Shown here piece after piece: positions 1 through 64,000 of a stretch of 64,000 bases of DNA. The notes beneath the pieces are model-generated. The model had not been told where the DNA came from. It ran no database searches and saw only the letters and a program-made list of their open reading frames with translations. The stretch covers positions 1 to 64,000 of the forward strand of contig CALUZA010000027.1 of the NCBI GenBank assembly GCA_944325185.1, given 5' to 3'. This stretch comes from Candidatus Gastranaerophilales bacterium. GTDB lineage: Bacteria; Cyanobacteriota; Vampirovibrionia; Gastranaerophilales; Gastranaerophilaceae. Position 1 is the first letter of the stretch. Every line of letters starts with the position of its first letter. The translations under genes were made by a program, and so were the position numbers.

Positions 1-66
1 GTGGCGCAGGGGTAGCGCACTCCCTTGGTAAGGGAGAGGCCGTGAGTTCAAATCTCATCAAGGGCA
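1..66 (+). tRNA. tRNA-Thr (anticodon GGT), 5' end cut by window edge
   Basis: The D arm (gcgc/gcgc), anticodon arm (ctccc/gggag around loop ttggtaa, anticodon GGT) and T arm (gtgag/ctcat) all fold. The 3' acceptor strand caagggc pairs with the single 5' acceptor base left at position 1, so six bases lie outside the window. The discriminator is A66. CCA is not encoded. It lies just upstream of tRNA-Tyr and tuf. Confidence 0.95.
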
Positions 67-128
67 AAAAATAAAATTGTAAATTGAAAACTGAATATGG
101 TTAAATCCGAAATAATAATATAATTTAA

Positions 129-211
129 GGGTAGGTGCCCGAGTGGCTAAAGGGAGCAGACTGTAAATCTGCCGTCAAACGACTACGGTGGTTCGAATCC
201 ACCCCTGCCCA
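129..211 (+). tRNA. tRNA-Tyr (anticodon GTA)
   Basis: The acceptor stem gggtagg pairs with cctgccc (one G-T pair). The anticodon loop ctgtaaa gives GTA. The long variable arm (cgtcaaacgactacg) is the class II form expected of bacterial tRNA-Tyr, and the T arm is ggtgg/ccacc. The discriminator is A211 with no encoded CCA. It sits between tRNA-Thr and tuf, probably in the same transcript. Confidence 0.97.
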
Positions 212-303
212 ATTTTACTGCAATAACTTAATTATCAAAATATAGAACAAATTAAAAATTGAAAAAAATAAATAAAAAATAAGAAAAAAGGAGAACTTAT
301 TTT

Positions 304-1512
304 ATGGCTAGAGAAAAATACGAAAGAACCAAGCCGCACGTTAACGTTGGTACTATCGGACACGTTGACCATGGTAAAACAACTTTGACTGCTGCTATTA
401 CAGGTTGTATGGCTGCTGCAGGTCAAGCTGAAGCAAAAAAATTCGATGAAATCGATGCTGCTCCAGAAGAAAAAGCACGTGGTATTACCATTTCAACTGC
501 TCACGTTGAATATGAAACAGCAACTCGCCACTATGCGCACGTTGACTGCCCGGGTCACGCTGACTATGTTAAAAACATGATTACTGGTGCTGCGCAAATG
601 GACGGCGCTATTCTTGTAGTTGCTGCAACTGATGGTGCAATGCCTCAAACTCGTGAACACATTCTACTTGCTCGCCAAGTTGGTGTTCCTAACCTAGTTG
701 TATTCTTAAACAAATGCGATATGGTTGATGACCCAGAATTATTAGACCTTGTTGAAATGGAAGTTAGAGAATTGTTATCTTCTTATGAATTTGACGGAGA
801 TAATATTCCGTTTGTCAGAGGTTCAGCTCTAAAAGCTTTAGAAGCAGTTCAAGCAAATCCTGCTGTTAAACGCGGTGAAGATCAATGGGTTGATAAAATT
901 TGGGAATTAATGGATGCTATCGACAGCTACTTCCCAGAACCTGTTCGTGATTTAGATAAACCATTCTTAATGCCTGTTGAAGACGTATTTTCTATTACAG
1001 GTCGTGGTACAGTTGCTACTGGTAGAGTAGAACGTGGTATCGTTAAAGTTGGTGATGAAGTTGAATTAGTTGGTCTTGGCGAAACTAAGAAAACTACTGT
1101 TACCGGCGTTGAAATGTTCAGAAAATCTCTTGATCAAGGTCAAGCAGGTGATAATATCGGTGCTTTATTACGTGGTATCGACAAAACTGAAATTCAACGT
1201 GGTCAAGTATTGGCTAAACCTGGTTCAATCACACCTCACAAAAAATTCACTGCAAACGTTTATGTATTGAAAAAAGAAGAAGGTGGACGTCATACTCCTT
1301 TCTTCCCAGGTTACAGACCACAATTCTACATCAGAACAACTGACGTTACCGGTTCAATTAAATTTGACGGCGAAATGGTAATGCCTGGTGACAACGTTGT
1401 AATGGAAGTTGAATTGATTAACCCTGTTGCTATCGAACAAGGTATGAGATTCGCTATCCGTGAAGGCGGTAGAACAGTTGGTGCCGGCGTTGTAGATAAA
1501 ATTATTGAATAA
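304..1512 (+). CDS. tuf: Elongation factor Tu
   Basis: EF-Tu is the GTPase that carries aminoacyl-tRNA to the ribosomal A site. The 402-residue product is full length. The N-terminal GTPase domain shows GHVDHGKT (residues 19-26), the effector-region motif RGITI, DCPGH and NKCD, followed by the two beta-barrel domains ending in a typical GxVxxI(I/L)E tail. A strong ribosome site (aaggag) stands 9-10 bases before the ATG. It follows tRNA-Thr and tRNA-Tyr, an order that recalls E. coli thrU-tyrU-glyT-thrT-tufB, and is closed by a strong terminator rather than leading into secE/nusG or the str genes. Whether a second tuf copy exists cannot be judged from this window. Confidence 0.99.
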
Positions 1513-1530
1513 TAATTATTCAAACAATGA

Positions 1531-1563
1531 AAAACCGATAAGTATTTGCTTATCGGTTTTTTT
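1531..1563 (+). terminator. Intrinsic terminator of tuf
   Basis: A 12-base perfect stem (1531-1542 with 1549-1560) around a 6-base loop is followed by a T run. It begins 18 bases after the tuf stop. Confidence 0.93.
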
Positions 1564-1596
1564 CATGTTTATTTTTAGTTTTTTATAGATACTAAA

Positions 1597-1622
1597 TACC
1601 CCTCTTAGAATTAAGAGGGGTA
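1597..1622 (-). terminator. Hairpin downstream of the DUF378 gene
   Basis: A perfect 11-base stem (1597-1607 with 1612-1622) around a 4-base loop lies 5 bases past the stop of the minus-strand DUF378 gene. The T tract on the minus strand is short, so it may act mainly as a transcript-end stabiliser or a weak terminator. Confidence 0.7.
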
Positions 1623-1627
1623 AATTT

Positions 1628-1852
1628 TTAACAATTATGATGCGAGTATTCTATATTGTCCCTTACTGAGAACATAAAATATCCGATTGCGCTTAGACCT
1701 ACTAACAAATAAATAATTCTTGATGCAATGGACATATCTCCAAATAAAAATCCAACAAGGTCAAATCCAAATGCACCAATAAGTCCCCAGTTTAGCGCAC
1801 CGATTAAAACAAGTGAGTAAGTAAGCCATTTAAAAATGTTCATAAGAATCAT
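1628..1852 (-). CDS. DUF378 family small membrane protein
   Basis: This 74-residue protein matches the DUF378 pattern: a first membrane helix with IGALNWGL, then GFDLVGFLFGDMS, then a second helix SRIIYLLVGLSAIGYF. Two transmembrane segments are visible (about residues 8-28 and 43-63) and a short polar tail ends in HHNC. The function of DUF378 is not established. The start at 1852 has aaggaga about six bases upstream, whereas the second Met (1843) is too far from it. The gene stands alone, convergent with tuf, with its own hairpin downstream. Confidence 0.88.
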   Translation of the reverse strand: MILMNIFKWLTYSLVLIGALNWGLIGAFGFDLVGFLFGDMSIASRIIYLLVGLSAIGYFMFSVRDNIEYSHHNC

Positions 1853-1942
1853 AATCTTTCTCCTTTAAATTGATATAGAGATTATGACTCTTTTTTTTGA
1901 ATAAAAAATTACCCTTTTGTTTAATATGTTTATTGTGCTATT

Positions 1943-2230
1943 TTACCCTATTGCACTCAATGAACTGCCACCTGAATTTGATGAGCCGTTTGTATTGCAT
2001 GCTATTGTGCCTGCTGTTTCAACATGGGTTGAAAATAGTGGAGAGGGGCTATTTTGAGCTATAGTACCTGCTGTTTCGGTTGATTCGCTTTCTGTTTTAA
2101 ATAATTTAGCAGATGAATTTTGTGCTACAACCCCTGCGTTTTCTGTTTTTTCTTTTGAAGACGAATCTTTTTGAAGTTGATTAGAATTAGAATTAAAATT
2201 TAATGATGTATCCATTTTATCTCTTTCCAT
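1943..2230 (-). CDS. Unknown small protein with three ETAGTIA-type repeats
   Basis: I do not recognise a family. The 95-residue product is hydrophilic, rich in Ser, Asn and Thr, and has no signal peptide or membrane helix. It carries three spaced copies of a nine-residue motif: ENAGVVAQN (30-38), ETAGTIAQN (52-60) and ETAGTIACN (71-79). The first two are followed by a Ser/Pro/Leu/Phe stretch and the last by a Gly-Ser-Asn tail ending LSAIG. There is one cysteine, in the last repeat. The layout resembles multi-core precursor peptides of modified-peptide pathways, but no modification enzyme is adjacent. An alternative start is Met-6 (2215). A weak tagga site precedes the chosen start. Confidence 0.6.
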   Translation of the reverse strand: MERDKMDTSLNFNSNSNQLQKDSSSKEKTENAGVVAQNSSAKLFKTESESTETAGTIAQNSPSPLFSTHVETAGTIACNTNGSSNSGGSSLSAIG

Positions 2231-2277
2231 TCAAATATTTCCTAGAGATAAATTCCACAAAAATAAAAAAATAAACA

Positions 2278-2805
2278 TTAATAATTGTAAATTATGCTAT
2301 TGCCGCAATAATTATAATCTATTTTATGATTGTTTGCTTCTATGGATTTAATATCGCCGTATTTTCTAAGGTTGATAATTAGTTTTTTGGTCGGTAAATC
2401 TTTTTGATAAAACGAGACTTGGATTTTGTTCGGACTAAAACTAATTCTATTGCTACCAAAATCCATGTAAAGTATTGGTTTTTTGCTTTCGGTATTTTCT
2501 GCTTTTTTGATTTCTTTTTTAAATAAATTTGACATACCGCTATAGCCATTGTTTGCATTGTAAAATTCAACTACCCTACCGGCAGCTTTTTCAATTTCAT
2601 TTTGGTTAAATAAAATTTCTGCTTCTTTTATTCTTTCTTTAAGCTCGTCTATTGGGGTTTTGTAACTATTAATGTTGCTATCTTCTATTTTTCTTGGTCT
2701 ATCTTTCTTTCTTTTTGATTGAAAAGATTGATAGTGTTGTTCTGATAAAATATTATTTTGCTTCGAAAAATTATATTTTGTATTATAAACAGGCGATATT
2801 CTCAT
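2278..2805 (-). CDS. Unknown protein (lineage-type, MRIS N-terminus)
   Basis: This 175-residue protein of unknown function opens with MRISPVYNTKYNF, followed by a basic stretch (SKRKKDRPRK) and a helical region (about 50-105). The C-terminal half is predicted beta-rich, with LYMDFGSNRISFSPNKIQVS. It has no signal peptide or membrane segment. Its opening resembles the product at 28964-30094 (MKISQINFF...), which may be a shared lineage-specific N-terminal tag. No Shine-Dalgarno is visible. A TATACT hexamer ends eight bases before the ATG, suggesting a leaderless transcript, although read-through from the upstream glycosyltransferase is possible (35-base gap). Confidence 0.7.
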   Translation of the reverse strand: MRISPVYNTKYNFSKQNNILSEQHYQSFQSKRKKDRPRKIEDSNINSYKTPIDELKERIKEAEILFNQNEIEKAAGRVVEFYNANNGYSGMSNLFKKEIKKAENTESKKPILYMDFGSNRISFSPNKIQVSFYQKDLPTKKLIINLRKYGDIKSIEANNHKIDYNYCGNSIIYNY

Positions 2806-2840
2806 ATGAATATAGTATAGTAAATAAAATCCTATGTAAA

Positions 2841-3959
2841 CTATTTGGATTTTTTTCTGTTTTTTTCAGGAAAAACAAAATATTTTCTTAGAAGGAAGTT
2901 GCCAATAACACCTGTTGCGCTTGAAATTGTTTTTGACCAAAAATCTCCAAACCCTATTATAATTAATCCAATTGTTGTATAGTAATCAATTGCCCCCATT
3001 ATTAAAAGAGTTATTATGTATGTAATGATTTCTACTGTTGAATTCCAGCGTGCTTTGTGTCTGAAGAGTATTAAAATGCATAAAATATAATTTACAAGGG
3101 CTGAAATAGTGAAGGCTGTTATTATGCTTGCGGTTAAATTATTAAATATTTTCGAAAGTATGATAAATGATAAAATATTTGCTATTGCACTAATTGCTCC
3201 AATAAAAAGGTACAAAAGAAATTGCATCGGGATAGGTGCAGTATTTGCGCCATAGTGAAAAATGCAGTATAGTGCTCTAAATCCGTCTTTTGCTTTAATT
3301 TTTTTACCTTCTTCGTATGTTCTTGGTGTATATGAAATTGCGCACTCGTACACTCTCCAATTTCCTTTTGCAACATATATTGTTACTTCGGGTTCAAATC
3401 CAAAACGGTTTTCTTTTAATTTTGGAGCAATTTCTTTTATAACCTCTTTTTTAAATAGCTTATAACAAGTTTCCATATCTGTTATATCCAGATTTGTATA
3501 CATATTTGTAAGAAGAGTTAGAAATTTATTCATACAAGTATGCCAGAAATAAAGCACCCTTCTTGTATCTTGTTTAAGATATCTTGAGCCAAAGCAAACA
3601 TCTGCTTTGTTTTCCATTAGTGGTTTTAAAAGTTTTATATAATCTATCGGATTGTATTCGTCATCTGCATCTTGTATTCCTATAAAATCGCCGGTTGCTT
3701 CCATAAAGCCGGTTTTTAAGGCTGCACCCTTACCTTGGTTTTTTTTGTGTGAGAAAAATTTTATTTTTTTATTATCTGCTATTTGTCTTGCAATTTCGGA
3801 ACTTTTGTCTTTTGAGCAATCATCAACTAAAACGATTTCAAGTTCAAGGGAATTTTCTTTAAAAAAAGTTTCATTTTCAATTTCAAGTATTTTTTTTATG
3901 GTTTTTAAAAGAGTTGCCTCTTCATTATAAATTGGTACAATTAAGCTTAATTTTTTCAT
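2841..3959 (-). CDS. Family 2 glycosyltransferase fused to GtrA-like membrane domain
   Basis: The N-terminal part (about 1-225) is a dolichol-phosphate-mannose-synthase-like GT2 domain: LIVPIYNEE at the start, LVDDCSKDKS, NQGKGAALKTG, and the metal-binding D97-A-D99 in GIQDADDEYNP. The C-terminal part (about 240-365) has four hydrophobic helices of the GtrA/DPMS type. Such fusions load a sugar onto a polyprenyl phosphate and help move it across the membrane for surface glycan or protein glycosylation. The 372-residue length suits the fusion. A TTGCCC-17-TATAAT promoter ends six bases before the start codon with no ribosome site. The substrate cannot be read from sequence. Confidence 0.9.
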   Translation of the reverse strand: MKKLSLIVPIYNEEATLLKTIKKILEIENETFFKENSLELEIVLVDDCSKDKSSEIARQIADNKKIKFFSHKKNQGKGAALKTGFMEATGDFIGIQDADDEYNPIDYIKLLKPLMENKADVCFGSRYLKQDTRRVLYFWHTCMNKFLTLLTNMYTNLDITDMETCYKLFKKEVIKEIAPKLKENRFGFEPEVTIYVAKGNWRVYECAISYTPRTYEEGKKIKAKDGFRALYCIFHYGANTAPIPMQFLLYLFIGAISAIANILSFIILSKIFNNLTASIITAFTISALVNYILCILILFRHKARWNSTVEIITYIITLLIMGAIDYYTTIGLIIIGFGDFWSKTISSATGVIGNFLLRKYFVFPEKNRKKSK

Positions 3960-3965
3960 AAAATA

Positions 3966-3994
3966 ATTATAATTTTTATGATTTAAATGGGCAA
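3966..3994 (-). promoter_or_regulatory. Candidate leaderless promoter of the GT2-GtrA gene
   Basis: On the minus strand TTGCCC (3994-3989) and TATAAT (3971-3966) are separated by 17 bases, and the ATG at 3959 follows the -10 box after six bases. The transcript would start at or next to the start codon. Confidence 0.55.
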
Positions 3995-4038
3995 ATATTA
4001 TTAGAAATGTAAAAATTTCAGGTTAAGATTTTATTCTA

Positions 4039-4067
4039 TTGTTTTTTGAGTGAATAAACTGTAAAAT
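4039..4067 (+). promoter_or_regulatory. Candidate leaderless promoter of fixC
   Basis: TTGTTT (4039-4044) and TAAAAT (4062-4067) are 17 bases apart. The ATG at 4074 follows after six bases and has no Shine-Dalgarno. The geometry mirrors the divergent promoter at 3966-3994. Confidence 0.55.
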
Positions 4068-4073
4068 TAAAAT

Positions 4074-5402
4074 ATGGACACTATTAATAAAGCTGATGTT
4101 ATAGTTGTTGGAGCGGGACCTGCCGGTATTTCTGCTGCAATTGAAGTTGCAAGAGGTGGAAAAAAGGTTGTCCTGATTGAAAGAGCTCAATATGCAGGCT
4201 CAAAAAATATGTATGGCGGAGCCGTATATACAAGTGCGCTTAAAGAGGTTTTTAGGGATGATTTTGAAACAATCCCTTATGAAAGAGTCATAAACTCACA
4301 CACTTGGGCTTTTTTAACCGATACCGGTTCTTTTGAAATGACATATAAAAACGATGATTCAACTGCTTCTTACGCTATCAAAAGATTTAATCTTGAAAAA
4401 TGGATGATTGAGCGAGCAAAAGAAGCAGGAGTATATTATATTCCAAATACTTTAGTTACAAATCTGCTTTTAAAAGATGGTGTTGTCATAGGAGTAAAAA
4501 CAGAATTAGAGGAGTATTTTGCTTCTGTTACAATTCTTGCGGATGGTGTTAATTCGCTTTTGAGCAGACAGATTAATTTAAGGAATAATTATGAACCAAA
4601 AGATATTATTTTGTCGGTTAAAGAAGCAATCAAGCTTGATAAGAAAATAATTGAAGAAAGATTTAATCTTAAAGATGACTGCAAAAACGGCGTAAATAAG
4701 CAATATTTTGGTACTGCTTTTGGAAATTTAAAAGATGTTAAAAATCTTTTTATGATGACTTTTCTTTATACTTTTAAAGATACTGTTATGCTTGGGGTGG
4801 GCGCAAATTTAGCTGATTTAACGAAAAATAAATTAAACTTAAATCAAATTTTAGACGAGGTTAAAAAACATCCGGATATTTCTCCTTTAATAAAAGATGG
4901 TGAAACTATTGAATATAGTGCGCATTTAATTCCTGAGGGCGGTTATAAAAAAATGCCTAAATTGTATTCCTCAGGTGTTATTATTGCGGGAGATGCAGCA
5001 GGTTTTATTAATAGTGTTCATTTTGAAGGAACGAATTTTGCCCTTATTTCGGGTAAATTAGCAGGCGAAAGTGCCTTAGTTGCGCTTGAAAACAATGATT
5101 TTTCGGAGCGCAGTTTATCGGTTTACAGAAAAAAACTTGAAAAATCTTTTATTATGAAGGATTTATATGCATACAGAAATGTTATAGAAAGACTTTATTC
5201 ACGTTCGAATTCTCTTTCAGTGTATTATCCTAAAAAAATAAGAGAACTTTTTGAAATAGTAACAAGTGCAAACTGTATTTCAAAAGGTTCGCAAATAAGG
5301 AGTTATGTTTCAAGTTTTTTTAAGGATAGAAATATATCTGAACTTTTTAAGGATATTTTTGCGTTTTTAAAATGCGGTTTGGATGTGTTTTTTGGAAAAT
5401 AA
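4074..5402 (+). CDS. fixC: FixC-type FAD-dependent oxidoreductase (ETF-quinone oxidoreductase family)
   Basis: The 442-residue protein begins with a Rossmann dinucleotide-binding motif (VVGAGPAGISAAIEVARGGKKV) and continues with SKNMYGGAVYT, characteristic of FixC/ETF-QO enzymes. The second FAD motif is visible as VIIAGDAAGFIN (about residue 305). The family passes electrons from electron-transfer flavoprotein to a quinone or, in FixABCX systems, takes part in flavin-based bifurcation to ferredoxin. The next gene is the matching FixX ferredoxin, only two bases away. The flavoprotein subunits FixA/FixB are not in the window. The start is inferred to be leaderless. Confidence 0.9.
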   Translation: MDTINKADVIVVGAGPAGISAAIEVARGGKKVVLIERAQYAGSKNMYGGAVYTSALKEVFRDDFETIPYERVINSHTWAFLTDTGSFEMTYKNDDSTASYAIKRFNLEKWMIERAKEAGVYYIPNTLVTNLLLKDGVVIGVKTELEEYFASVTILADGVNSLLSRQINLRNNYEPKDIILSVKEAIKLDKKIIEERFNLKDDCKNGVNKQYFGTAFGNLKDVKNLFMMTFLYTFKDTVMLGVGANLADLTKNKLNLNQILDEVKKHPDISPLIKDGETIEYSAHLIPEGGYKKMPKLYSSGVIIAGDAAGFINSVHFEGTNFALISGKLAGESALVALENNDFSERSLSVYRKKLEKSFIMKDLYAYRNVIERLYSRSNSLSVYYPKKIRELFEIVTSANCISKGSQIRSYVSSFFKDRNISELFKDIFAFLKCGLDVFFGK

Positions 5403-5404
5403 TT

Positions 5405-5704
5405 ATGCAAGAAAATAAAGATAATAAAAAATCAATTCAGGAAAAATTGGAGCTATTGAAATATAATTGTGCAAATTCATCTCATTTGATAGTTGATCAA
5501 AAAGTTTGTGCAAAATGTAAAGACAAGCCCTGTACTTTTATTTGTCCTGCGGGAGTTTATTCTAAAGACGAAATTACGGGCGAGATTATTGTTCAATATG
5601 AAAATTGTCTTGAATGTGGAGCATGCAGGATTGCATGCCCTAAAAATACCATCGATTGGAGTTATCCTGAGTCGGGGTGCGGTGTAGTTTTTAAACATAA
5701 TTAA
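5405..5704 (+). CDS. fixX: FixX-like ferredoxin
   Basis: The 99-residue ferredoxin partners FixC. The first half carries CAKCKDKPC plus CP, and the second the cluster motif CLECGACRIACP, ending in YPESGCGVVFKHN as FixX proteins do. The second cysteine group fits a 4Fe-4S site; the first is a reduced set, as in other FixX/ETF-QO ferredoxin domains. The start at 5405 is chosen because a longer in-frame start (5372) would overlap fixC by 31 bases. It is translationally close to fixC (two-base gap). Confidence 0.92.
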   Translation: MQENKDNKKSIQEKLELLKYNCANSSHLIVDQKVCAKCKDKPCTFICPAGVYSKDEITGEIIVQYENCLECGACRIACPKNTIDWSYPESGCGVVFKHN

Positions 5705-5722
5705 GGAATTTAAGGAGCAAAT

Positions 5723-6178
5723 ATGGAAAATCAATATTTTTCAAGGTGGTATGATAAGGATCCTGTATTGTCCATGTCCATGCGCACTTTGGCAAATTCA
5801 TCAGATGAAAGACAAATAGCTGTTGCGCTAAATTTAATTAAGGTAATAATTGAACATAATATTAGAGATAATAAGTATGAAAACGTTGAAGATATTATGT
5901 CTGCCGTAGAAGACGGACGTATTCAAAGAGGGCATTCTCGTTGGTATGATATTGATTCTACCGTTAGAACAGCAATTCAAATGCTTGAAAAATGTCCTCC
6001 TGAAACAAAAAAGAAGGTTGCTCTTGATATGGCTCAAATTGTAATTGAGAAAATTATTCAAGATGAAGATAAAGATGAAATTGAAAAAGAGGAGCAAAAA
6101 CAGGAAGAAGTTCAAGAGTTTGAAGGCAAGATAATTGATTTGGATTTAGATAAAGTGCAAGATATAAAAAATGAATGA
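5723..6178 (+). CDS. Unknown protein with an internal SRWYD duplication
   Basis: No known family is recognised. The 151-residue protein contains two related segments: SRWYDKDPVLSMSM... (residues 7-47) and SRWYDIDSTVRTAI... (72-112). Each has SRWYD followed by two helices ending in a VIIEHNI or IVIEKII motif. The C-terminal 40 residues are very acidic and charged (DEDKDEIEKEEQKQEE). It is cytoplasmic by composition. An aaggag site precedes the ATG. The gene follows fixX by 18 bases and overlaps the TPR gene by eight, so the four genes from fixC onward may form one operon. Confidence 0.75.
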   Translation: MENQYFSRWYDKDPVLSMSMRTLANSSDERQIAVALNLIKVIIEHNIRDNKYENVEDIMSAVEDGRIQRGHSRWYDIDSTVRTAIQMLEKCPPETKKKVALDMAQIVIEKIIQDEDKDEIEKEEQKQEEVQEFEGKIIDLDLDKVQDIKNE

Positions 6179-7103
6179 TGCTGAAAAATTTGAAAATCTT
6201 CAAACGACTTTGAAATTAAACCCAAAAAACTTTCAAGCAAGACGAGAACTTGTTATGTTGTGCTTGGATTTAGGATATGAGGAAGTTGCTCTTTCTCATA
6301 TTAAGTATTTGCTTTCAATTTTTCCCGATGATGCTGATTTATATTTTAATACCGGAATATGCTGGGAAAAATTGAAAAATTATGAGAATGCTTTGGCTGC
6401 GTATAAAAAAGCCGTAGAACTCAGATCTGATGATGCGGATTTTTTATATAATCTTGCGCTTGTATATGAAAAACTGGGTGATATAGATAGCGCTATGGCG
6501 AATTTTAAAAAAGTTATTTTTTATAAACCTGAAGATGCAAATGCCTTTTTTTCAATAGGAGTTTTGTATTCTAAAAAAAATGAACCAAAAATTGCAATAA
6601 AATGTTTTAAAAAAGCGATTGAATATAATTATAGTGATTATTTTGCACATTTTTATCTTGCTTGCGAATATAAAAAAATTCATGAGTATGATTTTGCACT
6701 TGTTGAATATAGAAAAGTTTTGGAGCTTTCCCCTGATTACTCTTGGGCATATTTTAATATTGCTCAAATATATTGGGAATTAGGAAGAGTGGATGATGCT
6801 GTTGTAATGCTCAAAAAAACGATTGAAAAAAATCCAAAGGATATGGAAAGTTATAAGCTTTTGGTGCAAATTTTGATAAAAGAAGATAAAATCGATGAAG
6901 CGTTAGAGATATTAACAGATGAAACAGAAAAAACTCAAAATGCGGATATGTACTATCTTATGTCTAAAGTTTTTGAGATTATGGAAGATGATAACGCAAG
7001 ATTTGATTGTCTTGAGCTTGCCCTTGAAAATAGGAACACTTTGACATTTGATGAAAATGCCGTAAAAGTTGAATATAAAGAGTTAAAAAAGAAGATTGCT
7101 TAG
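6171..7103 (+). CDS. Tetratricopeptide (TPR) repeat protein
   Basis: The 310-residue product is almost wholly built from 34-residue TPR units, roughly seven, recognisable by patterns such as ADLYFNTGICWEKLKNYENAL and SWAYFNIAQIYWELGRVDDAV. No signal peptide or membrane helix is seen, so it is probably a cytoplasmic scaffold. It overlaps the stop of the duplicated SRWYD protein by eight bases, which suggests translational coupling and a functional link. Its stop codon overlaps the convergent small membrane-peptide gene by four bases. Confidence 0.93.
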   Translation: MNDAEKFENLQTTLKLNPKNFQARRELVMLCLDLGYEEVALSHIKYLLSIFPDDADLYFNTGICWEKLKNYENALAAYKKAVELRSDDADFLYNLALVYEKLGDIDSAMANFKKVIFYKPEDANAFFSIGVLYSKKNEPKIAIKCFKKAIEYNYSDYFAHFYLACEYKKIHEYDFALVEYRKVLELSPDYSWAYFNIAQIYWELGRVDDAVVMLKKTIEKNPKDMESYKLLVQILIKEDKIDEALEILTDETEKTQNADMYYLMSKVFEIMEDDNARFDCLELALENRNTLTFDENAVKVEYKELKKKIA

Positions 7104-7237
7104 TTTTTAAATAATTTTACTATTCTAAATTCGTAGCCTTCAGGTTTATTTAAATATGCTGTATATATTGATGAAATTATCACCATAAGAAATGATATTG
7201 AAAAACAAATTGCTATTATTTTTTCTTTTTTAGTCAT
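7100..7237 (-). CDS. Conserved 45-residue membrane peptide downstream of prepilin 1
   Basis: This short gene encodes a peptide with a basic start (MTKKEK), one hydrophobic helix (about 7-28, ending SSIYT) and a polar tail with NKPEGYEF. It begins immediately after the prepilin stop (TAAATG), and its ribosome site AAAGGAGAT lies in the prepilin's last codons (Q-K-G-D). A second gene with the same arrangement at 20377-20517 encodes a peptide with 27 of 45 positions identical, strong evidence that both are real. The function is unknown. A partner, anchor or chaperone of the adjacent prepilin is the natural inference. Confidence 0.85.
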   Translation of the reverse strand: MTKKEKIIAICFSISFLMVIISSIYTAYLNKPEGYEFRIVKLFKN

Positions 7238-7996
7238 TTAATCTCCTTTTTGAATTGACTTTTTCATCCATTCTTTTGCTCTTGCTCCAAGAAAAATTTT
7301 TCCGTCTATTCTAATTCCGTATCCAAATGGGTCTTCACCTTTGTTTATTCCGTCTACATCCATACAAAAAACATTTTTAACAAAATAAAATCCGGTTTTT
7401 GTGTGTTCGAATACACAAGCATCTCTTTCTTCTGTTGTTGGAAGTTGTAAACAATATGATATATAATCAACTTTGTTGTCCCATTTAACGTAGTATGGGT
7501 TTCGTATTTCTCTAATCCATTTGTATTTGGCGCCATAAACATTATTTTCATTGTATTGGTAATAGAAAATATCATCAGCTGTTTGTATATAATTTTTTAA
7601 ATTGTTTTGTATGTCTTTACACATATTATCAAGTTTTTCATCTAAATTATTTTCGTCTGAAACATTATCGTCGGGTCCATATATTCCATCTTCATTGTCA
7701 GGATAAACAGCTTTTTTTACGGTTACGATTTCAGAAAATGTTCTTAAAAAGTAATCTTTTTTTGTTACCCATTCTCCATTAGGCATTTTTCCTAAATCAC
7801 CATTTGCATAATATTGATCAGAATTTACAAGTTCTCTTATAACAGTTCCTAAAGTATTATTTCCTTTTTTAAATTTCATTACATTCTCATCAGGAGCGCT
7901 ATGTATTGCAACAGGCAGTAATATCGCACTTAAAACTCCTATTATAACTAAAACAATCATTATTTCTGCTAATGTAAAACCATTCTTTTTAGACAT
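7238..7996 (-). CDS. Type IV prepilin-like protein 1
   Basis: The 252-residue protein begins MSKKNG|FTLAE, the prepilin peptidase site with Glu at position 5 of the mature protein, followed by a long hydrophobic helix (IMIVLVIIGVLSAILLPVA). The next 60 residues (SAPDENVMKFKKGNNTLG...) and the last 45 (FCMDVDGINKGEDPFGYGIR...) are nearly identical to the prepilin at 20518-21261, while the middle (about 90-205) differs. The DVDGxxKGED segment could bind calcium, as in some pseudopilins (inference). No clear ribosome site is seen at the start. It is co-transcribed with the 45-residue peptide and divergent from an XRE regulator. Confidence 0.9.
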   Translation of the reverse strand: MSKKNGFTLAEIMIVLVIIGVLSAILLPVAIHSAPDENVMKFKKGNNTLGTVIRELVNSDQYYANGDLGKMPNGEWVTKKDYFLRTFSEIVTVKKAVYPDNEDGIYGPDDNVSDENNLDEKLDNMCKDIQNNLKNYIQTADDIFYYQYNENNVYGAKYKWIREIRNPYYVKWDNKVDYISYCLQLPTTEERDACVFEHTKTGFYFVKNVFCMDVDGINKGEDPFGYGIRIDGKIFLGARAKEWMKKSIQKGD

Positions 7997-8042
7997 TTAA
8001 TAAGGAAACTTTCTATTTTTTCAATAAATAAAATTGATATTA

Positions 8043-8057
8043 CATCATTAAATGATG
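8043..8057. promoter_or_regulatory. Inverted repeat between prepilin 1 and the XRE gene
   Basis: CATCAT-TAA-ATGATG is a perfect 6+3+6 palindrome, 46 bases upstream of the prepilin start and 76 upstream of the XRE start. It is a plausible operator for the adjacent helix-turn-helix protein, not proven. Confidence 0.45.
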
Positions 8058-8133
8058 AAAGTCAATAAAAATTCTATATATTTTGTCCTTAAAAAACAAA
8101 ATTAAGATATTAACATAATTTTAAGGAGCTAAA

Positions 8134-8454
8134 ATGGATTCTATTAAAAAATCTTTCGGGGCAAGAATAAAAGAAATGCGCGAAAAGCGAGGGTTAAATC
8201 AGGAACAACTTGCCGAATTGCTTAATATGGAATCCAGACATTTAAGTAGAATAGAAACGGGAAAAAGCTTTACAACTCTTGAAAACATTGAAAAAATGGC
8301 TGAAATTTTTAATGTAGATATTAGTTTTTTATTTTCTTTTTCTCATAAAAAAAATAAAAATGAGCTTATAAAAGAAATCGATTTATTTCTTAAAAATGCA
8401 ACGCAAAAAGAGGTTGAACTTGTATATAAAATCGTTTTTGATATTTTTAATTGA
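8134..8454 (+). CDS. XRE-family helix-turn-helix regulator
   Basis: The 106-residue protein has a Cro/CI-type HTH (about 10-65): ARIKEMREKRGLNQEQLAEL, then LNMESRHLSRIETGKSF and TTLENIEKMAEIFNVDISFLF. The short C-terminal helix (about 75-106) may serve dimerisation. An aaggag site precedes the ATG. It is divergent from prepilin cassette 1 and could control it. dprA follows after 23 bases. A paralogue of exactly the same length lies at 44180-44500, also back to back with a prepilin-like gene. Confidence 0.92.
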   Translation: MDSIKKSFGARIKEMREKRGLNQEQLAELLNMESRHLSRIETGKSFTTLENIEKMAEIFNVDISFLFSFSHKKNKNELIKEIDLFLKNATQKEVELVYKIVFDIFN

Positions 8455-8477
8455 TTTTCTTGTGATAAACTGATTTT

Positions 8478-9611
8478 ATGGAAAAAGAAACTCAACTCAA
8501 GTTAATTGAAAATAAGAAAATGGATGAATTAAAGTATTATGTTGCATTTAGCTATTTATTTGTTCGTCCTTTGTTTAAGTCTAAGTTATTTGAGTATTTT
8601 GATTATGATATAGAAAAAGCTTATAATGCTACAAAACAAGATTTAAGAAATGTAGCACAAGAATATGACATTTCAATTCCCAGAGATTTTATTGAAAAAA
8701 GAGATGCTTTGAATATTGATGAGTGTTATTACAATGCCTTTTTAGATAAAGATGTTAAAATTTTAACTTATCACGATGAAAAATATCCTGAACTTTTAAA
8801 AGAAATTCCTGATTTTCCTCTTTCAATATATTATAAAGGCAATATTGATGAAATAAATTATGATTATAATATTGCAATTGTAGGTTCAAGACAGGCATCC
8901 GAGAGTGCAAAGCTTGCGCTAAAAAGCATATTATCTAAATTAAAAAATTCAAATATTGTTGTTGTTTCGGGTTTAGCTTATGGTATAGACAGTCAAGCCC
9001 ATCAAAGTGCATTGGATAATAATTTAAAAACCATTGCTGTTATTGGTTCCGGTTTAGATATAATATATCCTGCTCAAAATAAAAAATTATATAGAGATAT
9101 TTTGAATAATAATGGTCTTGTATTTAGTGAATATCCTTTAAAAACACGTCCCATGGCTCAAAATTTTCCTCAAAGAAATAGAATTGTAGTAGGGATGTCT
9201 AAAGGAACTCTTGTTGCGGAAGCAAAGCTTAAAAGCGGTGCAATGATTAGTGCTAATTTAACATTGGATTATAATAGAGAACTTATGTGTATCCCCGGAA
9301 ATATTTTAAATCCTAATACTTCCGGAATATATTATCTGATAAAAAATGGTGCCGGAATTATTGCCGAATCAAGTGATTTGTTAAATCAAATGGGTTGGGA
9401 TATTATATTTGAAGAAAGCAATGTTAAAAGAAATATTTTAACTGAAATTCAACAAAAAGTGATAGATGTATTATCTTTGGAGCCAAAAACATTTGATGAA
9501 ATTGTCTTTAAAATGTCTGAAGATGTTTCAAAAATTATGGTTACCTTGACAGAGCTTGAATTAAAAGGTTTAATTAAACAATCGAATAATAAATATTATA
9601 GATGCGAATAG
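8478..9611 (+). CDS. dprA: DNA-processing protein DprA
   Basis: DprA binds incoming single-stranded DNA and loads RecA during natural transformation. The 377-residue protein shows the Rossmann-like core: IVGSRQAS, VVVSGLAYGIDSQAH, TIAVIGSGLDIIYP, VFSEYPLKTRP, FPQRNRIVVGMSKGTLVAEA and SGAMISANLTLDYNRE, plus a C-terminal winged-helix-like region (about 305-377). It lies 7 bases upstream of topA, a widely conserved gene pair. Together with nearby prepilins it hints at competence, but no ComEC is in the window. No ribosome site is obvious. Confidence 0.96.
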   Translation: MEKETQLKLIENKKMDELKYYVAFSYLFVRPLFKSKLFEYFDYDIEKAYNATKQDLRNVAQEYDISIPRDFIEKRDALNIDECYYNAFLDKDVKILTYHDEKYPELLKEIPDFPLSIYYKGNIDEINYDYNIAIVGSRQASESAKLALKSILSKLKNSNIVVVSGLAYGIDSQAHQSALDNNLKTIAVIGSGLDIIYPAQNKKLYRDILNNNGLVFSEYPLKTRPMAQNFPQRNRIVVGMSKGTLVAEAKLKSGAMISANLTLDYNRELMCIPGNILNPNTSGIYYLIKNGAGIIAESSDLLNQMGWDIIFEESNVKRNILTEIQQKVIDVLSLEPKTFDEIVFKMSEDVSKIMVTLTELELKGLIKQSNNKYYRCE

Positions 9612-9618
9612 GTTATAT

Positions 9619-11892
9619 ATGGCTACAGTTAAAGAAAAAAATAAAAAAAGTGAAAAAACTCTTGTAATAGTTGAGTCACCTGCAAAATCTAAGACAATAG
9701 GTAAGATTTTAGGTAGTGATTATATAATACAAGCGTCCATGGGGCATGTTCGTGATTTAGCTTCAAAGGGGCTTGGTTTTGATATAGAAAATAATTTTAA
9801 ACCTACTTTTGAAGTTATACCGGAAAAGAAAAAAGTTATAACTGAGTTAAATAAAATAGCAAAAACTGTTGATAAAATTTATCTTGCATCCGACCCTGAT
9901 AGAGAAGGAGAAGCTATAGCTTGGCATGTTAAGGAGTGTCTTAAATTCCCTGAAGATAAGATTTTTAGAATTGTTTTTAATGAAATAACGCCGCATGCAA
10001 TTAAAGAAGCTGTCGCAAATTATCATCAAATTGATATGTTGAAAGTTGAAGCACAAAAAACAAGGCAAATTTTAGACAAGCTTGTTGGTTTTAAGATTAG
10101 CCCGATTTTGTGGGAAAAAATGAAAAATTATAAACTTTCTGCAGGACGTGTGCAATCTGTTGCGCTAAAAATGATTTGCGAAAGAGAAGATGAAATAGAA
10201 GCTTTTGTTCCTGTTGAGTATTGGACTATAGAAGCTTTGTTGAATAAATCTAGTGTGGATTTTACTGCAGAATTAGCAAGAGTTATTAAAAACGGTAAAG
10301 ATGAAAAAATTGAACTTCATAATGAAGATGAAGTTAAAGAAGTATTAAAAAAACTTGAAAAAGCTAAATATACTGTTTCAAAAATTAATACTCGCGATAC
10401 CCAAAGAAAACCTCAACCTCCTTTTATAACTTCAACTTTGCAAAGAGAGGCAAGTTCTAAATTGGGCTATGGAGTTTCAAAGACTATGCAGGTAGCTCAG
10501 AAGTTATATGAAGGAATTGATTTGGGGGATGGTTCTGTTGGACTTATAACTTATATGAGAACAGACTCTACAAGGATTTCTGATGATGCAAGAGATTTTG
10601 CAAAAGATTATATATTAAATAATTTTGGTAAGGATTATTATCCTGAAAAACCAAATGTATACGCTAAGAAAAAACAAAATACGCAAGATGCCCACGAAGC
10701 AATAAGGCCGTCATATATAGATAAGACTCCCGATAGCATTAAACAGTATTTAACAAGCGAACAGTATAAATTATATAAATTGATTTGGGACAGATTTATG
10801 GCTTCTCAAATGACAAATGCTAAAGTTAAAAATTTGACGGTTGATATAGAAGCAAATGATTACATCTTTAAAATGGGTTCTTCAAAAATAGTTTTTGATG
10901 GATTTACAAAGATATATGCAGATACAGAAGATGTTATAAGCAAAAAGTTCCCAGATTTAAAAGTTGGGGATGAATTGAATTTTAAGAAATTAAATTCTGA
11001 ACAACATTTTACTCAACCGCCTGCAAGGTATTCTGAAGCAAGTCTTGTAAAACAACTAGAGGAGTATGGAATAGGCAGACCTTCTACTTATGCTCCAATT
11101 ATTACAAAGATACAACAAAGAAATTATGTTGAAAAAACAGAAACAAAATCTCTTAAACCGACACCTTTAGGTAGAGCGGTTTGTAAACAGCTTGTTGAAC
11201 ATTTTGAAAAAATTATGGACTACAAGTTCACTGCTCAAATGGAAGCAAGTCTTGATGATATAGCTGAAGATAAAGAAAATAGTGTTGAATTTTTAAATTC
11301 TTTTTGGCAACCTTTTTCAAAGACATTGGATTCCGCTCAAAAGAATATGAAAAGAGTTGATGTTGAAACTGATAAAGTTTGCCCTAATTGCGGCAGAAAA
11401 ATGGTTGTAAAACTTTCCCGATATGGTAAACAGTTTTTAGCTTGTTCGGGTTATCCCGAATGTAAAACAGCACTTCCTATGGATGGCGACAGCAAGGTAG
11501 AAGTTCCTGCTGATGAACCTACAGATAAAAAATGTGAAAAATGCGGCGGTGATATGGTTATAAGGACAGGACCTTATGGGAAATATTACCAATGTTTAAA
11601 CGAAAAATGCAAAAAAAGATTTTCAATTGTTGAATCCTCAGGGGTTAAGTGTCCTGAGTGTGAAAAAGCAGGCAGAGATGGAGAACTTGTAAAAAGAAAA
11701 TCCCGCTATGGCTCGTTTTTCTGGGGTTGTTCTAAGTATCCCGATTGCACTTTTGCACTTTGGGCTGAACCTACAGGTGAAAAATGTCCCGATTGTGGAA
11801 GTCTTTTAGTTAAAAAATATTTAAAAAGAGGCAATAAAATTGCTTGTTCGAACAAAAATTGTAAATACTCAAGACCGATGGATGAAGAATAA
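9619..11892 (+). CDS. topA: DNA topoisomerase I
   Basis: This type IA topoisomerase relaxes negative supercoils. The 757-residue protein begins with a Toprim domain (LVIVESPAKSKTIGKIL, then SDPDREGEAIAWH). The active-site Tyr lies in GLITYMRTDSTR, followed by the QDAHEAIRP and EYGIGRPSTYA motifs. The C-terminal 190 residues hold four zinc-ribbon-like Cys clusters (CPNCGRKM, CEKCGGDM, CPECEKAG, CPDCGSLL). The family usually carries three or four such modules. It is tightly packed with dprA upstream and overlaps aroE by one base (TAATG). Confidence 0.98.
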   Translation: MATVKEKNKKSEKTLVIVESPAKSKTIGKILGSDYIIQASMGHVRDLASKGLGFDIENNFKPTFEVIPEKKKVITELNKIAKTVDKIYLASDPDREGEAIAWHVKECLKFPEDKIFRIVFNEITPHAIKEAVANYHQIDMLKVEAQKTRQILDKLVGFKISPILWEKMKNYKLSAGRVQSVALKMICEREDEIEAFVPVEYWTIEALLNKSSVDFTAELARVIKNGKDEKIELHNEDEVKEVLKKLEKAKYTVSKINTRDTQRKPQPPFITSTLQREASSKLGYGVSKTMQVAQKLYEGIDLGDGSVGLITYMRTDSTRISDDARDFAKDYILNNFGKDYYPEKPNVYAKKKQNTQDAHEAIRPSYIDKTPDSIKQYLTSEQYKLYKLIWDRFMASQMTNAKVKNLTVDIEANDYIFKMGSSKIVFDGFTKIYADTEDVISKKFPDLKVGDELNFKKLNSEQHFTQPPARYSEASLVKQLEEYGIGRPSTYAPIITKIQQRNYVEKTETKSLKPTPLGRAVCKQLVEHFEKIMDYKFTAQMEASLDDIAEDKENSVEFLNSFWQPFSKTLDSAQKNMKRVDVETDKVCPNCGRKMVVKLSRYGKQFLACSGYPECKTALPMDGDSKVEVPADEPTDKKCEKCGGDMVIRTGPYGKYYQCLNEKCKKRFSIVESSGVKCPECEKAGRDGELVKRKSRYGSFFWGCSKYPDCTFALWAEPTGEKCPDCGSLLVKKYLKRGNKIACSNKNCKYSRPMDEE

Positions 11893-12755
11893 TGACTGAA
11901 AAATTTAAATTAGCAATAATCGGATATCCCATAGGACATACTTTAAGTCCCGTATTGTACGAAGCTGCTTTTAAGGAATTGAATTTAGATTATAGTTATG
12001 AGGTATTATCAACTCCTCCAGAGGATTTAATTTCTCAAATTAAGCGTTTAAGATCAGGAAAATATTTTGGTTTTAATGTTACAATACCCCATAAAGTTCC
12101 GGTTACTCTCTTTCTTGCTAAATACGATGAATTTGTTAATTTAACAGGTTCCGTTAATGTTGTTAAAATAGAAGATGATATGTCATTATCCGGTTATAAT
12201 ACCGATGTTTACGGTTTTATGGAAGCTATACCAAAGGATATAGATTTAAACAAAAAGAAAGCTGCAATAATAGGAACAGGCGGAGCTGCAAGGGCTGTTT
12301 GCGCTGGTTTATATAAAAAAGGTGTTTCTAAAATCGATATTTATACAAGAAATGTTATTAATTCGGCTGAAACAATTTCGACTTTAAGAAGCAGATTTAG
12401 CGAGATTGAAATAAAATCTATTCAAACTTCTTTAATGGAAGGACTAGAGGATGTAGATATTCTTGTAAATACGACTCCTATGGGAATGAAGAATTTTGAT
12501 GAAGATAGTTCTCCAGTTGACGATAAAAATATCGAGAGTTTAAAAGAAGACGCTATTGTATATGATATAGTTTATAATCCTTTGCGAACAGCTCTAATTT
12601 CAAAAGCTATTAAATATAATAAAAGATATATTTGCGGCTTAGATATGCTGGTTTATCAGGCAGTTAGAGCAGTTGAAATTTGGAGCGGACAAAAACCTGA
12701 TTTTAAAACTATGAAAATGAGTGCTTTAGAGGAGTTTTTAATTGGGCAGAAATAA
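11892..12755 (+). CDS. aroE: Shikimate dehydrogenase
   Basis: The enzyme reduces 3-dehydroshikimate to shikimate with NADPH. The 287-residue protein has the substrate site GYPIGHTLSPVLYEAAF, the catalytic Lys in FNVTIPHK, the NADP-binding IGTGGAARAVCAGL, and the late motif GLDMLVYQAVRAVEIWSG. Its start overlaps the topA stop by one base, so it is probably translationally coupled. A DAHP synthase of the same pathway lies at 62717-63754. Confidence 0.97.
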   Translation: MTEKFKLAIIGYPIGHTLSPVLYEAAFKELNLDYSYEVLSTPPEDLISQIKRLRSGKYFGFNVTIPHKVPVTLFLAKYDEFVNLTGSVNVVKIEDDMSLSGYNTDVYGFMEAIPKDIDLNKKKAAIIGTGGAARAVCAGLYKKGVSKIDIYTRNVINSAETISTLRSRFSEIEIKSIQTSLMEGLEDVDILVNTTPMGMKNFDEDSSPVDDKNIESLKEDAIVYDIVYNPLRTALISKAIKYNKRYICGLDMLVYQAVRAVEIWSGQKPDFKTMKMSALEEFLIGQK

Positions 12756-12857
12756 CTTCCTTTTATTGTATGATTTTTTGCTGTGATATAGACAATATAA
12801 AATTTTTTATGTAGTATAGGATAGAAGGTATTATACTCGTGGTTTACAGAATAAAAA

Positions 12858-13520
12858 ATGATTAGTAGCAAAGAAAATAGTATATATAGAGGTTTTACTC
12901 TCGCGGAAGCTTTGATTACGCTTGTGATTATAGGTATAATTGCAGCGCTTACAATCCCCGGAATTTTAATTAATACGGAACAGCATGAGTATAAATCTGC
13001 CTTAAAAAAAGCATTATCTTCTCTAAATCAGGTAATAGAGTTAAATATAGCACTTGACGGTTACGGACCGATTGAAGCTGTTACAATGACAACACCTGAT
13101 GCAGAAGATAGTTTATATGAGTTATTTAGAAATAGAATGAATGTGATTTCGGTTTCAAAAGCTTATGATTGGGGTGGAACTTCTAATTATGCATTTTATA
13201 CCGGTGATGGTATGAGATTTGAGTTTCCAACTACACCTAAAATAACCGGCGGTACTTTTGCTACAAATAATGGTAAGTGCGCTACCCCAGGAGGCAAAAT
13301 TGAAGATGCTCTTGGAACAGAGTATAATGATCCTTGCTTAATTATAGTTGATGTAAATGGAGATAGAAAACCAAATCCCAGAAAAACAAAAGGAACTTAT
13401 AAAGTTCCTGCTGCAACTGCAAGGTCAAAAGTTCTTGATGTATTCCCAATTATAATAACGGATAAAAATGCATATCCTTATGGAGTTGTTGCACAACGTG
13501 CAATGTTCCAGCATGATTAG
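12858..13520 (+). CDS. Type IV prepilin-like protein 2
   Basis: The 220-residue protein has an unusually long leader (MISSKENSIYRG) before the cleavage motif G|FTLAEALITLVIIGIIAAL, Glu at +5 and a hydrophobic helix. The body contains DVNGDRKPN and ends in PYGVVAQRAMFQHD. It belongs to the broad prepilin-type N-terminal cleavage/methylation family but not to the near-duplicated subtype at 7.2 and 20.5 kb: it lacks their C-terminal motif and has no small peptide gene after it. An in-frame TAA six bases upstream fixes the ATG at 12858 as the earliest start. No strong ribosome site is seen. It is convergent with nrdG across a terminator. Confidence 0.9.
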   Translation: MISSKENSIYRGFTLAEALITLVIIGIIAALTIPGILINTEQHEYKSALKKALSSLNQVIELNIALDGYGPIEAVTMTTPDAEDSLYELFRNRMNVISVSKAYDWGGTSNYAFYTGDGMRFEFPTTPKITGGTFATNNGKCATPGGKIEDALGTEYNDPCLIIVDVNGDRKPNPRKTKGTYKVPAATARSKVLDVFPIIITDKNAYPYGVVAQRAMFQHD

Positions 13521-13550
13521 TTTTGTTATTTAATTATTTAGTTTTATATA

Positions 13551-13586
13551 AAATTGAAATCCTGAATTTTTTCAGGATTTCAATTT
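13551..13586. terminator. Bidirectional terminator between prepilin 2 and nrdG
   Basis: A perfect 16-base stem (13551-13566 with 13571-13586) around a TTTT loop has T-rich sequence on both strands, serving the two convergent genes. Confidence 0.92.
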
Positions 13587-13618
13587 TATTACATATTACA
13601 CCTTAATAAAATAATTAC

Positions 13619-14113
13619 TTATTGTTCGCAAAAAATAACGACTTTATCTTCTTTTAGGCTCTTTTGTACATCGATTATTCTTTGGTTTGAGCTTCCTACC
13701 CATTTTAGATTGTTATCATTTAATTCTTTTACAAATTCACCATCAACTAATACATCTATATTAGTTAAATCTATTGCTTTTTTAACTTCTTCCCATAAAA
13801 AACCAGTATAGAGCCAAACAGTTTTATTTTTAAGTTCTGTTTTAACCTTTTTAGCCAGCCTTAAGACAGTTTCCCTGTTGAAAGGATGTAAAGGATCACC
13901 ACCAGAGAATGTAATTCCTGATATATGGTCTTGAGAAAGCGCCTCAAAAAGTTCATCTTCTGCTGCTTTGTCAAACTCTATTCCGCCTGAAGCATCCCAA
14001 GTTTGAGGGTTTTGACATCCGTTACAACAATGAGTACAGCCTGCTGTCCAAAGAACAACTCTTAATCCGTCGCCATTTAACATATCGTCTTTAGTAATAT
14101 TGTGATAGTTCAT
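13619..14113 (-). CDS. nrdG: Anaerobic ribonucleotide reductase activating protein
   Basis: NrdG is the radical-SAM enzyme that installs the glycyl radical on NrdD. The 164-residue protein carries the cluster motif C26-x3-C30-x2-C33 (CTHCCNGC), the SAM-binding ITFSGGDPLHP and VDGEFV near the C-terminus, typical of the family. An aaggga site precedes the ATG. It is downstream of nrdD in the same direction, but a strong hairpin separates them, so its level may depend on read-through or its own promoter. Confidence 0.97.
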   Translation of the reverse strand: MNYHNITKDDMLNGDGLRVVLWTAGCTHCCNGCQNPQTWDASGGIEFDKAAEDELFEALSQDHISGITFSGGDPLHPFNRETVLRLAKKVKTELKNKTVWLYTGFLWEEVKKAIDLTNIDVLVDGEFVKELNDNNLKWVGSSNQRIIDVQKSLKEDKVVIFCEQ

Positions 14114-14134
14114 TTTGTTCCCTTTTTATCATGT

Positions 14135-14169
14135 AAAAAACCGCCTTTTATTTAGAAAGGCGGTTTTTT
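14135..14169 (-). terminator. Hairpin between nrdD and nrdG
   Basis: An A-rich, GC-core stem (aaaaaaccgccttt with aaaggcggtttttt) around a seven-base loop starts a few bases after the nrdD stop and ends 21 bases before the nrdG start. On the minus strand it ends in a T run, fitting an intrinsic terminator or an attenuator. Confidence 0.88.
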
Positions 14170-14173
14170 TATT

Positions 14174-16420
14174 TTACATACTTACTCTGTCTTTTATTTC
14201 TTCCATTTTATGATCCGCCAATCTTGAATCACCTTTGACTCTTGAATATGCAAGGTATCCGTTCATTCTGTCAATTTTGGTTAAGTTTTTAGAACCACAG
14301 ACAGGACAAACATCCATGTTTAATTCTTGGTGTCCGCAATCATCGCAATATGAAAGAGATAAATTTACACCTTCATAAAAACCTTTTTTCATAGCACGTT
14401 TTAACAATGTTTCGACTGCTTTTGTATTATATGAAATAGGATATTTTACATATTGGATTTTACCGCCATTCATCAAATCCCAAAATCTTCCTTCAAGATC
14501 TTGTTTTTCAATAGGACTGATTTGTTCTGAAACATGACAGTGGAAAGAGTTTGAAACATAAGGTTTATCTGAAACACTTTCAACAATGCCATATTTTTTT
14601 CTGAATTGTTTTACTTGAAGTCCGCAAAGATTTTCTGCAGGAGTTCCGTAAAGTGCATATAACCAGCCGTCTTCTTTTTTAAATTCTGCTACTTTTTTGT
14701 TTATGTATTCCATAACCTCAATAGCAAACTCGCCGTCTTCGACAAGTGATTTACCGTTATGTAGTTCTTGGAGTTCGTTTAGAGCCGTAATTCCGAAAGA
14801 AGCTGTTGCAGATTTTAATAAAGGCTTGATTTTTTCATTAAATTTTAAATGTCCGCCATAAAATCCGCCTTCACAATATGCCAAAGGATTAACTGAAGCT
14901 CTCATTTCACCAAGGTATTCATACGTTCTTATGTGGATTTTTCTGATTAAATTCATATAATAATCAAGAACTTCATAGAAATCTTTGCTTTCTTGTTTTG
15001 CTTTTGCATAAATCATAGGTAAGTGTAGTGAAATTGCACCTATGTTAAATCTTCCGACAAAAATAGGCTTGTCGTTTTCATCAGCCGGCTCCATACCGCC
15101 TCTTTCATACCAAGGTGATAAAAATGCACGACATCCCATAGGCGAAACGACTCTTCCGTATTTTTTATACATAGAAGCAACATAACCGTCTCCTGAAAGG
15201 CTTAACCAATCGGGATACATTGTTTTTTTAGAACATTCAACGCCTGCATGGAATAATTTTTCAAGTGGTTTTCCTTCGCCGTGAAGTTCTTCATCGTATA
15301 GAAATACAATCTTCGGGAATAATACAGGTTTTTTGCATTCTTTTTTGCCTTGTCCGCCTTGACGTGTTTTAAGGCAAGCAAGAGTTGCCATTACTTCAAA
15401 CTCTCCTTGTCCAAGACCTGTTGTAACAGTAATAAAAGGATAATCTCCACGAGATGAAGCAACTGTATTAAATTTATATTCCCAACCTTGAAAGCCTTGT
15501 TCAAAATCTGCTTGAACGTCTTTCATTGCTTCTTCGCGAGCTTTTTCGAATGAAAGCCCCATGCAAATATATCTGTCATATTGTCTTTCGTAAGTTTTTT
15601 GAGCGTATGGAGCAAGGATTTTGTCTACTTCCGGAACTGTAAAACCGCCGTATTGTTGGCTTGCAGCAGCCATGACAATGTCACCTATAACATCAAACGC
15701 AACATCAAGGCTTTTTGGTTCATTGTACCAAATGTTGCCCATTTCAAAACCGTCTTTTAAAACAGCTGCAACGTCAAATAAGCAACAATTCATGGTATCT
15801 CTGCGAGCAGACATATCGTGAATGTAGATATAGCCTTCTTTTATGGCTTGTTTGTCTTCAACTGTTAAAAAGAACTTTTTGTACAATTCTTTATTTAATT
15901 CATTGAAAATTAATGAACGTTTTGTAGAAACAAGTGTGGAATCTGCGTTAGCGTTTTCCTTGTCACCGATATACATGATTCTTTGTGATTCTTGATAAAC
16001 TTTATCAAGCATGTGTACAAAATCTGTTTTATAGTTTCTGTAGTTTCTGTAGCTTTCAGCTACTTTTGGGCTCAGTGCTTGGAGTGCACTTTCCACGATA
16101 TTGTGCATTTGAGATATTTCAACATTGTCGCAATCCATATCGGTTACGCTTTTATTGACGTATGCACAAATATCTTTAATTTCTTTTTCGCTAAAAGTTA
16201 CAAGCATTCTTGTTGCTGATTTTTTAATTGCATCAACAACTTTTTCAATGTTGTATTTTTCTTTTGTACCATCTTTTTTAATTATACAAATATTATTTAA
16301 ATTTCTTCTTGTGAAATTAATTATATTAACGGAATTTTCACTATGTTTAATTGCATCAGTCACAACTTGGTGTGATGTTTGTGTGGTTGTTGCATTGATA
16401 TCGTTTGAAATCTTTTGCAT
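14174..16420 (-). CDS. nrdD: Anaerobic (class III) ribonucleoside-triphosphate reductase
   Basis: NrdD makes deoxynucleotides without oxygen using a glycyl radical. The 748-residue protein has an N-terminal ATP-cone (about 50-140, CIIKKDGTKEKYNIEKVVDAI), the catalytic barrel, a C-terminal zinc site (C692, C695, C705, C708) and the glycyl-radical motif RMNGY with Gly721. It is slightly longer than typical because of an N-terminal extension of about 45 residues before the ATP-cone. A strong ttaggagg site lies before the ATG. Its activase nrdG follows downstream. Confidence 0.98.
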   Translation of the reverse strand: MQKISNDINATTTQTSHQVVTDAIKHSENSVNIINFTRRNLNNICIIKKDGTKEKYNIEKVVDAIKKSATRMLVTFSEKEIKDICAYVNKSVTDMDCDNVEISQMHNIVESALQALSPKVAESYRNYRNYKTDFVHMLDKVYQESQRIMYIGDKENANADSTLVSTKRSLIFNELNKELYKKFFLTVEDKQAIKEGYIYIHDMSARRDTMNCCLFDVAAVLKDGFEMGNIWYNEPKSLDVAFDVIGDIVMAAASQQYGGFTVPEVDKILAPYAQKTYERQYDRYICMGLSFEKAREEAMKDVQADFEQGFQGWEYKFNTVASSRGDYPFITVTTGLGQGEFEVMATLACLKTRQGGQGKKECKKPVLFPKIVFLYDEELHGEGKPLEKLFHAGVECSKKTMYPDWLSLSGDGYVASMYKKYGRVVSPMGCRAFLSPWYERGGMEPADENDKPIFVGRFNIGAISLHLPMIYAKAKQESKDFYEVLDYYMNLIRKIHIRTYEYLGEMRASVNPLAYCEGGFYGGHLKFNEKIKPLLKSATASFGITALNELQELHNGKSLVEDGEFAIEVMEYINKKVAEFKKEDGWLYALYGTPAENLCGLQVKQFRKKYGIVESVSDKPYVSNSFHCHVSEQISPIEKQDLEGRFWDLMNGGKIQYVKYPISYNTKAVETLLKRAMKKGFYEGVNLSLSYCDDCGHQELNMDVCPVCGSKNLTKIDRMNGYLAYSRVKGDSRLADHKMEEIKDRVSM

Positions 16421-16580
16421 TAATTCCTCCTAATTGCATTAAAAATGCTTCCCGTATTTTGCTTAATTCTTTTCGGTAAAAAACTGCTTCGGTTTTTTAT
16501 CTATTTATATTATTCTACTACAAATTAATTGGCATGAGTACCATTTATTTTGTTGATATATTGTTTATTTTTTAAAAGAT

Positions 16581-16609
16581 AAAAATCACTCCGATGTAGA
16601 GTGATTTTT
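16581..16609 (-). terminator. Terminator of the OmpH-like gene
   Basis: A perfect 11-base stem (16581-16591 with 16599-16609) around a seven-base loop ends in TTTTT on the minus strand, 31 bases after the gene stop. Confidence 0.88.
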
Positions 16610-16639
16610 ATAATTTTTATAAAAATTTACTTTACAAAA

Positions 16640-17104
16640 TTATTTTACTAAAGGTAAAACAGAGGCGGTTATGTCGGTACCTCCGTAAAGTAGTGAATCC
16701 TTTCTAAACACTAAATCATAACCCATGGCTTTAGCTTTTTGAGTTATAACTTCATCAAGTTGTGTATCTACTTGATTAACTTTTTTTGCATAATTATCTT
16801 TAATATTCTTTTTCTTTTGAGTTAATTGTGCTTCATATTTTTTAATTAGAGCCTGTTTTCCTGCTGCAGTTGATTGTTTTCTGATATCAGCACTTGCTGT
16901 ATCATACCATTTAAGCATGTCTTGAGTTTGTTTAGCTTTTGCTTCTTCTGCGGATTTTAAAACTTTAGAAGCGCTTAATAGTTTTCCAACGTTAACGTAA
17001 GCAACTTTTGACGCCTGAACGTCACTGAATGCTATGTTGTTTAATCCGAATCCTAAACCAAATGCAAATGAGCATAAAGCTAATGTCAATAAACTTTTTT
17101 TCAT
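16640..17104 (-). CDS. OmpH/Skp-like periplasmic protein
   Basis: The 154-residue product begins with a signal peptide (about 1-31, hydrophobic core ALCSFAFGLGFGL) followed by VAYVNVGKLL, typical of Skp/OmpH at the start of the mature chain. A long charged helical segment (about 55-125, many Lys and Gln) forms the coiled-coil tentacle, and the end AMGYDLVFRKDSLLYGG...ITASVLPLVK closes the body domain. Skp-type chaperones escort outer-membrane proteins, which supports a diderm envelope. A strong aaggag precedes the ATG. nadE lies 10 bases upstream in the same direction. Confidence 0.9.
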   Translation of the reverse strand: MKKSLLTLALCSFAFGLGFGLNNIAFSDVQASKVAYVNVGKLLSASKVLKSAEEAKAKQTQDMLKWYDTASADIRKQSTAAGKQALIKKYEAQLTQKKKNIKDNYAKKVNQVDTQLDEVITQKAKAMGYDLVFRKDSLLYGGTDITASVLPLVK

Positions 17105-17114
17105 AAAATTCTCC

Positions 17115-18926
17115 TTATTTTGAGTAGTTTATATTAGATATGATTGGTTGCTTAAATTCTATTTTATTGATTGAGCGACCGTCAATAATTGGTCCGGGTG
17201 GGACTATATACCATTTGTATAATGCCGTATTTAATCTTTTGTGGAATTTGTTTAACCACTGTAGTTTTGTTTTTTCATCTAATATATTCTTTTTCTCATA
17301 TAAAAACTTACATTTCATCATATTATCGATTGATTGATTAAGATTTTCTATTCTCCATATTACTTCATCTAAAAATTCATAAGGCATAAGAGCGTCTTCT
17401 GCAAGAAGAGTTTTTCCTGTTTTAGGGTCGATTGCAAGTTCTGCTCCCGGAGGTTTTTTAATTATTGATTCGGGAATTGCATTTTTCTGTGGACGATTTT
17501 CATTCATCCACCTTGCAAGTGCAAAAAGTTTTGTCTTAACAACATCAGAAATTGGCGCATAACCGCCTGACATATCTCCGTTTATTGTTGCATATCCCAT
17601 ATAAAGTTCTGATTTATCAGAAGTTGCAATAGGAATAGTTGATTCAAATTCATTTGCTATACCCCATAGAATCATAGCCCTGCTTCTTGCTTGAATATTA
17701 TCTTGCGTAAAGGATTGGTTGTATCTTTTTTTAAAGGAGGTTTCGGCCTCTTTAAATATTTGTTCAAATTTGTTTGAAATTGTATCATGCATATCTTTTA
17801 TGGGGATTTCCATGAAGGATATTTTTAAGTTTAGCGCAAGTTCTTTTGCATCGTTTTTGCTTTCCGGTGAGGTTAATTTGGAAGGCATTGAGATTCCAAG
17901 AACATTTTCGCTTCCAAGAGCATCTGCTAAAAGTACAGCGCAAATTGTGCTGTCCAGTCCACCGGATAGTCCAAGGACTGCACGTTTGAAATTATTTTTT
18001 TTGAAATATTCTTTAATTGCAAGAATAATTGCTCTATAAGTTCTTTCAAGATCAGGTCCATGATCAAGAGAAAACTCTTTTTGAGAATTTAAAGTCAATT
18101 CAAGACCTATGGGAAGGGGATTTATTATGTTTTTGGAATTTGGATTCAAAATATAAAAATCTTCTTCAAATCCTTTTGCCATAGCGCAAAGTTCGCCTTT
18201 TTCATCATACATTCTTGAATAGCCGTCATAAACTAATTCGTCATTTGCGCCTGTTTGATTTACATATATATATTTAACACCATATTTTTTTGCAGTGTGC
18301 CTCATCATATTGTGTTTTAATTGTTCTTTTTTTGCTCTTGTGCAAGAAGACGCGGGACATATTAGAATATCTGATATCGGAGCAATTTCTTTTATGGGAT
18401 CTATCGAATAAAGATTTTTTTCAAAGAAATCAAAATCATTCCAAGCATCTTCGCATATAACTATTCCGTATTTTATTCCGTTTAGTTCGATTATTCTATT
18501 ATTTTTGTTGATTGCGGACGGCTCAAAATATCTGTAATCATTATGTTCACAATAGTTTGCAAGAAGTGATTTTCTTATAATTTTTTTGATTTCTTTATTT
18601 TGGATAAAAGCAACTGAGTTGTAATATGGTTTTCCAAATTTTTCTTTATTGTTTTCTGCAAAACCAATCAAAACCCCTGTATTTGTTGTAATGTTTTTTA
18701 TTTCTTGAAGTGCAACTTCGGCTTGTTTAACAACATAAGGATATCTTGTTAAAATGTCTCCTATGGGATAACCCAATAAGAATAATTCCGGAAAAACAAT
18801 TAAATCCGCATTAATTTCGTTTGCTTTTTTAATATTTTCAATGGCTTTATTTTTGTTATATTCAACATCTCCTGAAATTGGATTAAGTTGTGCCATTACA
18901 ATAATATTTGAATTTCTATTTTTCAT
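17115..18926 (-). CDS. nadE: Glutamine-dependent NAD+ synthetase
   Basis: The enzyme amidates nicotinate adenine dinucleotide to NAD+. The 603-residue protein joins an N-terminal nitrilase-fold glutaminase (Glu47 in VFPELF, Lys119 in RKSLL, Cys158 in VICEDAW) to a C-terminal synthetase with the PP-loop SGGLDST (about residue 320). The length suits the two-domain form. The start shows TAAAAT seven bases upstream and no ribosome site, so it may be leaderless. Downstream the OmpH-like gene follows after 10 bases. Confidence 0.97.
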   Translation of the reverse strand: MKNRNSNIIVMAQLNPISGDVEYNKNKAIENIKKANEINADLIVFPELFLLGYPIGDILTRYPYVVKQAEVALQEIKNITTNTGVLIGFAENNKEKFGKPYYNSVAFIQNKEIKKIIRKSLLANYCEHNDYRYFEPSAINKNNRIIELNGIKYGIVICEDAWNDFDFFEKNLYSIDPIKEIAPISDILICPASSCTRAKKEQLKHNMMRHTAKKYGVKYIYVNQTGANDELVYDGYSRMYDEKGELCAMAKGFEEDFYILNPNSKNIINPLPIGLELTLNSQKEFSLDHGPDLERTYRAIILAIKEYFKKNNFKRAVLGLSGGLDSTICAVLLADALGSENVLGISMPSKLTSPESKNDAKELALNLKISFMEIPIKDMHDTISNKFEQIFKEAETSFKKRYNQSFTQDNIQARSRAMILWGIANEFESTIPIATSDKSELYMGYATINGDMSGGYAPISDVVKTKLFALARWMNENRPQKNAIPESIIKKPPGAELAIDPKTGKTLLAEDALMPYEFLDEVIWRIENLNQSIDNMMKCKFLYEKKNILDEKTKLQWLNKFHKRLNTALYKWYIVPPGPIIDGRSINKIEFKQPIISNINYSK

Positions 18927-18960
18927 AGAATTAATTTTACCACAAAACGGGCTTATGGGA

Positions 18961-20367
18961 TTATGTATTATCTATTTTTATTCTTATTTCAAAAGAGCGA
19001 TTCCAAGGCAGGGAATATGATATTCTTTTTGGATAAAAGTTTAAAAATTTTGATATTTTTTTAGAATTTTCGTTTAGTTCTTTTTCTTTTTCAATTAAGG
19101 CATCGCTAAAATTAGGCGCGTTTTCCCTTATATATTTTCTTGAAATTGCTTGATAACCCCAATCGTCAAGAAATCTTATGAATTGAATTTTTTTGAAAGC
19201 ATTGTCATCAAATGAATTGCTTTTAAGTGCTAAAAATTTAACTATTGCACAAAACAAGCAGCACCCTATTGTGTTTGCGCTTGTGTTATATCCGCAATAA
19301 CCGAAGAAATTTTCATCATTATTATTAAAAATTTCATCAATAAAAGATAAATCGCTTCCGTTTGCGTTATTTACATCTGCAATAAAAAAATTGTCTTTTG
19401 GAAAGTTGATTTTGTTTTTGTTTGAATTTATAACATCTCCTAAAACCAAATCTCCTTGCTCATTTTTAAAATTATTGACAACCATGGTTAAATCAAAATT
19501 GTTTTGATTGATTGTACAACCTGCAAGTTCAATTTGTCCTTTGACACATTTTTCAATTGAAATATCTTCATATTTTGAAATTAAATTTTTATAATTATTT
19601 TCTAAAAACACAGGGTTAATTTTTATATTTTGATTTTTAGTTAAAGCTCTTGAAATTAGCCCAAGTGGAATTTCGTCAGCCCCTGTTTTTATAAAGGCTT
19701 GATTGATGTTATTTTCTTTAATTATTTTATTTAATTCGTTTGCTTCTTTTACATTTAAACCAAATTCGCTACAATCATCTTTTGAAAAGATTAATGTATC
19801 AAAAAAGCCTTCTTTTGCCCAATTTAAATAAATTTTATTTATTTCAAAATTTCTTTTTCTTGTGTTTAGGTAATCTTCCAAAATGTCATTTGGTATTTTG
19901 TTTATAACGCAATTAAAGCTTTTTTCAACTTCGGATTTGTGGAGATGATATGACCAGTCAAAAATTCTTTTTCCCCATTGAGCCCAGTACATTTTTTCTT
20001 CTTCGTTAATATTGTTATTTGAAATTCTCATTATGGAAGAAAAAGCAAGAATTTTGTTTGTTTTTGTTTTGGCAATATCTTTAAATTTTTCTATTCTTTT
20101 TTTGATTGTTTCAAAACTATCTTCAATTCTTCTTGAGGGAATAAGTCCGCCATAGGCAATTGTATCAAGAGAAACTATTAAAAAATCAACTTGTTCAAGG
20201 TTGTTTAAAAATTCAAATATTTTATCTGTGTCGGATTGGACCGTAAGCCCTCCAAGGTGTTTGATTTCAGGCATGAAAAGTTTTATGTTTTTATCGATTG
20301 ATAAAATATCATCAATTAAATCATAACAAATTGGTCTGTTATCAATTGGAATTACTGCTATTTTCAT
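18961..20367 (-). CDS. DUF4127 family protein
   Basis: The 468-residue protein matches DUF4127: it opens with IAVIPIDNRPICYDL, continues with LGGLTVQSDTDKIFEFL, SLDTIAYGGLIPSRR, then GADEIPLGLISRAL, and ends near a FLDDWGYQA...R motif. The function of the family is not established. It has no signal peptide here, so it is probably cytoplasmic. nadE follows on the same strand 34 bases downstream. The upstream region contains TATAAA eight bases before the ATG, and the small peptide gene of cassette 2 ends only nine bases before it. Confidence 0.85.
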   Translation of the reverse strand: MKIAVIPIDNRPICYDLIDDILSIDKNIKLFMPEIKHLGGLTVQSDTDKIFEFLNNLEQVDFLIVSLDTIAYGGLIPSRRIEDSFETIKKRIEKFKDIAKTKTNKILAFSSIMRISNNNINEEEKMYWAQWGKRIFDWSYHLHKSEVEKSFNCVINKIPNDILEDYLNTRKRNFEINKIYLNWAKEGFFDTLIFSKDDCSEFGLNVKEANELNKIIKENNINQAFIKTGADEIPLGLISRALTKNQNIKINPVFLENNYKNLISKYEDISIEKCVKGQIELAGCTINQNNFDLTMVVNNFKNEQGDLVLGDVINSNKNKINFPKDNFFIADVNNANGSDLSFIDEIFNNNDENFFGYCGYNTSANTIGCCLFCAIVKFLALKSNSFDDNAFKKIQFIRFLDDWGYQAISRKYIRENAPNFSDALIEKEKELNENSKKISKFLNFYPKRISYSLPWNRSFEIRIKIDNT

Positions 20368-20376
20368 ATTTAAAGT

Positions 20377-20517
20377 TTATAATTTTTCAAAAATTTTTTC
20401 AATCATAAATTTATACCCTTGTGGCTTATTGGTAATTATTGTATAAATTGATGAAAATATTACTAAGACCATAGAAAAGCATAAGCAAACTGCAATAATT
20501 TTTTCTTTTTTTGTCAT
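20377..20517 (-). CDS. Conserved 46-residue membrane peptide downstream of prepilin 3
   Basis: This paralogue of the peptide at 7100-7237 starts MTKKEKIIAV, has one hydrophobic helix (about 7-28, ending FSSIYT) and a tail with NKPQGYKF. Twenty-seven of 45 aligned residues are identical. It begins directly after the prepilin stop (TAAATG), with its ribosome site AAAGGAGAT inside the prepilin's last codons. Two independent copies with the same context argue for a true protein-coding gene. The function is unknown. Confidence 0.85.
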   Translation of the reverse strand: MTKKEKIIAVCLCFSMVLVIFSSIYTIITNKPQGYKFMIEKIFEKL

Positions 20518-21261
20518 TTAATCTCCTTTTTGAATAGATTTTTGCATCCATTCTTCTGCTCTTTTACCCATTATGATTTTACCGTCTACCCTAATTCCGT
20601 ATCCAAAAGGATCTTCGCCCTTACCAATACCGTCAACATCCATACAAAAAATTTTGTAAGTATAATAAAATGAATTTGCGTTATTGTAATTTATTGTATC
20701 ATCCACTCCGGATTTGTCCCATTTAAAGTAATAACAATTTCTAACTCCGCACCCAAAACCGGTTCCGTTTCCATCAAAACCAAAAGAGAGACCCGAGTCT
20801 ATTTCATAAAATACAATATTGTCCGCAGTTACTATATAATTTTCTTGTTCATTAATTTCATTTTTACATTTCTTGTCTAAATTTACAGAAATTTCAGCAT
20901 CTCCAAATTTAATTTGCCAATCTTCTGCTTCGTAACCCTTGAAATTGGAAGATACAGGTAAATCTTTTGTGCACTTGTTTTCTTTAACTGATACAACATC
21001 AGAAAAAGTGTTGCAAAAATAATCAGATTCTATAACCCAGTTTCCATCTGCTTTTTTGCCTAAATCCCCGTTTGCATAATATTGATCAGAATTAACAAGC
21101 TCTCTTATAACATTTCCAAGAGTATTATTTCCCTTTTTAAATTTCATTACATTTTCATCAGGAGCCGAGCTTATTGCAACAGGAAGTAATATTGCAGTTA
21201 AAATTCCGATAATTGTTAGAACAATCATTATTTCAGCTAAAGTAAAACCTTTTATTTTCAT
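20518..21261 (-). CDS. Type IV prepilin-like protein 3
   Basis: The 247-residue protein is a close paralogue of the product at 7238-7996. Leader MKIKG|FTLAE, helix IMIVLTIIGILTAILLPVA, then SAPDENVMKFKKGNNTLG and VIRELVNSDQYYANGDLGK are shared, as is the end FCMDVDGIGKGEDPFGYGIR...SIQKGD. The central part (about 85-200) is unrelated and Cys-containing. Unlike the first copy, it has a clear gagggt ribosome site six bases before the ATG. It is divergent from an AbrB-fold protein. Confidence 0.9.
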   Translation of the reverse strand: MKIKGFTLAEIMIVLTIIGILTAILLPVAISSAPDENVMKFKKGNNTLGNVIRELVNSDQYYANGDLGKKADGNWVIESDYFCNTFSDVVSVKENKCTKDLPVSSNFKGYEAEDWQIKFGDAEISVNLDKKCKNEINEQENYIVTADNIVFYEIDSGLSFGFDGNGTGFGCGVRNCYYFKWDKSGVDDTINYNNANSFYYTYKIFCMDVDGIGKGEDPFGYGIRVDGKIIMGKRAEEWMQKSIQKGD

Positions 21262-21277
21262 ATATTACCCTCATGTT

Positions 21278-21298
21278 TATGCATACATTATGCATACA
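21278..21298. promoter_or_regulatory. Tandem TATGCATACA repeats between prepilin 3 and the AbrB-fold gene
   Basis: TATGCATACA occurs twice as exact direct repeats (21278-21287 and 21289-21298), 11 bases apart, one helical turn. Each contains the palindrome TATGCATA. They lie 17-37 bases upstream of the prepilin start, a good place for an operator of the divergently encoded DNA-binding protein. Confidence 0.55.
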
Positions 21299-21366
21299 AA
21301 ATGAAATATTTATAAATATATTATTCATTTAACATAAGTTCAATACATTATTTAAAGGTTATTTTT

Positions 21367-21684
21367 TTGAAAAAAGCTTTAACTACAAACGGAAATTCTT
21401 GGCAACTGTATATTAATAAGCCGATTGCTGATTTGCTTGGCATAAATAAAGTCGACTATACGGTTAATTTATATATTGAAAAAAGAGTTTTATATGTATC
21501 GAAAAATTTTGATAATATTTCAAATGTTTCATTTTTAACCAAAAAATTAATTAAAAGAGGTTCGGGTTTTGGTTTAAATTTTTCAATTCCTATTCTGGAA
21601 CTTTTGGATATTACTCCTGAAAAAGATATGTTGGATATAATTCTTGTTGAAAATAAATTGATTATTAAAAAGCTTAAAAGATAA
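21367..21684 (+). CDS. Protein with two SpoVT/AbrB-like swapped-hairpin domains
   Basis: The 105-residue protein contains two similar halves: KALTTNGNSWQLYINKPIADLLGI (about 3-26) and KLIKRGSGFGLNFSIPILELLDI (about 59-81), each followed by short beta strands. This is the AbrB/MazE pattern (G-N-S/G-F-x-L-x-I-P), which normally dimerises to bind DNA; here both halves are in one chain. The start is TTG at 21367, preceded by aaagg, and no ATG fits. It is probably a transcription regulator, divergent from prepilin 3. It could also be an antitoxin-like protein, but no toxin gene adjoins it. Confidence 0.75.
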   Translation: MKKALTTNGNSWQLYINKPIADLLGINKVDYTVNLYIEKRVLYVSKNFDNISNVSFLTKKLIKRGSGFGLNFSIPILELLDITPEKDMLDIILVENKLIIKKLKR

Positions 21685-21775
21685 ATTAATTGTTTATTAA
21701 AAATTAACTTGTTTGATGTGTTTTTTCAAGATAGAATTATTTAAGTTAGAAGGAATTATTTTTCAGGAGAAAATT

Positions 21776-23125
21776 TTGCATTTTTGTTTAGATGAGATTG
21801 TAAGCTGTTTAAATTGCGAAGTATTATATAAAAAAGACAGTTTTGACAATAAAAAACTTTTTAATATATCAACCGATACAAGGAAACTTCAAAAGGGCGA
21901 CTGTTATCTTCCTTTGAGGGGTGAAAATTTTGATGGTCATAATTTTATAGATAAGGCTATAGAAAATGGCGCTATAGGATATTTTACTCAAGATAGATTT
22001 AAAATAAATAAATCGGCTGATTTTGTTTTATATGTCAAAAATTCGCTTGTTGCATATTTGGAACTTGCAAGTTATATAAGAAGAAAAATAAATCCGACTG
22101 TTATCGCAATAACCGGTTCATGCGGCAAAACTACCACAAAAGAAATGCTTTATAGTGTTTTTTCAACTACATATAAAACCCATAAAACCGCCCTTAATCA
22201 TAACAATGAAATCGGGTTTTGCGAAACAATGTTTAATATGCCGACAGATTGCGAGGTTGCAATTGTTGAAATGGGCATGCGCAATTTAGGTGAAATTGAG
22301 TTATTGTCTAAATATTCTAACCCTGATATCGGAATTATTTCCAATATTGGTTCAGCGCATGTTGAAAGACTTGGAACTTTAAAAAATATAGCAATAGCAA
22401 AATGTGAAATTACAAAGAATTTAAAATCGAAATCCGATGGCGGACTATTTATTGGAAGTAAGTGTCCACAGATTTTGGAAAATTTAAATTATGACGGTGA
22501 TAAAATTTTTACATCTCTTGAGGACGTTACAAATATAGACATAAAACTTGAGTCAACTAAATTTACATACAAGGGTCATGATTTTGAAATAACTCAATCG
22601 GGCGAATATAATATTTTGAATGCACTTTTGGTTATTGAAGCGGCATTAGCAAAAAATATTACATTTGAAAATATTAAAAAAGGCTTATTAAATTATAAAC
22701 CAATAGAAAAACGTTGGGAAAAGACTGTTGTTGGAGGATTTACTTTTGTAAATGACAGCTATAATGCAAATCCTGAATCTATGAATGCTGTTTTAAAAAC
22801 ATTTTTATCTATATATCCTCGTCCAATTGTGCTTGTTTTGGGTGATATGGGTGAACTTGGCAAAGATGAAATAATGTATCACAAACAAGTGGGTGAATTT
22901 TTATCTTCGTATAAGGATGTAACATTGCTTACTGTGGGTAATCTTGCAAGACATATAGCAAGAAACACAACTCTTGAAAGTGTGGAATTTGAAAACAATG
23001 ACGAGTGTGCAGAATATATTGTAAAAAATGTAAATAAAGAATCGACTATTCTTTTGAAAGCTTCTCGTTCTATGAAATTTGAGCAAATAATTGAAAAAGT
23101 TAGTGAAATGGCGGTAAATTTATGA
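21776..23125 (+). CDS. murF: UDP-N-acetylmuramoyl-tripeptide--D-alanyl-D-alanine ligase
   Basis: MurF adds D-Ala-D-Ala to the peptidoglycan precursor. The central ATP site is ITGSCGKTTTKE, followed by TALNHNNEIGFCETM, VEMGMRNLGEIELLS and the C-terminal NDSYNANPESM and LVLGDMGELG. A TTG start at 21776 is chosen because caggag lies six bases upstream and the product (449 residues) begins LHFCLDEIV, as MurF proteins do. A longer frame reaches a TTG at 21713 (ATG at 21716) but has no ribosome site. It overlaps mraY by four bases and heads the wall-synthesis cluster. Confidence 0.96.
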   Translation: MHFCLDEIVSCLNCEVLYKKDSFDNKKLFNISTDTRKLQKGDCYLPLRGENFDGHNFIDKAIENGAIGYFTQDRFKINKSADFVLYVKNSLVAYLELASYIRRKINPTVIAITGSCGKTTTKEMLYSVFSTTYKTHKTALNHNNEIGFCETMFNMPTDCEVAIVEMGMRNLGEIELLSKYSNPDIGIISNIGSAHVERLGTLKNIAIAKCEITKNLKSKSDGGLFIGSKCPQILENLNYDGDKIFTSLEDVTNIDIKLESTKFTYKGHDFEITQSGEYNILNALLVIEAALAKNITFENIKKGLLNYKPIEKRWEKTVVGGFTFVNDSYNANPESMNAVLKTFLSIYPRPIVLVLGDMGELGKDEIMYHKQVGEFLSSYKDVTLLTVGNLARHIARNTTLESVEFENNDECAEYIVKNVNKESTILLKASRSMKFEQIIEKVSEMAVNL

Positions 23126-24087
23126 TAATGATTAGTGTTGCAGGGCTTATTGCCCTAATTTTATGCTTGCTTTTTGGAATACCATACATTGATTTTATGA
23201 AGAAAAAAGCATATTCTCAATATATAAGAGAAGAAGTTGCTCAAATGCACGCTTATAAAGAAAAAACGCCTACCACAGGGGGAGTTTTTATTGTTTTATC
23301 AATAATTGCGGCGTCTTTAATTGCTTTATTTATGGCTCAAAAGACAACCACATCAGCAATGATTGTTATAATGACTTTGATTTTTTATACTTTCACGGGT
23401 TTTGAAGATGATATTAAAAAAATAAAAGCTCAGCATAATTTGGGCTTGTCGGCAAGAGCAAAATTATTATTGCAGATTGCAGTTGCTATGCTTCCGGCTT
23501 TTTATATAATTTTTTCAGGTAAGACCGAAGTAAGTTTTTTAAATTTTAGTTTTGATTTGGGATATTTTTATCCGATTTTTGTTGTTTTTATGATGGTTGG
23601 TGCTTCAAATGCATTGAACTTAACAGATGGTCTTGATGGTCTTGCTGCTTCATCATCCGTATTTGCTTTTTTAGCTTGTGCTGTAATTTGCTATTTCAAC
23701 AATAATATTGATTTAGCTATTATATCAATAACAGCCTGCACTGCTTGTCTTGGTTTTTTATATTTTAATAAAAAACCTGCCAAGATTTTTATGGGAGACA
23801 CAGGAAGTCTTGCTTTGGGCGGTTTACTTGCAACTATTGCTATAATGGGAAAATTTGAGCTTTGGCTTATACCGATTGCAATTGTTTTTATATGTGAAAC
23901 TCTTTCTGTTATGATTCAGGTCACAAGTTTTAAATTAACAGGTAAAAGAGTTTTTAAGATGAGCCCTATACACCATCATTTTGAACTTTCGGGCTGGTCT
24001 GAAAATAAAATTGTAAAAGTTTTTACTCTTATTACATTTTTATCTTGCACTTTGAGCGTTTTGGTTTATTTTTTATATAAGGCATAA
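23122..24087 (+). CDS. mraY: Phospho-N-acetylmuramoyl-pentapeptide transferase
   Basis: MraY attaches the muramoyl-pentapeptide to undecaprenyl phosphate (lipid I). The 321-residue protein has about ten membrane helices and the family motifs KEKTPTTGGVF, FEDDIKK, ALNLTDGLDGLA, KIFMGDTGSLALGG and the His cluster SPIHHHFEL. Its ATG overlaps the murF stop (ATGA), suggesting coupled translation, and it precedes murD by one base. Confidence 0.98.
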   Translation: MIMISVAGLIALILCLLFGIPYIDFMKKKAYSQYIREEVAQMHAYKEKTPTTGGVFIVLSIIAASLIALFMAQKTTTSAMIVIMTLIFYTFTGFEDDIKKIKAQHNLGLSARAKLLLQIAVAMLPAFYIIFSGKTEVSFLNFSFDLGYFYPIFVVFMMVGASNALNLTDGLDGLAASSSVFAFLACAVICYFNNNIDLAIISITACTACLGFLYFNKKPAKIFMGDTGSLALGGLLATIAIMGKFELWLIPIAIVFICETLSVMIQVTSFKLTGKRVFKMSPIHHHFELSGWSENKIVKVFTLITFLSCTLSVLVYFLYKA

Positions 24088-24088
24088 G

Positions 24089-25441
24089 ATGATGAATAAA
24101 TATAGTGATTTGAAAAATAAAAAAGTTTTAATTTTGGGGTTCTCTACAACAGGAATAGCTGCTGCTAAATATTTTGCAGGTAAAGGAGCAAATGTTTTTG
24201 TTTCTGAAAGCTCAAAAGAAGAAGAGAAAAACAAAGAAAAAGTTGAACAAGTGCGTTCTTTGGGAGTAAAGGTTGAATTTGGCGGTCATAGCGATGAGTT
24301 TATTGATGGTTGTGAATTTTGCGTTTTGAGTCCGTCTATACCTTTTGATTCTGACGTTTTGAAGCGTTTAAAAGAAAAAAATATTGAATATTTTTCTGAT
24401 ATTGAATATGTTTCAAGAATTGAAAATAAAAGAATGATAGTTGTAACTGGTACAAACGGAAAAACTACAACAACAGCTCTTATTTCCCATGTGCTTTCGC
24501 AAAAATATAATGCTCCAAGTTGCGGTAATATTGGAGTAAGTCCTTTTGAATATTTAGAAAAAGGAGTTGATTATTTTGTTGTTGAGGCAAGCTCTTTTCA
24601 ATTGTTTTATACTTCAAAATGTGCTCCAAAAATTGGAATATTTTGCAATATTACTCCGGATCATATATTGTGGCATAAAACTTTTGAAAATTATTTTGAA
24701 TCAAAAGCAAAGATGTTTAAAAATATGGACGGTAATTCATACGCAATATTAAATTATGATGACGAAACAGTTCAAAAATTGGGTGGAAAAATAAAAGCAA
24801 AAACATATTATTTTTCTATGCAAGATAGAAATATGAAAAATTGCACTTATTATGAAAGCGGAAAAATATATTATAATGACGAAAAAATAATAGACAGTAA
24901 GGATTTACAAATCGTAGGTCCTCATAATATGCAAAACGTTATGTGTGCGATAATTACGGCAAAAATTTTAGGTTTGGATAATAAAACAATTAAAAATGCC
25001 CTAAAAACATTTAAGGCTATAGAACATAGGCTTGAATTTATAAGAACAATAGACGGTACTGATTATTATAACGATTCAAAAGCGACAAATCCTGAAGCCA
25101 GCATTGTTGCAATTAATTCATTTAAAGACAAAAAGGTAGTATTGATTGCAGGCGGAAGAGATAAAAAAACTTCTCTTAAGGATTTTATTGCAGCTGTTAA
25201 GGACAAGATTTCTAAAGTCATATTAATAGGTGAAGCAACTAATCGTTTTAAAACAGAGCTTTCAAAAAGCGGTTATATGAGCATAGTGAATTCAAAAACA
25301 CTTGAAGAAGCCATAGATATAGCAAGTCTTGATAAACCTGAAGTTGTATTGTTATCTCCTGCATGTGCAAGTTTTGATATGTTTGAAAGCTATGAAAAAA
25401 GAGGAGAAGCATTTAGAAATTATGTATTATCAAAGAAATAG
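24089..25441 (+). CDS. murD: UDP-N-acetylmuramoylalanine--D-glutamate ligase
   Basis: MurD adds D-Glu to UDP-MurNAc-L-Ala. The 450-residue product has an N-terminal Rossmann-like domain (ILGFSTTGIAAAKYF), the ATP site VVTGTNGKTTTTALI, CGNIGVSPFEYL, VEASSFQL, NITPDHILWH and the C-terminal NDSKATNPEAS and LLSPACASFDMFESYEKRGEAF, all diagnostic. Two adjacent Met codons (24089, 24092) could start it. The 3' end overlaps ftsW by 20 bases. Confidence 0.98.
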   Translation: MMNKYSDLKNKKVLILGFSTTGIAAAKYFAGKGANVFVSESSKEEEKNKEKVEQVRSLGVKVEFGGHSDEFIDGCEFCVLSPSIPFDSDVLKRLKEKNIEYFSDIEYVSRIENKRMIVVTGTNGKTTTTALISHVLSQKYNAPSCGNIGVSPFEYLEKGVDYFVVEASSFQLFYTSKCAPKIGIFCNITPDHILWHKTFENYFESKAKMFKNMDGNSYAILNYDDETVQKLGGKIKAKTYYFSMQDRNMKNCTYYESGKIYYNDEKIIDSKDLQIVGPHNMQNVMCAIITAKILGLDNKTIKNALKTFKAIEHRLEFIRTIDGTDYYNDSKATNPEASIVAINSFKDKKVVLIAGGRDKKTSLKDFIAAVKDKISKVILIGEATNRFKTELSKSGYMSIVNSKTLEEAIDIASLDKPEVVLLSPACASFDMFESYEKRGEAFRNYVLSKK

Positions 25442-26567
25442 AGCATATACTACTCGAACAAAAACATACACCAAAACCCCTCCGGATAATTTATTGGTTG
25501 TTGTGGTTGTTTTTATAGTAGTTTTTGGGATAATGGCGGTTTTTTCTGCTTCTGCTCCAAAAGCCATTAGTCTTGGTGAAAATCCGTTTAGTTTTACTTT
25601 AAAACAATTAATTTGGCTTGTTGGCGGGGTTTTTGGCGCTTGGTTTTTTTCCGGATTTGATTATAGACGCTTGAAAACATTTGCCGGCATGCTTGCATTG
25701 TTCGTTTTAGTTTCTTTGGCTTTGGTTAAATTTTCTCCTTTAGGGGTTACTGTTAATGAGGCAAAGCGTTGGCTTGTAATTGGCCCTTTGCAATTTCAGC
25801 CTTCGGAAATGGCAAAACCTGCTTTGGTATTGTATTTTGCAACATTATTTTCAAAGGATTCAAGAATACTTGATTCAAGAAAATATCCTTTTTATTGTAT
25901 TTTTGCAGGAATGCTTTTGTTAATTTATATGCAGCCTAATTTGTCAATGATAATTTTACTTTTGATGACATCTTTAGCTATGTATTATGTCGCAGGCGGC
26001 TCAACAAAAATTATAACCGGAGCTTTTGGACTTGGCGCTTTAGCTGTTGCAACAACAATAAGAGGATACCAATTGCAGCGTATAAAAGTATGGTGGAATC
26101 CTTTTTCGGACGCCCTTGGAGCAGGTTATAATATAATTCAATCTATGGTTGCTTTTTCTTCGGGAGGATTTTTTGGAGTTGGTTTTGGTAATTCAAAACA
26201 AAAGCTTTCATGGTTGCCTGAAGGACATACAGACTTTATCTTTGCTATAATAGGCGAGGAGTTTGGCTTTTTGGGATGTTTCTTTCTTGTGTGCCTTTTT
26301 GGTGTATTTTTACACAGGGGTTTTGTTATAGCAAAAAAATGTCCAGATATGTTTGGTAAACTATTGGCAGTTGGGATTACTTTTTCAATTTGTTTTCAAG
26401 CATTTACAAATATGTCCGTTGCATCATCCTTTGTTCCTGCAACAGGTATTCCGCTTCCTTTTGTGAGCTACGGTGGTTCAAGTTTGTTTGTTTCTTTATG
26501 TATGATAGGGGTTTTAATTAATATATCCAAAAAAAGAGTTCAAAGGATAGTTCATTATGTTCAATAA
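25422..26567 (+). CDS. ftsW: Division-site lipid II polymerase FtsW
   Basis: FtsW is the SEDS-family glycosyltransferase of the divisome. The 381-residue protein begins with a basic cytoplasmic segment (YYQRNRAYTTRTKTYTK), then about ten membrane helices with the SEDS motifs FQPSEMAKPALV, GAGYNIIQSMVAFSSGGFFG and PFVSYGGSSL. The start at 25422 is preferred to the longer frame from 25329, because the extra 31 codons would be read from inside murD and look like out-of-frame sequence. A gaggag site lies about 12-15 bases upstream. It overlaps murG by 11 bases. RodA is the alternative, but the cluster favours FtsW. Confidence 0.94.
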   Translation: MYYQRNRAYTTRTKTYTKTPPDNLLVVVVVFIVVFGIMAVFSASAPKAISLGENPFSFTLKQLIWLVGGVFGAWFFSGFDYRRLKTFAGMLALFVLVSLALVKFSPLGVTVNEAKRWLVIGPLQFQPSEMAKPALVLYFATLFSKDSRILDSRKYPFYCIFAGMLLLIYMQPNLSMIILLLMTSLAMYYVAGGSTKIITGAFGLGALAVATTIRGYQLQRIKVWWNPFSDALGAGYNIIQSMVAFSSGGFFGVGFGNSKQKLSWLPEGHTDFIFAIIGEEFGFLGCFFLVCLFGVFLHRGFVIAKKCPDMFGKLLAVGITFSICFQAFTNMSVASSFVPATGIPLPFVSYGGSSLFVSLCMIGVLINISKKRVQRIVHYVQ

Positions 26568-27678
26568 AAATAAAGAAAAAATCTATTTTATAACAGGCGG
26601 CGGAACAGGCGGGCATATATACCCCGCGGTTTCGGTTATTAATACTTTGTTGGATGCAAAGGTAGAAAATAAAAACATATTTTATCTTGGTAATAGAAAA
26701 AATATGGAATACGAAATTGCAAGAAAACACGGCTATAACTTTTTAAGTCATGGCGCAAAGGGGATGCCAAGAAAAGCAAGTTTGCGTTTTATTTTTTGGT
26801 TGTTTGGATTATTGGCTTCAACTTTAAAAACATGTTTTTATTTTTTAGAATATAGACCTGATGTTGTTTTTGCAACAGGAGGATATGTATGTGCTCCTGC
26901 ACTTTTTTGTGCTTTGTTTTTTAGAATTCCTTACGTACTTCATGATTGTGATATACAACCGGGGATAGTTACAAGGTTTTTTGCACCTTTTGCTTCGTCT
27001 GTTTCGCTTGCTTTTGAAGGTGCAAAAAAATATATAAAATCAAAAAACATTTATGTTAATGGAAATCCAATAAGGCAGGAATTTAAAACCATATCAAAAA
27101 AACAAGCAAGGGAAGAACTTTCTTTGAAAGATGATTTTACTATATTGATTATGGGTGGTTCTTTGGGCGCAAGAACAATTAATAATTCTTCTTTTAAAAT
27201 TTTAAAAGAATACGCAAATAAAGAAGGTTTTAAAATTCTTTGGCAAACTGGAAAAAAGAATTTTGATGAAGTAACTAAAAAAATTCTTGAAGAATTTCAA
27301 GGGCTTCCGGATAATCTTGTTTTGCAACCATATTTTGATAAAATGTATCTCGCTTTGTTGTCTTCGGATTTAGTGGTTTCCCGTTCGGGTTCTTTGAGTT
27401 TGTCTGAAATTTGTGCCTGTTCCCTTCCATCAATTCTAATTCCATATCCTTATGCAAGTCAAAATCATCAATACAAAAATGCAAAAAATTTGGTTGATAA
27501 TAATGCGGCTTTGTTGATTGAAGATAAGGATTGCAATGATGAGACTTTGTTTGATATGGTAAACAAGTTGATTTCAGATAAGGCGTTGTTGTCTGATTTA
27601 TCTTATAATGCATATAAACAAGCTAAACTTAATTCTGCAGAGCAAATTGTAGAACAAATAAATAAGGCAATAAAATAA
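26557..27678 (+). CDS. murG: Lipid II synthase MurG (UDP-GlcNAc transferase)
   Basis: MurG adds GlcNAc to lipid I to make lipid II on the inner membrane face. The 373-residue GT-B protein has the N-terminal GGGTGGHIYPAVSV loop, FATGGYVCAPAL, HDCDIQPG, and the C-terminal IMGGSLGARTIN, LVVSRSGSLSLSE and PYPYASQNHQYKNA motifs. An aaggat site precedes the ATG within ftsW. Its stop overlaps the folC start by one base. Confidence 0.98.
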   Translation: MFNKNKEKIYFITGGGTGGHIYPAVSVINTLLDAKVENKNIFYLGNRKNMEYEIARKHGYNFLSHGAKGMPRKASLRFIFWLFGLLASTLKTCFYFLEYRPDVVFATGGYVCAPALFCALFFRIPYVLHDCDIQPGIVTRFFAPFASSVSLAFEGAKKYIKSKNIYVNGNPIRQEFKTISKKQAREELSLKDDFTILIMGGSLGARTINNSSFKILKEYANKEGFKILWQTGKKNFDEVTKKILEEFQGLPDNLVLQPYFDKMYLALLSSDLVVSRSGSLSLSEICACSLPSILIPYPYASQNHQYKNAKNLVDNNAALLIEDKDCNDETLFDMVNKLISDKALLSDLSYNAYKQAKLNSAEQIVEQINKAIK

Positions 27679-28904
27679 TGACAATTGCGAGCGATATTTT
27701 AACATCTTGCGGTAAATTTCGCATTGATTTGGGACTTGACAGGATTGAAAGAGTATTGAAACTTTTAAATAATCCTCAGAATAATTTTCAAGTGATTCAT
27801 ATAGCAGGAACAAACGGTAAAGGCTCAACTTCTAAATTAATAAATGAGATTTTAATTCAAACCTATAAAGATACTGATGTTAAAATAGGGCTTTTTACAA
27901 GTCCTCATCTTTTTTCTTATACTGAGAGAATTAAGATTAATAATAAAGATATACCTGAAAATGAATTTAATTTGTTGGTAGTTGAAATAGATAGTTATGC
28001 AAGAGAAAACGGAATCGAATTAACCGAGTTTGAGTTACTTTGCGCGGTTGCTTTTCAGTATTTTTATTTGGAAAAGGTAAAATTTGTAATTTTAGAGGTT
28101 GGACTTGGCGGTTTGTATGATGCTACAAATGTTATTCAAAAACCTCTTGTTGAGGTTATATCCGAAATAGATTTAGATCATACTCAAAGACTTGGCAAAA
28201 CAATTGATGAAATCGCTTTTCAAAAAGCAGGTATAATCAAAGAAAATTCAAATGTAATTTTTTTGAATTCAAATAAAGGTTATGAAATATTAAAAAAAGA
28301 AGCGATAAAGAAGAATGCTAAAATTCTTTTTGCGCCGGATGTTGAGGTTGTTTTTGAAAACGGTAAAAATTTTGCCGTTGTGAATTCTAGGAGATATGAA
28401 TTCAATCTTTTAGGAACTCACCAAAAAGATAATCTAGCCTTGGCTTTGGGTGCGCTTTTAGGGGTAGGTTTTGAGATTAAGCAAGATGTTTTAAAAATGG
28501 CTTTAAAAAATGTTGTTTGGCCTTTTAGACTTGAATACCATAAGGAAAAAAATATATTAATAGATGGGGCTCACAATCCTTCCGGAATTAAGGCTTTAAG
28601 AAAATTTTTAAATGAAAATTTCAAAAATAATAAGAAAACATTTGTTTTTGGGTGTTTAAATAACAAAGACCATAAAGCTATGTTGGATATCTTGCTGGAA
28701 AATGATGATGAATTTTATTTTTATGAATTTAATTATCCAAATGCATTAAAATATCAAGAATTAAGCGAAAAATATCAAAAAAAAGCAATTAGAATTTCAA
28801 ATTTATCTGAAATTAAAAAAATTTTAAAAGAAAAAACTAATTTAAAAATATTTTGCGGATCTTTATATATGCTTGGGCAAATTTTTAGTGAAATAAAAAT
28901 TTAA
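27678..28904 (+). CDS. folC: Folylpolyglutamate synthase / dihydrofolate synthase
   Basis: The 408-residue Mur-ligase-fold enzyme glutamylates folates. It has the P-loop IAGTNGKGSTSKLINEIL, FTSPHLFSYTERI, VEVGLGGLYDATNV, DLDHTQRLGKTIDEIAFQKAGII and DGAHNPSGIKAL, which mark FolC rather than MurC. Its start overlaps the murG stop, so it is the last member of the wall cluster, at a place where murC stands in many bacteria. murC, murB, ftsQ and ftsZ are not in the window. Confidence 0.96.
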   Translation: MTIASDILTSCGKFRIDLGLDRIERVLKLLNNPQNNFQVIHIAGTNGKGSTSKLINEILIQTYKDTDVKIGLFTSPHLFSYTERIKINNKDIPENEFNLLVVEIDSYARENGIELTEFELLCAVAFQYFYLEKVKFVILEVGLGGLYDATNVIQKPLVEVISEIDLDHTQRLGKTIDEIAFQKAGIIKENSNVIFLNSNKGYEILKKEAIKKNAKILFAPDVEVVFENGKNFAVVNSRRYEFNLLGTHQKDNLALALGALLGVGFEIKQDVLKMALKNVVWPFRLEYHKEKNILIDGAHNPSGIKALRKFLNENFKNNKKTFVFGCLNNKDHKAMLDILLENDDEFYFYEFNYPNALKYQELSEKYQKKAIRISNLSEIKKILKEKTNLKIFCGSLYMLGQIFSEIKI

Positions 28905-28963
28905 TTGTCAAAAATTTTTTTTCACCTTTTTTATAGAATTATAAAAGCAAGGCAAGGGTATTT

Positions 28964-30094
28964 ATGAAAATATCGCAAATAAATTTTTTTCAAAACAAAA
29001 ATATATTTTTGAAAAATAAAAAGCAAAATTATGTTAGTTTTAAATCTTCGCCTGATAGTGTTGAATTTTCTTCAAAAGAAACCAATAAACCAAATAAGAG
29101 ATTTTTGGATTTGGTAGCTGATGAAGAAATGCAGCAAAAAATAGTAAATAACCTCTTTATAAATTCTGATGATGTTTATGATAGGGAAATGGAAAATAAA
29201 TTTATTTCTTTTACAAGTAAATTTATACACGATTATAAAGAAAGCGATGATAATGATCATACATTAGATTTAATTAATAGCGCTTATATGGCTTTTAAAT
29301 TTTTAAAAGGAGATGGTAAAGGTTTAGTTTCTGATAATGATGCGGAAAAAATCGCTTTCGCATGCGCTTCTGCTATGTCGAACGAATTAAGTCCGGACGC
29401 AATAGAGAATATTATGTCTACTGCAAAGACCAAAGATAATAAACCAAGTATAAAGTTGTTTTTAAGTTTAATTGACTATACAGTAAAAAGAAATTGCAAT
29501 TTGTCGGCCACAGAGGCCATAAGTGAACTTAGTCGTTTCTGCTTGAATGAAAATGGTGAAATTGATGAAGGTTTATACAATAAAATGGCTAAACTTTTTA
29601 ATATATCAAGAGTTCATGATATATCAATGGTTGGTTTAGTGCATGACCTTGTTTTAGATAAGGATAAAAATATTGACGAAGACAGATACACGTTTGTTTA
29701 CGAAACCATGGAAAAATTATTTAACACTTTAGATGAAGAATTAATTTATTATGATGTAAATATTTATGAACAGTTTATTATGTCTATATATGTTATAGTG
29801 TTCAGTATTGTAAATATGTCTAAAGATTCAGATGACAATTTTGATATACAAAAAGCAAGAAAAAGCTTTAATGATTGGTTTTCGTATTCTAAAAAATTTC
29901 CAGAATTATTAAATAAAAGAATGCAAATCAATGTGACTATAGCGGAAGATGGTATACCTCAGAATATCGTAGCGCCATTTGAAAAACTTAATTCTACGAT
30001 ACCGCAAGTTTCTCGTTTTTTTAATAATAGTATATATAGAATGCTTTTTCTTTTAGGCGGCAGTAACGCTTTTTCTTCCGATAAAATAAATTAG
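28964..30094 (+). CDS. Unknown protein (lineage-type, MKIS N-terminus)
   Basis: I do not recognise a family in this 376-residue protein. The first 45 residues are polar and basic (MKISQINFFQNKN..., VSFKSSPDS), and the rest (about 55-365) looks all-helical, with acidic stretches such as KESDDNDHT and DKDKNIDED. One hydrophobic stretch around 265-280 (FIMSIYVIVFSIVNM) is probably a buried helix. The opening resembles the product at 2278-2805. An aaggcaaggg site precedes the ATG. Its end overlaps the convergent gene by four bases. Confidence 0.75.
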   Translation: MKISQINFFQNKNIFLKNKKQNYVSFKSSPDSVEFSSKETNKPNKRFLDLVADEEMQQKIVNNLFINSDDVYDREMENKFISFTSKFIHDYKESDDNDHTLDLINSAYMAFKFLKGDGKGLVSDNDAEKIAFACASAMSNELSPDAIENIMSTAKTKDNKPSIKLFLSLIDYTVKRNCNLSATEAISELSRFCLNENGEIDEGLYNKMAKLFNISRVHDISMVGLVHDLVLDKDKNIDEDRYTFVYETMEKLFNTLDEELIYYDVNIYEQFIMSIYVIVFSIVNMSKDSDDNFDIQKARKSFNDWFSYSKKFPELLNKRMQINVTIAEDGIPQNIVAPFEKLNSTIPQVSRFFNNSIYRMLFLLGGSNAFSSDKIN

Positions 30095-31617
30095 AATTTT
30101 TTATCAGGATGAGGATAGAAATATTGGCATCCGTTCCAAATCAAAATTTCATTTTGAGATATTTGGCATTTTCCATTTAGGCAATCTAAAGTGCCATCAG
30201 GACATAGGGTAAAATGTTGGCAATTTTGACAGGTTTTTAAAGTCATTCCTTTTGATTTTAGTTTTCTTGCCATATCAGATAGAGCGTCATACATTCTTAA
30301 ATATGAGTCGGTTACAATGAAACGGTTTCCTTCTCTAAAAACAACTTTTCTCATTCCGTCTTCTGAAACTAAATCGAGTTTGCAGATAAAATCTTTTTTA
30401 CCATTGTTCACTATAGCGCTTATTGTTGCGGAATTAACGTTTTCTTCTTCATAGCGACTATCTATTATTGAGCGCATTGTTAAGTTGTTTATAATAATTT
30501 TTGTTTTTTGCCAGCTCAAGCAAAAAGGATAAAGCATTAACCAGAAAATTTCTTTAATTTGCATTCTTGAAACATTTATTGAAATTATAAAATTGACAAA
30601 CAAGAATATACCAAGGAGCACAACGAGTTTTTCACAAACATGTGTTGAGTGGAATATACTAAGCCATATTAAGAAAATATAGCTAAATAATACAAATAAA
30701 GAATTTGGTTTTAAAAGAAACAACATAAATTCTTTAAAGGAATTACTTTTAAACGCAAGCAAAGGAAAATAATGTGAAAAAATAGATATTTTATTTTTTA
30801 AGGTTGGGGATGAAAAATCATAGTTTTTAACATCTATTGCAGTGATTATATATGGACAATAAATTGATTTGATTTCATTAGAAGCAAGCTCAAGAGAAAA
30901 TTCAAGTTCTGAATCTTTATCTTCTATTGCTACATAGCCTATTTTTTCAATTACGTCACTTGTTATAACCAGATTATCGCCATCTATAAAAAACGGTAAA
31001 TTAAACATAGAGCGGACAATGCTGTTTGTTCTGTTGATATATTTTAAGTATGCTGAAATAATTGAGTTTTTAATTCTTTTTGCAAGTTGTGTTTTTTCAT
31101 TGAATGAAATTTTAGAACCCACAAGAACGCAAGTTTTTGTAAGTGATTTATTGATGTTTTCAAGATATTTTTCACCAATAATTCTGTTTGCTCCCAGAAA
31201 TACGTAAGCATCGAATTTGTTTTCAGGAAGCAATTTGTTTAATAAAAGATTTATTGCCTTATCTTTTGTAAAATAATCGGGGTTTTGAATGTTGTGTATT
31301 CTTGCACCAAGAGCAAAATCTCTTGAAGGAGATGTGTCATTTTCTTCTCTTTGGTAAGCAACATGAACCTCGTAGTGTTCTTTTTGGTAGCTTTGATTAT
31401 TTAAAACATTGAGCAATTTATCCAAATTTTTATCTTTGTGTGTTGCATATATTAGAACGCAAAGCTTGTTTTTTTCAATAGCAATACTTCTTGTTTTTTC
31501 TTGCATTTCGAAGTATTTTTCGATGTCATTTGCTTTAATGAAGAAAAAAAGCTGATAAATACAGTATATAAAAAGATAAATAATTAATAATACGAACAAT
31601 ATATCGAATACTATCAT
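30091..31617 (-). CDS. Membrane glycosyltransferase-like protein lacking the DxD motif
   Basis: The 508-residue protein has an N-terminal membrane helix (about 5-27), a GT2-like domain (about 50-280), a cluster of hydrophobic helices (about 290-375) and a Cys-rich tail (CQNCQHFTLC...CLNGKC, 465-490). The later GT2 landmarks are present (FFIDGDNLVITSDVIEKIG, then an acidic EDKDSELEF). The segment where a DxD metal site is expected reads FLGANRIIG (G142-A-N144), so catalysis by the usual mechanism is doubtful. It may be a divergent or regulatory relative of cellulose- or chitin-synthase-type enzymes. It is divergent from mlaE. Confidence 0.75.
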   Translation of the reverse strand: MIVFDILFVLLIIYLFIYCIYQLFFFIKANDIEKYFEMQEKTRSIAIEKNKLCVLIYATHKDKNLDKLLNVLNNQSYQKEHYEVHVAYQREENDTSPSRDFALGARIHNIQNPDYFTKDKAINLLLNKLLPENKFDAYVFLGANRIIGEKYLENINKSLTKTCVLVGSKISFNEKTQLAKRIKNSIISAYLKYINRTNSIVRSMFNLPFFIDGDNLVITSDVIEKIGYVAIEDKDSELEFSLELASNEIKSIYCPYIITAIDVKNYDFSSPTLKNKISIFSHYFPLLAFKSNSFKEFMLFLLKPNSLFVLFSYIFLIWLSIFHSTHVCEKLVVLLGIFLFVNFIISINVSRMQIKEIFWLMLYPFCLSWQKTKIIINNLTMRSIIDSRYEEENVNSATISAIVNNGKKDFICKLDLVSEDGMRKVVFREGNRFIVTDSYLRMYDALSDMARKLKSKGMTLKTCQNCQHFTLCPDGTLDCLNGKCQISQNEILIWNGCQYFYPHPDKKF

Positions 31618-31673
31618 AGTTGTATTTTATAAAAAATAAATTTAAAAATCTAGCTTTTTTTATTTAAGGTAGA

Positions 31674-31679
31674 TATAAT
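31674..31679 (+). promoter_or_regulatory. Candidate -10 box of a leaderless mlaE transcript
   Basis: TATAAT ends seven bases before the GTG start at 31687 and no ribosome site lies between. The sequence 17 bases upstream (TAGCTT) is only a weak -35. Confidence 0.45.
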
Positions 31680-31686
31680 ACGAGAT

Positions 31687-32424
31687 GTGATAAGTTTTTT
31701 AGGTCAATGTATACAAAATTTCATTCAAGCTGCTAAATACACCTTGAGGGGAAATGTCCGTTTTTCAAGTGTTGTATCTCAGGCTGCTGCAATTGGTTTT
31801 GATTCTTTGGGAATCTGTCTTTCAATTGTTTTTATTTCTGCTTGTGTTATTGCGCTTCAAGTTGCAAAACAATTTTTAATGTCAGGCGGGGATAGTTATA
31901 TTGGTGGTTTTCTTGCGGTTGCATTGATACGCGAAATTGCTCCGGGGTTTGCAGCACTTGCGCTTGCTGCAAGAGCCGGTACTGCAATTACTGCTCAGGT
32001 TGCAAATATGCAAGTAACAAATCAAATAGATGCGATTGAAGTTTTAAAAGTTGATTCAATAGGTTATTATTTTGCTCCAAGGATATTAGCAGGAGCTTTG
32101 AGTTGCTTTTGTATAGTAATGCTTGCAGAATTAATAGGGGTTTTAGGCGGGGCTTTGGTTTCATATTTTTCTATCGGGCTTCATCCTATCAGATATTTTA
32201 ATTCTGTGTGGCTTATGCTTGTTATGAAAGATGTCTATGTAAGTTTATTAAAAGGACTTATTTTTGGGGCTTTAATTGCTCTTGTTTGCGCAACCGTTGG
32301 TTATAATACCAGAGGTGGTGCTAAAAATGTTGGTGAATCAACGACAAAGTCTGCGATTTTATGTACAATATACATTCTTTGCGCTGATTTAATTATAGGT
32401 ATATTATTTTATATGGGCGGTTAA
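31687..32424 (+). CDS. mlaE: MlaE-family lipid ABC transporter permease
   Basis: The 245-residue membrane protein is a permease of the MlaE/Ycf63/TGD1 family that moves phospholipids between inner and outer membranes. It shows the family core LIREIAPGFAALALAARAGTAITAQVANMQVTNQIDAIEVL and about five helices. The start is GTG at 31687; an ATG two bases earlier is out of frame. The ATPase and MCE-domain partners are not adjacent. A diderm envelope is implied. atpD follows after 99 bases and probably has its own promoter. Confidence 0.94.
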   Translation: MISFLGQCIQNFIQAAKYTLRGNVRFSSVVSQAAAIGFDSLGICLSIVFISACVIALQVAKQFLMSGGDSYIGGFLAVALIREIAPGFAALALAARAGTAITAQVANMQVTNQIDAIEVLKVDSIGYYFAPRILAGALSCFCIVMLAELIGVLGGALVSYFSIGLHPIRYFNSVWLMLVMKDVYVSLLKGLIFGALIALVCATVGYNTRGGAKNVGESTTKSAILCTIYILCADLIIGILFYMGG

Positions 32425-32499
32425 TTTTCATCCAAACAGTTGAAATTATTAAAAAAAATCTTCCTAAAGTTCTAATTTGGTTATAATTTTAGTATCTGA

Positions 32500-33933
<1,434 letters not shown>

Positions 33934-33936
33934 AAT

Positions 33937-34356
33937 ATGAGTGAATTATCCGGTGATAAAATTCTTCTTAAAGTCATAACTCATGAAAAAGTTGTGTTTG
34001 AAGATGAAATTGATGAGTTATATGTACAAGCTGCAGACGGCAGACTCGGCATATTAAAAAATCATATTCCAGTGATTTGTGCTCTGAATGTCGGAGTGAC
34101 AAAAGTCATAAAGGATAAAGTATCACAATGTATTGCAGTTATGGGTGGAATATTGCAGTTTGCAAACAATAAAGCGACAATTCTAACTGATATAGCTGAG
34201 CTTGATTGTGATATTGATATTGCTCGTGCAATTCAAGCAAAGGAACGTGCCGAAGCAAGATTAAAAGCAAAAGATGAAAATTTAGATATTGTGAGGGTAC
34301 AGATTGCTTTAGCTAAAGCAATAGCAAGGATATCTGCCAAAGATAAGAAATTTTAA
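33937..34356 (+). CDS. atpC: ATP synthase F1 epsilon subunit
   Basis: The 139-residue epsilon subunit links the rotor to catalysis. The N-terminal beta sandwich (about 7-90) has LKVITHEKVVFEDEIDELYVQ, DGRLGILKNHIP and VMGGILQFANNKATILTD, followed by two C-terminal helices (about 97-139) rich in Ala and Lys. It is three bases after atpD, and its stop codon forms the start of a strong terminator stem, so the transcript appears to end here. Confidence 0.97.
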   Translation: MSELSGDKILLKVITHEKVVFEDEIDELYVQAADGRLGILKNHIPVICALNVGVTKVIKDKVSQCIAVMGGILQFANNKATILTDIAELDCDIDIARAIQAKERAEARLKAKDENLDIVRVQIALAKAIARISAKDKKF

Positions 34357-34387
34357 AATTATCCCCTTTTAAAGGGGATAATTTTTT
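34355..34387 (+). terminator. Terminator of atpD-atpC
   Basis: A 13- to 14-base stem with a CCCC/GGGG core (34355-34369 with 34371-34385), with a loop opened from the central TTTAAA, is followed by a T run. It overlaps the last two bases of the atpC stop. Confidence 0.9.
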
Positions 34388-34513
34388 ATTCAATCAAAAA
34401 GACTATTTTTTCAAAAAATAATTAAAGTTTTTTCAATAGTTTAGATGATGATTAAAATCGGTTATTTAAGTATTCTTACATGTGTTAATAAGTTTTATGG
34501 GGATAGAAATTAG

Positions 34514-34957
34514 TTGAGGAGGTTTAAGTTTAACCTTGAAAGTGTTTTGACCGTTAGGCAAAAAGCACTTAATGATGCAAGGATTCAGCTTGCTTCCATA
34601 ATGAATATATATAACAGACAAAAAGATGTACTTGATGAGATGAATTTTGAGCTTATACAAATTCAAAAAGAGTCCGAAAGATATTTAAGTGAGGGTGATT
34701 TTAATCCTGAAATGATATCAAATTTTAATTCTTTTTCGCATAAGTTGATGCAAGATATTAAAACACAAGAAAGAATAATGTCTGAAACAGAAAAAGATTT
34801 AAAAAATGCACAAGAAAGTGCTCGTCTGGCGTATATAAATGTAAAATCTCTGGAAAATTTAAAACAAAAGAAAAAAGAAGAATACGATAGAGAATTTTTG
34901 TTGGATGAGATTAAACAAATTGACGATATTGTAAATTCAAGAAGACAAGCAGTTTAG
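34514..34957 (+). CDS. fliJ: Flagellar export protein FliJ
   Basis: FliJ is the coiled-coil stalk of the flagellar export ATPase. The 147-residue protein opens RRFKFNLESVLTVRQKALNDA, the characteristic FliJ start, and is predicted to be one long antiparallel coiled coil with many Glu, Lys and Gln. The start is TTG at 34514, as no ATG precedes the conserved motif, and a gggga site lies upstream. It leads the fliJ-fliK-flgD-flgE group. The ATPase gene fliI, its usual upstream neighbour, is not here. Confidence 0.9.
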   Translation: MRRFKFNLESVLTVRQKALNDARIQLASIMNIYNRQKDVLDEMNFELIQIQKESERYLSEGDFNPEMISNFNSFSHKLMQDIKTQERIMSETEKDLKNAQESARLAYINVKSLENLKQKKKEEYDREFLLDEIKQIDDIVNSRRQAV

Positions 34958-34976
34958 TTAAAAATTAAGGGGAAAG

Positions 34977-37580
34977 ATGACTAACGCAGTTGTGCAGAAT
35001 AGTGAAAATAGTAACGACATTATTTTGAATAATATGTTGAATTCAAGCAGTGCTTCTACTTTTTCTGAAAAAACTGCCGATAGAAGTTTTTCAAATCTTT
35101 TTAATAACTTGAGTGCTCGTACTCAAAAAGCACAGACGAATTTTGTCGAAAAGGCAATTAAAACAAATACAAGTTCTATAAACAAAAAAGCTTTGTCAAC
35201 CGATACAAAGGAAATAAACACGAATTTAAAAGACGACAAAGTTCGAAGTGTAAGTGATAATAGTGAGAGATTATTAAATCAATCAAAGAAAAATTCATAT
35301 AAAAAAATTGATAATAATAGAGAAAGTGAAGTTTCGTCAAAGGCCCAAGTTGCTTATGCTGAGCAAAATATAGAAAATGAAAGTACAAGCAAAACAGTAG
35401 TTGAGAATGAAAAACCAGTACTATCAGAATGTACGGAAATTGAAAAAGATGTTAATAATCAGTCGGACATAAATAATAGCTCGTATGTAGAGTCATCACC
35501 GGTTTTTTTTAATAAAGAAGTTGAGAAGCCGACTGATTTATCAAATGATACTGATATTAAAGATGCAAGCGTTTTAAGCGTACTACCTTTAATTGGAGTC
35601 GGTCAAAATCAAAGTCAAGTAGAGGATTTATTACAAAAGACAGAAGATATTATATCAAAAATCGAATTGTCAGAAGATGTCGCTCCTGCTATTGAAGATA
35701 TTTCAAATATTTTAGACGAATCGAATTTATCTCAACAAGACAAAAACAATCTTTTGTTGCTTTTAAATCAAGTAAAAACAAACAGTGATATCAAAGCAGG
35801 TTTTGATAGTTTTGTAAATGAATTTCAAAATGTTTTAGCTAAAAGTGAAATTCAAAATACAGATATAAGCATTGATAGTTCTGTAAGTGAAAATTTAAAG
35901 GATGTACAGGAGTTTCAAAAGGTAGATTTAGAAGCTGTTTTTGAAAAAATAGAAAATATTTTAAATTCTAATAAATTTGATGAGAAAATTTCAAAAGATA
36001 TTTTAAGTACTATCGATAACATTAAAGAAAATTTGTCATCGCAAACTTTGGATGAATTTAGCAAAGTATCTTCAAAATTGCCGGAAATTACGGATAAATT
36101 AAATCAAATATTGAATGTTGATTTAGATAAAGTTTCTGATATTAACAGTTTGCAAGAGAATACTTTTAATCTTTTGAATTCAATTTCAAAAAATTTATCA
36201 AATACCGATAACGAAAATATTATTAATGCAGATTTTATAAATAATTCCGATATTAAGAACTTAACTCAATTTAACAGTGAATTAAATGAAGTTATAGATA
36301 ATTTTGATATTTCAAAATTTGACAGTGTTTCAAGCGACGAAAATTTTTTAAGCGAGGTTTTTGAAGTTTTTGATAAGTTTCAAAATGCAAGCGAAAATAT
36401 TGAAATTTCGGAAGATTTAAAAAATGATATAAAAGATGTTTTAGAACAAATTGACTTAATTCAAAGTACTGATAATAAGGATGATTTAACTGAAGATTTT
36501 AGAATATTGAGCGAGCAAATTGAACAGGTTCAAGCTCAGGTTAATAAGGAATTAGAGTTAAAAAATAATCAAAATATTGAAGTTGACTCCGAATTAACAG
36601 CAAAGACTTTTAATAAATCAACCGAAAATACTCAAAATAATTCTAACACAATAAATCTTTCCGACGCTTTTGAAAAAAATGCGCAGAATGAAGATTTTTC
36701 AAATGAATTTGATAACAAGGAAAATCAATTCCAAGAACAACCAAAAGAAACCCTTGAACTGAAAGCTAAGGTTCAGGAAGATGTTGATATTCAGCAAGAT
36801 GAAAGTATTGTACAGGATAAAAAAGTTGTTTTTGAAGAAAAACAAAGTTTTATTAATGAAATAAAAGAAGACATTCTTCTTGACATAGATTATACTTCAA
36901 TTCCTGATAATTCGGGTGCATTGTCCGTAAGCGATGAAGTAATAAGGCTGGCTATGGATGATGTCGGGGTTTTAAAAAATGACACCACAATAAAAGGAAG
37001 CTTGTTATATGATACTGCTTCCGGCAATGTTGCGGTTATTAAAAATGCTGCTCAAATGATAAAAGGAGCTCAAATAAATCAAAATCCTATATTAAATCAA
37101 CTCGAAAATAGTGATTTAATGAGCCAAATTGGTGATAAATTGACTCAATTAAAGGATGCATCTAATCAAAAACTTACTTTGGTTTTAAGACCAAATGATC
37201 TTGGCAGACTCTCAATTGAGTTGACTTCAAACAATCTTGGTTTAACTACTAATATACTCGCTCAAAATGATGATGTTAGACAATATATTGAAAAGAATAT
37301 TCAAACTTTAAGGCAGCAGCTTGTTGATGCGGGTATTAGTGTGAATAATATACAAATTAAAACTGCCGGTCAAGAAGGTTCAACTAATTATCAGGGGAAT
37401 CAGCATTTCAATCAAAACAGTGGAAATGAGCAGAATTCTCAAAACCAAAATCACTCAAATAATGAGCAAAATCAAAAAGAAAGACAGGAAACTCTTTTAG
37501 CAATGTCGAATTATGATTATCATTTTGCAAAAGATTTTTCGGGCGTTTTAAATAAAACAATAAATTATGGATTGAATTAA
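34977..37580 (+). CDS. fliK: Flagellar hook-length control protein FliK
   Basis: FliK measures the hook and switches export specificity. The 867-residue protein is much longer than E. coli FliK. It is mostly low-complexity and rich in Asn, Asp, Ser, Glu and Lys (about 1-690). The conserved C-terminal FliK domain (about 720-800) shows LTLVLRPNDLGRLSIELTS and IEKNIQTLRQQLVDAGI, followed by a Gln/Asn-rich segment (about 805-840). An aagggg site precedes the ATG. Hook genes flgD and flgE follow directly, fitting a hook operon. The long Asn-rich ruler could reflect the AT-rich genome. Confidence 0.92.
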   Translation: MTNAVVQNSENSNDIILNNMLNSSSASTFSEKTADRSFSNLFNNLSARTQKAQTNFVEKAIKTNTSSINKKALSTDTKEINTNLKDDKVRSVSDNSERLLNQSKKNSYKKIDNNRESEVSSKAQVAYAEQNIENESTSKTVVENEKPVLSECTEIEKDVNNQSDINNSSYVESSPVFFNKEVEKPTDLSNDTDIKDASVLSVLPLIGVGQNQSQVEDLLQKTEDIISKIELSEDVAPAIEDISNILDESNLSQQDKNNLLLLLNQVKTNSDIKAGFDSFVNEFQNVLAKSEIQNTDISIDSSVSENLKDVQEFQKVDLEAVFEKIENILNSNKFDEKISKDILSTIDNIKENLSSQTLDEFSKVSSKLPEITDKLNQILNVDLDKVSDINSLQENTFNLLNSISKNLSNTDNENIINADFINNSDIKNLTQFNSELNEVIDNFDISKFDSVSSDENFLSEVFEVFDKFQNASENIEISEDLKNDIKDVLEQIDLIQSTDNKDDLTEDFRILSEQIEQVQAQVNKELELKNNQNIEVDSELTAKTFNKSTENTQNNSNTINLSDAFEKNAQNEDFSNEFDNKENQFQEQPKETLELKAKVQEDVDIQQDESIVQDKKVVFEEKQSFINEIKEDILLDIDYTSIPDNSGALSVSDEVIRLAMDDVGVLKNDTTIKGSLLYDTASGNVAVIKNAAQMIKGAQINQNPILNQLENSDLMSQIGDKLTQLKDASNQKLTLVLRPNDLGRLSIELTSNNLGLTTNILAQNDDVRQYIEKNIQTLRQQLVDAGISVNNIQIKTAGQEGSTNYQGNQHFNQNSGNEQNSQNQNHSNNEQNQKERQETLLAMSNYDYHFAKDFSGVLNKTINYGLN

Positions 37581-37596
37581 AGAAGGAAAAAGTTAT

Positions 37597-38250
37597 ATGG
37601 CTTCAGTTTCAGAACAAATAATTGCTAATACGAATTATTCGCAGATGACTGCAGCAGCTTCAAAAAGTGCAAGTGAAAGCAAGTCTTCTACATCAATAAA
37701 TTCACAAGCTTTTTTAAGGCTTTTAACTGAACAGTTAAAATATCAGGATCCCATGAATCCGATGGATAACTCGGAAATGTTGGCTCAAGAAGCTCAGTTT
37801 GCAACTTTAGAACAAATGGAAGCTTTGACAAGCACATTTTCATCCTTTTCGAATATTTATCAGGCAAATTCTTTACTTGGTCAATGCGTTCGAGTGGAAG
37901 TTGATGGCAAAGGATATGTTGGAGTTGTCGAAGGGGTTGATTTTTCTGATTCAAATGGCGCAAGCGTATTTGTGGGAGATAGATATTTTCCGTTGTCTTC
38001 GATTACCAATGTTTATTATTTAACAGAAACGCCGGGTGAAGGCGAAGAAGGCGGTGAAGGCGAAGCTGGTGACGGAACAACAGAAGGAGATAATGGGGAA
38101 ACAGATACCGGAAGTGTTTCGGATAGTGTTTCGGATGCTGTTGAAACAGCAAAATCAGTTGCTGCATTGAATGCATTAACTGATGGAAATATGGCTCAAA
38201 AGGCTTATGAATATGCAAAACAAGCAATAGATGACATAAAAGGACAATAA
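37597..38250 (+). CDS. flgD: Flagellar hook-assembly cap FlgD
   Basis: FlgD caps the growing hook. The 217-residue protein carries the N-terminal FlgD signature SQAFLRLLTEQLKYQDPMNPMDN and MLAQEAQFATLEQM (about 33-73), then a small beta domain (LLGQCVRVEVDGKGYVGVVEG, about 90-125). The usual C-terminal Ig-like domains look reduced. A Gly/Glu-rich linker (GEGEEGGEGEAGDGTTEGD, about 147-165) precedes an Ala-rich helical tail. An aagaagg site precedes the ATG. flgE follows after 19 bases. Confidence 0.93.
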   Translation: MASVSEQIIANTNYSQMTAAASKSASESKSSTSINSQAFLRLLTEQLKYQDPMNPMDNSEMLAQEAQFATLEQMEALTSTFSSFSNIYQANSLLGQCVRVEVDGKGYVGVVEGVDFSDSNGASVFVGDRYFPLSSITNVYYLTETPGEGEEGGEGEAGDGTTEGDNGETDTGSVSDSVSDAVETAKSVAALNALTDGNMAQKAYEYAKQAIDDIKGQ

Positions 38251-38269
38251 AAAAAAAGAAAAAAACTAA

Positions 38270-39667
38270 ATGACACAAGCATTATTTACGTCCATGACAG
38301 GCCTTAATGCAGGCACAGAACAATTAACGGTTGTTTCAGATAACGTTGCAAATATGAATACAACTGCTTATAAGACTTCACGTGTTGATTTTCAAGATAT
38401 TTGGTATCAAACAAAAACAACCGGTACAAGTTCTACAAGAAATTCAGGCGGTACAAATCCTTATCAAATAGGTGTAGGTGTTCAATGTGCAGCTATTACG
38501 AAGGATTTTGGTGCTTCAAGTACAAATACTACAGGTAGAGCCGAAGATATGGCTATAACAGGAAATGGATGGTTTACAGTATTAGATTCAGATGGAAAAG
38601 TTTTACTTACAAGGGACGGTTCATTTTCTTTAGATGAAAACGGTTATTTATGTACAGCAAATGGTTCAAAAGTTTTGGGTATGGATCAAAACGTCTCTTT
38701 GAGTCGTTCAGATACCCCTATAAAAATTCCAACTTCAATTAAAGTTACAGAGGGTGGTACTCCTGCTGCAATGTTTGGTCAAATGTTCTGTTCTGATTTA
38801 AATGGGCTTGGAAGTACTTTTAATGGTATTACAGGTGGTAAATTTAAAATTATAGCAAATGAAGGTGGAGTTGACCAGGAAATAGAAGTTGATTTAGGTG
38901 ATACTTCAAATAAAACAGTAAACGATATAGTTACTGCTATAAATAATGTAGCTAATGGTAAATATACTGCTGCTGTTGTTGATGGTGCTATTACATTTAC
39001 ACCTACAGGCGGGGTTACATCTTTAAAATTTGAGACAATTGATGAGAAAGATGGTGGTTCAAATTTTGTTGCCGCAACAAATTTAGCCTCAATGCCTATG
39101 GTAGACGGTTCTTATTCGACAAAATTAATGAATGTATCTGCTACAATCGGGCAAGTTGATGATGTAACATCTGATTTAACAAAAAATTATGAAAGCTTTT
39201 CAGTCGGAAAAGACGGGCTTATGACAGTTACGTACGAAGATGGTTCCAAATTGTCAATTAAGTCTAATGAAGATGGTTCAACTTATTTTTCTTATACTGA
39301 TGCAAACGGTATAATTATTAATGATGATATTCAAAATTCAGGAAATGCTTCATTGTATGTTGATCCTAATGTTCTAGAAAAAGCTAATATGCAGTTGCAA
39401 ATGGCTAAAGTTACAAATGATAATGGTCTTGTTGCTGCAGGAAATAACCAATATGAAATTGGTGTAAATTGCGGAGACGTTTTATATACTGCTGCTAATG
39501 TAAATGGTGTTGGCGGAGTTGTTTCGGGAGCATTGGAATCATCAAATGTTGATCTTGCTCAGCAATTTTCACAAATGATTTTAGCTCAAAGATTGGTTCA
39601 AGCAAATTCACAAGTATTTTCGAGTGCTAATAGTATGCTTGAAACTCTCGTTTACCTCGGTCAATAA
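38270..39667 (+). CDS. flgE: Flagellar hook protein FlgE
   Basis: FlgE polymerises into the hook. The 465-residue protein has the rod/hook N-terminal helix (ALFTSMTGLNAGTEQLTVVS, then DNVANMNTTAYKTSRVDF), the GNGWFTVLDSDGKVLLTRDG beta region and the C-terminal SSNVDLAQQFSQMILAQRLVQANSQVF helix. The ribosome site is weak. A terminator 30 bases after the stop closes the hook operon. Confidence 0.97.
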   Translation: MTQALFTSMTGLNAGTEQLTVVSDNVANMNTTAYKTSRVDFQDIWYQTKTTGTSSTRNSGGTNPYQIGVGVQCAAITKDFGASSTNTTGRAEDMAITGNGWFTVLDSDGKVLLTRDGSFSLDENGYLCTANGSKVLGMDQNVSLSRSDTPIKIPTSIKVTEGGTPAAMFGQMFCSDLNGLGSTFNGITGGKFKIIANEGGVDQEIEVDLGDTSNKTVNDIVTAINNVANGKYTAAVVDGAITFTPTGGVTSLKFETIDEKDGGSNFVAATNLASMPMVDGSYSTKLMNVSATIGQVDDVTSDLTKNYESFSVGKDGLMTVTYEDGSKLSIKSNEDGSTYFSYTDANGIIINDDIQNSGNASLYVDPNVLEKANMQLQMAKVTNDNGLVAAGNNQYEIGVNCGDVLYTAANVNGVGGVVSGALESSNVDLAQQFSQMILAQRLVQANSQVFSSANSMLETLVYLGQ

Positions 39668-39697
39668 TTTTTTAATGTTCTCTTTATTGTCTTTCAA

Positions 39698-39727
39698 AAA
39701 AACGCTTTCAACATTGAAAGCGTTTTT
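39698..39727 (+). terminator. Terminator of the fliJ-flgE operon
   Basis: A perfect 13-base stem (39698-39710 with 39715-39727) around an ACAT loop is followed by T-rich sequence. It also faces the convergent tRNA-Arg gene and may work in both directions. Confidence 0.9.
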
Positions 39728-39747
39728 AATTTTGAAATTTTTATTTT

Positions 39748-39821
39748 TGCGCCCAATGGGATTCAAACCCATACTCTTTGGCTTCGGAGACCAATGCTTT
39801 ATTCGATTAAGCTATGAGCGC
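39748..39821 (-). tRNA. tRNA-Arg (anticodon CCG)
   Basis: On the minus strand the acceptor GCGCTCA pairs with TGGGCGC (one T-G). The D arm is GCTT/AAGC, the anticodon stem TTGGT/GCCAA with loop CTCCGAA gives CCG, and the T arm is ATGGG/CCCAT around TTTGAAT. One G-T pair falls in the anticodon stem. CCA is not encoded. Confidence 0.95.
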
Positions 39822-39847
39822 AAAATATAGTTATATTTTATCAGAAT

Positions 39848-40342
39848 TTATATATTTTTATCCAGAGAGTTTTTATTTTTTTCTTTGTTCATTATAGGGT
39901 GAATAATTTTATTGACTATTTGCGGAGCAACTATAGTTAAAATTATTCCGGATGCTAATATGGTCATTAATTCTTTTGCGCCTTTAACTTTTGTTTTTAG
40001 TTCTCCTTCTGGCAATTTTTTAAATATTTCGTCAAACTCAGCTTTTGTTTTTGCTTTTGATATATCTGAGTTTTTAAAGCAGTCGAAAAATTTTAAAAAT
40101 TTAAAATCATTATTTTTAAATGGAAAAATCAGTAAAAAATATGAAAGCATTGATAGTGATTGATATAATAGTTCTTTTGTCGCGCTATATTTTCTTTCTT
40201 CTTTACTTGCAGTTCTGTCCATAAGCGTGAAAGTTGGCCTTCCAATAGCTTTTAAACAGCCTTCAGATAAAACTTGAGCGGTTGAATTTTGTACGAAATT
40301 TGCAGCTGTAGGGCTTGTAATAGCATTAATAATTAATGGCAT
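39848..40342 (-). CDS. Lineage-type membrane protein, paralogue B
   Basis: The 164-residue protein has a soluble start, the segment FTLMDRTASKEERKYSATKE (38-57) leading into a membrane helix (about 58-75), a charged middle, and a second hydrophobic helix (about 125-148, ILASGIILTIVAPQIVNKII). No known family is recognised. Its layout and several residues match the neighbouring product at 40326-41027, so the two look like an ancient tandem duplication. It overlaps that gene by 17 bases and is probably translated from the same message. Confidence 0.72.
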   Translation of the reverse strand: MPLIINAITSPTAANFVQNSTAQVLSEGCLKAIGRPTFTLMDRTASKEERKYSATKELLYQSLSMLSYFLLIFPFKNNDFKFLKFFDCFKNSDISKAKTKAEFDEIFKKLPEGELKTKVKGAKELMTILASGIILTIVAPQIVNKIIHPIMNKEKNKNSLDKNI

Positions 40343-41027
40343 TTAGCCCTCCTATTTTTACTTTTTGTGCAAAATTAGTCAAACTTATCGGTTTTTTTAT
40401 GTCTGTTTTATATGGACTTTCCGGAGTTTTTTGTTTGTTTTCTTTGTCGGGATTATTTTTTGAGTAAATTTCCAGTATTTTATTTGTAATAAGCGGTATT
40501 ATTGTTAACGCAAGAGCGCAGACGCAAATGTGAGAAATGGTTTTTTTAGTGTTAGTGTATAAATTTTTTGGATTTTGAAGCGAAAATTTTTTAGCTAAAT
40601 TTTCCAGTTGGTTTATGTGGCTTTTTTCATCTGTGCTAAGGGGTATATTTTTTGTATTTTTTTTGATTGTTTTAGGGTTGATATTTGAAAGAAAGTTAAA
40701 ATCGCTACTGTTAATATCCAGTTTATTTTGTTTTGAGAGTTCTTTTGCTTTTTCTTTGTAGTATTTGGAGCAAATAGGAGCGGTTAAATTATTTTTAATT
40801 GCCCCTGTTATTGCTATATATCCTGCAAGCGCAACACTTTCTGTTATGAAATCTCGTTTAATTGCGTATTGCTTTTGTTTTTTTGAAGTTTTTTTATCGG
40901 ACATTGTTGCTATAGGGATAAAAATTAATTTAAAAGCAGCAAGACTTGCAGTCACAATTTCTGAATCATTTGACTCACCTAATCTTAATAATATCCTGTT
41001 TGTAAAATTATTGAAATTTTTAGCCAC
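40326..41027 (-). CDS. Lineage-type membrane protein, paralogue A
   Basis: The 233-residue protein of unknown function has the segment PIATMSDKKTSKKQKQYAIKRDF (38-60) before a hydrophobic helix (about 62-78), a long basic soluble middle (about 85-160) and a C-terminal helix (about 168-190, CVCALALTIIPLITNKILEI). The two landmarks sit at the same residue numbers as in the downstream paralogue, with a KxxRxxxTES or ATKELLY-like transition into the first helix. No catalytic motif is seen. Confidence 0.72.
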   Translation of the reverse strand: MAKNFNNFTNRILLRLGESNDSEIVTASLAAFKLIFIPIATMSDKKTSKKQKQYAIKRDFITESVALAGYIAITGAIKNNLTAPICSKYYKEKAKELSKQNKLDINSSDFNFLSNINPKTIKKNTKNIPLSTDEKSHINQLENLAKKFSLQNPKNLYTNTKKTISHICVCALALTIIPLITNKILEIYSKNNPDKENKQKTPESPYKTDIKKPISLTNFAQKVKIGGLNAINY

Positions 41028-41119
41028 ATTAAAATAATACTTCTAAATAAAAAATATTGCTTATTTGATTAATTATTTTTGTGATTGGATTTTTTAAAAA
41101 TAATCATTAAATTGTACGT

Positions 41120-42034
41120 ATGCTAAAGAGTTATTATGAAATTTTAAATGTTAGTCCTAATGCCACTAAGACTGAAATAAAAAATCAATTCAGGAAATTG
41201 GTTAGAATATATCACCCTGATGTTAATTCATCTGTTGAGGCAGAAAAAATTTTTAAAGAAATTAATAAAGCTGCGGATATTTTGCTTGATGACGAGAAAA
41301 GAAAAAATTACGATAAATTTCGTTCGACGGATAAAAGTTTTTATTCTAAAAATTCAAGTAATTACACTTTTTCGGATTTATTTAGTAAAACTAAAAAAGA
41401 AAAACCTAAAGCTCCCGTTCCTAAAAATGGTGAAGATATTACAGTTAGTGTAAATATTGACTTTACAGAGGCTTTTTTAGGCACATATAGGGTTATTAAT
41501 ATTGCTCGTTCGATGGTGTGTCCAAAATGCGGCGGTCATAAATTTGTAAACGGGAATAAATGTTCATATTGCGATGGTTTAGGCGAAAAGATTTTAAAGA
41601 GAAAAATAACTGTTAAAATACCTCCTTCGATAAGAGATAAAGCAAAATTAAGAGTAAAAGGCGAAGGGCAGTTTGGACTAAATGGCGGTAAAAACGGTAA
41701 TTTATATGTAATTGTTAATGTTGAAAAAAATGACGAATTAAAAGTTGAAAACGGGATTGTGTACTATACGGCACAAATTAGTCCTGCAAAGGCTGTTTTG
41801 GGAGGTAATATATCTGTTCCTACTTTGTGGGGTGAGGCAGTGATAAAAATTCCTCCTTTGACAAAAGCAAACCAAAGTTTTAAACTGATTGATGTCGGCG
41901 TTTTAAATGAAAGAACAAATAAAAAAGGCGATGAAATTGTAAAAATTTTAATTCAAATTCCATCTGAAATGTCTGACGAAGAAATGGAACTATATAAAAA
42001 ATTAAACGAAGTAAACAAAAAGGAAAATGTCTAA
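41120..42034 (+). CDS. DnaJ-family co-chaperone with a single zinc site
   Basis: The 304-residue protein has a J domain (1-68; HPD at 32-34 in YHPDVN), a short linker, a C-terminal substrate-binding domain starting at EDITVSVNIDFTEAF and ending in VKILIQIPSEMSDEE, and in between only two CxxC pairs (C134/C137 and C148/C151). Canonical DnaJ has four such motifs and a Gly/Phe linker, while CbpA has none, so this is an intermediate form. It should stimulate an Hsp70. A TTAAAT hexamer ends seven bases before the ATG with no ribosome site. It overlaps queE by eight bases. Confidence 0.9.
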   Translation: MLKSYYEILNVSPNATKTEIKNQFRKLVRIYHPDVNSSVEAEKIFKEINKAADILLDDEKRKNYDKFRSTDKSFYSKNSSNYTFSDLFSKTKKEKPKAPVPKNGEDITVSVNIDFTEAFLGTYRVINIARSMVCPKCGGHKFVNGNKCSYCDGLGEKILKRKITVKIPPSIRDKAKLRVKGEGQFGLNGGKNGNLYVIVNVEKNDELKVENGIVYYTAQISPAKAVLGGNISVPTLWGEAVIKIPPLTKANQSFKLIDVGVLNERTNKKGDEIVKILIQIPSEMSDEEMELYKKLNEVNKKENV

Positions 42035-42695
42035 AGAAAGCGTTAAAATAAGAGAAATTTTTACATCTGTTCAGGGTGAAGGTCTTTATGTAGGTGAAAA
42101 GCAACTTTTTATAAGGTTTTGTTATTGTAATTTATCTTGTGCCTATTGCGATACAGATTTTTTAGCTGAAAAATCCAAAGATTATACTTTGGAAGAATTA
42201 TTTGAAATAATATCAAATAGTGATACTAAAGTAGTTAGTTTTACGGGCGGAGAACCTTTATGTGAGTGTGATTTTCTTTTGGAATTTTTAAAAAGGTATA
42301 AAGAAAAATTAAATAAAAAAATTTATCTTGAAACAAATGGAACCTTATATCAACATTTAGAAAAGTTGATTGAATATGTTGATATCGTTGCAATGGATAT
42401 CAAACTTAAAAGCGCTACAAAAGAAGAAAATAAATTCGTGGAAAATAAGAAATTTTTGGAAATTGCAAACAAAAAAGAAGCTTTTATCAAGGTTGTTTTT
42501 GATAATAATATAATACATGAAGAAATTTTATCTTGTGTGAATTTGGCAAAAGAAAACCAAAATATTATTGTATTACAGCCTAAAATGCCGATTTCTGATG
42601 ATTTAAAAATTGAAAAAATATTTAATGATTTTTATAAAAATTATAAAAATATCAGATTAATTCCTCAAACCCATAAATTTTTAAATCTTTTGTAA
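42027..42695 (+). CDS. queE: 7-carboxy-7-deazaguanine synthase
   Basis: QueE is the radical-SAM enzyme that makes the 7-deazaguanine core of queuosine. The 222-residue protein has FTSVQGEGLYVGEKQLFIRF, the cluster motif C34-x3-C38-x2-C41 followed by DTD, and SFTGGEPL. An aagga site lies before the ATG inside the dnaJ-like gene, so translation is likely coupled. Other queuosine genes (queC, queD, queF) are not in the window. Confidence 0.95.
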   Translation: MSKESVKIREIFTSVQGEGLYVGEKQLFIRFCYCNLSCAYCDTDFLAEKSKDYTLEELFEIISNSDTKVVSFTGGEPLCECDFLLEFLKRYKEKLNKKIYLETNGTLYQHLEKLIEYVDIVAMDIKLKSATKEENKFVENKKFLEIANKKEAFIKVVFDNNIIHEEILSCVNLAKENQNIIVLQPKMPISDDLKIEKIFNDFYKNYKNIRLIPQTHKFLNLL

Positions 42696-42724
42696 GAATT
42701 TATTTATGTGTAATAATATTTTCT

Positions 42725-44179
42725 ATGACGAACATAATTGAAAATAATAAAGTTTCTTTTGCTACTATTAAAGAAAATATTATAGAAAAATTTGAAAAAA
42801 AGACTTCTGCTCCTTTGGTTGAAGCAATGTTAAATTATAAAAAAAATCCCATGACAGGTTTTCATATTCCAGGCCACAACAGAGGTCTTGGAGTTTTGCC
42901 GGAATTTTCTTCGTTAATTGGGTTAGATGTACTTTCGATTGATACAACTGATGAGTTCGATAATTTAGGAACACTTCATCCTGCAACAGGAGCAATTGAA
43001 AAAGCTCAAATTCTTGCAAGTCAGGCTTTTGGAGCAAGAAAGACTTATTTTGTAACAGGCGGTTCAACAATAGCAAATTTGGCTTTGGCTTTTGCTTTTA
43101 CAAGCCCTTTTGATGAAGTTTTGATTGGAAGGAATTGCCATCGTTCGGTTTTAACAGGTTTAATCATTTCAGGTGCAAAAGTTAATTGGGTTATTCCAAA
43201 AAAATTGAATGATTGGGCTATTTTTGGAAATATAGAAGCAAGCGATGTTGAAGAAAAATTAAAAAATAACAGAAATATAAAGCTTGTTTGGATTACAAGC
43301 CCTACTTACGAGGGTGTTGTTTCGGATATAAAAGGAATAGCCGAAGTTTGCAAGCACTATAAGGTGGCTTTAATCGTAGATGAAGCTCATGGTTGTTTGT
43401 GGAATTTTAATTCAAAACTTCCAAAAACAGCTTTAGAATTGGGCGCGGATGCTGTGGTGCATTCTTTTCATAAGACGGGTGGTGCAATGACGCAATCTTC
43501 GATGTTGCATATCTCTAAAAATTCAAAATTTGAAGACGAAAAAATTACCCATGCTTTAAAATTGCTTCATACTACCAGCCCAAGTTTGTTATTGTTAGCA
43601 AGTTTGGATGCTGCAAGGGCAAATCTTCAGTCGCAATCCGGCAAGAAGATGTTAGATGGCGCAATTCAAAATGCTCTTTATTTCAGGGATGAGGCAAAAT
43701 CAATTAATAAGTTACATGTTTTTGAAGATAAAAATTTGGATATAACTAAGATATTTTTAAAAATGGAAGGTTTGAGCGGAGTCGAACTTGAATATATTTT
43801 AGAACATGATTATAAAATTGAAGTAGAATCGGCATCTGACGAAGGAATTTTGATTTTATCAAACATAGGAAATACAAGAGAAGAATTTGAATATTTGATT
43901 AATTGTTTTAGGGAAATTTCAAAAAAAGAATATCCTAAAAAAGAATTGAATAATAAAATTATGCCTTTGATTGATCCTGAGATAGTTATGAATTTAAGAG
44001 AAGCGTATTTTGCGCCAAAAGAATATATAAATAAAAACGATGCAATAGGCAGGATTTCATCTGAAGTTGTTGCGCTTTGTCCTCCCGGAATTTCAATTTT
44101 GTTGCCTGGGGAAATAATTAAAAAAGAACATCTACCATATTTATTTAGTTATGAAAAAATTGAAGTAATAAGAGAGTAA
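42725..44179 (+). CDS. Orn/Lys/Arg-type PLP decarboxylase (probably arginine decarboxylase)
   Basis: The 484-residue fold-type I decarboxylase has HIPGHNRG, DTTDEFDNLGTLHPATG, FVTGGSTIANLA, DEAHG and the PLP lysine Lys250 in SFHKTGG. It lacks the N-terminal wing domain of the large inducible enzymes, as cyanobacterial and Bacillus SpeA-type enzymes do. The product would be agmatine (or cadaverine/putrescine) for polyamine synthesis; arginine is inferred from the short form. A TAATAT hexamer ends five bases before the ATG. It abuts the convergent XRE gene stop to stop. Confidence 0.9.
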   Translation: MTNIIENNKVSFATIKENIIEKFEKKTSAPLVEAMLNYKKNPMTGFHIPGHNRGLGVLPEFSSLIGLDVLSIDTTDEFDNLGTLHPATGAIEKAQILASQAFGARKTYFVTGGSTIANLALAFAFTSPFDEVLIGRNCHRSVLTGLIISGAKVNWVIPKKLNDWAIFGNIEASDVEEKLKNNRNIKLVWITSPTYEGVVSDIKGIAEVCKHYKVALIVDEAHGCLWNFNSKLPKTALELGADAVVHSFHKTGGAMTQSSMLHISKNSKFEDEKITHALKLLHTTSPSLLLLASLDAARANLQSQSGKKMLDGAIQNALYFRDEAKSINKLHVFEDKNLDITKIFLKMEGLSGVELEYILEHDYKIEVESASDEGILILSNIGNTREEFEYLINCFREISKKEYPKKELNNKIMPLIDPEIVMNLREAYFAPKEYINKNDAIGRISSEVVALCPPGISILLPGEIIKKEHLPYLFSYEKIEVIRE

Positions 44180-44500
44180 TTATTTTAAACTTATTGTAAT
44201 TGTATGAATTGTTTTTAATAGTTTTGTGTTTTTTGATAAAATGGAATTTATTTCTTCAAGCATTTTATTTTTGTCCGGTTCTTTCAGATGTTCGAAAATG
44301 AAAAGTTCAAAAATTTGAACATTTAGCCCCATTGCAATCTTTTCAATTGTTTCGGAGTTTGGATAATTTTTTCCGTTTTCAATATTGCTAAGACTCGGGA
44401 TTTCAATTCCTATTTTTTCTGCGAGTTGTTCTTGAGTAAGTTTGTTTTGTTTTCTTATTTCCCTGATTCTTAAACCAAGCAAAGTTTTAATATTTTTCAT
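44180..44500 (-). CDS. XRE-family helix-turn-helix regulator
   Basis: The 106-residue protein has a Cro/CI-type HTH (about 8-63: LRIREIRKQNKLTQEQLAEK, IPSLSNIENGKNYPNSETIE) and a short helical C-terminus. The start at 44500 is preferred because agaggt lies about six bases upstream; the longer frame (44551) lacks a ribosome site. With this start the length equals that of the XRE protein at 8134-8454, and the C-terminal helices are alike. It is divergent from the cysteine-rich prepilin-like gene and is a candidate regulator of it. Confidence 0.92.
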   Translation of the reverse strand: MKNIKTLLGLRIREIRKQNKLTQEQLAEKIGIEIPSLSNIENGKNYPNSETIEKIAMGLNVQIFELFIFEHLKEPDKNKMLEEINSILSKNTKLLKTIHTITISLK

Positions 44501-44553
44501 ATAACCTCTTTTTAATTTTAAAAACTTTGCTTGGATTTTATAATAATTCATTG

Positions 44554-44629
44554 ACTAAATTTAACTTTAAATTTATTATATATAATAATATTAGTTATTA
44601 AGTATAATAAAATTTATTAAAAATTTAGT
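44554..44629. promoter_or_regulatory. Spaced inverted repeat and AT palindrome between XRE and the Cys-rich prepilin
   Basis: ACTAAATTT (44554-44562) and its inverse AAATTTAGT (44621-44629) flank a perfect 16-base palindrome, TTATTATATATAATAA (44573-44588). TATAAT (44631-44636) next to the right arm is a likely -10 box for the prepilin-like gene. In such AT-rich DNA some symmetry is expected by chance. Confidence 0.35.
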
Positions 44630-44657
44630 GTATAATTTAATTTTTAGAAAGCAAAAC

Positions 44658-46313
44658 ATGAAAAAGATTTTAGCCTTTAGTTTAATCGAACTAATGATTA
44701 GCTTGATTACAATATCTTGCATAACTGCAGCATTTGCTCCAATTATTACAAAGAAAATGAAAAATTCTAATGTTAGTGTTGCATTGTCTGAAATAAGTAC
44801 AAAGTGTGATAAATTTACAAGTGAATGTTCACTTTGTTATTCAAGTAAGTGTGTTGCATGCTCTAGATACTGTAATGATAATCAGTATAAAAATGTTGGT
44901 ACTTGTCTTTGTGAAAATTGTGTCGATAGAAGTGTAGGTTGTATAAGGTGTGATGCTAAGGAATGTAAGAAATGTGACCTTGGATATGGTTTAACAAGTG
45001 ACGGTAAATGTAGATTATGTCCTGCTGGTTATTATTCTGACGGTACTTATGATTGTAAAGCTTGTCCTGTAGGTCAATATCAAAATGCTCAAGGTAAATC
45101 TTCTTGTATAGCTTGTCCTGCTGGTCAATATCAAAACGCTGAAGGAAAAACAAGTTGTATAGCTTGTCCCACTGGTCAATATCAAAATGAACAAGGAAAA
45201 GCAGGATGTAAATTATGTCCCACTGGTCAATATCAAAATGCTACCGGTCAATCCTCTTGTAAAAGTTGCTGGGCTGGAACTTATCAAAATCAACAAGGTA
45301 AAACAAGTTGCACAAATTGTTGGGCAGGTTCTTGGTCTGATGCTAATGCAAGTACATGTTATGCGTGTTCTGCAGGTTGGGCATGTAACGGTGCAGGCAC
45401 TGCAACAAAATGTTCAGCAGGATACTATGCTCCAGCAGGTTCATCAGGATGTTCTGCTTGTTGGGCAGGTACATACAGTGGAGCTGGGGCTTCCGGTTGT
45501 ACTTCTTGCTGGGCTGGAAGTTATAGTGGAGCAGGAGCTTCAACATGCATAGGTTGTTGGGCTGGAAGTTATAGCAATGCAGGAGCTTCTGGTTGTACTG
45601 CTTGTTCATCTACTTGGGCAAACTGTACAGCTTGTACTGTTAATGGTTGTACAGCATGTGCAAATGGATATATTCCAAATGGCTCAGGTGGTTGTAAAAA
45701 GGCTGGTCCCAGTCAAGCTGATTGTGATGCTATTGGGCCTGAATTATTATTTATTCCTGCTGAAAAAAATGGTGGCTCTCCTGTATGCGTAACTAAGTAT
45801 AATGTTAGTAGAATACATTATGGTATTAATACCTCACTTAATTATCATAAAACCGGTGAAGGTGGTGGAGACCATGGGAGAATTTGCTGGGAGATACAAA
45901 CTGATTGGTATACCGGCCCTTGCACAACGCTTACTGCGTACAGTGGTTGCAATAGAGTTGTCTGCGATAAGGATGCTGCTGCTGCAATATGCCCTGCTAT
46001 GAATTATGGCGGAAAAACTTGGAGGCTACCGAAATTAAGTGAAATGTATGGGTGGGATCAATCAGTATTACAAGGATTAAGGGCTTGTACTGATCAAACT
46101 TCTGTTTCGCATTTGTATGACATTTGCAAGGGATTTAATCAAGGTTGTTTTTCAAGATATGGAAATTATTGTGCTCCGTATTTAATTCATGGTTCGGATG
46201 GTTTTTTGCAGCTTGGTGTAAGTGCTGGGTTTGGTGCTTGGACAGGCGTTTCAGCTAGTTATGGCTCTTGGGGCTTTTCTGTCCGATGTGTCACCGTTTT
46301 AACAAATTATTAA
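44658..46313 (+). CDS. Large prepilin-like protein with cysteine-rich GCC2/GCC3-type repeats
   Basis: The 551-residue protein begins with a prepilin-like signal: KKILA|FSLIE, Glu at +5, then a hydrophobic helix. Residues 50-117 are Cys-rich, 118-346 contain about ten or more 16- to 17-residue repeats of the form CPxGQYQNxxGxxxCxxC or CWAGSYSxAGAxxCxxC, and 351-551 form a C-terminal domain with WRLPKLSEMYGW and ending FSVRCV, resembling DUF1566-like adhesion or sugar-binding domains. The repeats resemble ephrin-receptor/GCC2-GCC3 modules of eukaryotes and some bacterial surface proteins. The start at 44658 is preferred over GTG 44628, which lies on the -10 box. It is probably a secreted or pilus-tip protein. 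Confidence 0.88.
   Translation: MKKILAFSLIELMISLITISCITAAFAPIITKKMKNSNVSVALSEISTKCDKFTSECSLCYSSKCVACSRYCNDNQYKNVGTCLCENCVDRSVGCIRCDAKECKKCDLGYGLTSDGKCRLCPAGYYSDGTYDCKACPVGQYQNAQGKSSCIACPAGQYQNAEGKTSCIACPTGQYQNEQGKAGCKLCPTGQYQNATGQSSCKSCWAGTYQNQQGKTSCTNCWAGSWSDANASTCYACSAGWACNGAGTATKCSAGYYAPAGSSGCSACWAGTYSGAGASGCTSCWAGSYSGAGASTCIGCWAGSYSNAGASGCTACSSTWANCTACTVNGCTACANGYIPNGSGGCKKAGPSQADCDAIGPELLFIPAEKNGGSPVCVTKYNVSRIHYGINTSLNYHKTGEGGGDHGRICWEIQTDWYTGPCTTLTAYSGCNRVVCDKDAAAAICPAMNYGGKTWRLPKLSEMYGWDQSVLQGLRACTDQTSVSHLYDICKGFNQGCFSRYGNYCAPYLIHGSDGFLQLGVSAGFGAWTGVSASYGSWGFSVRCVTVLTNY
45009..45695 (+). repeat. Coding tandem repeats (Cys-rich modules)
   Basis: The sequence encodes tandem cysteine-rich modules of about 48-51 bases. 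Recurrent stretches such as ggtcaatatcaaaatg and tgggctggaagttatag show recent duplication at DNA level. Two subfamilies follow one another: CPxGQYQN modules, then CWAGxYS modules. Confidence 0.85.
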
Positions 46314-46333
46314 TATAAACTTTATGTTTTGGT

Positions 46334-46359
46334 AAGAGGTGGCTTTCACCTCTTTTTTT
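46334..46359 (+). terminator. Terminator of the Cys-rich prepilin-like gene
   Basis: AAGAGGTG pairs with CACCTCTT around a five-base loop and is followed by a T run, 20 bases after the stop. Confidence 0.9.
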
Positions 46360-46412
46360 GAATAATTTATTTGTGATAAAATTTAAATATATAAAAAATA
46401 TAGGGATATTTT

Positions 46413-47606
46413 ATGCATAATACAAGAAAAATTAATGAAGATTTATTTTACATTGGTGTAAGCGATAGAAAAATTGCTCTTTTTGAAAATGTGTATCCTG
46501 TCTGTGAGGGAATGAGCTATAATTCATATTTACTTGATGACGAAAAAACTGTTTTGTTTGACACGGTTGACAAAGCTTGTTCGGGACAATTTTTTGATAA
46601 TTTAAACAAAGTCTTAAATTCAAGACCATTGGACTATATCGTTATAAATCATCTTGAGCCGGATCATAGCGCATTAATAAAAGATGTAATTGATAAATAT
46701 CCTAATATTAAAATAGTTTGTAATCAAAAAGCAAAACAGATGTTGTTTCAATTTTTTGAATTTGAAAATGACATTGAAAATAATTTTCAAATTGTAAAAG
46801 AAGGAGACACTTTAACTATTGGAAAGCATGTTTTAACTTTTGTAATGGCGCCTATGGTTCATTGGCCTGAAACAATGGTAACTTATGACAGCTACAATAA
46901 AACGCTTTTTTCTGCTGACGCTTTTGGTGCTTTTGGTGCAATCAATGGCAATTTATTTGATTGCGAAGTTGATTTTATATGCAAGATTGATGAATATCGA
47001 AGATATTATTCTAATATAGTTGGAAAATATGGAACACAAGTAAATATGCTTTTGAATAAAGCCAAGAATCTGGATATTAAAATGATTTGTCCTCTTCATG
47101 GTTTGGTGATCAAAGAAAACATTTCTTATTTAATGGAAAAATATAATTTATGGGCAAATTATCTTCCTGAAGATGATTCTGTTGTAATAGCTTATGCAAG
47201 TGTGTATGGCGGAACGCAAAATGCGGTTGAAATTTTAGCTAATAAACTAGCTCAAAAAGGTGTAAAAAATATAAAAATTTATGATGTATCACATACTCAC
47301 AGTTCTTATATAATTTCAGAAGTATTCAGATGTTCCAAGGTGGTTTTAGCCTCAACAACATACAATAATTCAATTTTTGTTAAAATGGAGCATTTGATTA
47401 AAGATATTGTGAGTCACAATATTCAAAACCGCAAGTTTGGAATTATTGAAAATGGTACATGGGCATGTTGTTCGGGTGAACTTATAAAAGAAATGCTAAA
47501 AAACCTTAAAAATGTCGAATTTTTGGATGAAAAGATTAGTATCAAATCTGCTTTGAAGAAAATTCAAGAAAATGATATAGACGAAATGGTTAAATGTTTA
47601 ATGTAA
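46413..47606 (+). CDS. Flavodiiron protein (A-type flavoprotein)
   Basis: Flavodiiron proteins reduce O2 to water or NO to N2O and protect anaerobes. The 397-residue protein has an N-terminal beta-lactamase-fold diiron domain with H80-x-E82-x-D84-H85 (NHLEPDHSA), MVHWPETM, SADAFGAFG and a later CPLHG, then a C-terminal flavodoxin domain starting at IAYASVYGGTQNAVEIL. There is no rubredoxin extension, so it needs a separate donor. An aggga site precedes the ATG. It stands alone between two terminators. Confidence 0.95.
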   Translation: MHNTRKINEDLFYIGVSDRKIALFENVYPVCEGMSYNSYLLDDEKTVLFDTVDKACSGQFFDNLNKVLNSRPLDYIVINHLEPDHSALIKDVIDKYPNIKIVCNQKAKQMLFQFFEFENDIENNFQIVKEGDTLTIGKHVLTFVMAPMVHWPETMVTYDSYNKTLFSADAFGAFGAINGNLFDCEVDFICKIDEYRRYYSNIVGKYGTQVNMLLNKAKNLDIKMICPLHGLVIKENISYLMEKYNLWANYLPEDDSVVIAYASVYGGTQNAVEILANKLAQKGVKNIKIYDVSHTHSSYIISEVFRCSKVVLASTTYNNSIFVKMEHLIKDIVSHNIQNRKFGIIENGTWACCSGELIKEMLKNLKNVEFLDEKISIKSALKKIQENDIDEMVKCLM

Positions 47607-47615
47607 AAAATAAAT

Positions 47616-47641
47616 TTAAAGCGGTCAAATGACCGCTTTAA
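47616..47641. terminator. Bidirectional terminator between the flavodiiron and acyl-CoA ligase genes
   Basis: TTAAAGCGGTCA and its inverse TGACCGCTTTAA form a GC-cored stem between the two convergent stop codons, overlapping nothing but the final stop triplet region of the ligase gene. A/T tracts flank both sides. Confidence 0.85.
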
Positions 47642-49288
47642 TTATACATTTTGTACTGCTTTTTTTCTTGAAACTTTTGAAATCCCTGTCCTTGGTAGGG
47701 GGTCTTTTGTAATAACGATGTTATTTGGTCTTTTGTATGAAGATAATTCAAGAGAGAGTCTTTTTACCTCTGCTCTTACAGCTTTTTCCAGTTCATTATC
47801 ATCATATTTTTCTATTGTTTCTTTTGTTGGGTGTATTTTTGCAATAATTTCTTCCGTACCTTGTTTGGAGCCTGTCTTTATAACTTCTGAATAAACAAGT
47901 ACTTCTTCAATTATCGGACTTTTGATTAAGACTGCTTCAACTTCTTCGGGGAACACTTTTTTTCCGCCTGACAAAACAATCATATTTTTAATTCTGCCTG
48001 TTATATATACATATCCGTTAGCATCAATTTTTGCAATATCGCCAGTTTTTAGCCAACCGTCTTCGCAAAGGGCTTCTCGAGTCAAATCTGGTTTATTGTA
48101 GTATCCTTTCATTATATTTTCACCCATTATTTGTAGTTCATGGGTTTTTGAATCAATTCTAACTTTTACACCATGAATTGGTCTTCCAACGGAGCCTAAT
48201 TTGCGGTGTTTTTCTGTGTTCATTGTGATTATCGGACTTGCCTCAGATAAGCCATAGGCCTCATATATTCTTATACCAATTGTTTCAAAGAATCTTGCAA
48301 CTGAAATATCAAGAGGTGCTCCCCCTGACATAAATCCCTTGAATCTTCCGCCAAATTTTAAATTAAGTTCCCTAAATAAAATTTTTGAAAAAGTTCTATT
48401 GTTTACAATTTTTGCAAGAGCATATTTGAAATTAAAAAAGGCTTTTTTGAATGGGCCATATTGTTTTATTTCACTATCTAAGGTTGTTTTCATAAGTTTT
48501 AGAAACGCAGGAACTGCAACCATGAAGGTTATTTTCTTTTCTCTCATTATAGGAAAAATATCTTTTGGTTTTAAACTGTTTGAATAATAAATTGAAGCTC
48601 CTTTATTTAAAAAGGACATAAAACCGACTGATATTTCAAACAAGTGGTTCATTGGCAAAATAGATAACATTGCGTCGTTTCTGTCGAAATCGAAGCATTT
48701 ACCCACCGCAAGAACTTGTGAAAGCATGTTCCTATAGGTTATTTCAACTCCTTTTGGATTACCAGTTGTTCCTGAAGTATAAACTATTAAAGCTGTTTTA
48801 TCAGGGTTTCTGTGGCGCCATTTTTTATCGGGCAAATCCTCAAGGGAATGCAGGTTTACATGTTCTTGGTTTGTTCTTTTTCCATCAATTATTATAATAT
48901 GTTCTATTGAAGGTACGAGTTCTTTTAATTTTATTGCATCAGTGTAATGTGCGCTTGAAACCAACATGACTTTTGGTTCGCAATCGGTTAATATATGTGT
49001 TAATTCATGAATTGTTAATTTGATATCCAAAGGAACGCTGGTTGCTCCTGATAAAACCGAAGCAAATAAAGTAGCACCAAGCTCGGGCATTGATTCGGAT
49101 AAAATTGCAATTTTATCACCCTTATTAATTCCTATATCTATCAAATAGCTTGCAAGTTTTCTTGAAAGTATACTTAATCCTTTAAAAGTTATTTCGCTCC
49201 AACCAAGGTTTGATCTTATTCCTAAGGCAACATGGTCTTCAAGTTCTTTTGTTCTTTTTTCAATAAAAGTTAAGATATTTGTATCCAT
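47642..49288 (-). CDS. AMP-dependent acyl-CoA synthetase/ligase
   Basis: The 548-residue ANL-superfamily enzyme has the AMP motif IVYTSGTTGNPKGVEI, then GGAPLDISVARFFETIGIRIYEAYGLSEASPI, the GWLKTGDIAKID hinge region and the late motif for the catalytic Lys in RTGISKVSRK. It resembles long-chain fatty-acid-CoA (FadD/AMP-FAA) ligases, so it would activate fatty acids for lipid synthesis or turnover; the substrate is inferred. The ribosome site (aagggg) is somewhat far, 14 bases before the ATG. Confidence 0.9.
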   Translation of the reverse strand: MDTNILTFIEKRTKELEDHVALGIRSNLGWSEITFKGLSILSRKLASYLIDIGINKGDKIAILSESMPELGATLFASVLSGATSVPLDIKLTIHELTHILTDCEPKVMLVSSAHYTDAIKLKELVPSIEHIIIIDGKRTNQEHVNLHSLEDLPDKKWRHRNPDKTALIVYTSGTTGNPKGVEITYRNMLSQVLAVGKCFDFDRNDAMLSILPMNHLFEISVGFMSFLNKGASIYYSNSLKPKDIFPIMREKKITFMVAVPAFLKLMKTTLDSEIKQYGPFKKAFFNFKYALAKIVNNRTFSKILFRELNLKFGGRFKGFMSGGAPLDISVARFFETIGIRIYEAYGLSEASPIITMNTEKHRKLGSVGRPIHGVKVRIDSKTHELQIMGENIMKGYYNKPDLTREALCEDGWLKTGDIAKIDANGYVYITGRIKNMIVLSGGKKVFPEEVEAVLIKSPIIEEVLVYSEVIKTGSKQGTEEIIAKIHPTKETIEKYDDNELEKAVRAEVKRLSLELSSYKRPNNIVITKDPLPRTGISKVSRKKAVQNV

Positions 49289-49383
49289 AGGTTATTAATG
49301 CTCCCCTTTTTGTACTAAGTATATTATATATTATTTTTTTAAAAATAGTCTAATTATTTGTAAATTTATGTTTACTTTGATGT

Positions 49384-49389
49384 TATAAT
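49384..49389 (+). promoter_or_regulatory. -10 box of the bifunctional nuclease gene
   Basis: TATAAT lies 23 bases before the ATG, with TTGTAA about 19 bases further upstream as a weak -35. The transcript would have a leader of about 15 bases that contains the aaaggaga ribosome site, a contrast to the leaderless layout seen elsewhere. Confidence 0.5.
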
Positions 49390-49411
49390 CTTTTTGCAAA
49401 GGAGAAAATTA

Positions 49412-49924
49412 ATGATTGAAATGAGAGTAATGGGAATTGCGCTTGACACAAGAACAGGCTCGCCCATAGTTGTTTTAAATGATATAGAAAATAGGCGCGC
49501 TTTACCTATTTGGATTGGGTCTGCTGAGGCAAGTGCAATAATTAGAAAAATCGAAAATATTACATCATCTCGTCCAATGACTCATGATTTGTTTATTGAT
49601 ATTGCTAAACAATCAGAATTTAAAATTACTAAAGTTGAAATAAACGATGTGGATGATCAAACATATTTTTCAACTATATATATGTATAATGATAAGTTGC
49701 AAAAAGAAATTGAAATCGACTCTCGTCCTTCTGATGCAATAGCAATAGCTTTGAGGGCTGATGTTCCTATATATGTTACATCAAACGTTCTTATGACGGG
49801 CGCAATTTCAACGGATGTTGAAAAAGATGAAGAAGAAGCTCGCGAATTTAAGGACTTTATTAAGGATATTAAACCTTCTGATTTTGAAAAGCTTTTGAAG
49901 AAAAATTTTGAGTCTGATCAATAA
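49412..49924 (+). CDS. Bifunctional nuclease family protein (DUF151/BFN)
   Basis: The 170-residue protein matches the BFN/DUF151 family: VMGIALDTRTGSPIVVLND, RALPIWIGSAEASAI, RPMTHDLF and IDSRPSDAIAIALRADVPIYV. Plant members show RNase and DNase activity, while bacterial roles are less clear. An acidic tail follows (EKDEEEAREFKDFIKDIKPSDFEKL). The start at 49412 is chosen because aaaggaga is correctly spaced; a TTG six codons upstream would place the ribosome site inside the gene. The gene is monocistronic. Confidence 0.93.
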   Translation: MIEMRVMGIALDTRTGSPIVVLNDIENRRALPIWIGSAEASAIIRKIENITSSRPMTHDLFIDIAKQSEFKITKVEINDVDDQTYFSTIYMYNDKLQKEIEIDSRPSDAIAIALRADVPIYVTSNVLMTGAISTDVEKDEEEAREFKDFIKDIKPSDFEKLLKKNFESDQ

Positions 49925-50064
49925 GCTCCATGCTTTTTTGTCGAAGGTTAATTGCTCTTTGAGTTGCTTTTTTCTTATCTCTTTGAGCCCTATTAAATAA
50001 ATAGTTGTATAATTATTTTTTTCCATGGTATTTTATTAATGATGATTTTATAGAAGGCAAAATT

Positions 50065-50277
50065 ATGGATAAAGTTACAAAAGAAATGGGTATAATGGAT
50101 ATAGTTACTGCTCATCCCGAGACTCTGGAAGTATTTGCGAAATATGGCATGGGTTGTATCGGTTGCGCTGCTGCTCATTTTGAAAATCTTGAAGCAGGTG
50201 CAAAAGTCCATGGAATCGATCCTGATGAGATGGTAGCTGCTATGAATGCTATTATTGAAGAAAAAGCTGGACAATAA
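50065..50277 (+). CDS. DUF1858 domain protein
   Basis: The 70-residue protein matches the DUF1858 pattern (hybrid-cluster-protein-associated disulfide domain): ATG..MGIMDIVTAHPETLEVFAKYGMGCIGC (C31-x2-C34) and later a VHGIDPDEMVAAMNAII helix. The family is linked to redox or metal chemistry; the exact role is unknown. The start at 50065 has agaagg upstream; a longer frame from 50005 adds a hydrophobic segment without a ribosome site. The tRNA-Leu gene follows. Confidence 0.9.
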   Translation: MDKVTKEMGIMDIVTAHPETLEVFAKYGMGCIGCAAAHFENLEAGAKVHGIDPDEMVAAMNAIIEEKAGQ

Positions 50278-50326
50278 TTTTTTTTTATTGTATTATGAAT
50301 TCACGTCAGATATGGCGTTTGATTTT

Positions 50327-50416
50327 GCCCTGGTGGTGGAATCGGTAGACACGTCGGACTTAAAATCCGATGAGGCTAATAACTTCGTGCCAGTTCAAGT
50401 CTGGCCCAGGGCACCA
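50327..50416 (+). tRNA. tRNA-Leu (anticodon TAA), CCA encoded
   Basis: The acceptor gccctgg pairs with ccagggc. The anticodon stem tcgga/tccga with loop cttaaaa gives TAA, a long variable arm (tgaggctaataacttcgt) marks the class II tRNA, and the T arm gccag/ctggc closes it. The discriminator A50413 is followed by CCA in the DNA (50414-50416), unlike the other three tRNAs in the window. Confidence 0.96.
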
Positions 50417-50419
50417 TTT

Positions 50420-50444
50420 AACTCTCCTTTTGGAGAGTTTTTTA
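50420..50444 (+). terminator. Terminator after tRNA-Leu
   Basis: AACTCTCC pairs with GGAGAGTT around a TTTT loop and is followed by TTTT, a few bases after the CCA end. Confidence 0.92.
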
Positions 50445-50838
50445 TTGTCTTGATTTATTGTTTTTTATTTGTTTTACATGCTGGATTTTTTCTAATAATG
50501 CACAAATAAAAAAAATGTGTAATTTTTTGTTAAGAAATATTAAATTAAATTTCACGATAAATTAGTAATGTTCACTATATTTACATAAATAATTATAAAA
50601 AATTGAACTCTAAACTAAATAATGTAAGACAAACACTAAAAAAAATGATAAGATAACAAAGCAAGTGTTCGAAACAATCCTATAATAATAAAAATATGAT
50701 TTCAAAAAATAAATTTCTTTAAAAAATAAATAGTCGTTACATAAGTTAAAAAATTAACAACCAAATGGCAATTTTCTAAGTCAAAAATTCTTTATTAATA
50801 TATAGGTAATAGTGTGTAAATGTTATTGGAGGAAATCA
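50445..50838. other. AT-rich intergenic region without a recognised gene
   Basis: About 390 bases between tRNA-Leu and the HEAT-repeat gene hold no convincing open frame or structured RNA. TATAAT at 50681-50686 may be a -10 box, which would give a leader of about 145 bases. A ttggagg ribosome site closes the region. A transcribed small RNA cannot be excluded. Confidence 0.5.
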
Positions 50839-51693
50839 ATGACAATTAGTGTGAACAATCGAAAGAAAACAGCTAAGAAATCTTTTGATGAATTAGTTAA
50901 AGACCTTAAGACTTCTAATTCTGAAAAAGTTAGGTATAATGCTGCAAGAATCCTTGGCGAAATGGGTGATTTTTCTGCAGTAGAACCCTTAATCGATGTT
51001 CTTAAAAATGATAAAAATGGTTCAGTTCGTTTATATGCTGCTCGTGCATTAGGTGAGCTTGGCGATACAAACGCAACAATTCCTTTGATTGAATCATTAA
51101 GATTAGACAGAAACGTAGATGTTCGTGTTCGTGCAGCACGTGCGTTAGGTCGTCTTGGTGGGGAAATTGTTGTAGAACCTTTAGTTGAAGCATTAAATGA
51201 TGAAAATCCTCAAGTTTGTATTACTGCTACCGAAGCATTAATCGAAATTGGAGATGTTGCAACAGACGCTTTAATTGAATCCCTTGATCATGAAAAAGTT
51301 AATGTAAGATGCGATGCTACTCGTGCTTTAGGTGAAATAGGAAATCCTAAATGTGTAGATAAAATCATCGGCATGTTAAATGATGAATGGGTCAATGTTC
51401 GAATTTATGCAGTTACTTCTTTGGGTAAATTGAATGATAAAAAAGCTGTTCCTGCGCTTATTGAAGTAATGAAGAACGAAAAAGAAAATGATTTAGTGCG
51501 TGCAGGCGCTGCTGCTGCTCTTGGTGTATTGCGTGATCAAAGAGCTTTGCTTCCTTTAAGAGAACTTATTATTAACGCCGAAGAACTTGGCGAACTTGAA
51601 GATACTGCTCTAAAATCTTTCAAAAAGATTATGGCAGCTAATTGGGAAGCTATGCAAGGCGCGCAAAATGTTAAAAAACCAAGTTTCTTTTAG
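50839..51693 (+). CDS. HEAT-repeat (PBS lyase HEAT-like) protein
   Basis: The 284-residue protein consists of about eight 31-residue HEAT-like repeats, for example VRYNAARILGEMGDFSAVEPL, VRLYAARALGELGDTNATIPL and VRVRAARALGRLGGEIVVEPL. The family includes phycobilin lyases CpcE/F, but generic members are protein-interaction scaffolds, which is the safer reading here. The start at 50839 has a strong ttggagg; a GTG-initiated longer frame (50812) adds nine residues lying on the ribosome site. The codon choice looks more regular than in neighbours (many ctt/gct/gtt), suggesting high expression. Confidence 0.94.
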   Translation: MTISVNNRKKTAKKSFDELVKDLKTSNSEKVRYNAARILGEMGDFSAVEPLIDVLKNDKNGSVRLYAARALGELGDTNATIPLIESLRLDRNVDVRVRAARALGRLGGEIVVEPLVEALNDENPQVCITATEALIEIGDVATDALIESLDHEKVNVRCDATRALGEIGNPKCVDKIIGMLNDEWVNVRIYAVTSLGKLNDKKAVPALIEVMKNEKENDLVRAGAAAALGVLRDQRALLPLRELIINAEELGELEDTALKSFKKIMAANWEAMQGAQNVKKPSFF

Positions 51694-51705
51694 AAATTAA
51701 TTTCA

Positions 51706-51742
51706 AAAAAAGAGAGGTTCTTTTTTAGAACCTCTCTTTTTT
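51706..51742. terminator. Bidirectional terminator after the HEAT-repeat gene
   Basis: A 15-base perfect stem (51706-51720 with 51728-51742) around TTTTTTA has A and T tracts on both arms, serving the convergent genes. Confidence 0.93.
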
Positions 51743-51754
51743 GTTAGGATTAGC

Positions 51755-52042
51755 TTAAATTCTGTTGTGCCAAACGCCACCTTGTCTATCGATTATTGCG
51801 TCATAGAATGACCATAGTCTAAATACACCTGTTAAACCAAGAACTGCGTGAGTTATGTTTTTTTCTGCTGATTGTCCGTTTATTGCTTGACCAATTCCGG
51901 GCCAAATTAACAATGAACATATTGAAGCTCCAACGCTTCTTCCTGATACTTGCCCGTCGACTCCGTGAGTTCCTGCGGCATTAGCTGCATTAAACGTTGA
52001 AAATGCTATTAATAGTGCAAATATTGCTAATGTCTTTTTCAT
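51755..52042 (-). CDS. Small secreted or membrane protein of unknown function
   Basis: The 95-residue product has a signal peptide (1-22, hydrophobic core LAIFALLIAFSTF, cleavage after ANA), then a Gly-rich mature part with GVDGQVSGRSVGASICSLL and PGIGQAINGQSAEKNI and a moderately hydrophobic region (about 65-82). The GxGQ arrangement between two hydrophobic stretches recalls small TM2-like proteins, but no family is certain. A strong aaggagg ribosome site suggests substantial expression. Monocistronic, with a bidirectional terminator after it. Confidence 0.8.
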   Translation of the reverse strand: MKKTLAIFALLIAFSTFNAANAAGTHGVDGQVSGRSVGASICSLLIWPGIGQAINGQSAEKNITHAVLGLTGVFRLWSFYDAIIDRQGGVWHNRI

Positions 52043-52078
52043 ATTACTATCCTCCTTTTTGATTATTATAATATAAAT

Positions 52079-53557
52079 TTAAGCTAAGATATAGTTTAAT
52101 AAGCTTCTTATCATCACTCCTGTTGGTCCTGATAATGTTTCTTTGTTTGATTTGTCTAAATATGCTGTACCTGCTATATCAAGATGAAGCCAAGATTTTG
52201 ATTTTGTAAAGTTTGATAAAAACCAAGCTGCTGTTGATGTACCTGCATTTCTTCCGCCGGTATTTTTAAAGTCTGCTATTTCTGATTTTAAGTTATCTTT
52301 TAATTCATCCAGAATTGGCATTTGCCAAGTATTTTCACAATAATTTTCTGAAATTTCTCTAAATTTATTTATTTGTTTTTGGTTGTTGCCCATAACGCCA
52401 GTGATATTGTTTCCAAGCGCAACAATTACCGCTCCTGTTAGTGTTGCTATATCGATAACTTCATCAACGTTTAATGTGTCCGCATAGCATAAGGCATCTG
52501 CAAGTGTAAGTCTTCCTTCCGCATCTGTGTTATCGACTTCGATTGTTTTTCCGTTCATGGCTGTTAGGATGTCTCCTTGTTTGTACGCCGAGCCTGATGT
52601 CATATTTTCACATAATGCACTTATTACGTGCACTTCCGTATCTGGTTTTAATTTCGCTATAGCTTGTATTATTCCAAGTACACTTGCTGCACCCGACATG
52701 TCAGATTTCATGGTTAGCATTGATGTCGCAGGTTTAATGTTCATACCACCTGCATCAAATGTAATACCTTTCCCAATAAGTGCTATTTTTTTCTTTGCTT
52801 CTTTTTCCGGTTTATATGTAAGATGTATGAAAACAGGTTCATTAACACTACCTTGAGCCACTGCAAGAAATGCATTCATTTTCATACTCTTTATTTGATT
52901 TTTATTGTATATTTTTACTTCTAATTTATGTTCTTTTGCGATTTGTTCTGCAAGATTTGCTATGTATAAAGGTGTTACAATTTGTGCTGATTCATTAATT
53001 AGATCTTTTGCAAATTTCATTGCAAAAGATGTATAAGCCCCAATTTGTGCTCCTTGCTCTATTTCTGTTGTTAATTCGTTACTTAAAAGTTCTATTGTTT
53101 CTATTTTTGATTTTTTTTCGCTTAAATATTTATCAAATTCATATAAGCCTATTCTTGCTGAGGTAAGTGTTATTTGAGCAGTATCTTTTTCGTTTAGGTT
53201 TGCATTTGTACAGGTTAAATTATTCAAAAACTCTATTGCAATTGAACAGCTGTTTGACATATTTTTTGCTTTTCTTGTTGCAAAGGCAACTGTTTGAGAG
53301 AATTTTTTTCTTGTAAAATCGCTTTTTTTACCAAGTCCTACTATTAATACTTTTAAATTTTCATTGATTGCATATTTGAAGCTTTCTTGATATTTGCCTG
53401 TTATTGTTTTTAATTTATAAATTTGTTCGCAAAGCGCATGGTTTGATAATTTGTCTATGTAATTAAAAACATCGCTTTTTTCGTTTTCGTCTTCAAAAAT
53501 AAAACTTACAATTACATCTGAATTTTCTTCTTGTATTTTTTTTGTTAAAAAGCGCAT
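52079..53557 (-). CDS. pepA: Leucyl aminopeptidase (M17)
   Basis: The 492-residue M17 metallopeptidase removes N-terminal residues from peptides. The C-terminal catalytic half has ALIGKGITFDAGGMNIKP, MKSDMSGAASVLGII, the signature NTDAEGRLTLADAL and AGTAYLDK. The N-terminal half is the divergent macro-like domain. A gaggag site precedes the ATG. trmFO lies three bases upstream on the same strand, so they share a transcript. Confidence 0.96.
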   Translation of the reverse strand: MRFLTKKIQEENSDVIVSFIFEDENEKSDVFNYIDKLSNHALCEQIYKLKTITGKYQESFKYAINENLKVLIVGLGKKSDFTRKKFSQTVAFATRKAKNMSNSCSIAIEFLNNLTCTNANLNEKDTAQITLTSARIGLYEFDKYLSEKKSKIETIELLSNELTTEIEQGAQIGAYTSFAMKFAKDLINESAQIVTPLYIANLAEQIAKEHKLEVKIYNKNQIKSMKMNAFLAVAQGSVNEPVFIHLTYKPEKEAKKKIALIGKGITFDAGGMNIKPATSMLTMKSDMSGAASVLGIIQAIAKLKPDTEVHVISALCENMTSGSAYKQGDILTAMNGKTIEVDNTDAEGRLTLADALCYADTLNVDEVIDIATLTGAVIVALGNNITGVMGNNQKQINKFREISENYCENTWQMPILDELKDNLKSEIADFKNTGGRNAGTSTAAWFLSNFTKSKSWLHLDIAGTAYLDKSNKETLSGPTGVMIRSLLNYILA

Positions 53558-53560
53558 AAT

Positions 53561-54892
53561 TTACTCCTCTATGTTTTTTAAAATTTTATTTATTTCTTCT
53601 ATTGCCCTGTTTGAGCGCAGGGTATTTTTATATATTTTATCTTTTAATTTTTTGGGGTCGTCATTTAGTTCTCCAATTATTCCCCAATTTGCATTAATGG
53701 GTTGAAATTTTTTATGTTCCTTAAACGTTATATATTCTATCAATGCTCCTAGTATTGTATTATTTGTTAGTGTAATCATTTCTTTATTTTTTAGATATCT
53801 ATCTATGTTAATTGCTGCAAAAAGACCAGTTGTAATGCTTTCGCAGTATCCTTCAACACCTGTTAACTGCCCTGCAAAAAATATATTTGGATACTTTTTG
53901 GATTGTAGATGTTTGTTTAAAATTTGCGGAGAGTTAATAAAGGTATTGGCATGCATAACACCATATCTTACTATATTGGCATTTTCAAGCCCCGGTATAC
54001 TATGAATTAATTTTTTTTGTTCACCCCAAACAAGATTGGTTTGAAAGCCTACAAGGTTGTATAAGTTTGCAAGTTTATCATCTTGTCTTAGTTGAACAAT
54101 CGCCCAGAATTGATGCTTTTTGAATTCCGTTTTAATTCTTTTGTCAAATATACCGACAGGTTTCATTGGGCCATATCGAAGCGTGTCTTTTCCTCTTGCT
54201 GCCATGACCTCTATCGGCATACAGCCTTCAAAGTAATTTGCCTCAAAATCTTTAAGCGGTGCCCTTTTTGAGTTTATTAGTAAATCATAAAAATTTTCAT
54301 ATTCTTCTTTTGATAGCGGACAATTAATAAAATCTGCATCTCCTTTATCCCATCTTGACGCATAGAATGCCTTTTCAAAGTCAATTGTGTTTTTTTCAAC
54401 TATTGGTGCTATTGCATCAAAGAAATGAAAATTTTCTTGTCCGAATTTTTCTTTAATATCTTTGCATAATTCTTCTGAAGTCAATGGGCCTGTTGCTATT
54501 ATTGTTGGTATATTTTCATCTAAGTTTTTATATTTTTCAATTATTAAATTAATATTTGGAAACGATTTTATTGTTTTTTCTATTTCTTTTGAAAAGCCTA
54601 ATCTATCGATTGAAAGAGAGTTTCCGGAAGGAACGGCGCATTTTTTTGCCGTTTTAATTAATTCTGAGCCGAGCAGTTCTGCTTCGTGTTTTAATAGTCC
54701 CGAAGCAGAGAGTATATCAACTGAGCCTAAACTGTTTGAGCATACAAATTCTGCAGGCAAGTCGGTTTTATGCGCGCCTGTTTCATATTTTGGACGCATT
54801 TCAATAAGATCTATATCATACCCTTTTTTTGCCAGATATATTGCAGCTTCTGAGCCTGCAAGTCCGGCGCCTACTATTCTTATTTTTTTCAT
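53561..54892 (-). CDS. trmFO: tRNA (uracil-54-C5)-methyltransferase, folate-dependent
   Basis: TrmFO methylates U54 of tRNA using methylene-tetrahydrofolate and FAD. The 443-residue protein has IVGAGLAGSEAAIYLAKKG and IEMRP at the start, FVCSNSLGS, TGPLTSEEL, the catalytic Cys region GCMPIEVMAARGKDTLRYGPMKPVG, and AGQLTGVEGYCES with GLFAAIN at the end. Its presence agrees with Gram-positive/cyanobacterial-type lineages that use TrmFO instead of TrmA. pepA follows directly. Confidence 0.97.
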   Translation of the reverse strand: MKKIRIVGAGLAGSEAAIYLAKKGYDIDLIEMRPKYETGAHKTDLPAEFVCSNSLGSVDILSASGLLKHEAELLGSELIKTAKKCAVPSGNSLSIDRLGFSKEIEKTIKSFPNINLIIEKYKNLDENIPTIIATGPLTSEELCKDIKEKFGQENFHFFDAIAPIVEKNTIDFEKAFYASRWDKGDADFINCPLSKEEYENFYDLLINSKRAPLKDFEANYFEGCMPIEVMAARGKDTLRYGPMKPVGIFDKRIKTEFKKHQFWAIVQLRQDDKLANLYNLVGFQTNLVWGEQKKLIHSIPGLENANIVRYGVMHANTFINSPQILNKHLQSKKYPNIFFAGQLTGVEGYCESITTGLFAAINIDRYLKNKEMITLTNNTILGALIEYITFKEHKKFQPINANWGIIGELNDDPKKLKDKIYKNTLRSNRAIEEINKILKNIEE

Positions 54893-55026
54893 AATTAATT
54901 TAATTATAACCTGCTAAATTTTTTATTTTTTATCTTAATATAACTTAATATTGCTGATTTTTTTATGAAATTTATTAAAGAAAAAATATATATTGCCGAT
55001 TAAAAATATATAGATGAAGGTGGTAT

Positions 55027-55170
55027 ATGCTTAAAACAATAAAGTTGAATAAGAATAGTTTATCTTGTAATGAATTAATATTAAAAGCCATGTATAAAAG
55101 ACGTAGAATGGCAATTTCTGCTATTTATAATATTTGTGACGTAAAAGAAAGAATAAGGCTTGTAAAATAG
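55027..55170 (+). CDS. Possible 47-residue basic protein
   Basis: A short reading frame starts at ATG 55027 with gaaggtgg nine bases upstream and encodes a basic, Cys-containing peptide (MLKTIKLNKNS... MYKRRRMAIS...RIRLVK). No homologue is recognised and no membrane helix is seen. It lies between divergent trmFO and the convergent DivIC-like gene in a gap of 279 bases. The good ribosome site supports it, but the short length leaves doubt. Confidence 0.5.
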   Translation: MLKTIKLNKNSLSCNELILKAMYKRRRMAISAIYNICDVKERIRLVK

Positions 55171-55171
55171 C

Positions 55172-55624
55172 TTATTCGTTAATTTTTTCAGATGTTACGT
55201 CTCTGTTGAATTTTGATGCAAATGTTTCCATAAATCTGACAAACTTATTATCAGGTAATTTATCAATTTCTTTTGTTTCTTCTTGCGGTTGATTTATTAT
55301 AATAAGAACTTCATCTTTTGCTGCCATTTTTAGGTTATTTCTTGCTATAGATTCAACTTTGTGCATCGATGAAAAATTTTGTATTTCGTTTTTTAGATTT
55401 TTGTTTCTTGTTTCCGCTTGTGTCTTTAAATCTTGTGCTTTTATTATTTTTGTTTGATAGACAACTATTTTGGCAAGATTTAAAAGTGCCGAGTAGCTTA
55501 TTTGTACAACACAAAGCAACAACACTATTGTTAAAAAAGAATGATAAAATCTTATTTTTCTTATTTTCTTTTTTTGTTGTTTTTGTACTCTTGATTTCAA
55601 ATTCATATATTTTGTATTTGCCAT
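55172..55624 (-). CDS. FtsL/DivIC-like septum formation protein
   Basis: The 150-residue protein has a very basic N-terminus (KSRVQKQQKKKIRKIR), one membrane helix (about 28-50, FLTIVLLLCVVQISYSALL) and a periplasmic coiled coil (about 55-95, QTKIIKAQDLKTQAETRNKNLKNEI), then HKVESIARNNLKMAAKDEVLIII, the motif typical of DivIC/FtsB septum proteins. It would help assemble the divisome. TAAAAT ends six bases before the ATG and no ribosome site is clear. Its upstream neighbour ends 33 bases away. Confidence 0.88.
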   Translation of the reverse strand: MANTKYMNLKSRVQKQQKKKIRKIRFYHSFLTIVLLLCVVQISYSALLNLAKIVVYQTKIIKAQDLKTQAETRNKNLKNEIQNFSSMHKVESIARNNLKMAAKDEVLIIINQPQEETKEIDKLPDNKFVRFMETFASKFNRDVTSEKINE

Positions 55625-55657
55625 ATTTAGATTTTAACCTAAAACTTATAATGTGGT

Positions 55658-56593
55658 TTATTTGAAATTAAATTCGTAACAATATTTTGCAACTTTTTCT
55701 TTTTTTTGATTGTATTCGAAATTTTGCACGTTTGTTTTTAACCAGTTAAGTTCATTTAGTGCATTCATTGCAATTAATTTTCTTATTGGATTATTATTTT
55801 GGGTAAGTTTAATTAGAAGAATTGAATCTTCTTTTAAATTATATATCAATACAAACCCGCCTGCACCAACTTTTGAAAAAAGATTTCCTTTGCTGAGTTC
55901 TATAATTTCGGTATCTAATCTGTCGTATCCACCAAAAATATTAGGGTTTTCAAGAATTGATTTAATAATAATCGAATATTGTTTATTATGAAAAAGATTG
56001 TAATATGCTCGGATTATACTTTCTGCGCTCAGCCCCCATAAAGGAGTTCCGCAGCCGTCTTTTGTGGGATAAAAACTTTTGTAACCTGAAAGTTGCGTTT
56101 GCTTATTATAAATTATTTTTTGCAAAGGGTGATTGTATGATGTGTAATTTTTTGTGTCTAAATTTAGATATTTGCACATCATTAACATCATAAGATGTTT
56201 GGCTGAACAATTATTGTGCAGTTTTGTTTTGTGCCCGTTGAATTTTCTTGTATCCAGAGGCTTTTGCGCTTCTAAGTTTAGTTCGGTGTTTTTAATTTTT
56301 AGTTTTTTTCTGAGATTTTTTAAGATTTTTATATGTTCCGGGCTTCCCGCGTGAGATGCGCAAAAAATTGCTATTTCTTCACTTGAAAGCTCATAGTCAT
56401 TTATTACATTATAGTCCGTAATAATTGCTGCTTGTAAAGGTTTTGCAAGAGAGCGCATGAAAAAAATATTTTCCGGATTTAACCCTGTATAGTTTGTTAT
56501 TTTATTACCTTTTGCTAAGTATATACTTCCATAATAGCTTGTATCTATTATGTCGCCTCTTTTGAGGCTAAGTAAAATCTGCGGACTATTCAT
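55658..56593 (-). CDS. Asparaginase II family protein
   Basis: The 311-residue protein fits the bacterial asparaginase II family (distinct from the classic AnsA/AnsB fold): LLSLKRGDIIDTSYYGSIYLA at the start, RSLAKPLQAAIIT, IFCASHAGSPEHIKIL, HNNCSAKHLMMLMMCKY, DGCGTPLWGLSAESI and KVGAGGFVLIY. Enzymes of this family convert asparagine to aspartate. The start overlaps the upstream gene by eight bases, so the two are probably coupled. Confidence 0.85.
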   Translation of the reverse strand: MNSPQILLSLKRGDIIDTSYYGSIYLAKGNKITNYTGLNPENIFFMRSLAKPLQAAIITDYNVINDYELSSEEIAIFCASHAGSPEHIKILKNLRKKLKIKNTELNLEAQKPLDTRKFNGHKTKLHNNCSAKHLMMLMMCKYLNLDTKNYTSYNHPLQKIIYNKQTQLSGYKSFYPTKDGCGTPLWGLSAESIIRAYYNLFHNKQYSIIIKSILENPNIFGGYDRLDTEIIELSKGNLFSKVGAGGFVLIYNLKEDSILLIKLTQNNNPIRKLIAMNALNELNWLKTNVQNFEYNQKKEKVAKYCYEFNFK

Positions 56594-57338
56594 TAATATT
56601 TAGTAATTTCTTTAATCTTTTTTTCATTATCAAATTTTCATTTTCAAGACGGGAAATTTCTCTTTGCATTCTAATAATTTGGTCTTCTTCATCTTTTTTA
56701 TTGTCGTATTTTATTGAATTGAAACCAATACTTAATGTCAAACGTTTTTTTGCTTCATCTTTTAAAAGCAATAAGCTATCTAGCCCCTTGTCTGTTATGA
56801 AGCCCATTTTAATTAGAATGCTTGCCATTTTAATGTGTCTACCTTCTTCGTTGAGCTGTTTTTGGTAGCGAATTGCTTGTTCTAGTTGTATAACAGTTAT
56901 TTTGCCTATTCTTTTTAAGAATTCGCCTGTTTTAATTCTTCCTGCAATAAACATTGCAATAGCTATATTTTTATTTGTTGAATAATCAGGAATTTGAAAG
57001 TATTCTAGTTCCATCAATCTACAGAATATTTTAGCTGTGTCTGCAAGAGTCCAATTGTTTTTAATAGTAATTTCAAACATATTACATTCTTCAGACAAAT
57101 CTTTTAAGAAAATATAATATCCTTCGCTTAGTCTGAGATTTTTTTCTTGCAATTCTTGTCTGCCTTTGAAAGTCAATTTAGGACACATATCCTGAAAAAG
57201 ATTGTCCACCTCAACAAGTTCAGTAAAGTCTTCCAATTTTTTTGTAAGATCCTCAAGTATTTCTTTTGTAATAACTTGTTTTACCCATATCGGAAGATTT
57301 TTTATATTTTGTATAAAAAGGTCAGAAGTTTTTTGCAT
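56586..57338 (-). CDS. Protein with possible MshEN-like domain and C-terminal coiled coil
   Basis: This 250-residue protein has no certain family. The N-terminal 120 residues look helical and mixed. Residues about 134-200 contain two LGExLxxxGxITxxQLxxA-like motifs (TGEFLKRIGKITVIQLEQAI and ASILIKMGFITDKGLDSLL), the pattern of the GspE/MshEN N-terminal domain that binds cyclic-di-GMP in type II secretion and type IV pilus ATPases. The last 45 residues form a coiled coil (QREISRLENENLIMKKRLKKLL). It is divergent from the flaG-fliS-fliT group. An aaggatg site precedes the ATG. Confidence 0.6.
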   Translation of the reverse strand: MQKTSDLFIQNIKNLPIWVKQVITKEILEDLTKKLEDFTELVEVDNLFQDMCPKLTFKGRQELQEKNLRLSEGYYIFLKDLSEECNMFEITIKNNWTLADTAKIFCRLMELEYFQIPDYSTNKNIAIAMFIAGRIKTGEFLKRIGKITVIQLEQAIRYQKQLNEEGRHIKMASILIKMGFITDKGLDSLLLLKDEAKKRLTLSIGFNSIKYDNKKDEEDQIIRMQREISRLENENLIMKKRLKKLLNINE

Positions 57339-57451
57339 CTAGTACATCCTTTTTTATAATTATAATCAAACTGTATTTTTTTATAAATACATTATATAAT
57401 TTATTATATAATATGTGAAATAAGTTATAATATTTAACGAAAGAAGAACTT

Positions 57452-57880
57452 ATGGGTTTAGATGGTATTTCCGTAAATCAGCTTAGAGTAACACCGGAAC
57501 ATAATTCTAGCGAATTAAACAAGGTTCCGAAATTTTCTTTGGATTTATCAAGGCAAGTTGACGGACTTTCTCAAGGACAAAAAGTTGATCCTGATAAAGA
57601 GAGAGAAAAAGAAAAACGGGAATTAAATAAACAATATAATTCTTCTGATGATTTACAAGATGATTTAGAAGACGAGAATATTGAAGATGTTCCTGTAATT
57701 AAATATGACTTATCTCAAAGTGAAAAGTACTCACTTAAAGTAAACGATGATACAAATGAAATTTTAATTATCGATAAGAGTTCAAAAACGGTTGTTCAAA
57801 CCATAAATGCTGAAGAATTATCTCATTTTGTAAGTTTTTTGTCTAATTCGCAAGGTAGTATTGTTAATAGGAAATTTTAG
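57452..57880 (+). CDS. flaG: FlaG-like flagellar protein
   Basis: The 142-residue protein has a variable charged N-terminal part (about 1-85) and a C-terminal FlaG-like domain (about 90-142): YSLKVNDDTNEILIIDKSSKTVVQTINAEEL, then FLSNSQGSIVN. FlaG family members influence filament length. The gene directly precedes fliS (the stop TAG is followed at once by ATG), a common flaG/fliD/fliS context, though fliD is missing. A TATAAT box lies about 20 bases upstream. Confidence 0.78.
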   Translation: MGLDGISVNQLRVTPEHNSSELNKVPKFSLDLSRQVDGLSQGQKVDPDKEREKEKRELNKQYNSSDDLQDDLEDENIEDVPVIKYDLSQSEKYSLKVNDDTNEILIIDKSSKTVVQTINAEELSHFVSFLSNSQGSIVNRKF

Positions 57881-58345
57881 ATGAACCAGTATGTAAAACA
57901 ATATCAAAAATCCAGTATAGAGACTGCTTCACGTGAGCAAATTTTAATTATGCTATATGACGGCGCTATTCAGTTTTTAAACAAGGCGAAAATAGCAATG
58001 CAAAATAAGGAAATTGAAGCTACTCATAATAATTTAATGGGTGCTCAAAATATAATTCAAGAATTTATTAATTCTTTGGATAGAGAAGTTGCCCCGCAGT
58101 TGGCTGAAAATCTTACTAGCTTATATGAGTATTTCATAAGAAGACTTATTCATGCCAATATTAAGCGAGAAATGGAGCCTATTGATGAAGTTTTGAAGTA
58201 TTTAAAAAGTTTAAAAGCTACTTGGGAGAAAGCGATTTTATTAGCGCAGCAAGAATCAAGAGAAGAATTCATGAAAAGTTCGGCATCTGATGATTATTAT
58301 GAAGGTGATGATGACGAAGATGATGAAGATGAGGATGAGGATTAA
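57881..58345 (+). CDS. fliS: Flagellin export chaperone FliS, acidic C-terminal tail
   Basis: FliS binds unassembled flagellin and prevents premature polymerisation. The 154-residue protein begins NQYVKQYQKSSIETASREQILIMLYDGAIQFLNKAK, the typical FliS start, and continues with a helical bundle. Beyond the usual end it has about 20 residues made almost only of Asp and Glu (GDDDEDDEDEDED). An agga site lies just before the ATG within the flaG stop region. fliT-like follows two bases after its stop. Confidence 0.94.
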   Translation: MNQYVKQYQKSSIETASREQILIMLYDGAIQFLNKAKIAMQNKEIEATHNNLMGAQNIIQEFINSLDREVAPQLAENLTSLYEYFIRRLIHANIKREMEPIDEVLKYLKSLKATWEKAILLAQQESREEFMKSSASDDYYEGDDDEDDEDEDED

Positions 58346-58347
58346 AA

Positions 58348-58725
58348 ATGCTTAGTATTAATGATTTTAATCATTTAAAATTATTGTATGAACAATTTTT
58401 AAAAATGAATTCGCATATTAGAAGTTTGATTGAAAAAGGGGATTGGGAAGCAGTAGATATAGCAATACAAGAAAAAGAGGTTTTGCAGAGAAGGATTTTA
58501 AGCTTTGAAAAACCACATATTGATGATATTAAAAAAATTAAAGAATTGTATAATTTCAGAATGAAATTAATTAAATTAGAAAATGAAAATATTGAGCTTG
58601 TAAAATCCCTTAGAGAAAATATTTTAAAAGAAATTTCAAATGTAAAAATGGCTAAAAAGATTTTAAATACTTATGAGCCTGCTTCTAATAAAATAGTTTC
58701 AACTTTTGAAGTTACTAATGAATAA
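58348..58725 (+). CDS. FliT/FlgN-like flagellar chaperone
   Basis: The 125-residue, wholly helical protein (HLKLLYEQFLKMNSHIRSLIEKGDWEAVDIAIQEKEVL) follows fliS by two bases. Its length, helix content and place after fliS fit FliT, which chaperones the filament cap, or a FlgN-type hook-junction chaperone. Sequence alone does not separate the two. A gagga site precedes the ATG, inside the fliS tail codons. Its stop abuts the convergent permease stop. Confidence 0.75.
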   Translation: MLSINDFNHLKLLYEQFLKMNSHIRSLIEKGDWEAVDIAIQEKEVLQRRILSFEKPHIDDIKKIKELYNFRMKLIKLENENIELVKSLRENILKEISNVKMAKKILNTYEPASNKIVSTFEVTNE

Positions 58726-60228
58726 TTATTTTCTAAGGTTTTTATAACTAAAACCTGCATATATTGCTATTCCAATAATTACCCAAGCAAAAAACATCAA
58801 AACACTTGATGAAAGATGTTTAAATGAGTATATCATTAATCCGAGACAACATAATATGCCCAAGATTGGAAATAAAGGAACAAAGGGTACTTTGAATGGC
58901 CTGTTTAATTCGGGTTCAGTTTTTCTTAATACAATAACAGCAACACATATAGCTATAAATGCTGTGAATGTGCCGTAATTACATAATTCTGCGGATATAT
59001 TAAGGTCCATAAACAAGCTGCAGACTATTATAACCAGCCCAACGCACCATGTCATTATGTGCGGGGTTCTGTATTTTCTGTGAATTGCCCTTAGAACTCT
59101 TGGCAAGAATTTGTCTCTGCTCATGGCATAAAGTATTCTTGTTGAAGCTAAGTGGCAGATTAAAAATACTGATGCTAAAGCGCAAACAGCCGCAACTGAG
59201 ATGAAGCCTGCCATATAGTCTTTATTTATTGTATGAAGTGCTGCTGCAATTGGTGCTTGAGTATTTATTTCGCCAATAGGACATATTCCTGTTAATACGA
59301 GTGCAACAAGTATATATAGTATTGTACAAAAAGATAATGTGCCAAGAATTGCAACTGGCAAGTCTTTTTGCGGGTTTTTTGTTTCTTCTGCAGCTGTAGA
59401 AACGGCATCAAAGCCAATATAAGCAAAAAATATTATAAATGCACCCATTAATATTCCGTTTAGCCCGTTAGGCGCAAACGGTGTCCAATTCTCAGGGGCT
59501 ATATAAAAAGACCCGACAACGATAAAAGATATAATCATTAATAGATTAAGGCAAACCATAATTGTTGCAAAACGCGTTGATTCTTTTATGCCTTTTATTA
59601 AAATCAATGTTGAAACAAGTGTTAATATAACTACGGGTAAATTTATCGCAAATGGAATTGTGCCAAATATAAAAGGCATCTTGTCGTGTGCATCTAATCC
59701 GTATTTATCGCACATGGCGTATATTGAGCGAAAATCAGATCTTAACCAAATCGGAAAATTTACAATAAACGATGGTAAATGCGCAGAAAAACCTTTTAAT
59801 AGTTGAGTTAAATATCCGCACCAAGAACTTCCTACGGTGATGTTTCCAATTACGTAGTTTAACATCAATACCCATCCGACAATCCAAGAAGCAAATTCGC
59901 CTAAAGTTGCATAAGTATAGGTATATACGCTTCCTGATACCGGTATAATTGAGGCAACTTCGCTATAGCATAATGCTGAAAATACACATGCTATTGCTGC
60001 TAAAATCATAGAAAAAACTATAGCGGGACCTGCTCCTATGCTTTCCGGACCGCCTTGTATAGCTGTTCCTATAATTGTTAAAATGCCTGTTCCAACAACT
60101 GCTCCAATTCCTATTATAAATAAATCAAAGGCATTCAAGCTTTTTTTAAGAGAACCGGTTTTTGCTCTTTCAAGAAGCTCTTTTGTTGTTTTTCTATTTA
60201 ACAGATTACAGGCTATTCTTTTAAACAT
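58726..60228 (-). CDS. APC-family amino acid permease (copy 2)
   Basis: The 500-residue permease has about 13 hydrophobic helices and APC landmarks: FIIGIGAVVGTGILTIIG in helix 1, ALCYSEVASIIPVSGSVYTYTYATLGEF, IFFAYIGFDAVSTAAEETKNPQKDLP and STRILYAMSRDKFLPRVL. It resembles the cationic amino acid transporter (CAT/YfnA) branch. It shares these motifs almost word for word with the upstream permease, from which it arose by tandem duplication, and overlaps it by eight bases. The substrate is unknown. Confidence 0.92.
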   Translation of the reverse strand: MFKRIACNLLNRKTTKELLERAKTGSLKKSLNAFDLFIIGIGAVVGTGILTIIGTAIQGGPESIGAGPAIVFSMILAAIACVFSALCYSEVASIIPVSGSVYTYTYATLGEFASWIVGWVLMLNYVIGNITVGSSWCGYLTQLLKGFSAHLPSFIVNFPIWLRSDFRSIYAMCDKYGLDAHDKMPFIFGTIPFAINLPVVILTLVSTLILIKGIKESTRFATIMVCLNLLMIISFIVVGSFYIAPENWTPFAPNGLNGILMGAFIIFFAYIGFDAVSTAAEETKNPQKDLPVAILGTLSFCTILYILVALVLTGICPIGEINTQAPIAAALHTINKDYMAGFISVAAVCALASVFLICHLASTRILYAMSRDKFLPRVLRAIHRKYRTPHIMTWCVGLVIIVCSLFMDLNISAELCNYGTFTAFIAICVAVIVLRKTEPELNRPFKVPFVPLFPILGILCCLGLMIYSFKHLSSSVLMFFAWVIIGIAIYAGFSYKNLRK

Positions 60229-61819
60229 CCGAGTCCTCTTTGTTTTGTGCTTGCAATTTTCTTTGTTGTCTGTAGCTGTATGTAGAGTAGAACAATATTC
60301 CGAGTATTACCCAAACAGGGAATAATACTCTTGAGGTTTTCAAAAATTGCATTGAATATGCCATTAGTCCGCCACAACATATAATCCCCATGAGTGGTAA
60401 ATATGGAGAAAAAGGAACCTTGAACGGTCTTTTTCTATCGGGATCTGTTTTTCTTAAAATAAGAACTGCTACACATACAATGATGAAGGAAGCAAATGTT
60501 CCAAAGTTACATAATTCTGCTGCTATTGATATATTTAAAAATAATGAACCCAAAATACATATTAAACCGACAATTATTGTTAGTATGTGCGGTGTTTTAA
60601 ATTTTGGATGTAGTGTTTGTAAGACTTTAGGCAAAAATCCATCTCTGCTCATTGCGTATAAAATTCTTGTGCCTGCTAACATTAGAACTAATAAGACTGA
60701 AGTTAATCCGGTAAGGGCACCTATAGAGATTAATCCGGCAACCCAATTTTGTCCAACCATTGCCATTGCGCTTGCAATTGGAGCTTGAACATCAATCTTG
60801 TCAATAGGTACAACTCCTGTCAAAACAAGTGCAACAAGTACATATACAATTGTGCAAACGCCAAGTGAGCCAATAATACCTATGGGAAGGTTTTTTTGCG
60901 GGTTTTTGGTTTCTTCTGCTGCAGTTGCTATCGCATCAAAGCCGATATAAGCAAAGAATATTATAAATGCACCCATAAATATACCGCTTAATCCGTTTGG
61001 AGCAAAAGGTGTCCAGTTTTCAGGTTTTATATAGAACATACCGGTCAATATAAACAAACCAACAACACCAAGTTTTATTGCAACCATTAAACCTGCCATT
61101 TTTGTTGACTCTTTCATACCTTTTATTAAGGTCATTATTATGTAAAGAGTGATGCAAATGCCAGGTATATTAACACAAATCGGTATTCCCATAAAGTGCG
61201 GAATCATGTTATCTGTGTTGTCGCCAAGCATATTTACAACTGTTGAATAGTCATGAATAAGGTAAACAGGAGGGTTTACAATGCAATCAGGAAGAAATCT
61301 TGAAAACCCTTTTATAAATTGCATAAAATATCCGCTCCAAGCGCTTACAACAGCTATATATCCGACTAAATATTCAAGCATTAATACCCAGCCTATAAGC
61401 CATGCCATAAATTCGCCCATTGTAGCATAAGTATACAAATAAGCGCTACCTGCGGCTGGAATCATTGAAGCAAACTCTGAATAGCATAGCGCACTAAAAA
61501 CACAAGCCAATGACGCTAAAATCATTGAAATTACAAGTCCGGGGCCTGCGCCAACCGATTCGGACGAGCCGGCAGCAGCAATACCAACGACCGTAAAAAT
61601 CCCGCTTCCTATAATTGCACCGACTCCAAGAACAATTAAATCAAAAGCGCCAAGTGATTTTTTAAGCCCTGTTGATTGTGCATCTTTAATCATTGAATCA
61701 GGATTTTTCAATGTTAAAAGATTTTTTACAAATTTTGAAATTGTGTTAATTTCACCCGTTTGTGTTGAATTAGCTATATCTAATTCGTTTTCCCCTGAAT
61801 TGTTAATGTTGTTGTTCAT
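60221..61819 (-). CDS. APC-family amino acid permease (copy 1)
   Basis: The 532-residue paralogue of the following gene has the same motifs (LGVGAIIGSGIFTVVGIAAAG, AGSAYLYTYATMGEF, FAYIGFDAIATAAEETKNPQ, GTRILYAMSRDGFLPKVL) and a 50-residue polar N-terminal extension (NNNINNSGENELDIANST). An agaggc site precedes the ATG. It sits between glyQ upstream (13-base gap) and the second permease downstream, so all four genes from the DAHP synthase on probably form one transcript. Confidence 0.92.
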   Translation of the reverse strand: MNNNINNSGENELDIANSTQTGEINTISKFVKNLLTLKNPDSMIKDAQSTGLKKSLGAFDLIVLGVGAIIGSGIFTVVGIAAAGSSESVGAGPGLVISMILASLACVFSALCYSEFASMIPAAGSAYLYTYATMGEFMAWLIGWVLMLEYLVGYIAVVSAWSGYFMQFIKGFSRFLPDCIVNPPVYLIHDYSTVVNMLGDNTDNMIPHFMGIPICVNIPGICITLYIIMTLIKGMKESTKMAGLMVAIKLGVVGLFILTGMFYIKPENWTPFAPNGLSGIFMGAFIIFFAYIGFDAIATAAEETKNPQKNLPIGIIGSLGVCTIVYVLVALVLTGVVPIDKIDVQAPIASAMAMVGQNWVAGLISIGALTGLTSVLLVLMLAGTRILYAMSRDGFLPKVLQTLHPKFKTPHILTIIVGLICILGSLFLNISIAAELCNFGTFASFIIVCVAVLILRKTDPDRKRPFKVPFSPYLPLMGIICCGGLMAYSMQFLKTSRVLFPVWVILGILFYSTYSYRQQRKLQAQNKEDSDV

Positions 61820-61832
61820 TTGCCTCTTTCTG

Positions 61833-62708
61833 CTATTTTTTAATTAAAGGAAAACCGAGGTTTTCTCTTTGTTTAACATATAATTCCGCAACTTTTGATG
61901 CAAGTGTGCGAACTCTTGCTATATAATTTACTCTTTCGTCTTTGCTAATGACTCCTCTTGCATCTAACAGGTTAAATGTGTGTGAGCATTTTAAAACCCA
62001 ATCGTATGCAGGAAGTACGATTCCTTTTTCCATACAGCTCATTGCTTCTTGCGAAGCTAAATCGAATAATTTAAAAAGTCTTTCGGGTGATGAATATTCA
62101 AAGTTGTATTTTGATTGTTCAATTTCATTTTGCAAATATATATCGCCATATTTTAGCGTATCATTCCATTTTATTTCAAATACGCTGTCTACATTTTGGA
62201 GATACATAGCTATTCTTTCAAGTCCGTATGTTATCTCAAGTACTACGGGTTTGACTTCTATCCCGCCAACTTGTTGAAAATATGTGAATTGTGTAATTTC
62301 CATACCATCAAGCCATACTTCCCAGCCTACGCCGGCTGCTCCAAGTGTTGGAGATTCCCAGTTATCTTCTACAAATCTGACATCATGTTTATTTAAATCA
62401 ATACCCATTGCTGTTAAAGAATTTAAATATAAGTCTTGAGCGTTATCGGGTGAAGGTTTTAGAATAACTTGATACTGAAAATAGTGACCAAGTCTGTTTG
62501 GATTTTCTCCGTATCTTGCGTCGGTCGGGCGCCTGCACGGTTCAACCATTGCACAATTGAAAGGTTCAGGCCCTAATGCTCTTAAAAAAGTTGCAGGGTT
62601 CATCGTGCTTGCACCTTTTTCGATGTCATAAGGCTGCTGTATTACGCAACCATTATCAGACCAGTATTTTGATAGATTTAATATTAATTCTTGAAATGTT
62701 AGTGCCAT
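61833..62708 (-). CDS. glyQ: Glycyl-tRNA synthetase alpha subunit
   Basis: The alpha subunit of the bacterial (alpha2 beta2) glycyl-tRNA synthetase, 291 residues, shows [69 protein letters not shown] and [15 protein letters not shown]. The beta subunit gene glyS, usually next to it, is absent here; a permease follows instead. A taggac site precedes the ATG. Confidence 0.98.
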
Positions 62709-62716
62709 TTTGTGTC

Positions 62717-63754
62717 CTATTTACTGTTTTTGTTATCGTAGTCTATTCTTCCGATTAATTTATTTAAAGACCTTGCTGTTTCCTTAAATTGTTCTATATT
62801 GAGGCTTTGAGCTCCGTCACACATAGCGTTATCAGGGTCATGATGTACTTCAAACATCAAACCATGTGCTCCTGCAACAAGAGCAGCTTTTCCCATTGGT
62901 TCAATTAAGTATCTTTTGCCTGTGCCATGCGATGGATCAACAATTATCGGTAAATGAGAATATTTTCTTATAATTGGTACGGCAGCTATATCTAATACAT
63001 TTCTTGAGAATTGTGTATCAAAGCCCTTTACACCTCTTTCGCAAAGTATAACGTTTGGATTACCGTTTGATACTACATATTCTGCTGCAAGTAAAAATTC
63101 TTTTATGGTTGCTGCAGGGCCTCTTTTAATCATTACAGGTTTCTTGATTCTGCCAAGCGCTTTAAGTAATTTGAAATTTTGCATATTTCTTGCGCCTACT
63201 TGAAGAATATCTGCATATTTGCACAATAATGAAATATCCATCGTATCCATTACTTCGGTAACTACTAAAAGACCGGTTTTTTCTCTTGCTTGAGCTAAAT
63301 ATTGTAAACCTTTTTCTTCAAGACCCTGAAAATCATACGGGCTTGTTCTTGGTTTAAAAGCTCCCCCTCTAAGGAATTGACAACCCATTTCTTTTGCAGC
63401 AATTGCAACTTCGAGCAATCCTTCAAAATCTTTTTCAACTGTACATGGCCCAACCATTAAAACAGGTCTTTCCAGCCCACCTATTTTAACACCGTTCGAA
63501 AATTTAATTACGGTATCTTCGGGATGTGCTACTCTGGATACAAGCTTATATGGTTCTTGAATTTTTTTAACTTCACGAACTCCATCCAATGCAGCTATAT
63601 TTTCAGAATTTAAATCTTTTTTGTCGCCTATTACGGCAACAACATTTAAAAGTTCGCCGTTATTTACCTGTGCTTTTAATCCTCTATCCTCTACATATTT
63701 AACTACACGATTAAGCTGGTCAATTGTTGCATTGTGTTCCATTACAATAATCAT
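62717..63754 (-). CDS. aroF: 3-deoxy-7-phosphoheptulonate (DAHP) synthase
   Basis: This enzyme condenses PEP and erythrose-4-phosphate, the first step of the shikimate pathway. The 345-residue type I-beta form has an N-terminal ferredoxin-like regulatory domain (about 1-70, [21 protein letters not shown]) and the KDO8P-synthase-like barrel: [56 protein letters not shown] and [13 protein letters not shown]. The N-terminal domain in relatives gives feedback control by Tyr or Phe. glyQ follows after eight bases. aroE is at 11892. Confidence 0.97.
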
Positions 63755-63866
63755 TTGCGGTTATTCTCCAATCTATGTTGTAAATGCTGCATTTACAATT
63801 CAATCACAAATATGGTTTTATGTATAGCAGTTATTAAGAAATGTTGTTTTATGTTATCATTTTTTT

Positions 63867-64000
63867 ATGAAGAATGTTGAAGTTGAAATTTATACAGATG
63901 GCGCTTGTTCTAATAATCCTGGGGTGGGCGGTTATGGTGCAATTTTATTTTATCAAGATTCAAATGGACAAGTGCATGAAAAAAAGTTGTCTAAAGGTTT
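63867..64000 (+). CDS. rnhA: Ribonuclease HI, 3' part outside the window
   Basis: The visible 44 residues contain [22 protein letters not shown], the first catalytic Asp and the hallmark loop of RNase HI, which removes RNA from RNA-DNA hybrids. The gene is cut by the window end. TATCAT ends seven bases before the ATG with no ribosome site, so a leaderless start is possible. It is divergent from the DAHP synthase gene. Confidence 0.93.

Follow-up and report, generated by a model that had tools for sequence, protein, structure and literature searches.

Two loci in the analysed window, the whole 64,000-nucleotide stretch of a Candidatus Gastranaerophilales contig, each carry a prepilin-like gene, a gene for a small membrane peptide directly behind it and a divergently transcribed regulator-like gene. 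The sequence-only reading had described a two-gene cassette conserved at two loci. The pair is real, but it is part of a larger set, with about nine further copies in the host genome (G000; 1.74 Mb, 63 contigs), and the unit is instead a three-gene module with a divergent regulator and is a discrete insertion. This arrangement points to a repertoire under regulation and not to a fixed pair of pilus subunits. We think it fairly probable that each locus is a self-contained, independently controlled prepilin module, in which the middle of the prepilin would be replaced between loci, the regulator would stay fixed to its site and the peptide would be a co-produced assembly accessory.

Module 1 (7104-8477) is flanked by a TPR gene (6171-7103) and dprA (8478-9611). 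On its minus strand are a 252-residue prepilin (7238-7996) with the class III signal GFTLAE and a 45-residue single-helix membrane peptide (7100-7237; MTKKEKIIAICFSISFLMVIISSIYTAYLNKPEGYEFRIVKLFKN), the latter recognized by dN/dS, adjacency and hydropathy. The plus strand encodes a divergent 106-residue XRE-type HTH regulator of family R10 (8134-8454; HTH_3, 4e-14). A candidate minus-strand promoter for the prepilin, predicted from sequence (8037-8065), combines a -35 element TTGACT (8060-8065) and a -10 element TAATAT (8037-8042) with a 17-bp spacer, and this spacer is filled by a 15-bp palindrome, CATCATTtAATGATG (8043-8057), a candidate operator that is identical in G002. Module 2 (20368-21712), between a DUF4127 gene (18961-20367) and murF (21713-23125), consists of a 247-residue prepilin (20518-21261) and a 46-residue peptide (20377-20517) on the minus strand, a candidate operator palindrome, TATGCATA-atg-TATGCATA (21278-21296), and a divergent plus-strand gene for a small regulator-like protein of 105 residues with a TTG start (21367-21684; family R14). 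The coordinates, frames and prepilin-peptide layout first proposed for the two minus-strand pairs are correct. Both prepilins end SIQKGD-TAA, and the peptide ATG abuts the stop codon with zero gap. Gap-free alignment of the two peptides matches 27 of 45 residues, reproducing the identity claimed before, and the peptide has one hydrophobic helix starting at residue 7 (19-residue hydropathy 2.46). The window also encodes another prepilin-like protein of 220 residues (12858-13520; GFTLAEALITLVIIGIIAALTIPG), shortly downstream of topA, with neither regulator nor peptide.

The modules measure about 1.3 kb and lie between housekeeping genes that adjoin in most relatives. In 18 relatives the TPR gene lies directly next to dprA, and in G000 and G002 a module splits the two; a prepilin start also lies beside dprA in G023. 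At least 12 relatives have the DUF4127 gene and murF side by side, and the pair is split in G000 and G023. Empty and occupied sites were likewise observed near pnp, gyrB, tmk and gltD, at a fifth gene pair (C41) and at C40; the TPR and dprA names come from identification, and the pnp, gyrB, tmk and gltD site names were assigned by eye. The module boundaries fall in AT-rich spacers, at the stop codons of regulator and peptide or close to them, and at non-orthologous sites homology stops at or near the regulator stop codon. An integron gene cassette or IS-type element would have conserved ends recognised by a recombinase, such as attC sites, inverted repeats or a target duplication of fixed length. 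No end sequence common to different regulator families was seen among relatives that, at about 80% identity, are too diverged for base-level junctions. A check for target-site duplications gave A/T-rich overlaps of about 6-32 nt, which are not resolvable in comparisons at this level of identity.

Both window proteins are type IV prepilin-like, with a predicted class III signal GF(x)LxE and N-terminal methylation helix, and score above cut-off for PF07963 (31.2 and 26.3 bits; cut-off 21.2) and TIGR02532 (29.7 and 25.7; cut-off 16.3). GspG/H and ComGC/E (TIGR01710, TIGR01708, NF040999) have the same signal and N-terminal helix, but scores for these families are far below their cut-offs and the match is limited to the first ~35-50 residues; assignment as a type II secretion pseudopilin GspG/GspH was rejected at 23.5-26.3 bits versus the 80-88.85 needed for an equivalog. 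The C-terminal part of the prepilin matches no family. An AlphaFold2 model (mean pLDDT 74) has long N-terminal helices and a mixed ectodomain, and a fold search of this model against the PDB returned no usable match.

The host genome contains 15 loci of this prepilin class, 11 with the peptide and four without it (C1a, C24, C40 and C30, the last with a frameshifted prepilin). Their products have a conserved N-terminal part of ~75 residues and a conserved C-terminal part of ~50 residues, with a variable middle between them. The fabF/dnaK-linked copy at C24, without regulator or peptide, is the probable ancestral locus. A GspE/PilB-type ATPase is also encoded in the genome, and a 372-residue frame, which may be PilT-like, gave a second match that is partial. 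In the family's other genera, one or two prepilin homologs are present. The genes pilA, B, C, D and T have been reported in termite Gastranaerophilus, with nothing there on expansions (PMC5877343), and we found no paper on the prepilin expansions described here.

The peptide gave 12 matches in the host genome, which amount to 11 distinct loci because C31/C35 and C1/C56 are each a single locus split over contig ends (peptide sequence is common to the first pair and a prepilin tail to the second). Several species of the same genus carry it, with 1-8 matches each, and other species are without it; outside the genus, three weak partial matches among 286 genomes of the order (E 2e-4 to 9e-4) were not accepted. 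In a contig scan of named genomes with the alignment as query, matches were mostly to MAGs of Candidatus Gastranaerophilales, with goat colon as one of the sources. The search of related genomes for small ORFs behind prepilins, as first proposed, was productive: a prepilin lies upstream of 34 of the 35 distinct peptides for which upstream DNA is available. Synonymous and nonsynonymous rates are not near parity. In close pairs, dN/dS is mostly 0.04-0.4, with a median of 0.39 for the 152 pairs in which pS is below 0.5, and since these values are well below 1, selection acts on the peptide as a protein and not only on DNA identity. The peptide is thus under purifying selection. No known family was found for it in Pfam, NCBIfam, PHROGs, PADLOC or PDB sequences, in agreement with the earlier statement that no described family covers it; marginal matches to Sar8_2, Tmem26 and similar families fell below cut-off and were rejected. 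By these comparisons, the peptide is a previously undescribed family of predicted small membrane proteins tied to prepilins. No relatives of peptide or prepilin were found in 2.9 million viral contigs, and a virus origin was rejected on this basis.

The peptide had been proposed as a dedicated partner of this prepilin class. Its occurrence only behind the class makes this reasonable, but the class does not require the peptide, which is missing from four of the 15 loci in its own genome and from relatives rich in the same prepilins (29 matches in G008, 34 in G012 and 14 in G018). That these three genomes do without it argues that it is an accessory. Together, the restriction to one genus, the adjacency to prepilins and the absence from prepilin-rich sister lineages point to a dedicated but dispensable accessory function. 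In G005, the peptides of three loci (L093, L094 and L100) stand behind prepilins with another C-terminal end (...CP or ...CTE), and those of L093 and L094 are divergent (MTKEKLAMILATIAIILLIISVVVVAFLNKPDGYSF), with NKPDGYSF retained.

The Shine-Dalgarno (SD) sequence of the peptide, AAAGGAGA, lies in the final K-G-D codons of prepilin 1 (7242-7249, minus strand) and in the last codons of prepilin 2 (20522-20529, minus strand). With AAAGGAGAT in the last three prepilin codons (AAA GGA GAT), the anti-SD duplex has an energy of -8.7 kcal/mol, and the ribosome site first noted there is real. Across prepilins, the median tail SD energy is -5.6 kcal/mol where a peptide abuts versus -0.9 kcal/mol where no peptide is adjacent (Mann-Whitney p about 1e-7, an indicative value because the sequences are related by descent). 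Three prepilin endings supply an SD to an abutting peptide, namely KGD/KGE, EKE (G003, G009) and SKD (G005), and where the peptide start is offset by 8-18 nt the SD is found in the spacer instead of the prepilin codons. However, the placement is not special: among 13 further gene pairs of the window with tight spacing, eight have an SD-like match within the upstream ORF, so an SD inside the upstream gene is normal operon design. The view that the KGD ending is kept solely for ribosome binding is too simple, as peptide-less prepilins in G001, G014 and the G002 core copy end QGD. The ending of these copies suggests that the prepilin tail may be older than the peptide.

Small divergent regulator-like genes (69-123 residues) are present at 13 of the 15 prepilin loci of the host genome and are separated from the prepilin by a common promoter region of about 50-150 bp. 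Most of the products are XRE/HTH_3 proteins. The R14 regulator of module 2 has no Pfam or NCBIfam match, and R3 is likewise without a curated DNA-binding match; by eye, the R14 gene (21367-21684) appears to encode a doubled AbrB-type fold, and a homolog is present at the same site in G023. Fourteen families of regulators are found in more than one species. In most of them the intergenic DNA contains conserved palindromic sites, and for most it is conserved family by family. The R5 intergenic region contains a perfect palindrome of 36-38 bp in G002 and G023, ACTTATAA/TTATAAGT is repeated in that of R4, and TCTATATATAGA and TTCATGACATGAA are found for R1 and R2, respectively.

All 11 peptide loci of the host genome have a regulator, and the two regulator-less loci, C1a and C24, are also without peptide. 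This association within one module would be expected if the peptide acted on regulation, either as a membrane signal that informs or titrates the regulator or as an inhibitor that limits the amount of prepilin. However, a single peptide family serves many unrelated regulator families, which makes direct contact between the peptide and each regulator unlikely, and G008 has the same regulators with no peptide. A regulatory role is therefore a rather unlikely explanation.

The relation between regulator and prepilin was assessed for 14 regulator families in 41 modules from seven genomes. Regulators of the same family are about 85% identical between genomes (median), whereas the identity of prepilin middles is 0.40 under the same regulator, compared with 0.39 under different regulators in one genome and 0.37 under different regulators in different genomes. 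At one R4 site compared between G003 and G009, the flank is 93%, the regulator 97% and the intergenic region 95% identical, but the prepilin middle only 29%; the middle of G009 R4 is instead 84% identical to the one found under R7 in G003. Corresponding values are 97/90/92 versus a middle of 33% for R5 in G003 and G009, and 93/93/90 versus 31% for R8 in G000 and G023. As an exception, R5 in G002 and G023 has the same middle allele (97%). Clearly similar middles under different regulators were seen in only two cases, G009 R4 with G003 R7 and G000 R4 with R3. The simplest reading of these comparisons suggests that the middle is exchanged between loci while each site keeps its regulator, although rapid divergence could partly contribute to the low middle identity.

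If the middle is exchanged, the peptide gene could be a passenger, with the conserved prepilin tail and the peptide together forming a ~280-bp homology arm. The conserved ends that flank the variable middle and the near-identical peptides within some genomes fit such a role, but the dN/dS values indicate protein-level selection and the G008 middles are similarly divergent without any peptide, so that we consider a passenger gene improbable. When copies within a genome are compared, the similarity of their peptides is uncorrelated with that of the variable middles (Spearman -0.02) and weakly related to that of the helix-proximal prepilin parts (0.18-0.20 at best). An immunity protein would normally vary together with its variable effector, and this lack of covariation also counts against a role of the peptide as a small membrane toxin or immunity factor for which the prepilin would be the delivery or partner protein. 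The size and single helix of the peptide do resemble type I toxins, and toxin-antitoxin loci often carry XRE regulators (weak matches below cut-off). However, translation of the peptide is coupled to a much larger gene, the peptide is lost while the module persists and no defence or toxin family was matched, which leaves a toxin or immunity role very improbable. Chance frames behind duplicated prepilins, although short ORFs are common in AT-rich DNA, are refuted by the dN/dS values, the conservation across species and the SD placement.

We return to the self-contained prepilin module. In the proposed mechanism, regulator and prepilin would be transcribed away from their common operator and promoter region, and the regulator would most likely repress both its own gene and the prepilin gene through the intergenic palindromes. 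The fast-changing middle would be swapped between loci by recombination, with the conserved prepilin ends as likely homology arms, while regulator and operator remain at the site. These conserved parts may correspond to a membrane and polymerisation end and a C-terminal cap, with the protein presumably displayed on the surface. The prepilin message of one set of species would also encode the ~45-residue peptide; ribosomes would load on the last prepilin codons, and the peptide would therefore be produced together with that prepilin. Because it stays similar while the middle changes, the peptide most likely acts as a holdase or assembly accessory that binds the conserved part of the prepilin in the inner membrane. 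Thus, it is probably a co-translated membrane partner of the conserved part. A more tentative extension, which we put forward as possible, is that the loci form a dispersed prepilin bank, each with an orthogonal repressor and operator, in which the variable region is swapped under fixed control. The resulting combinatorial surface variation would be neither of the silent-cassette nor of the invertible-promoter type, and the coupled micropeptide would be a dedicated pilus assembly factor in some species.

Surface variation in known systems usually involves one expressed gene with silent donors, or switches on fixed genes. In Neisseria, pilE/pilS variation combines one expressed locus with promoterless, 5'-truncated silent cassettes. 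The modules resemble this system in that the pilin has a conserved N-terminus and a variable region, and the data would also fit an exchange in which variable segments move from one paralogous copy to another. They differ in that every examined copy is full length with its own start codon and promoter region, and most have their own regulator gene; a pilE/pilS-type silent-cassette arrangement was rejected on this basis. Small membrane subunits of the CydX/KdpF type are encoded beside their partner. Like them, the peptide is under 60 residues, has one predicted transmembrane helix, is last in a tight operon and occurs only with its partner gene; unlike them, it matches no known family, is partnered with a prepilin rather than an enzyme complex and is dispensable across sister species. 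RstR- and CI-like XRE phage switches also have a small XRE protein divergent from the controlled gene and palindromes in the common intergenic region, but the controlled gene here is a prepilin with no relative in viral contigs, and no phage genes were seen adjoining the modules. With stable, site-bound regulators and a mobile variable protein part, these bacteria would make their surface changeable in a different way. The hosts are uncultured animal-gut relatives of cyanobacteria (MAGs from goat colon and other sources) whose surface biology is almost undescribed, and a prepilin-tied peptide could reveal a step of type IV pilus assembly that has so far been missed.

In a tree built from two genes, G001, G004 and G014 are sister to G000 and G002, and G023 branches outside (supports 86-97). 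The three sister genomes have three prepilin matches each and no accepted peptide. Modules occupy the dprA, pnp, tmk and comM sites in G000, G002 and G023, so that many modules were likely lost in the G001/G004/G014 branch, although transfer may also account for the pattern. Decaying modules were observed as a frameshifted prepilin at L055 (G000, C30), a frameshift or stop in the peptide at L092 and L095 (G023 and G009) and an early-stop prepilin at L137 (G008), indicating module turnover. The tmk-linked module and its neighbours are present twice in G000, on C5 (L044) and on C63 (L045, L043). Flank, regulator and prepilin on C63 are 100% identical to those of G002, whereas most other common sites are 80-90% alike, which would point to contamination by this contig, to a chimera or to very recent transfer. 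At the module after nusA (L047; G000, C46, position 70890), the downstream neighbour is found about 26 kb away in four relatives, and a genome rearrangement therefore appears to have one end at this module.
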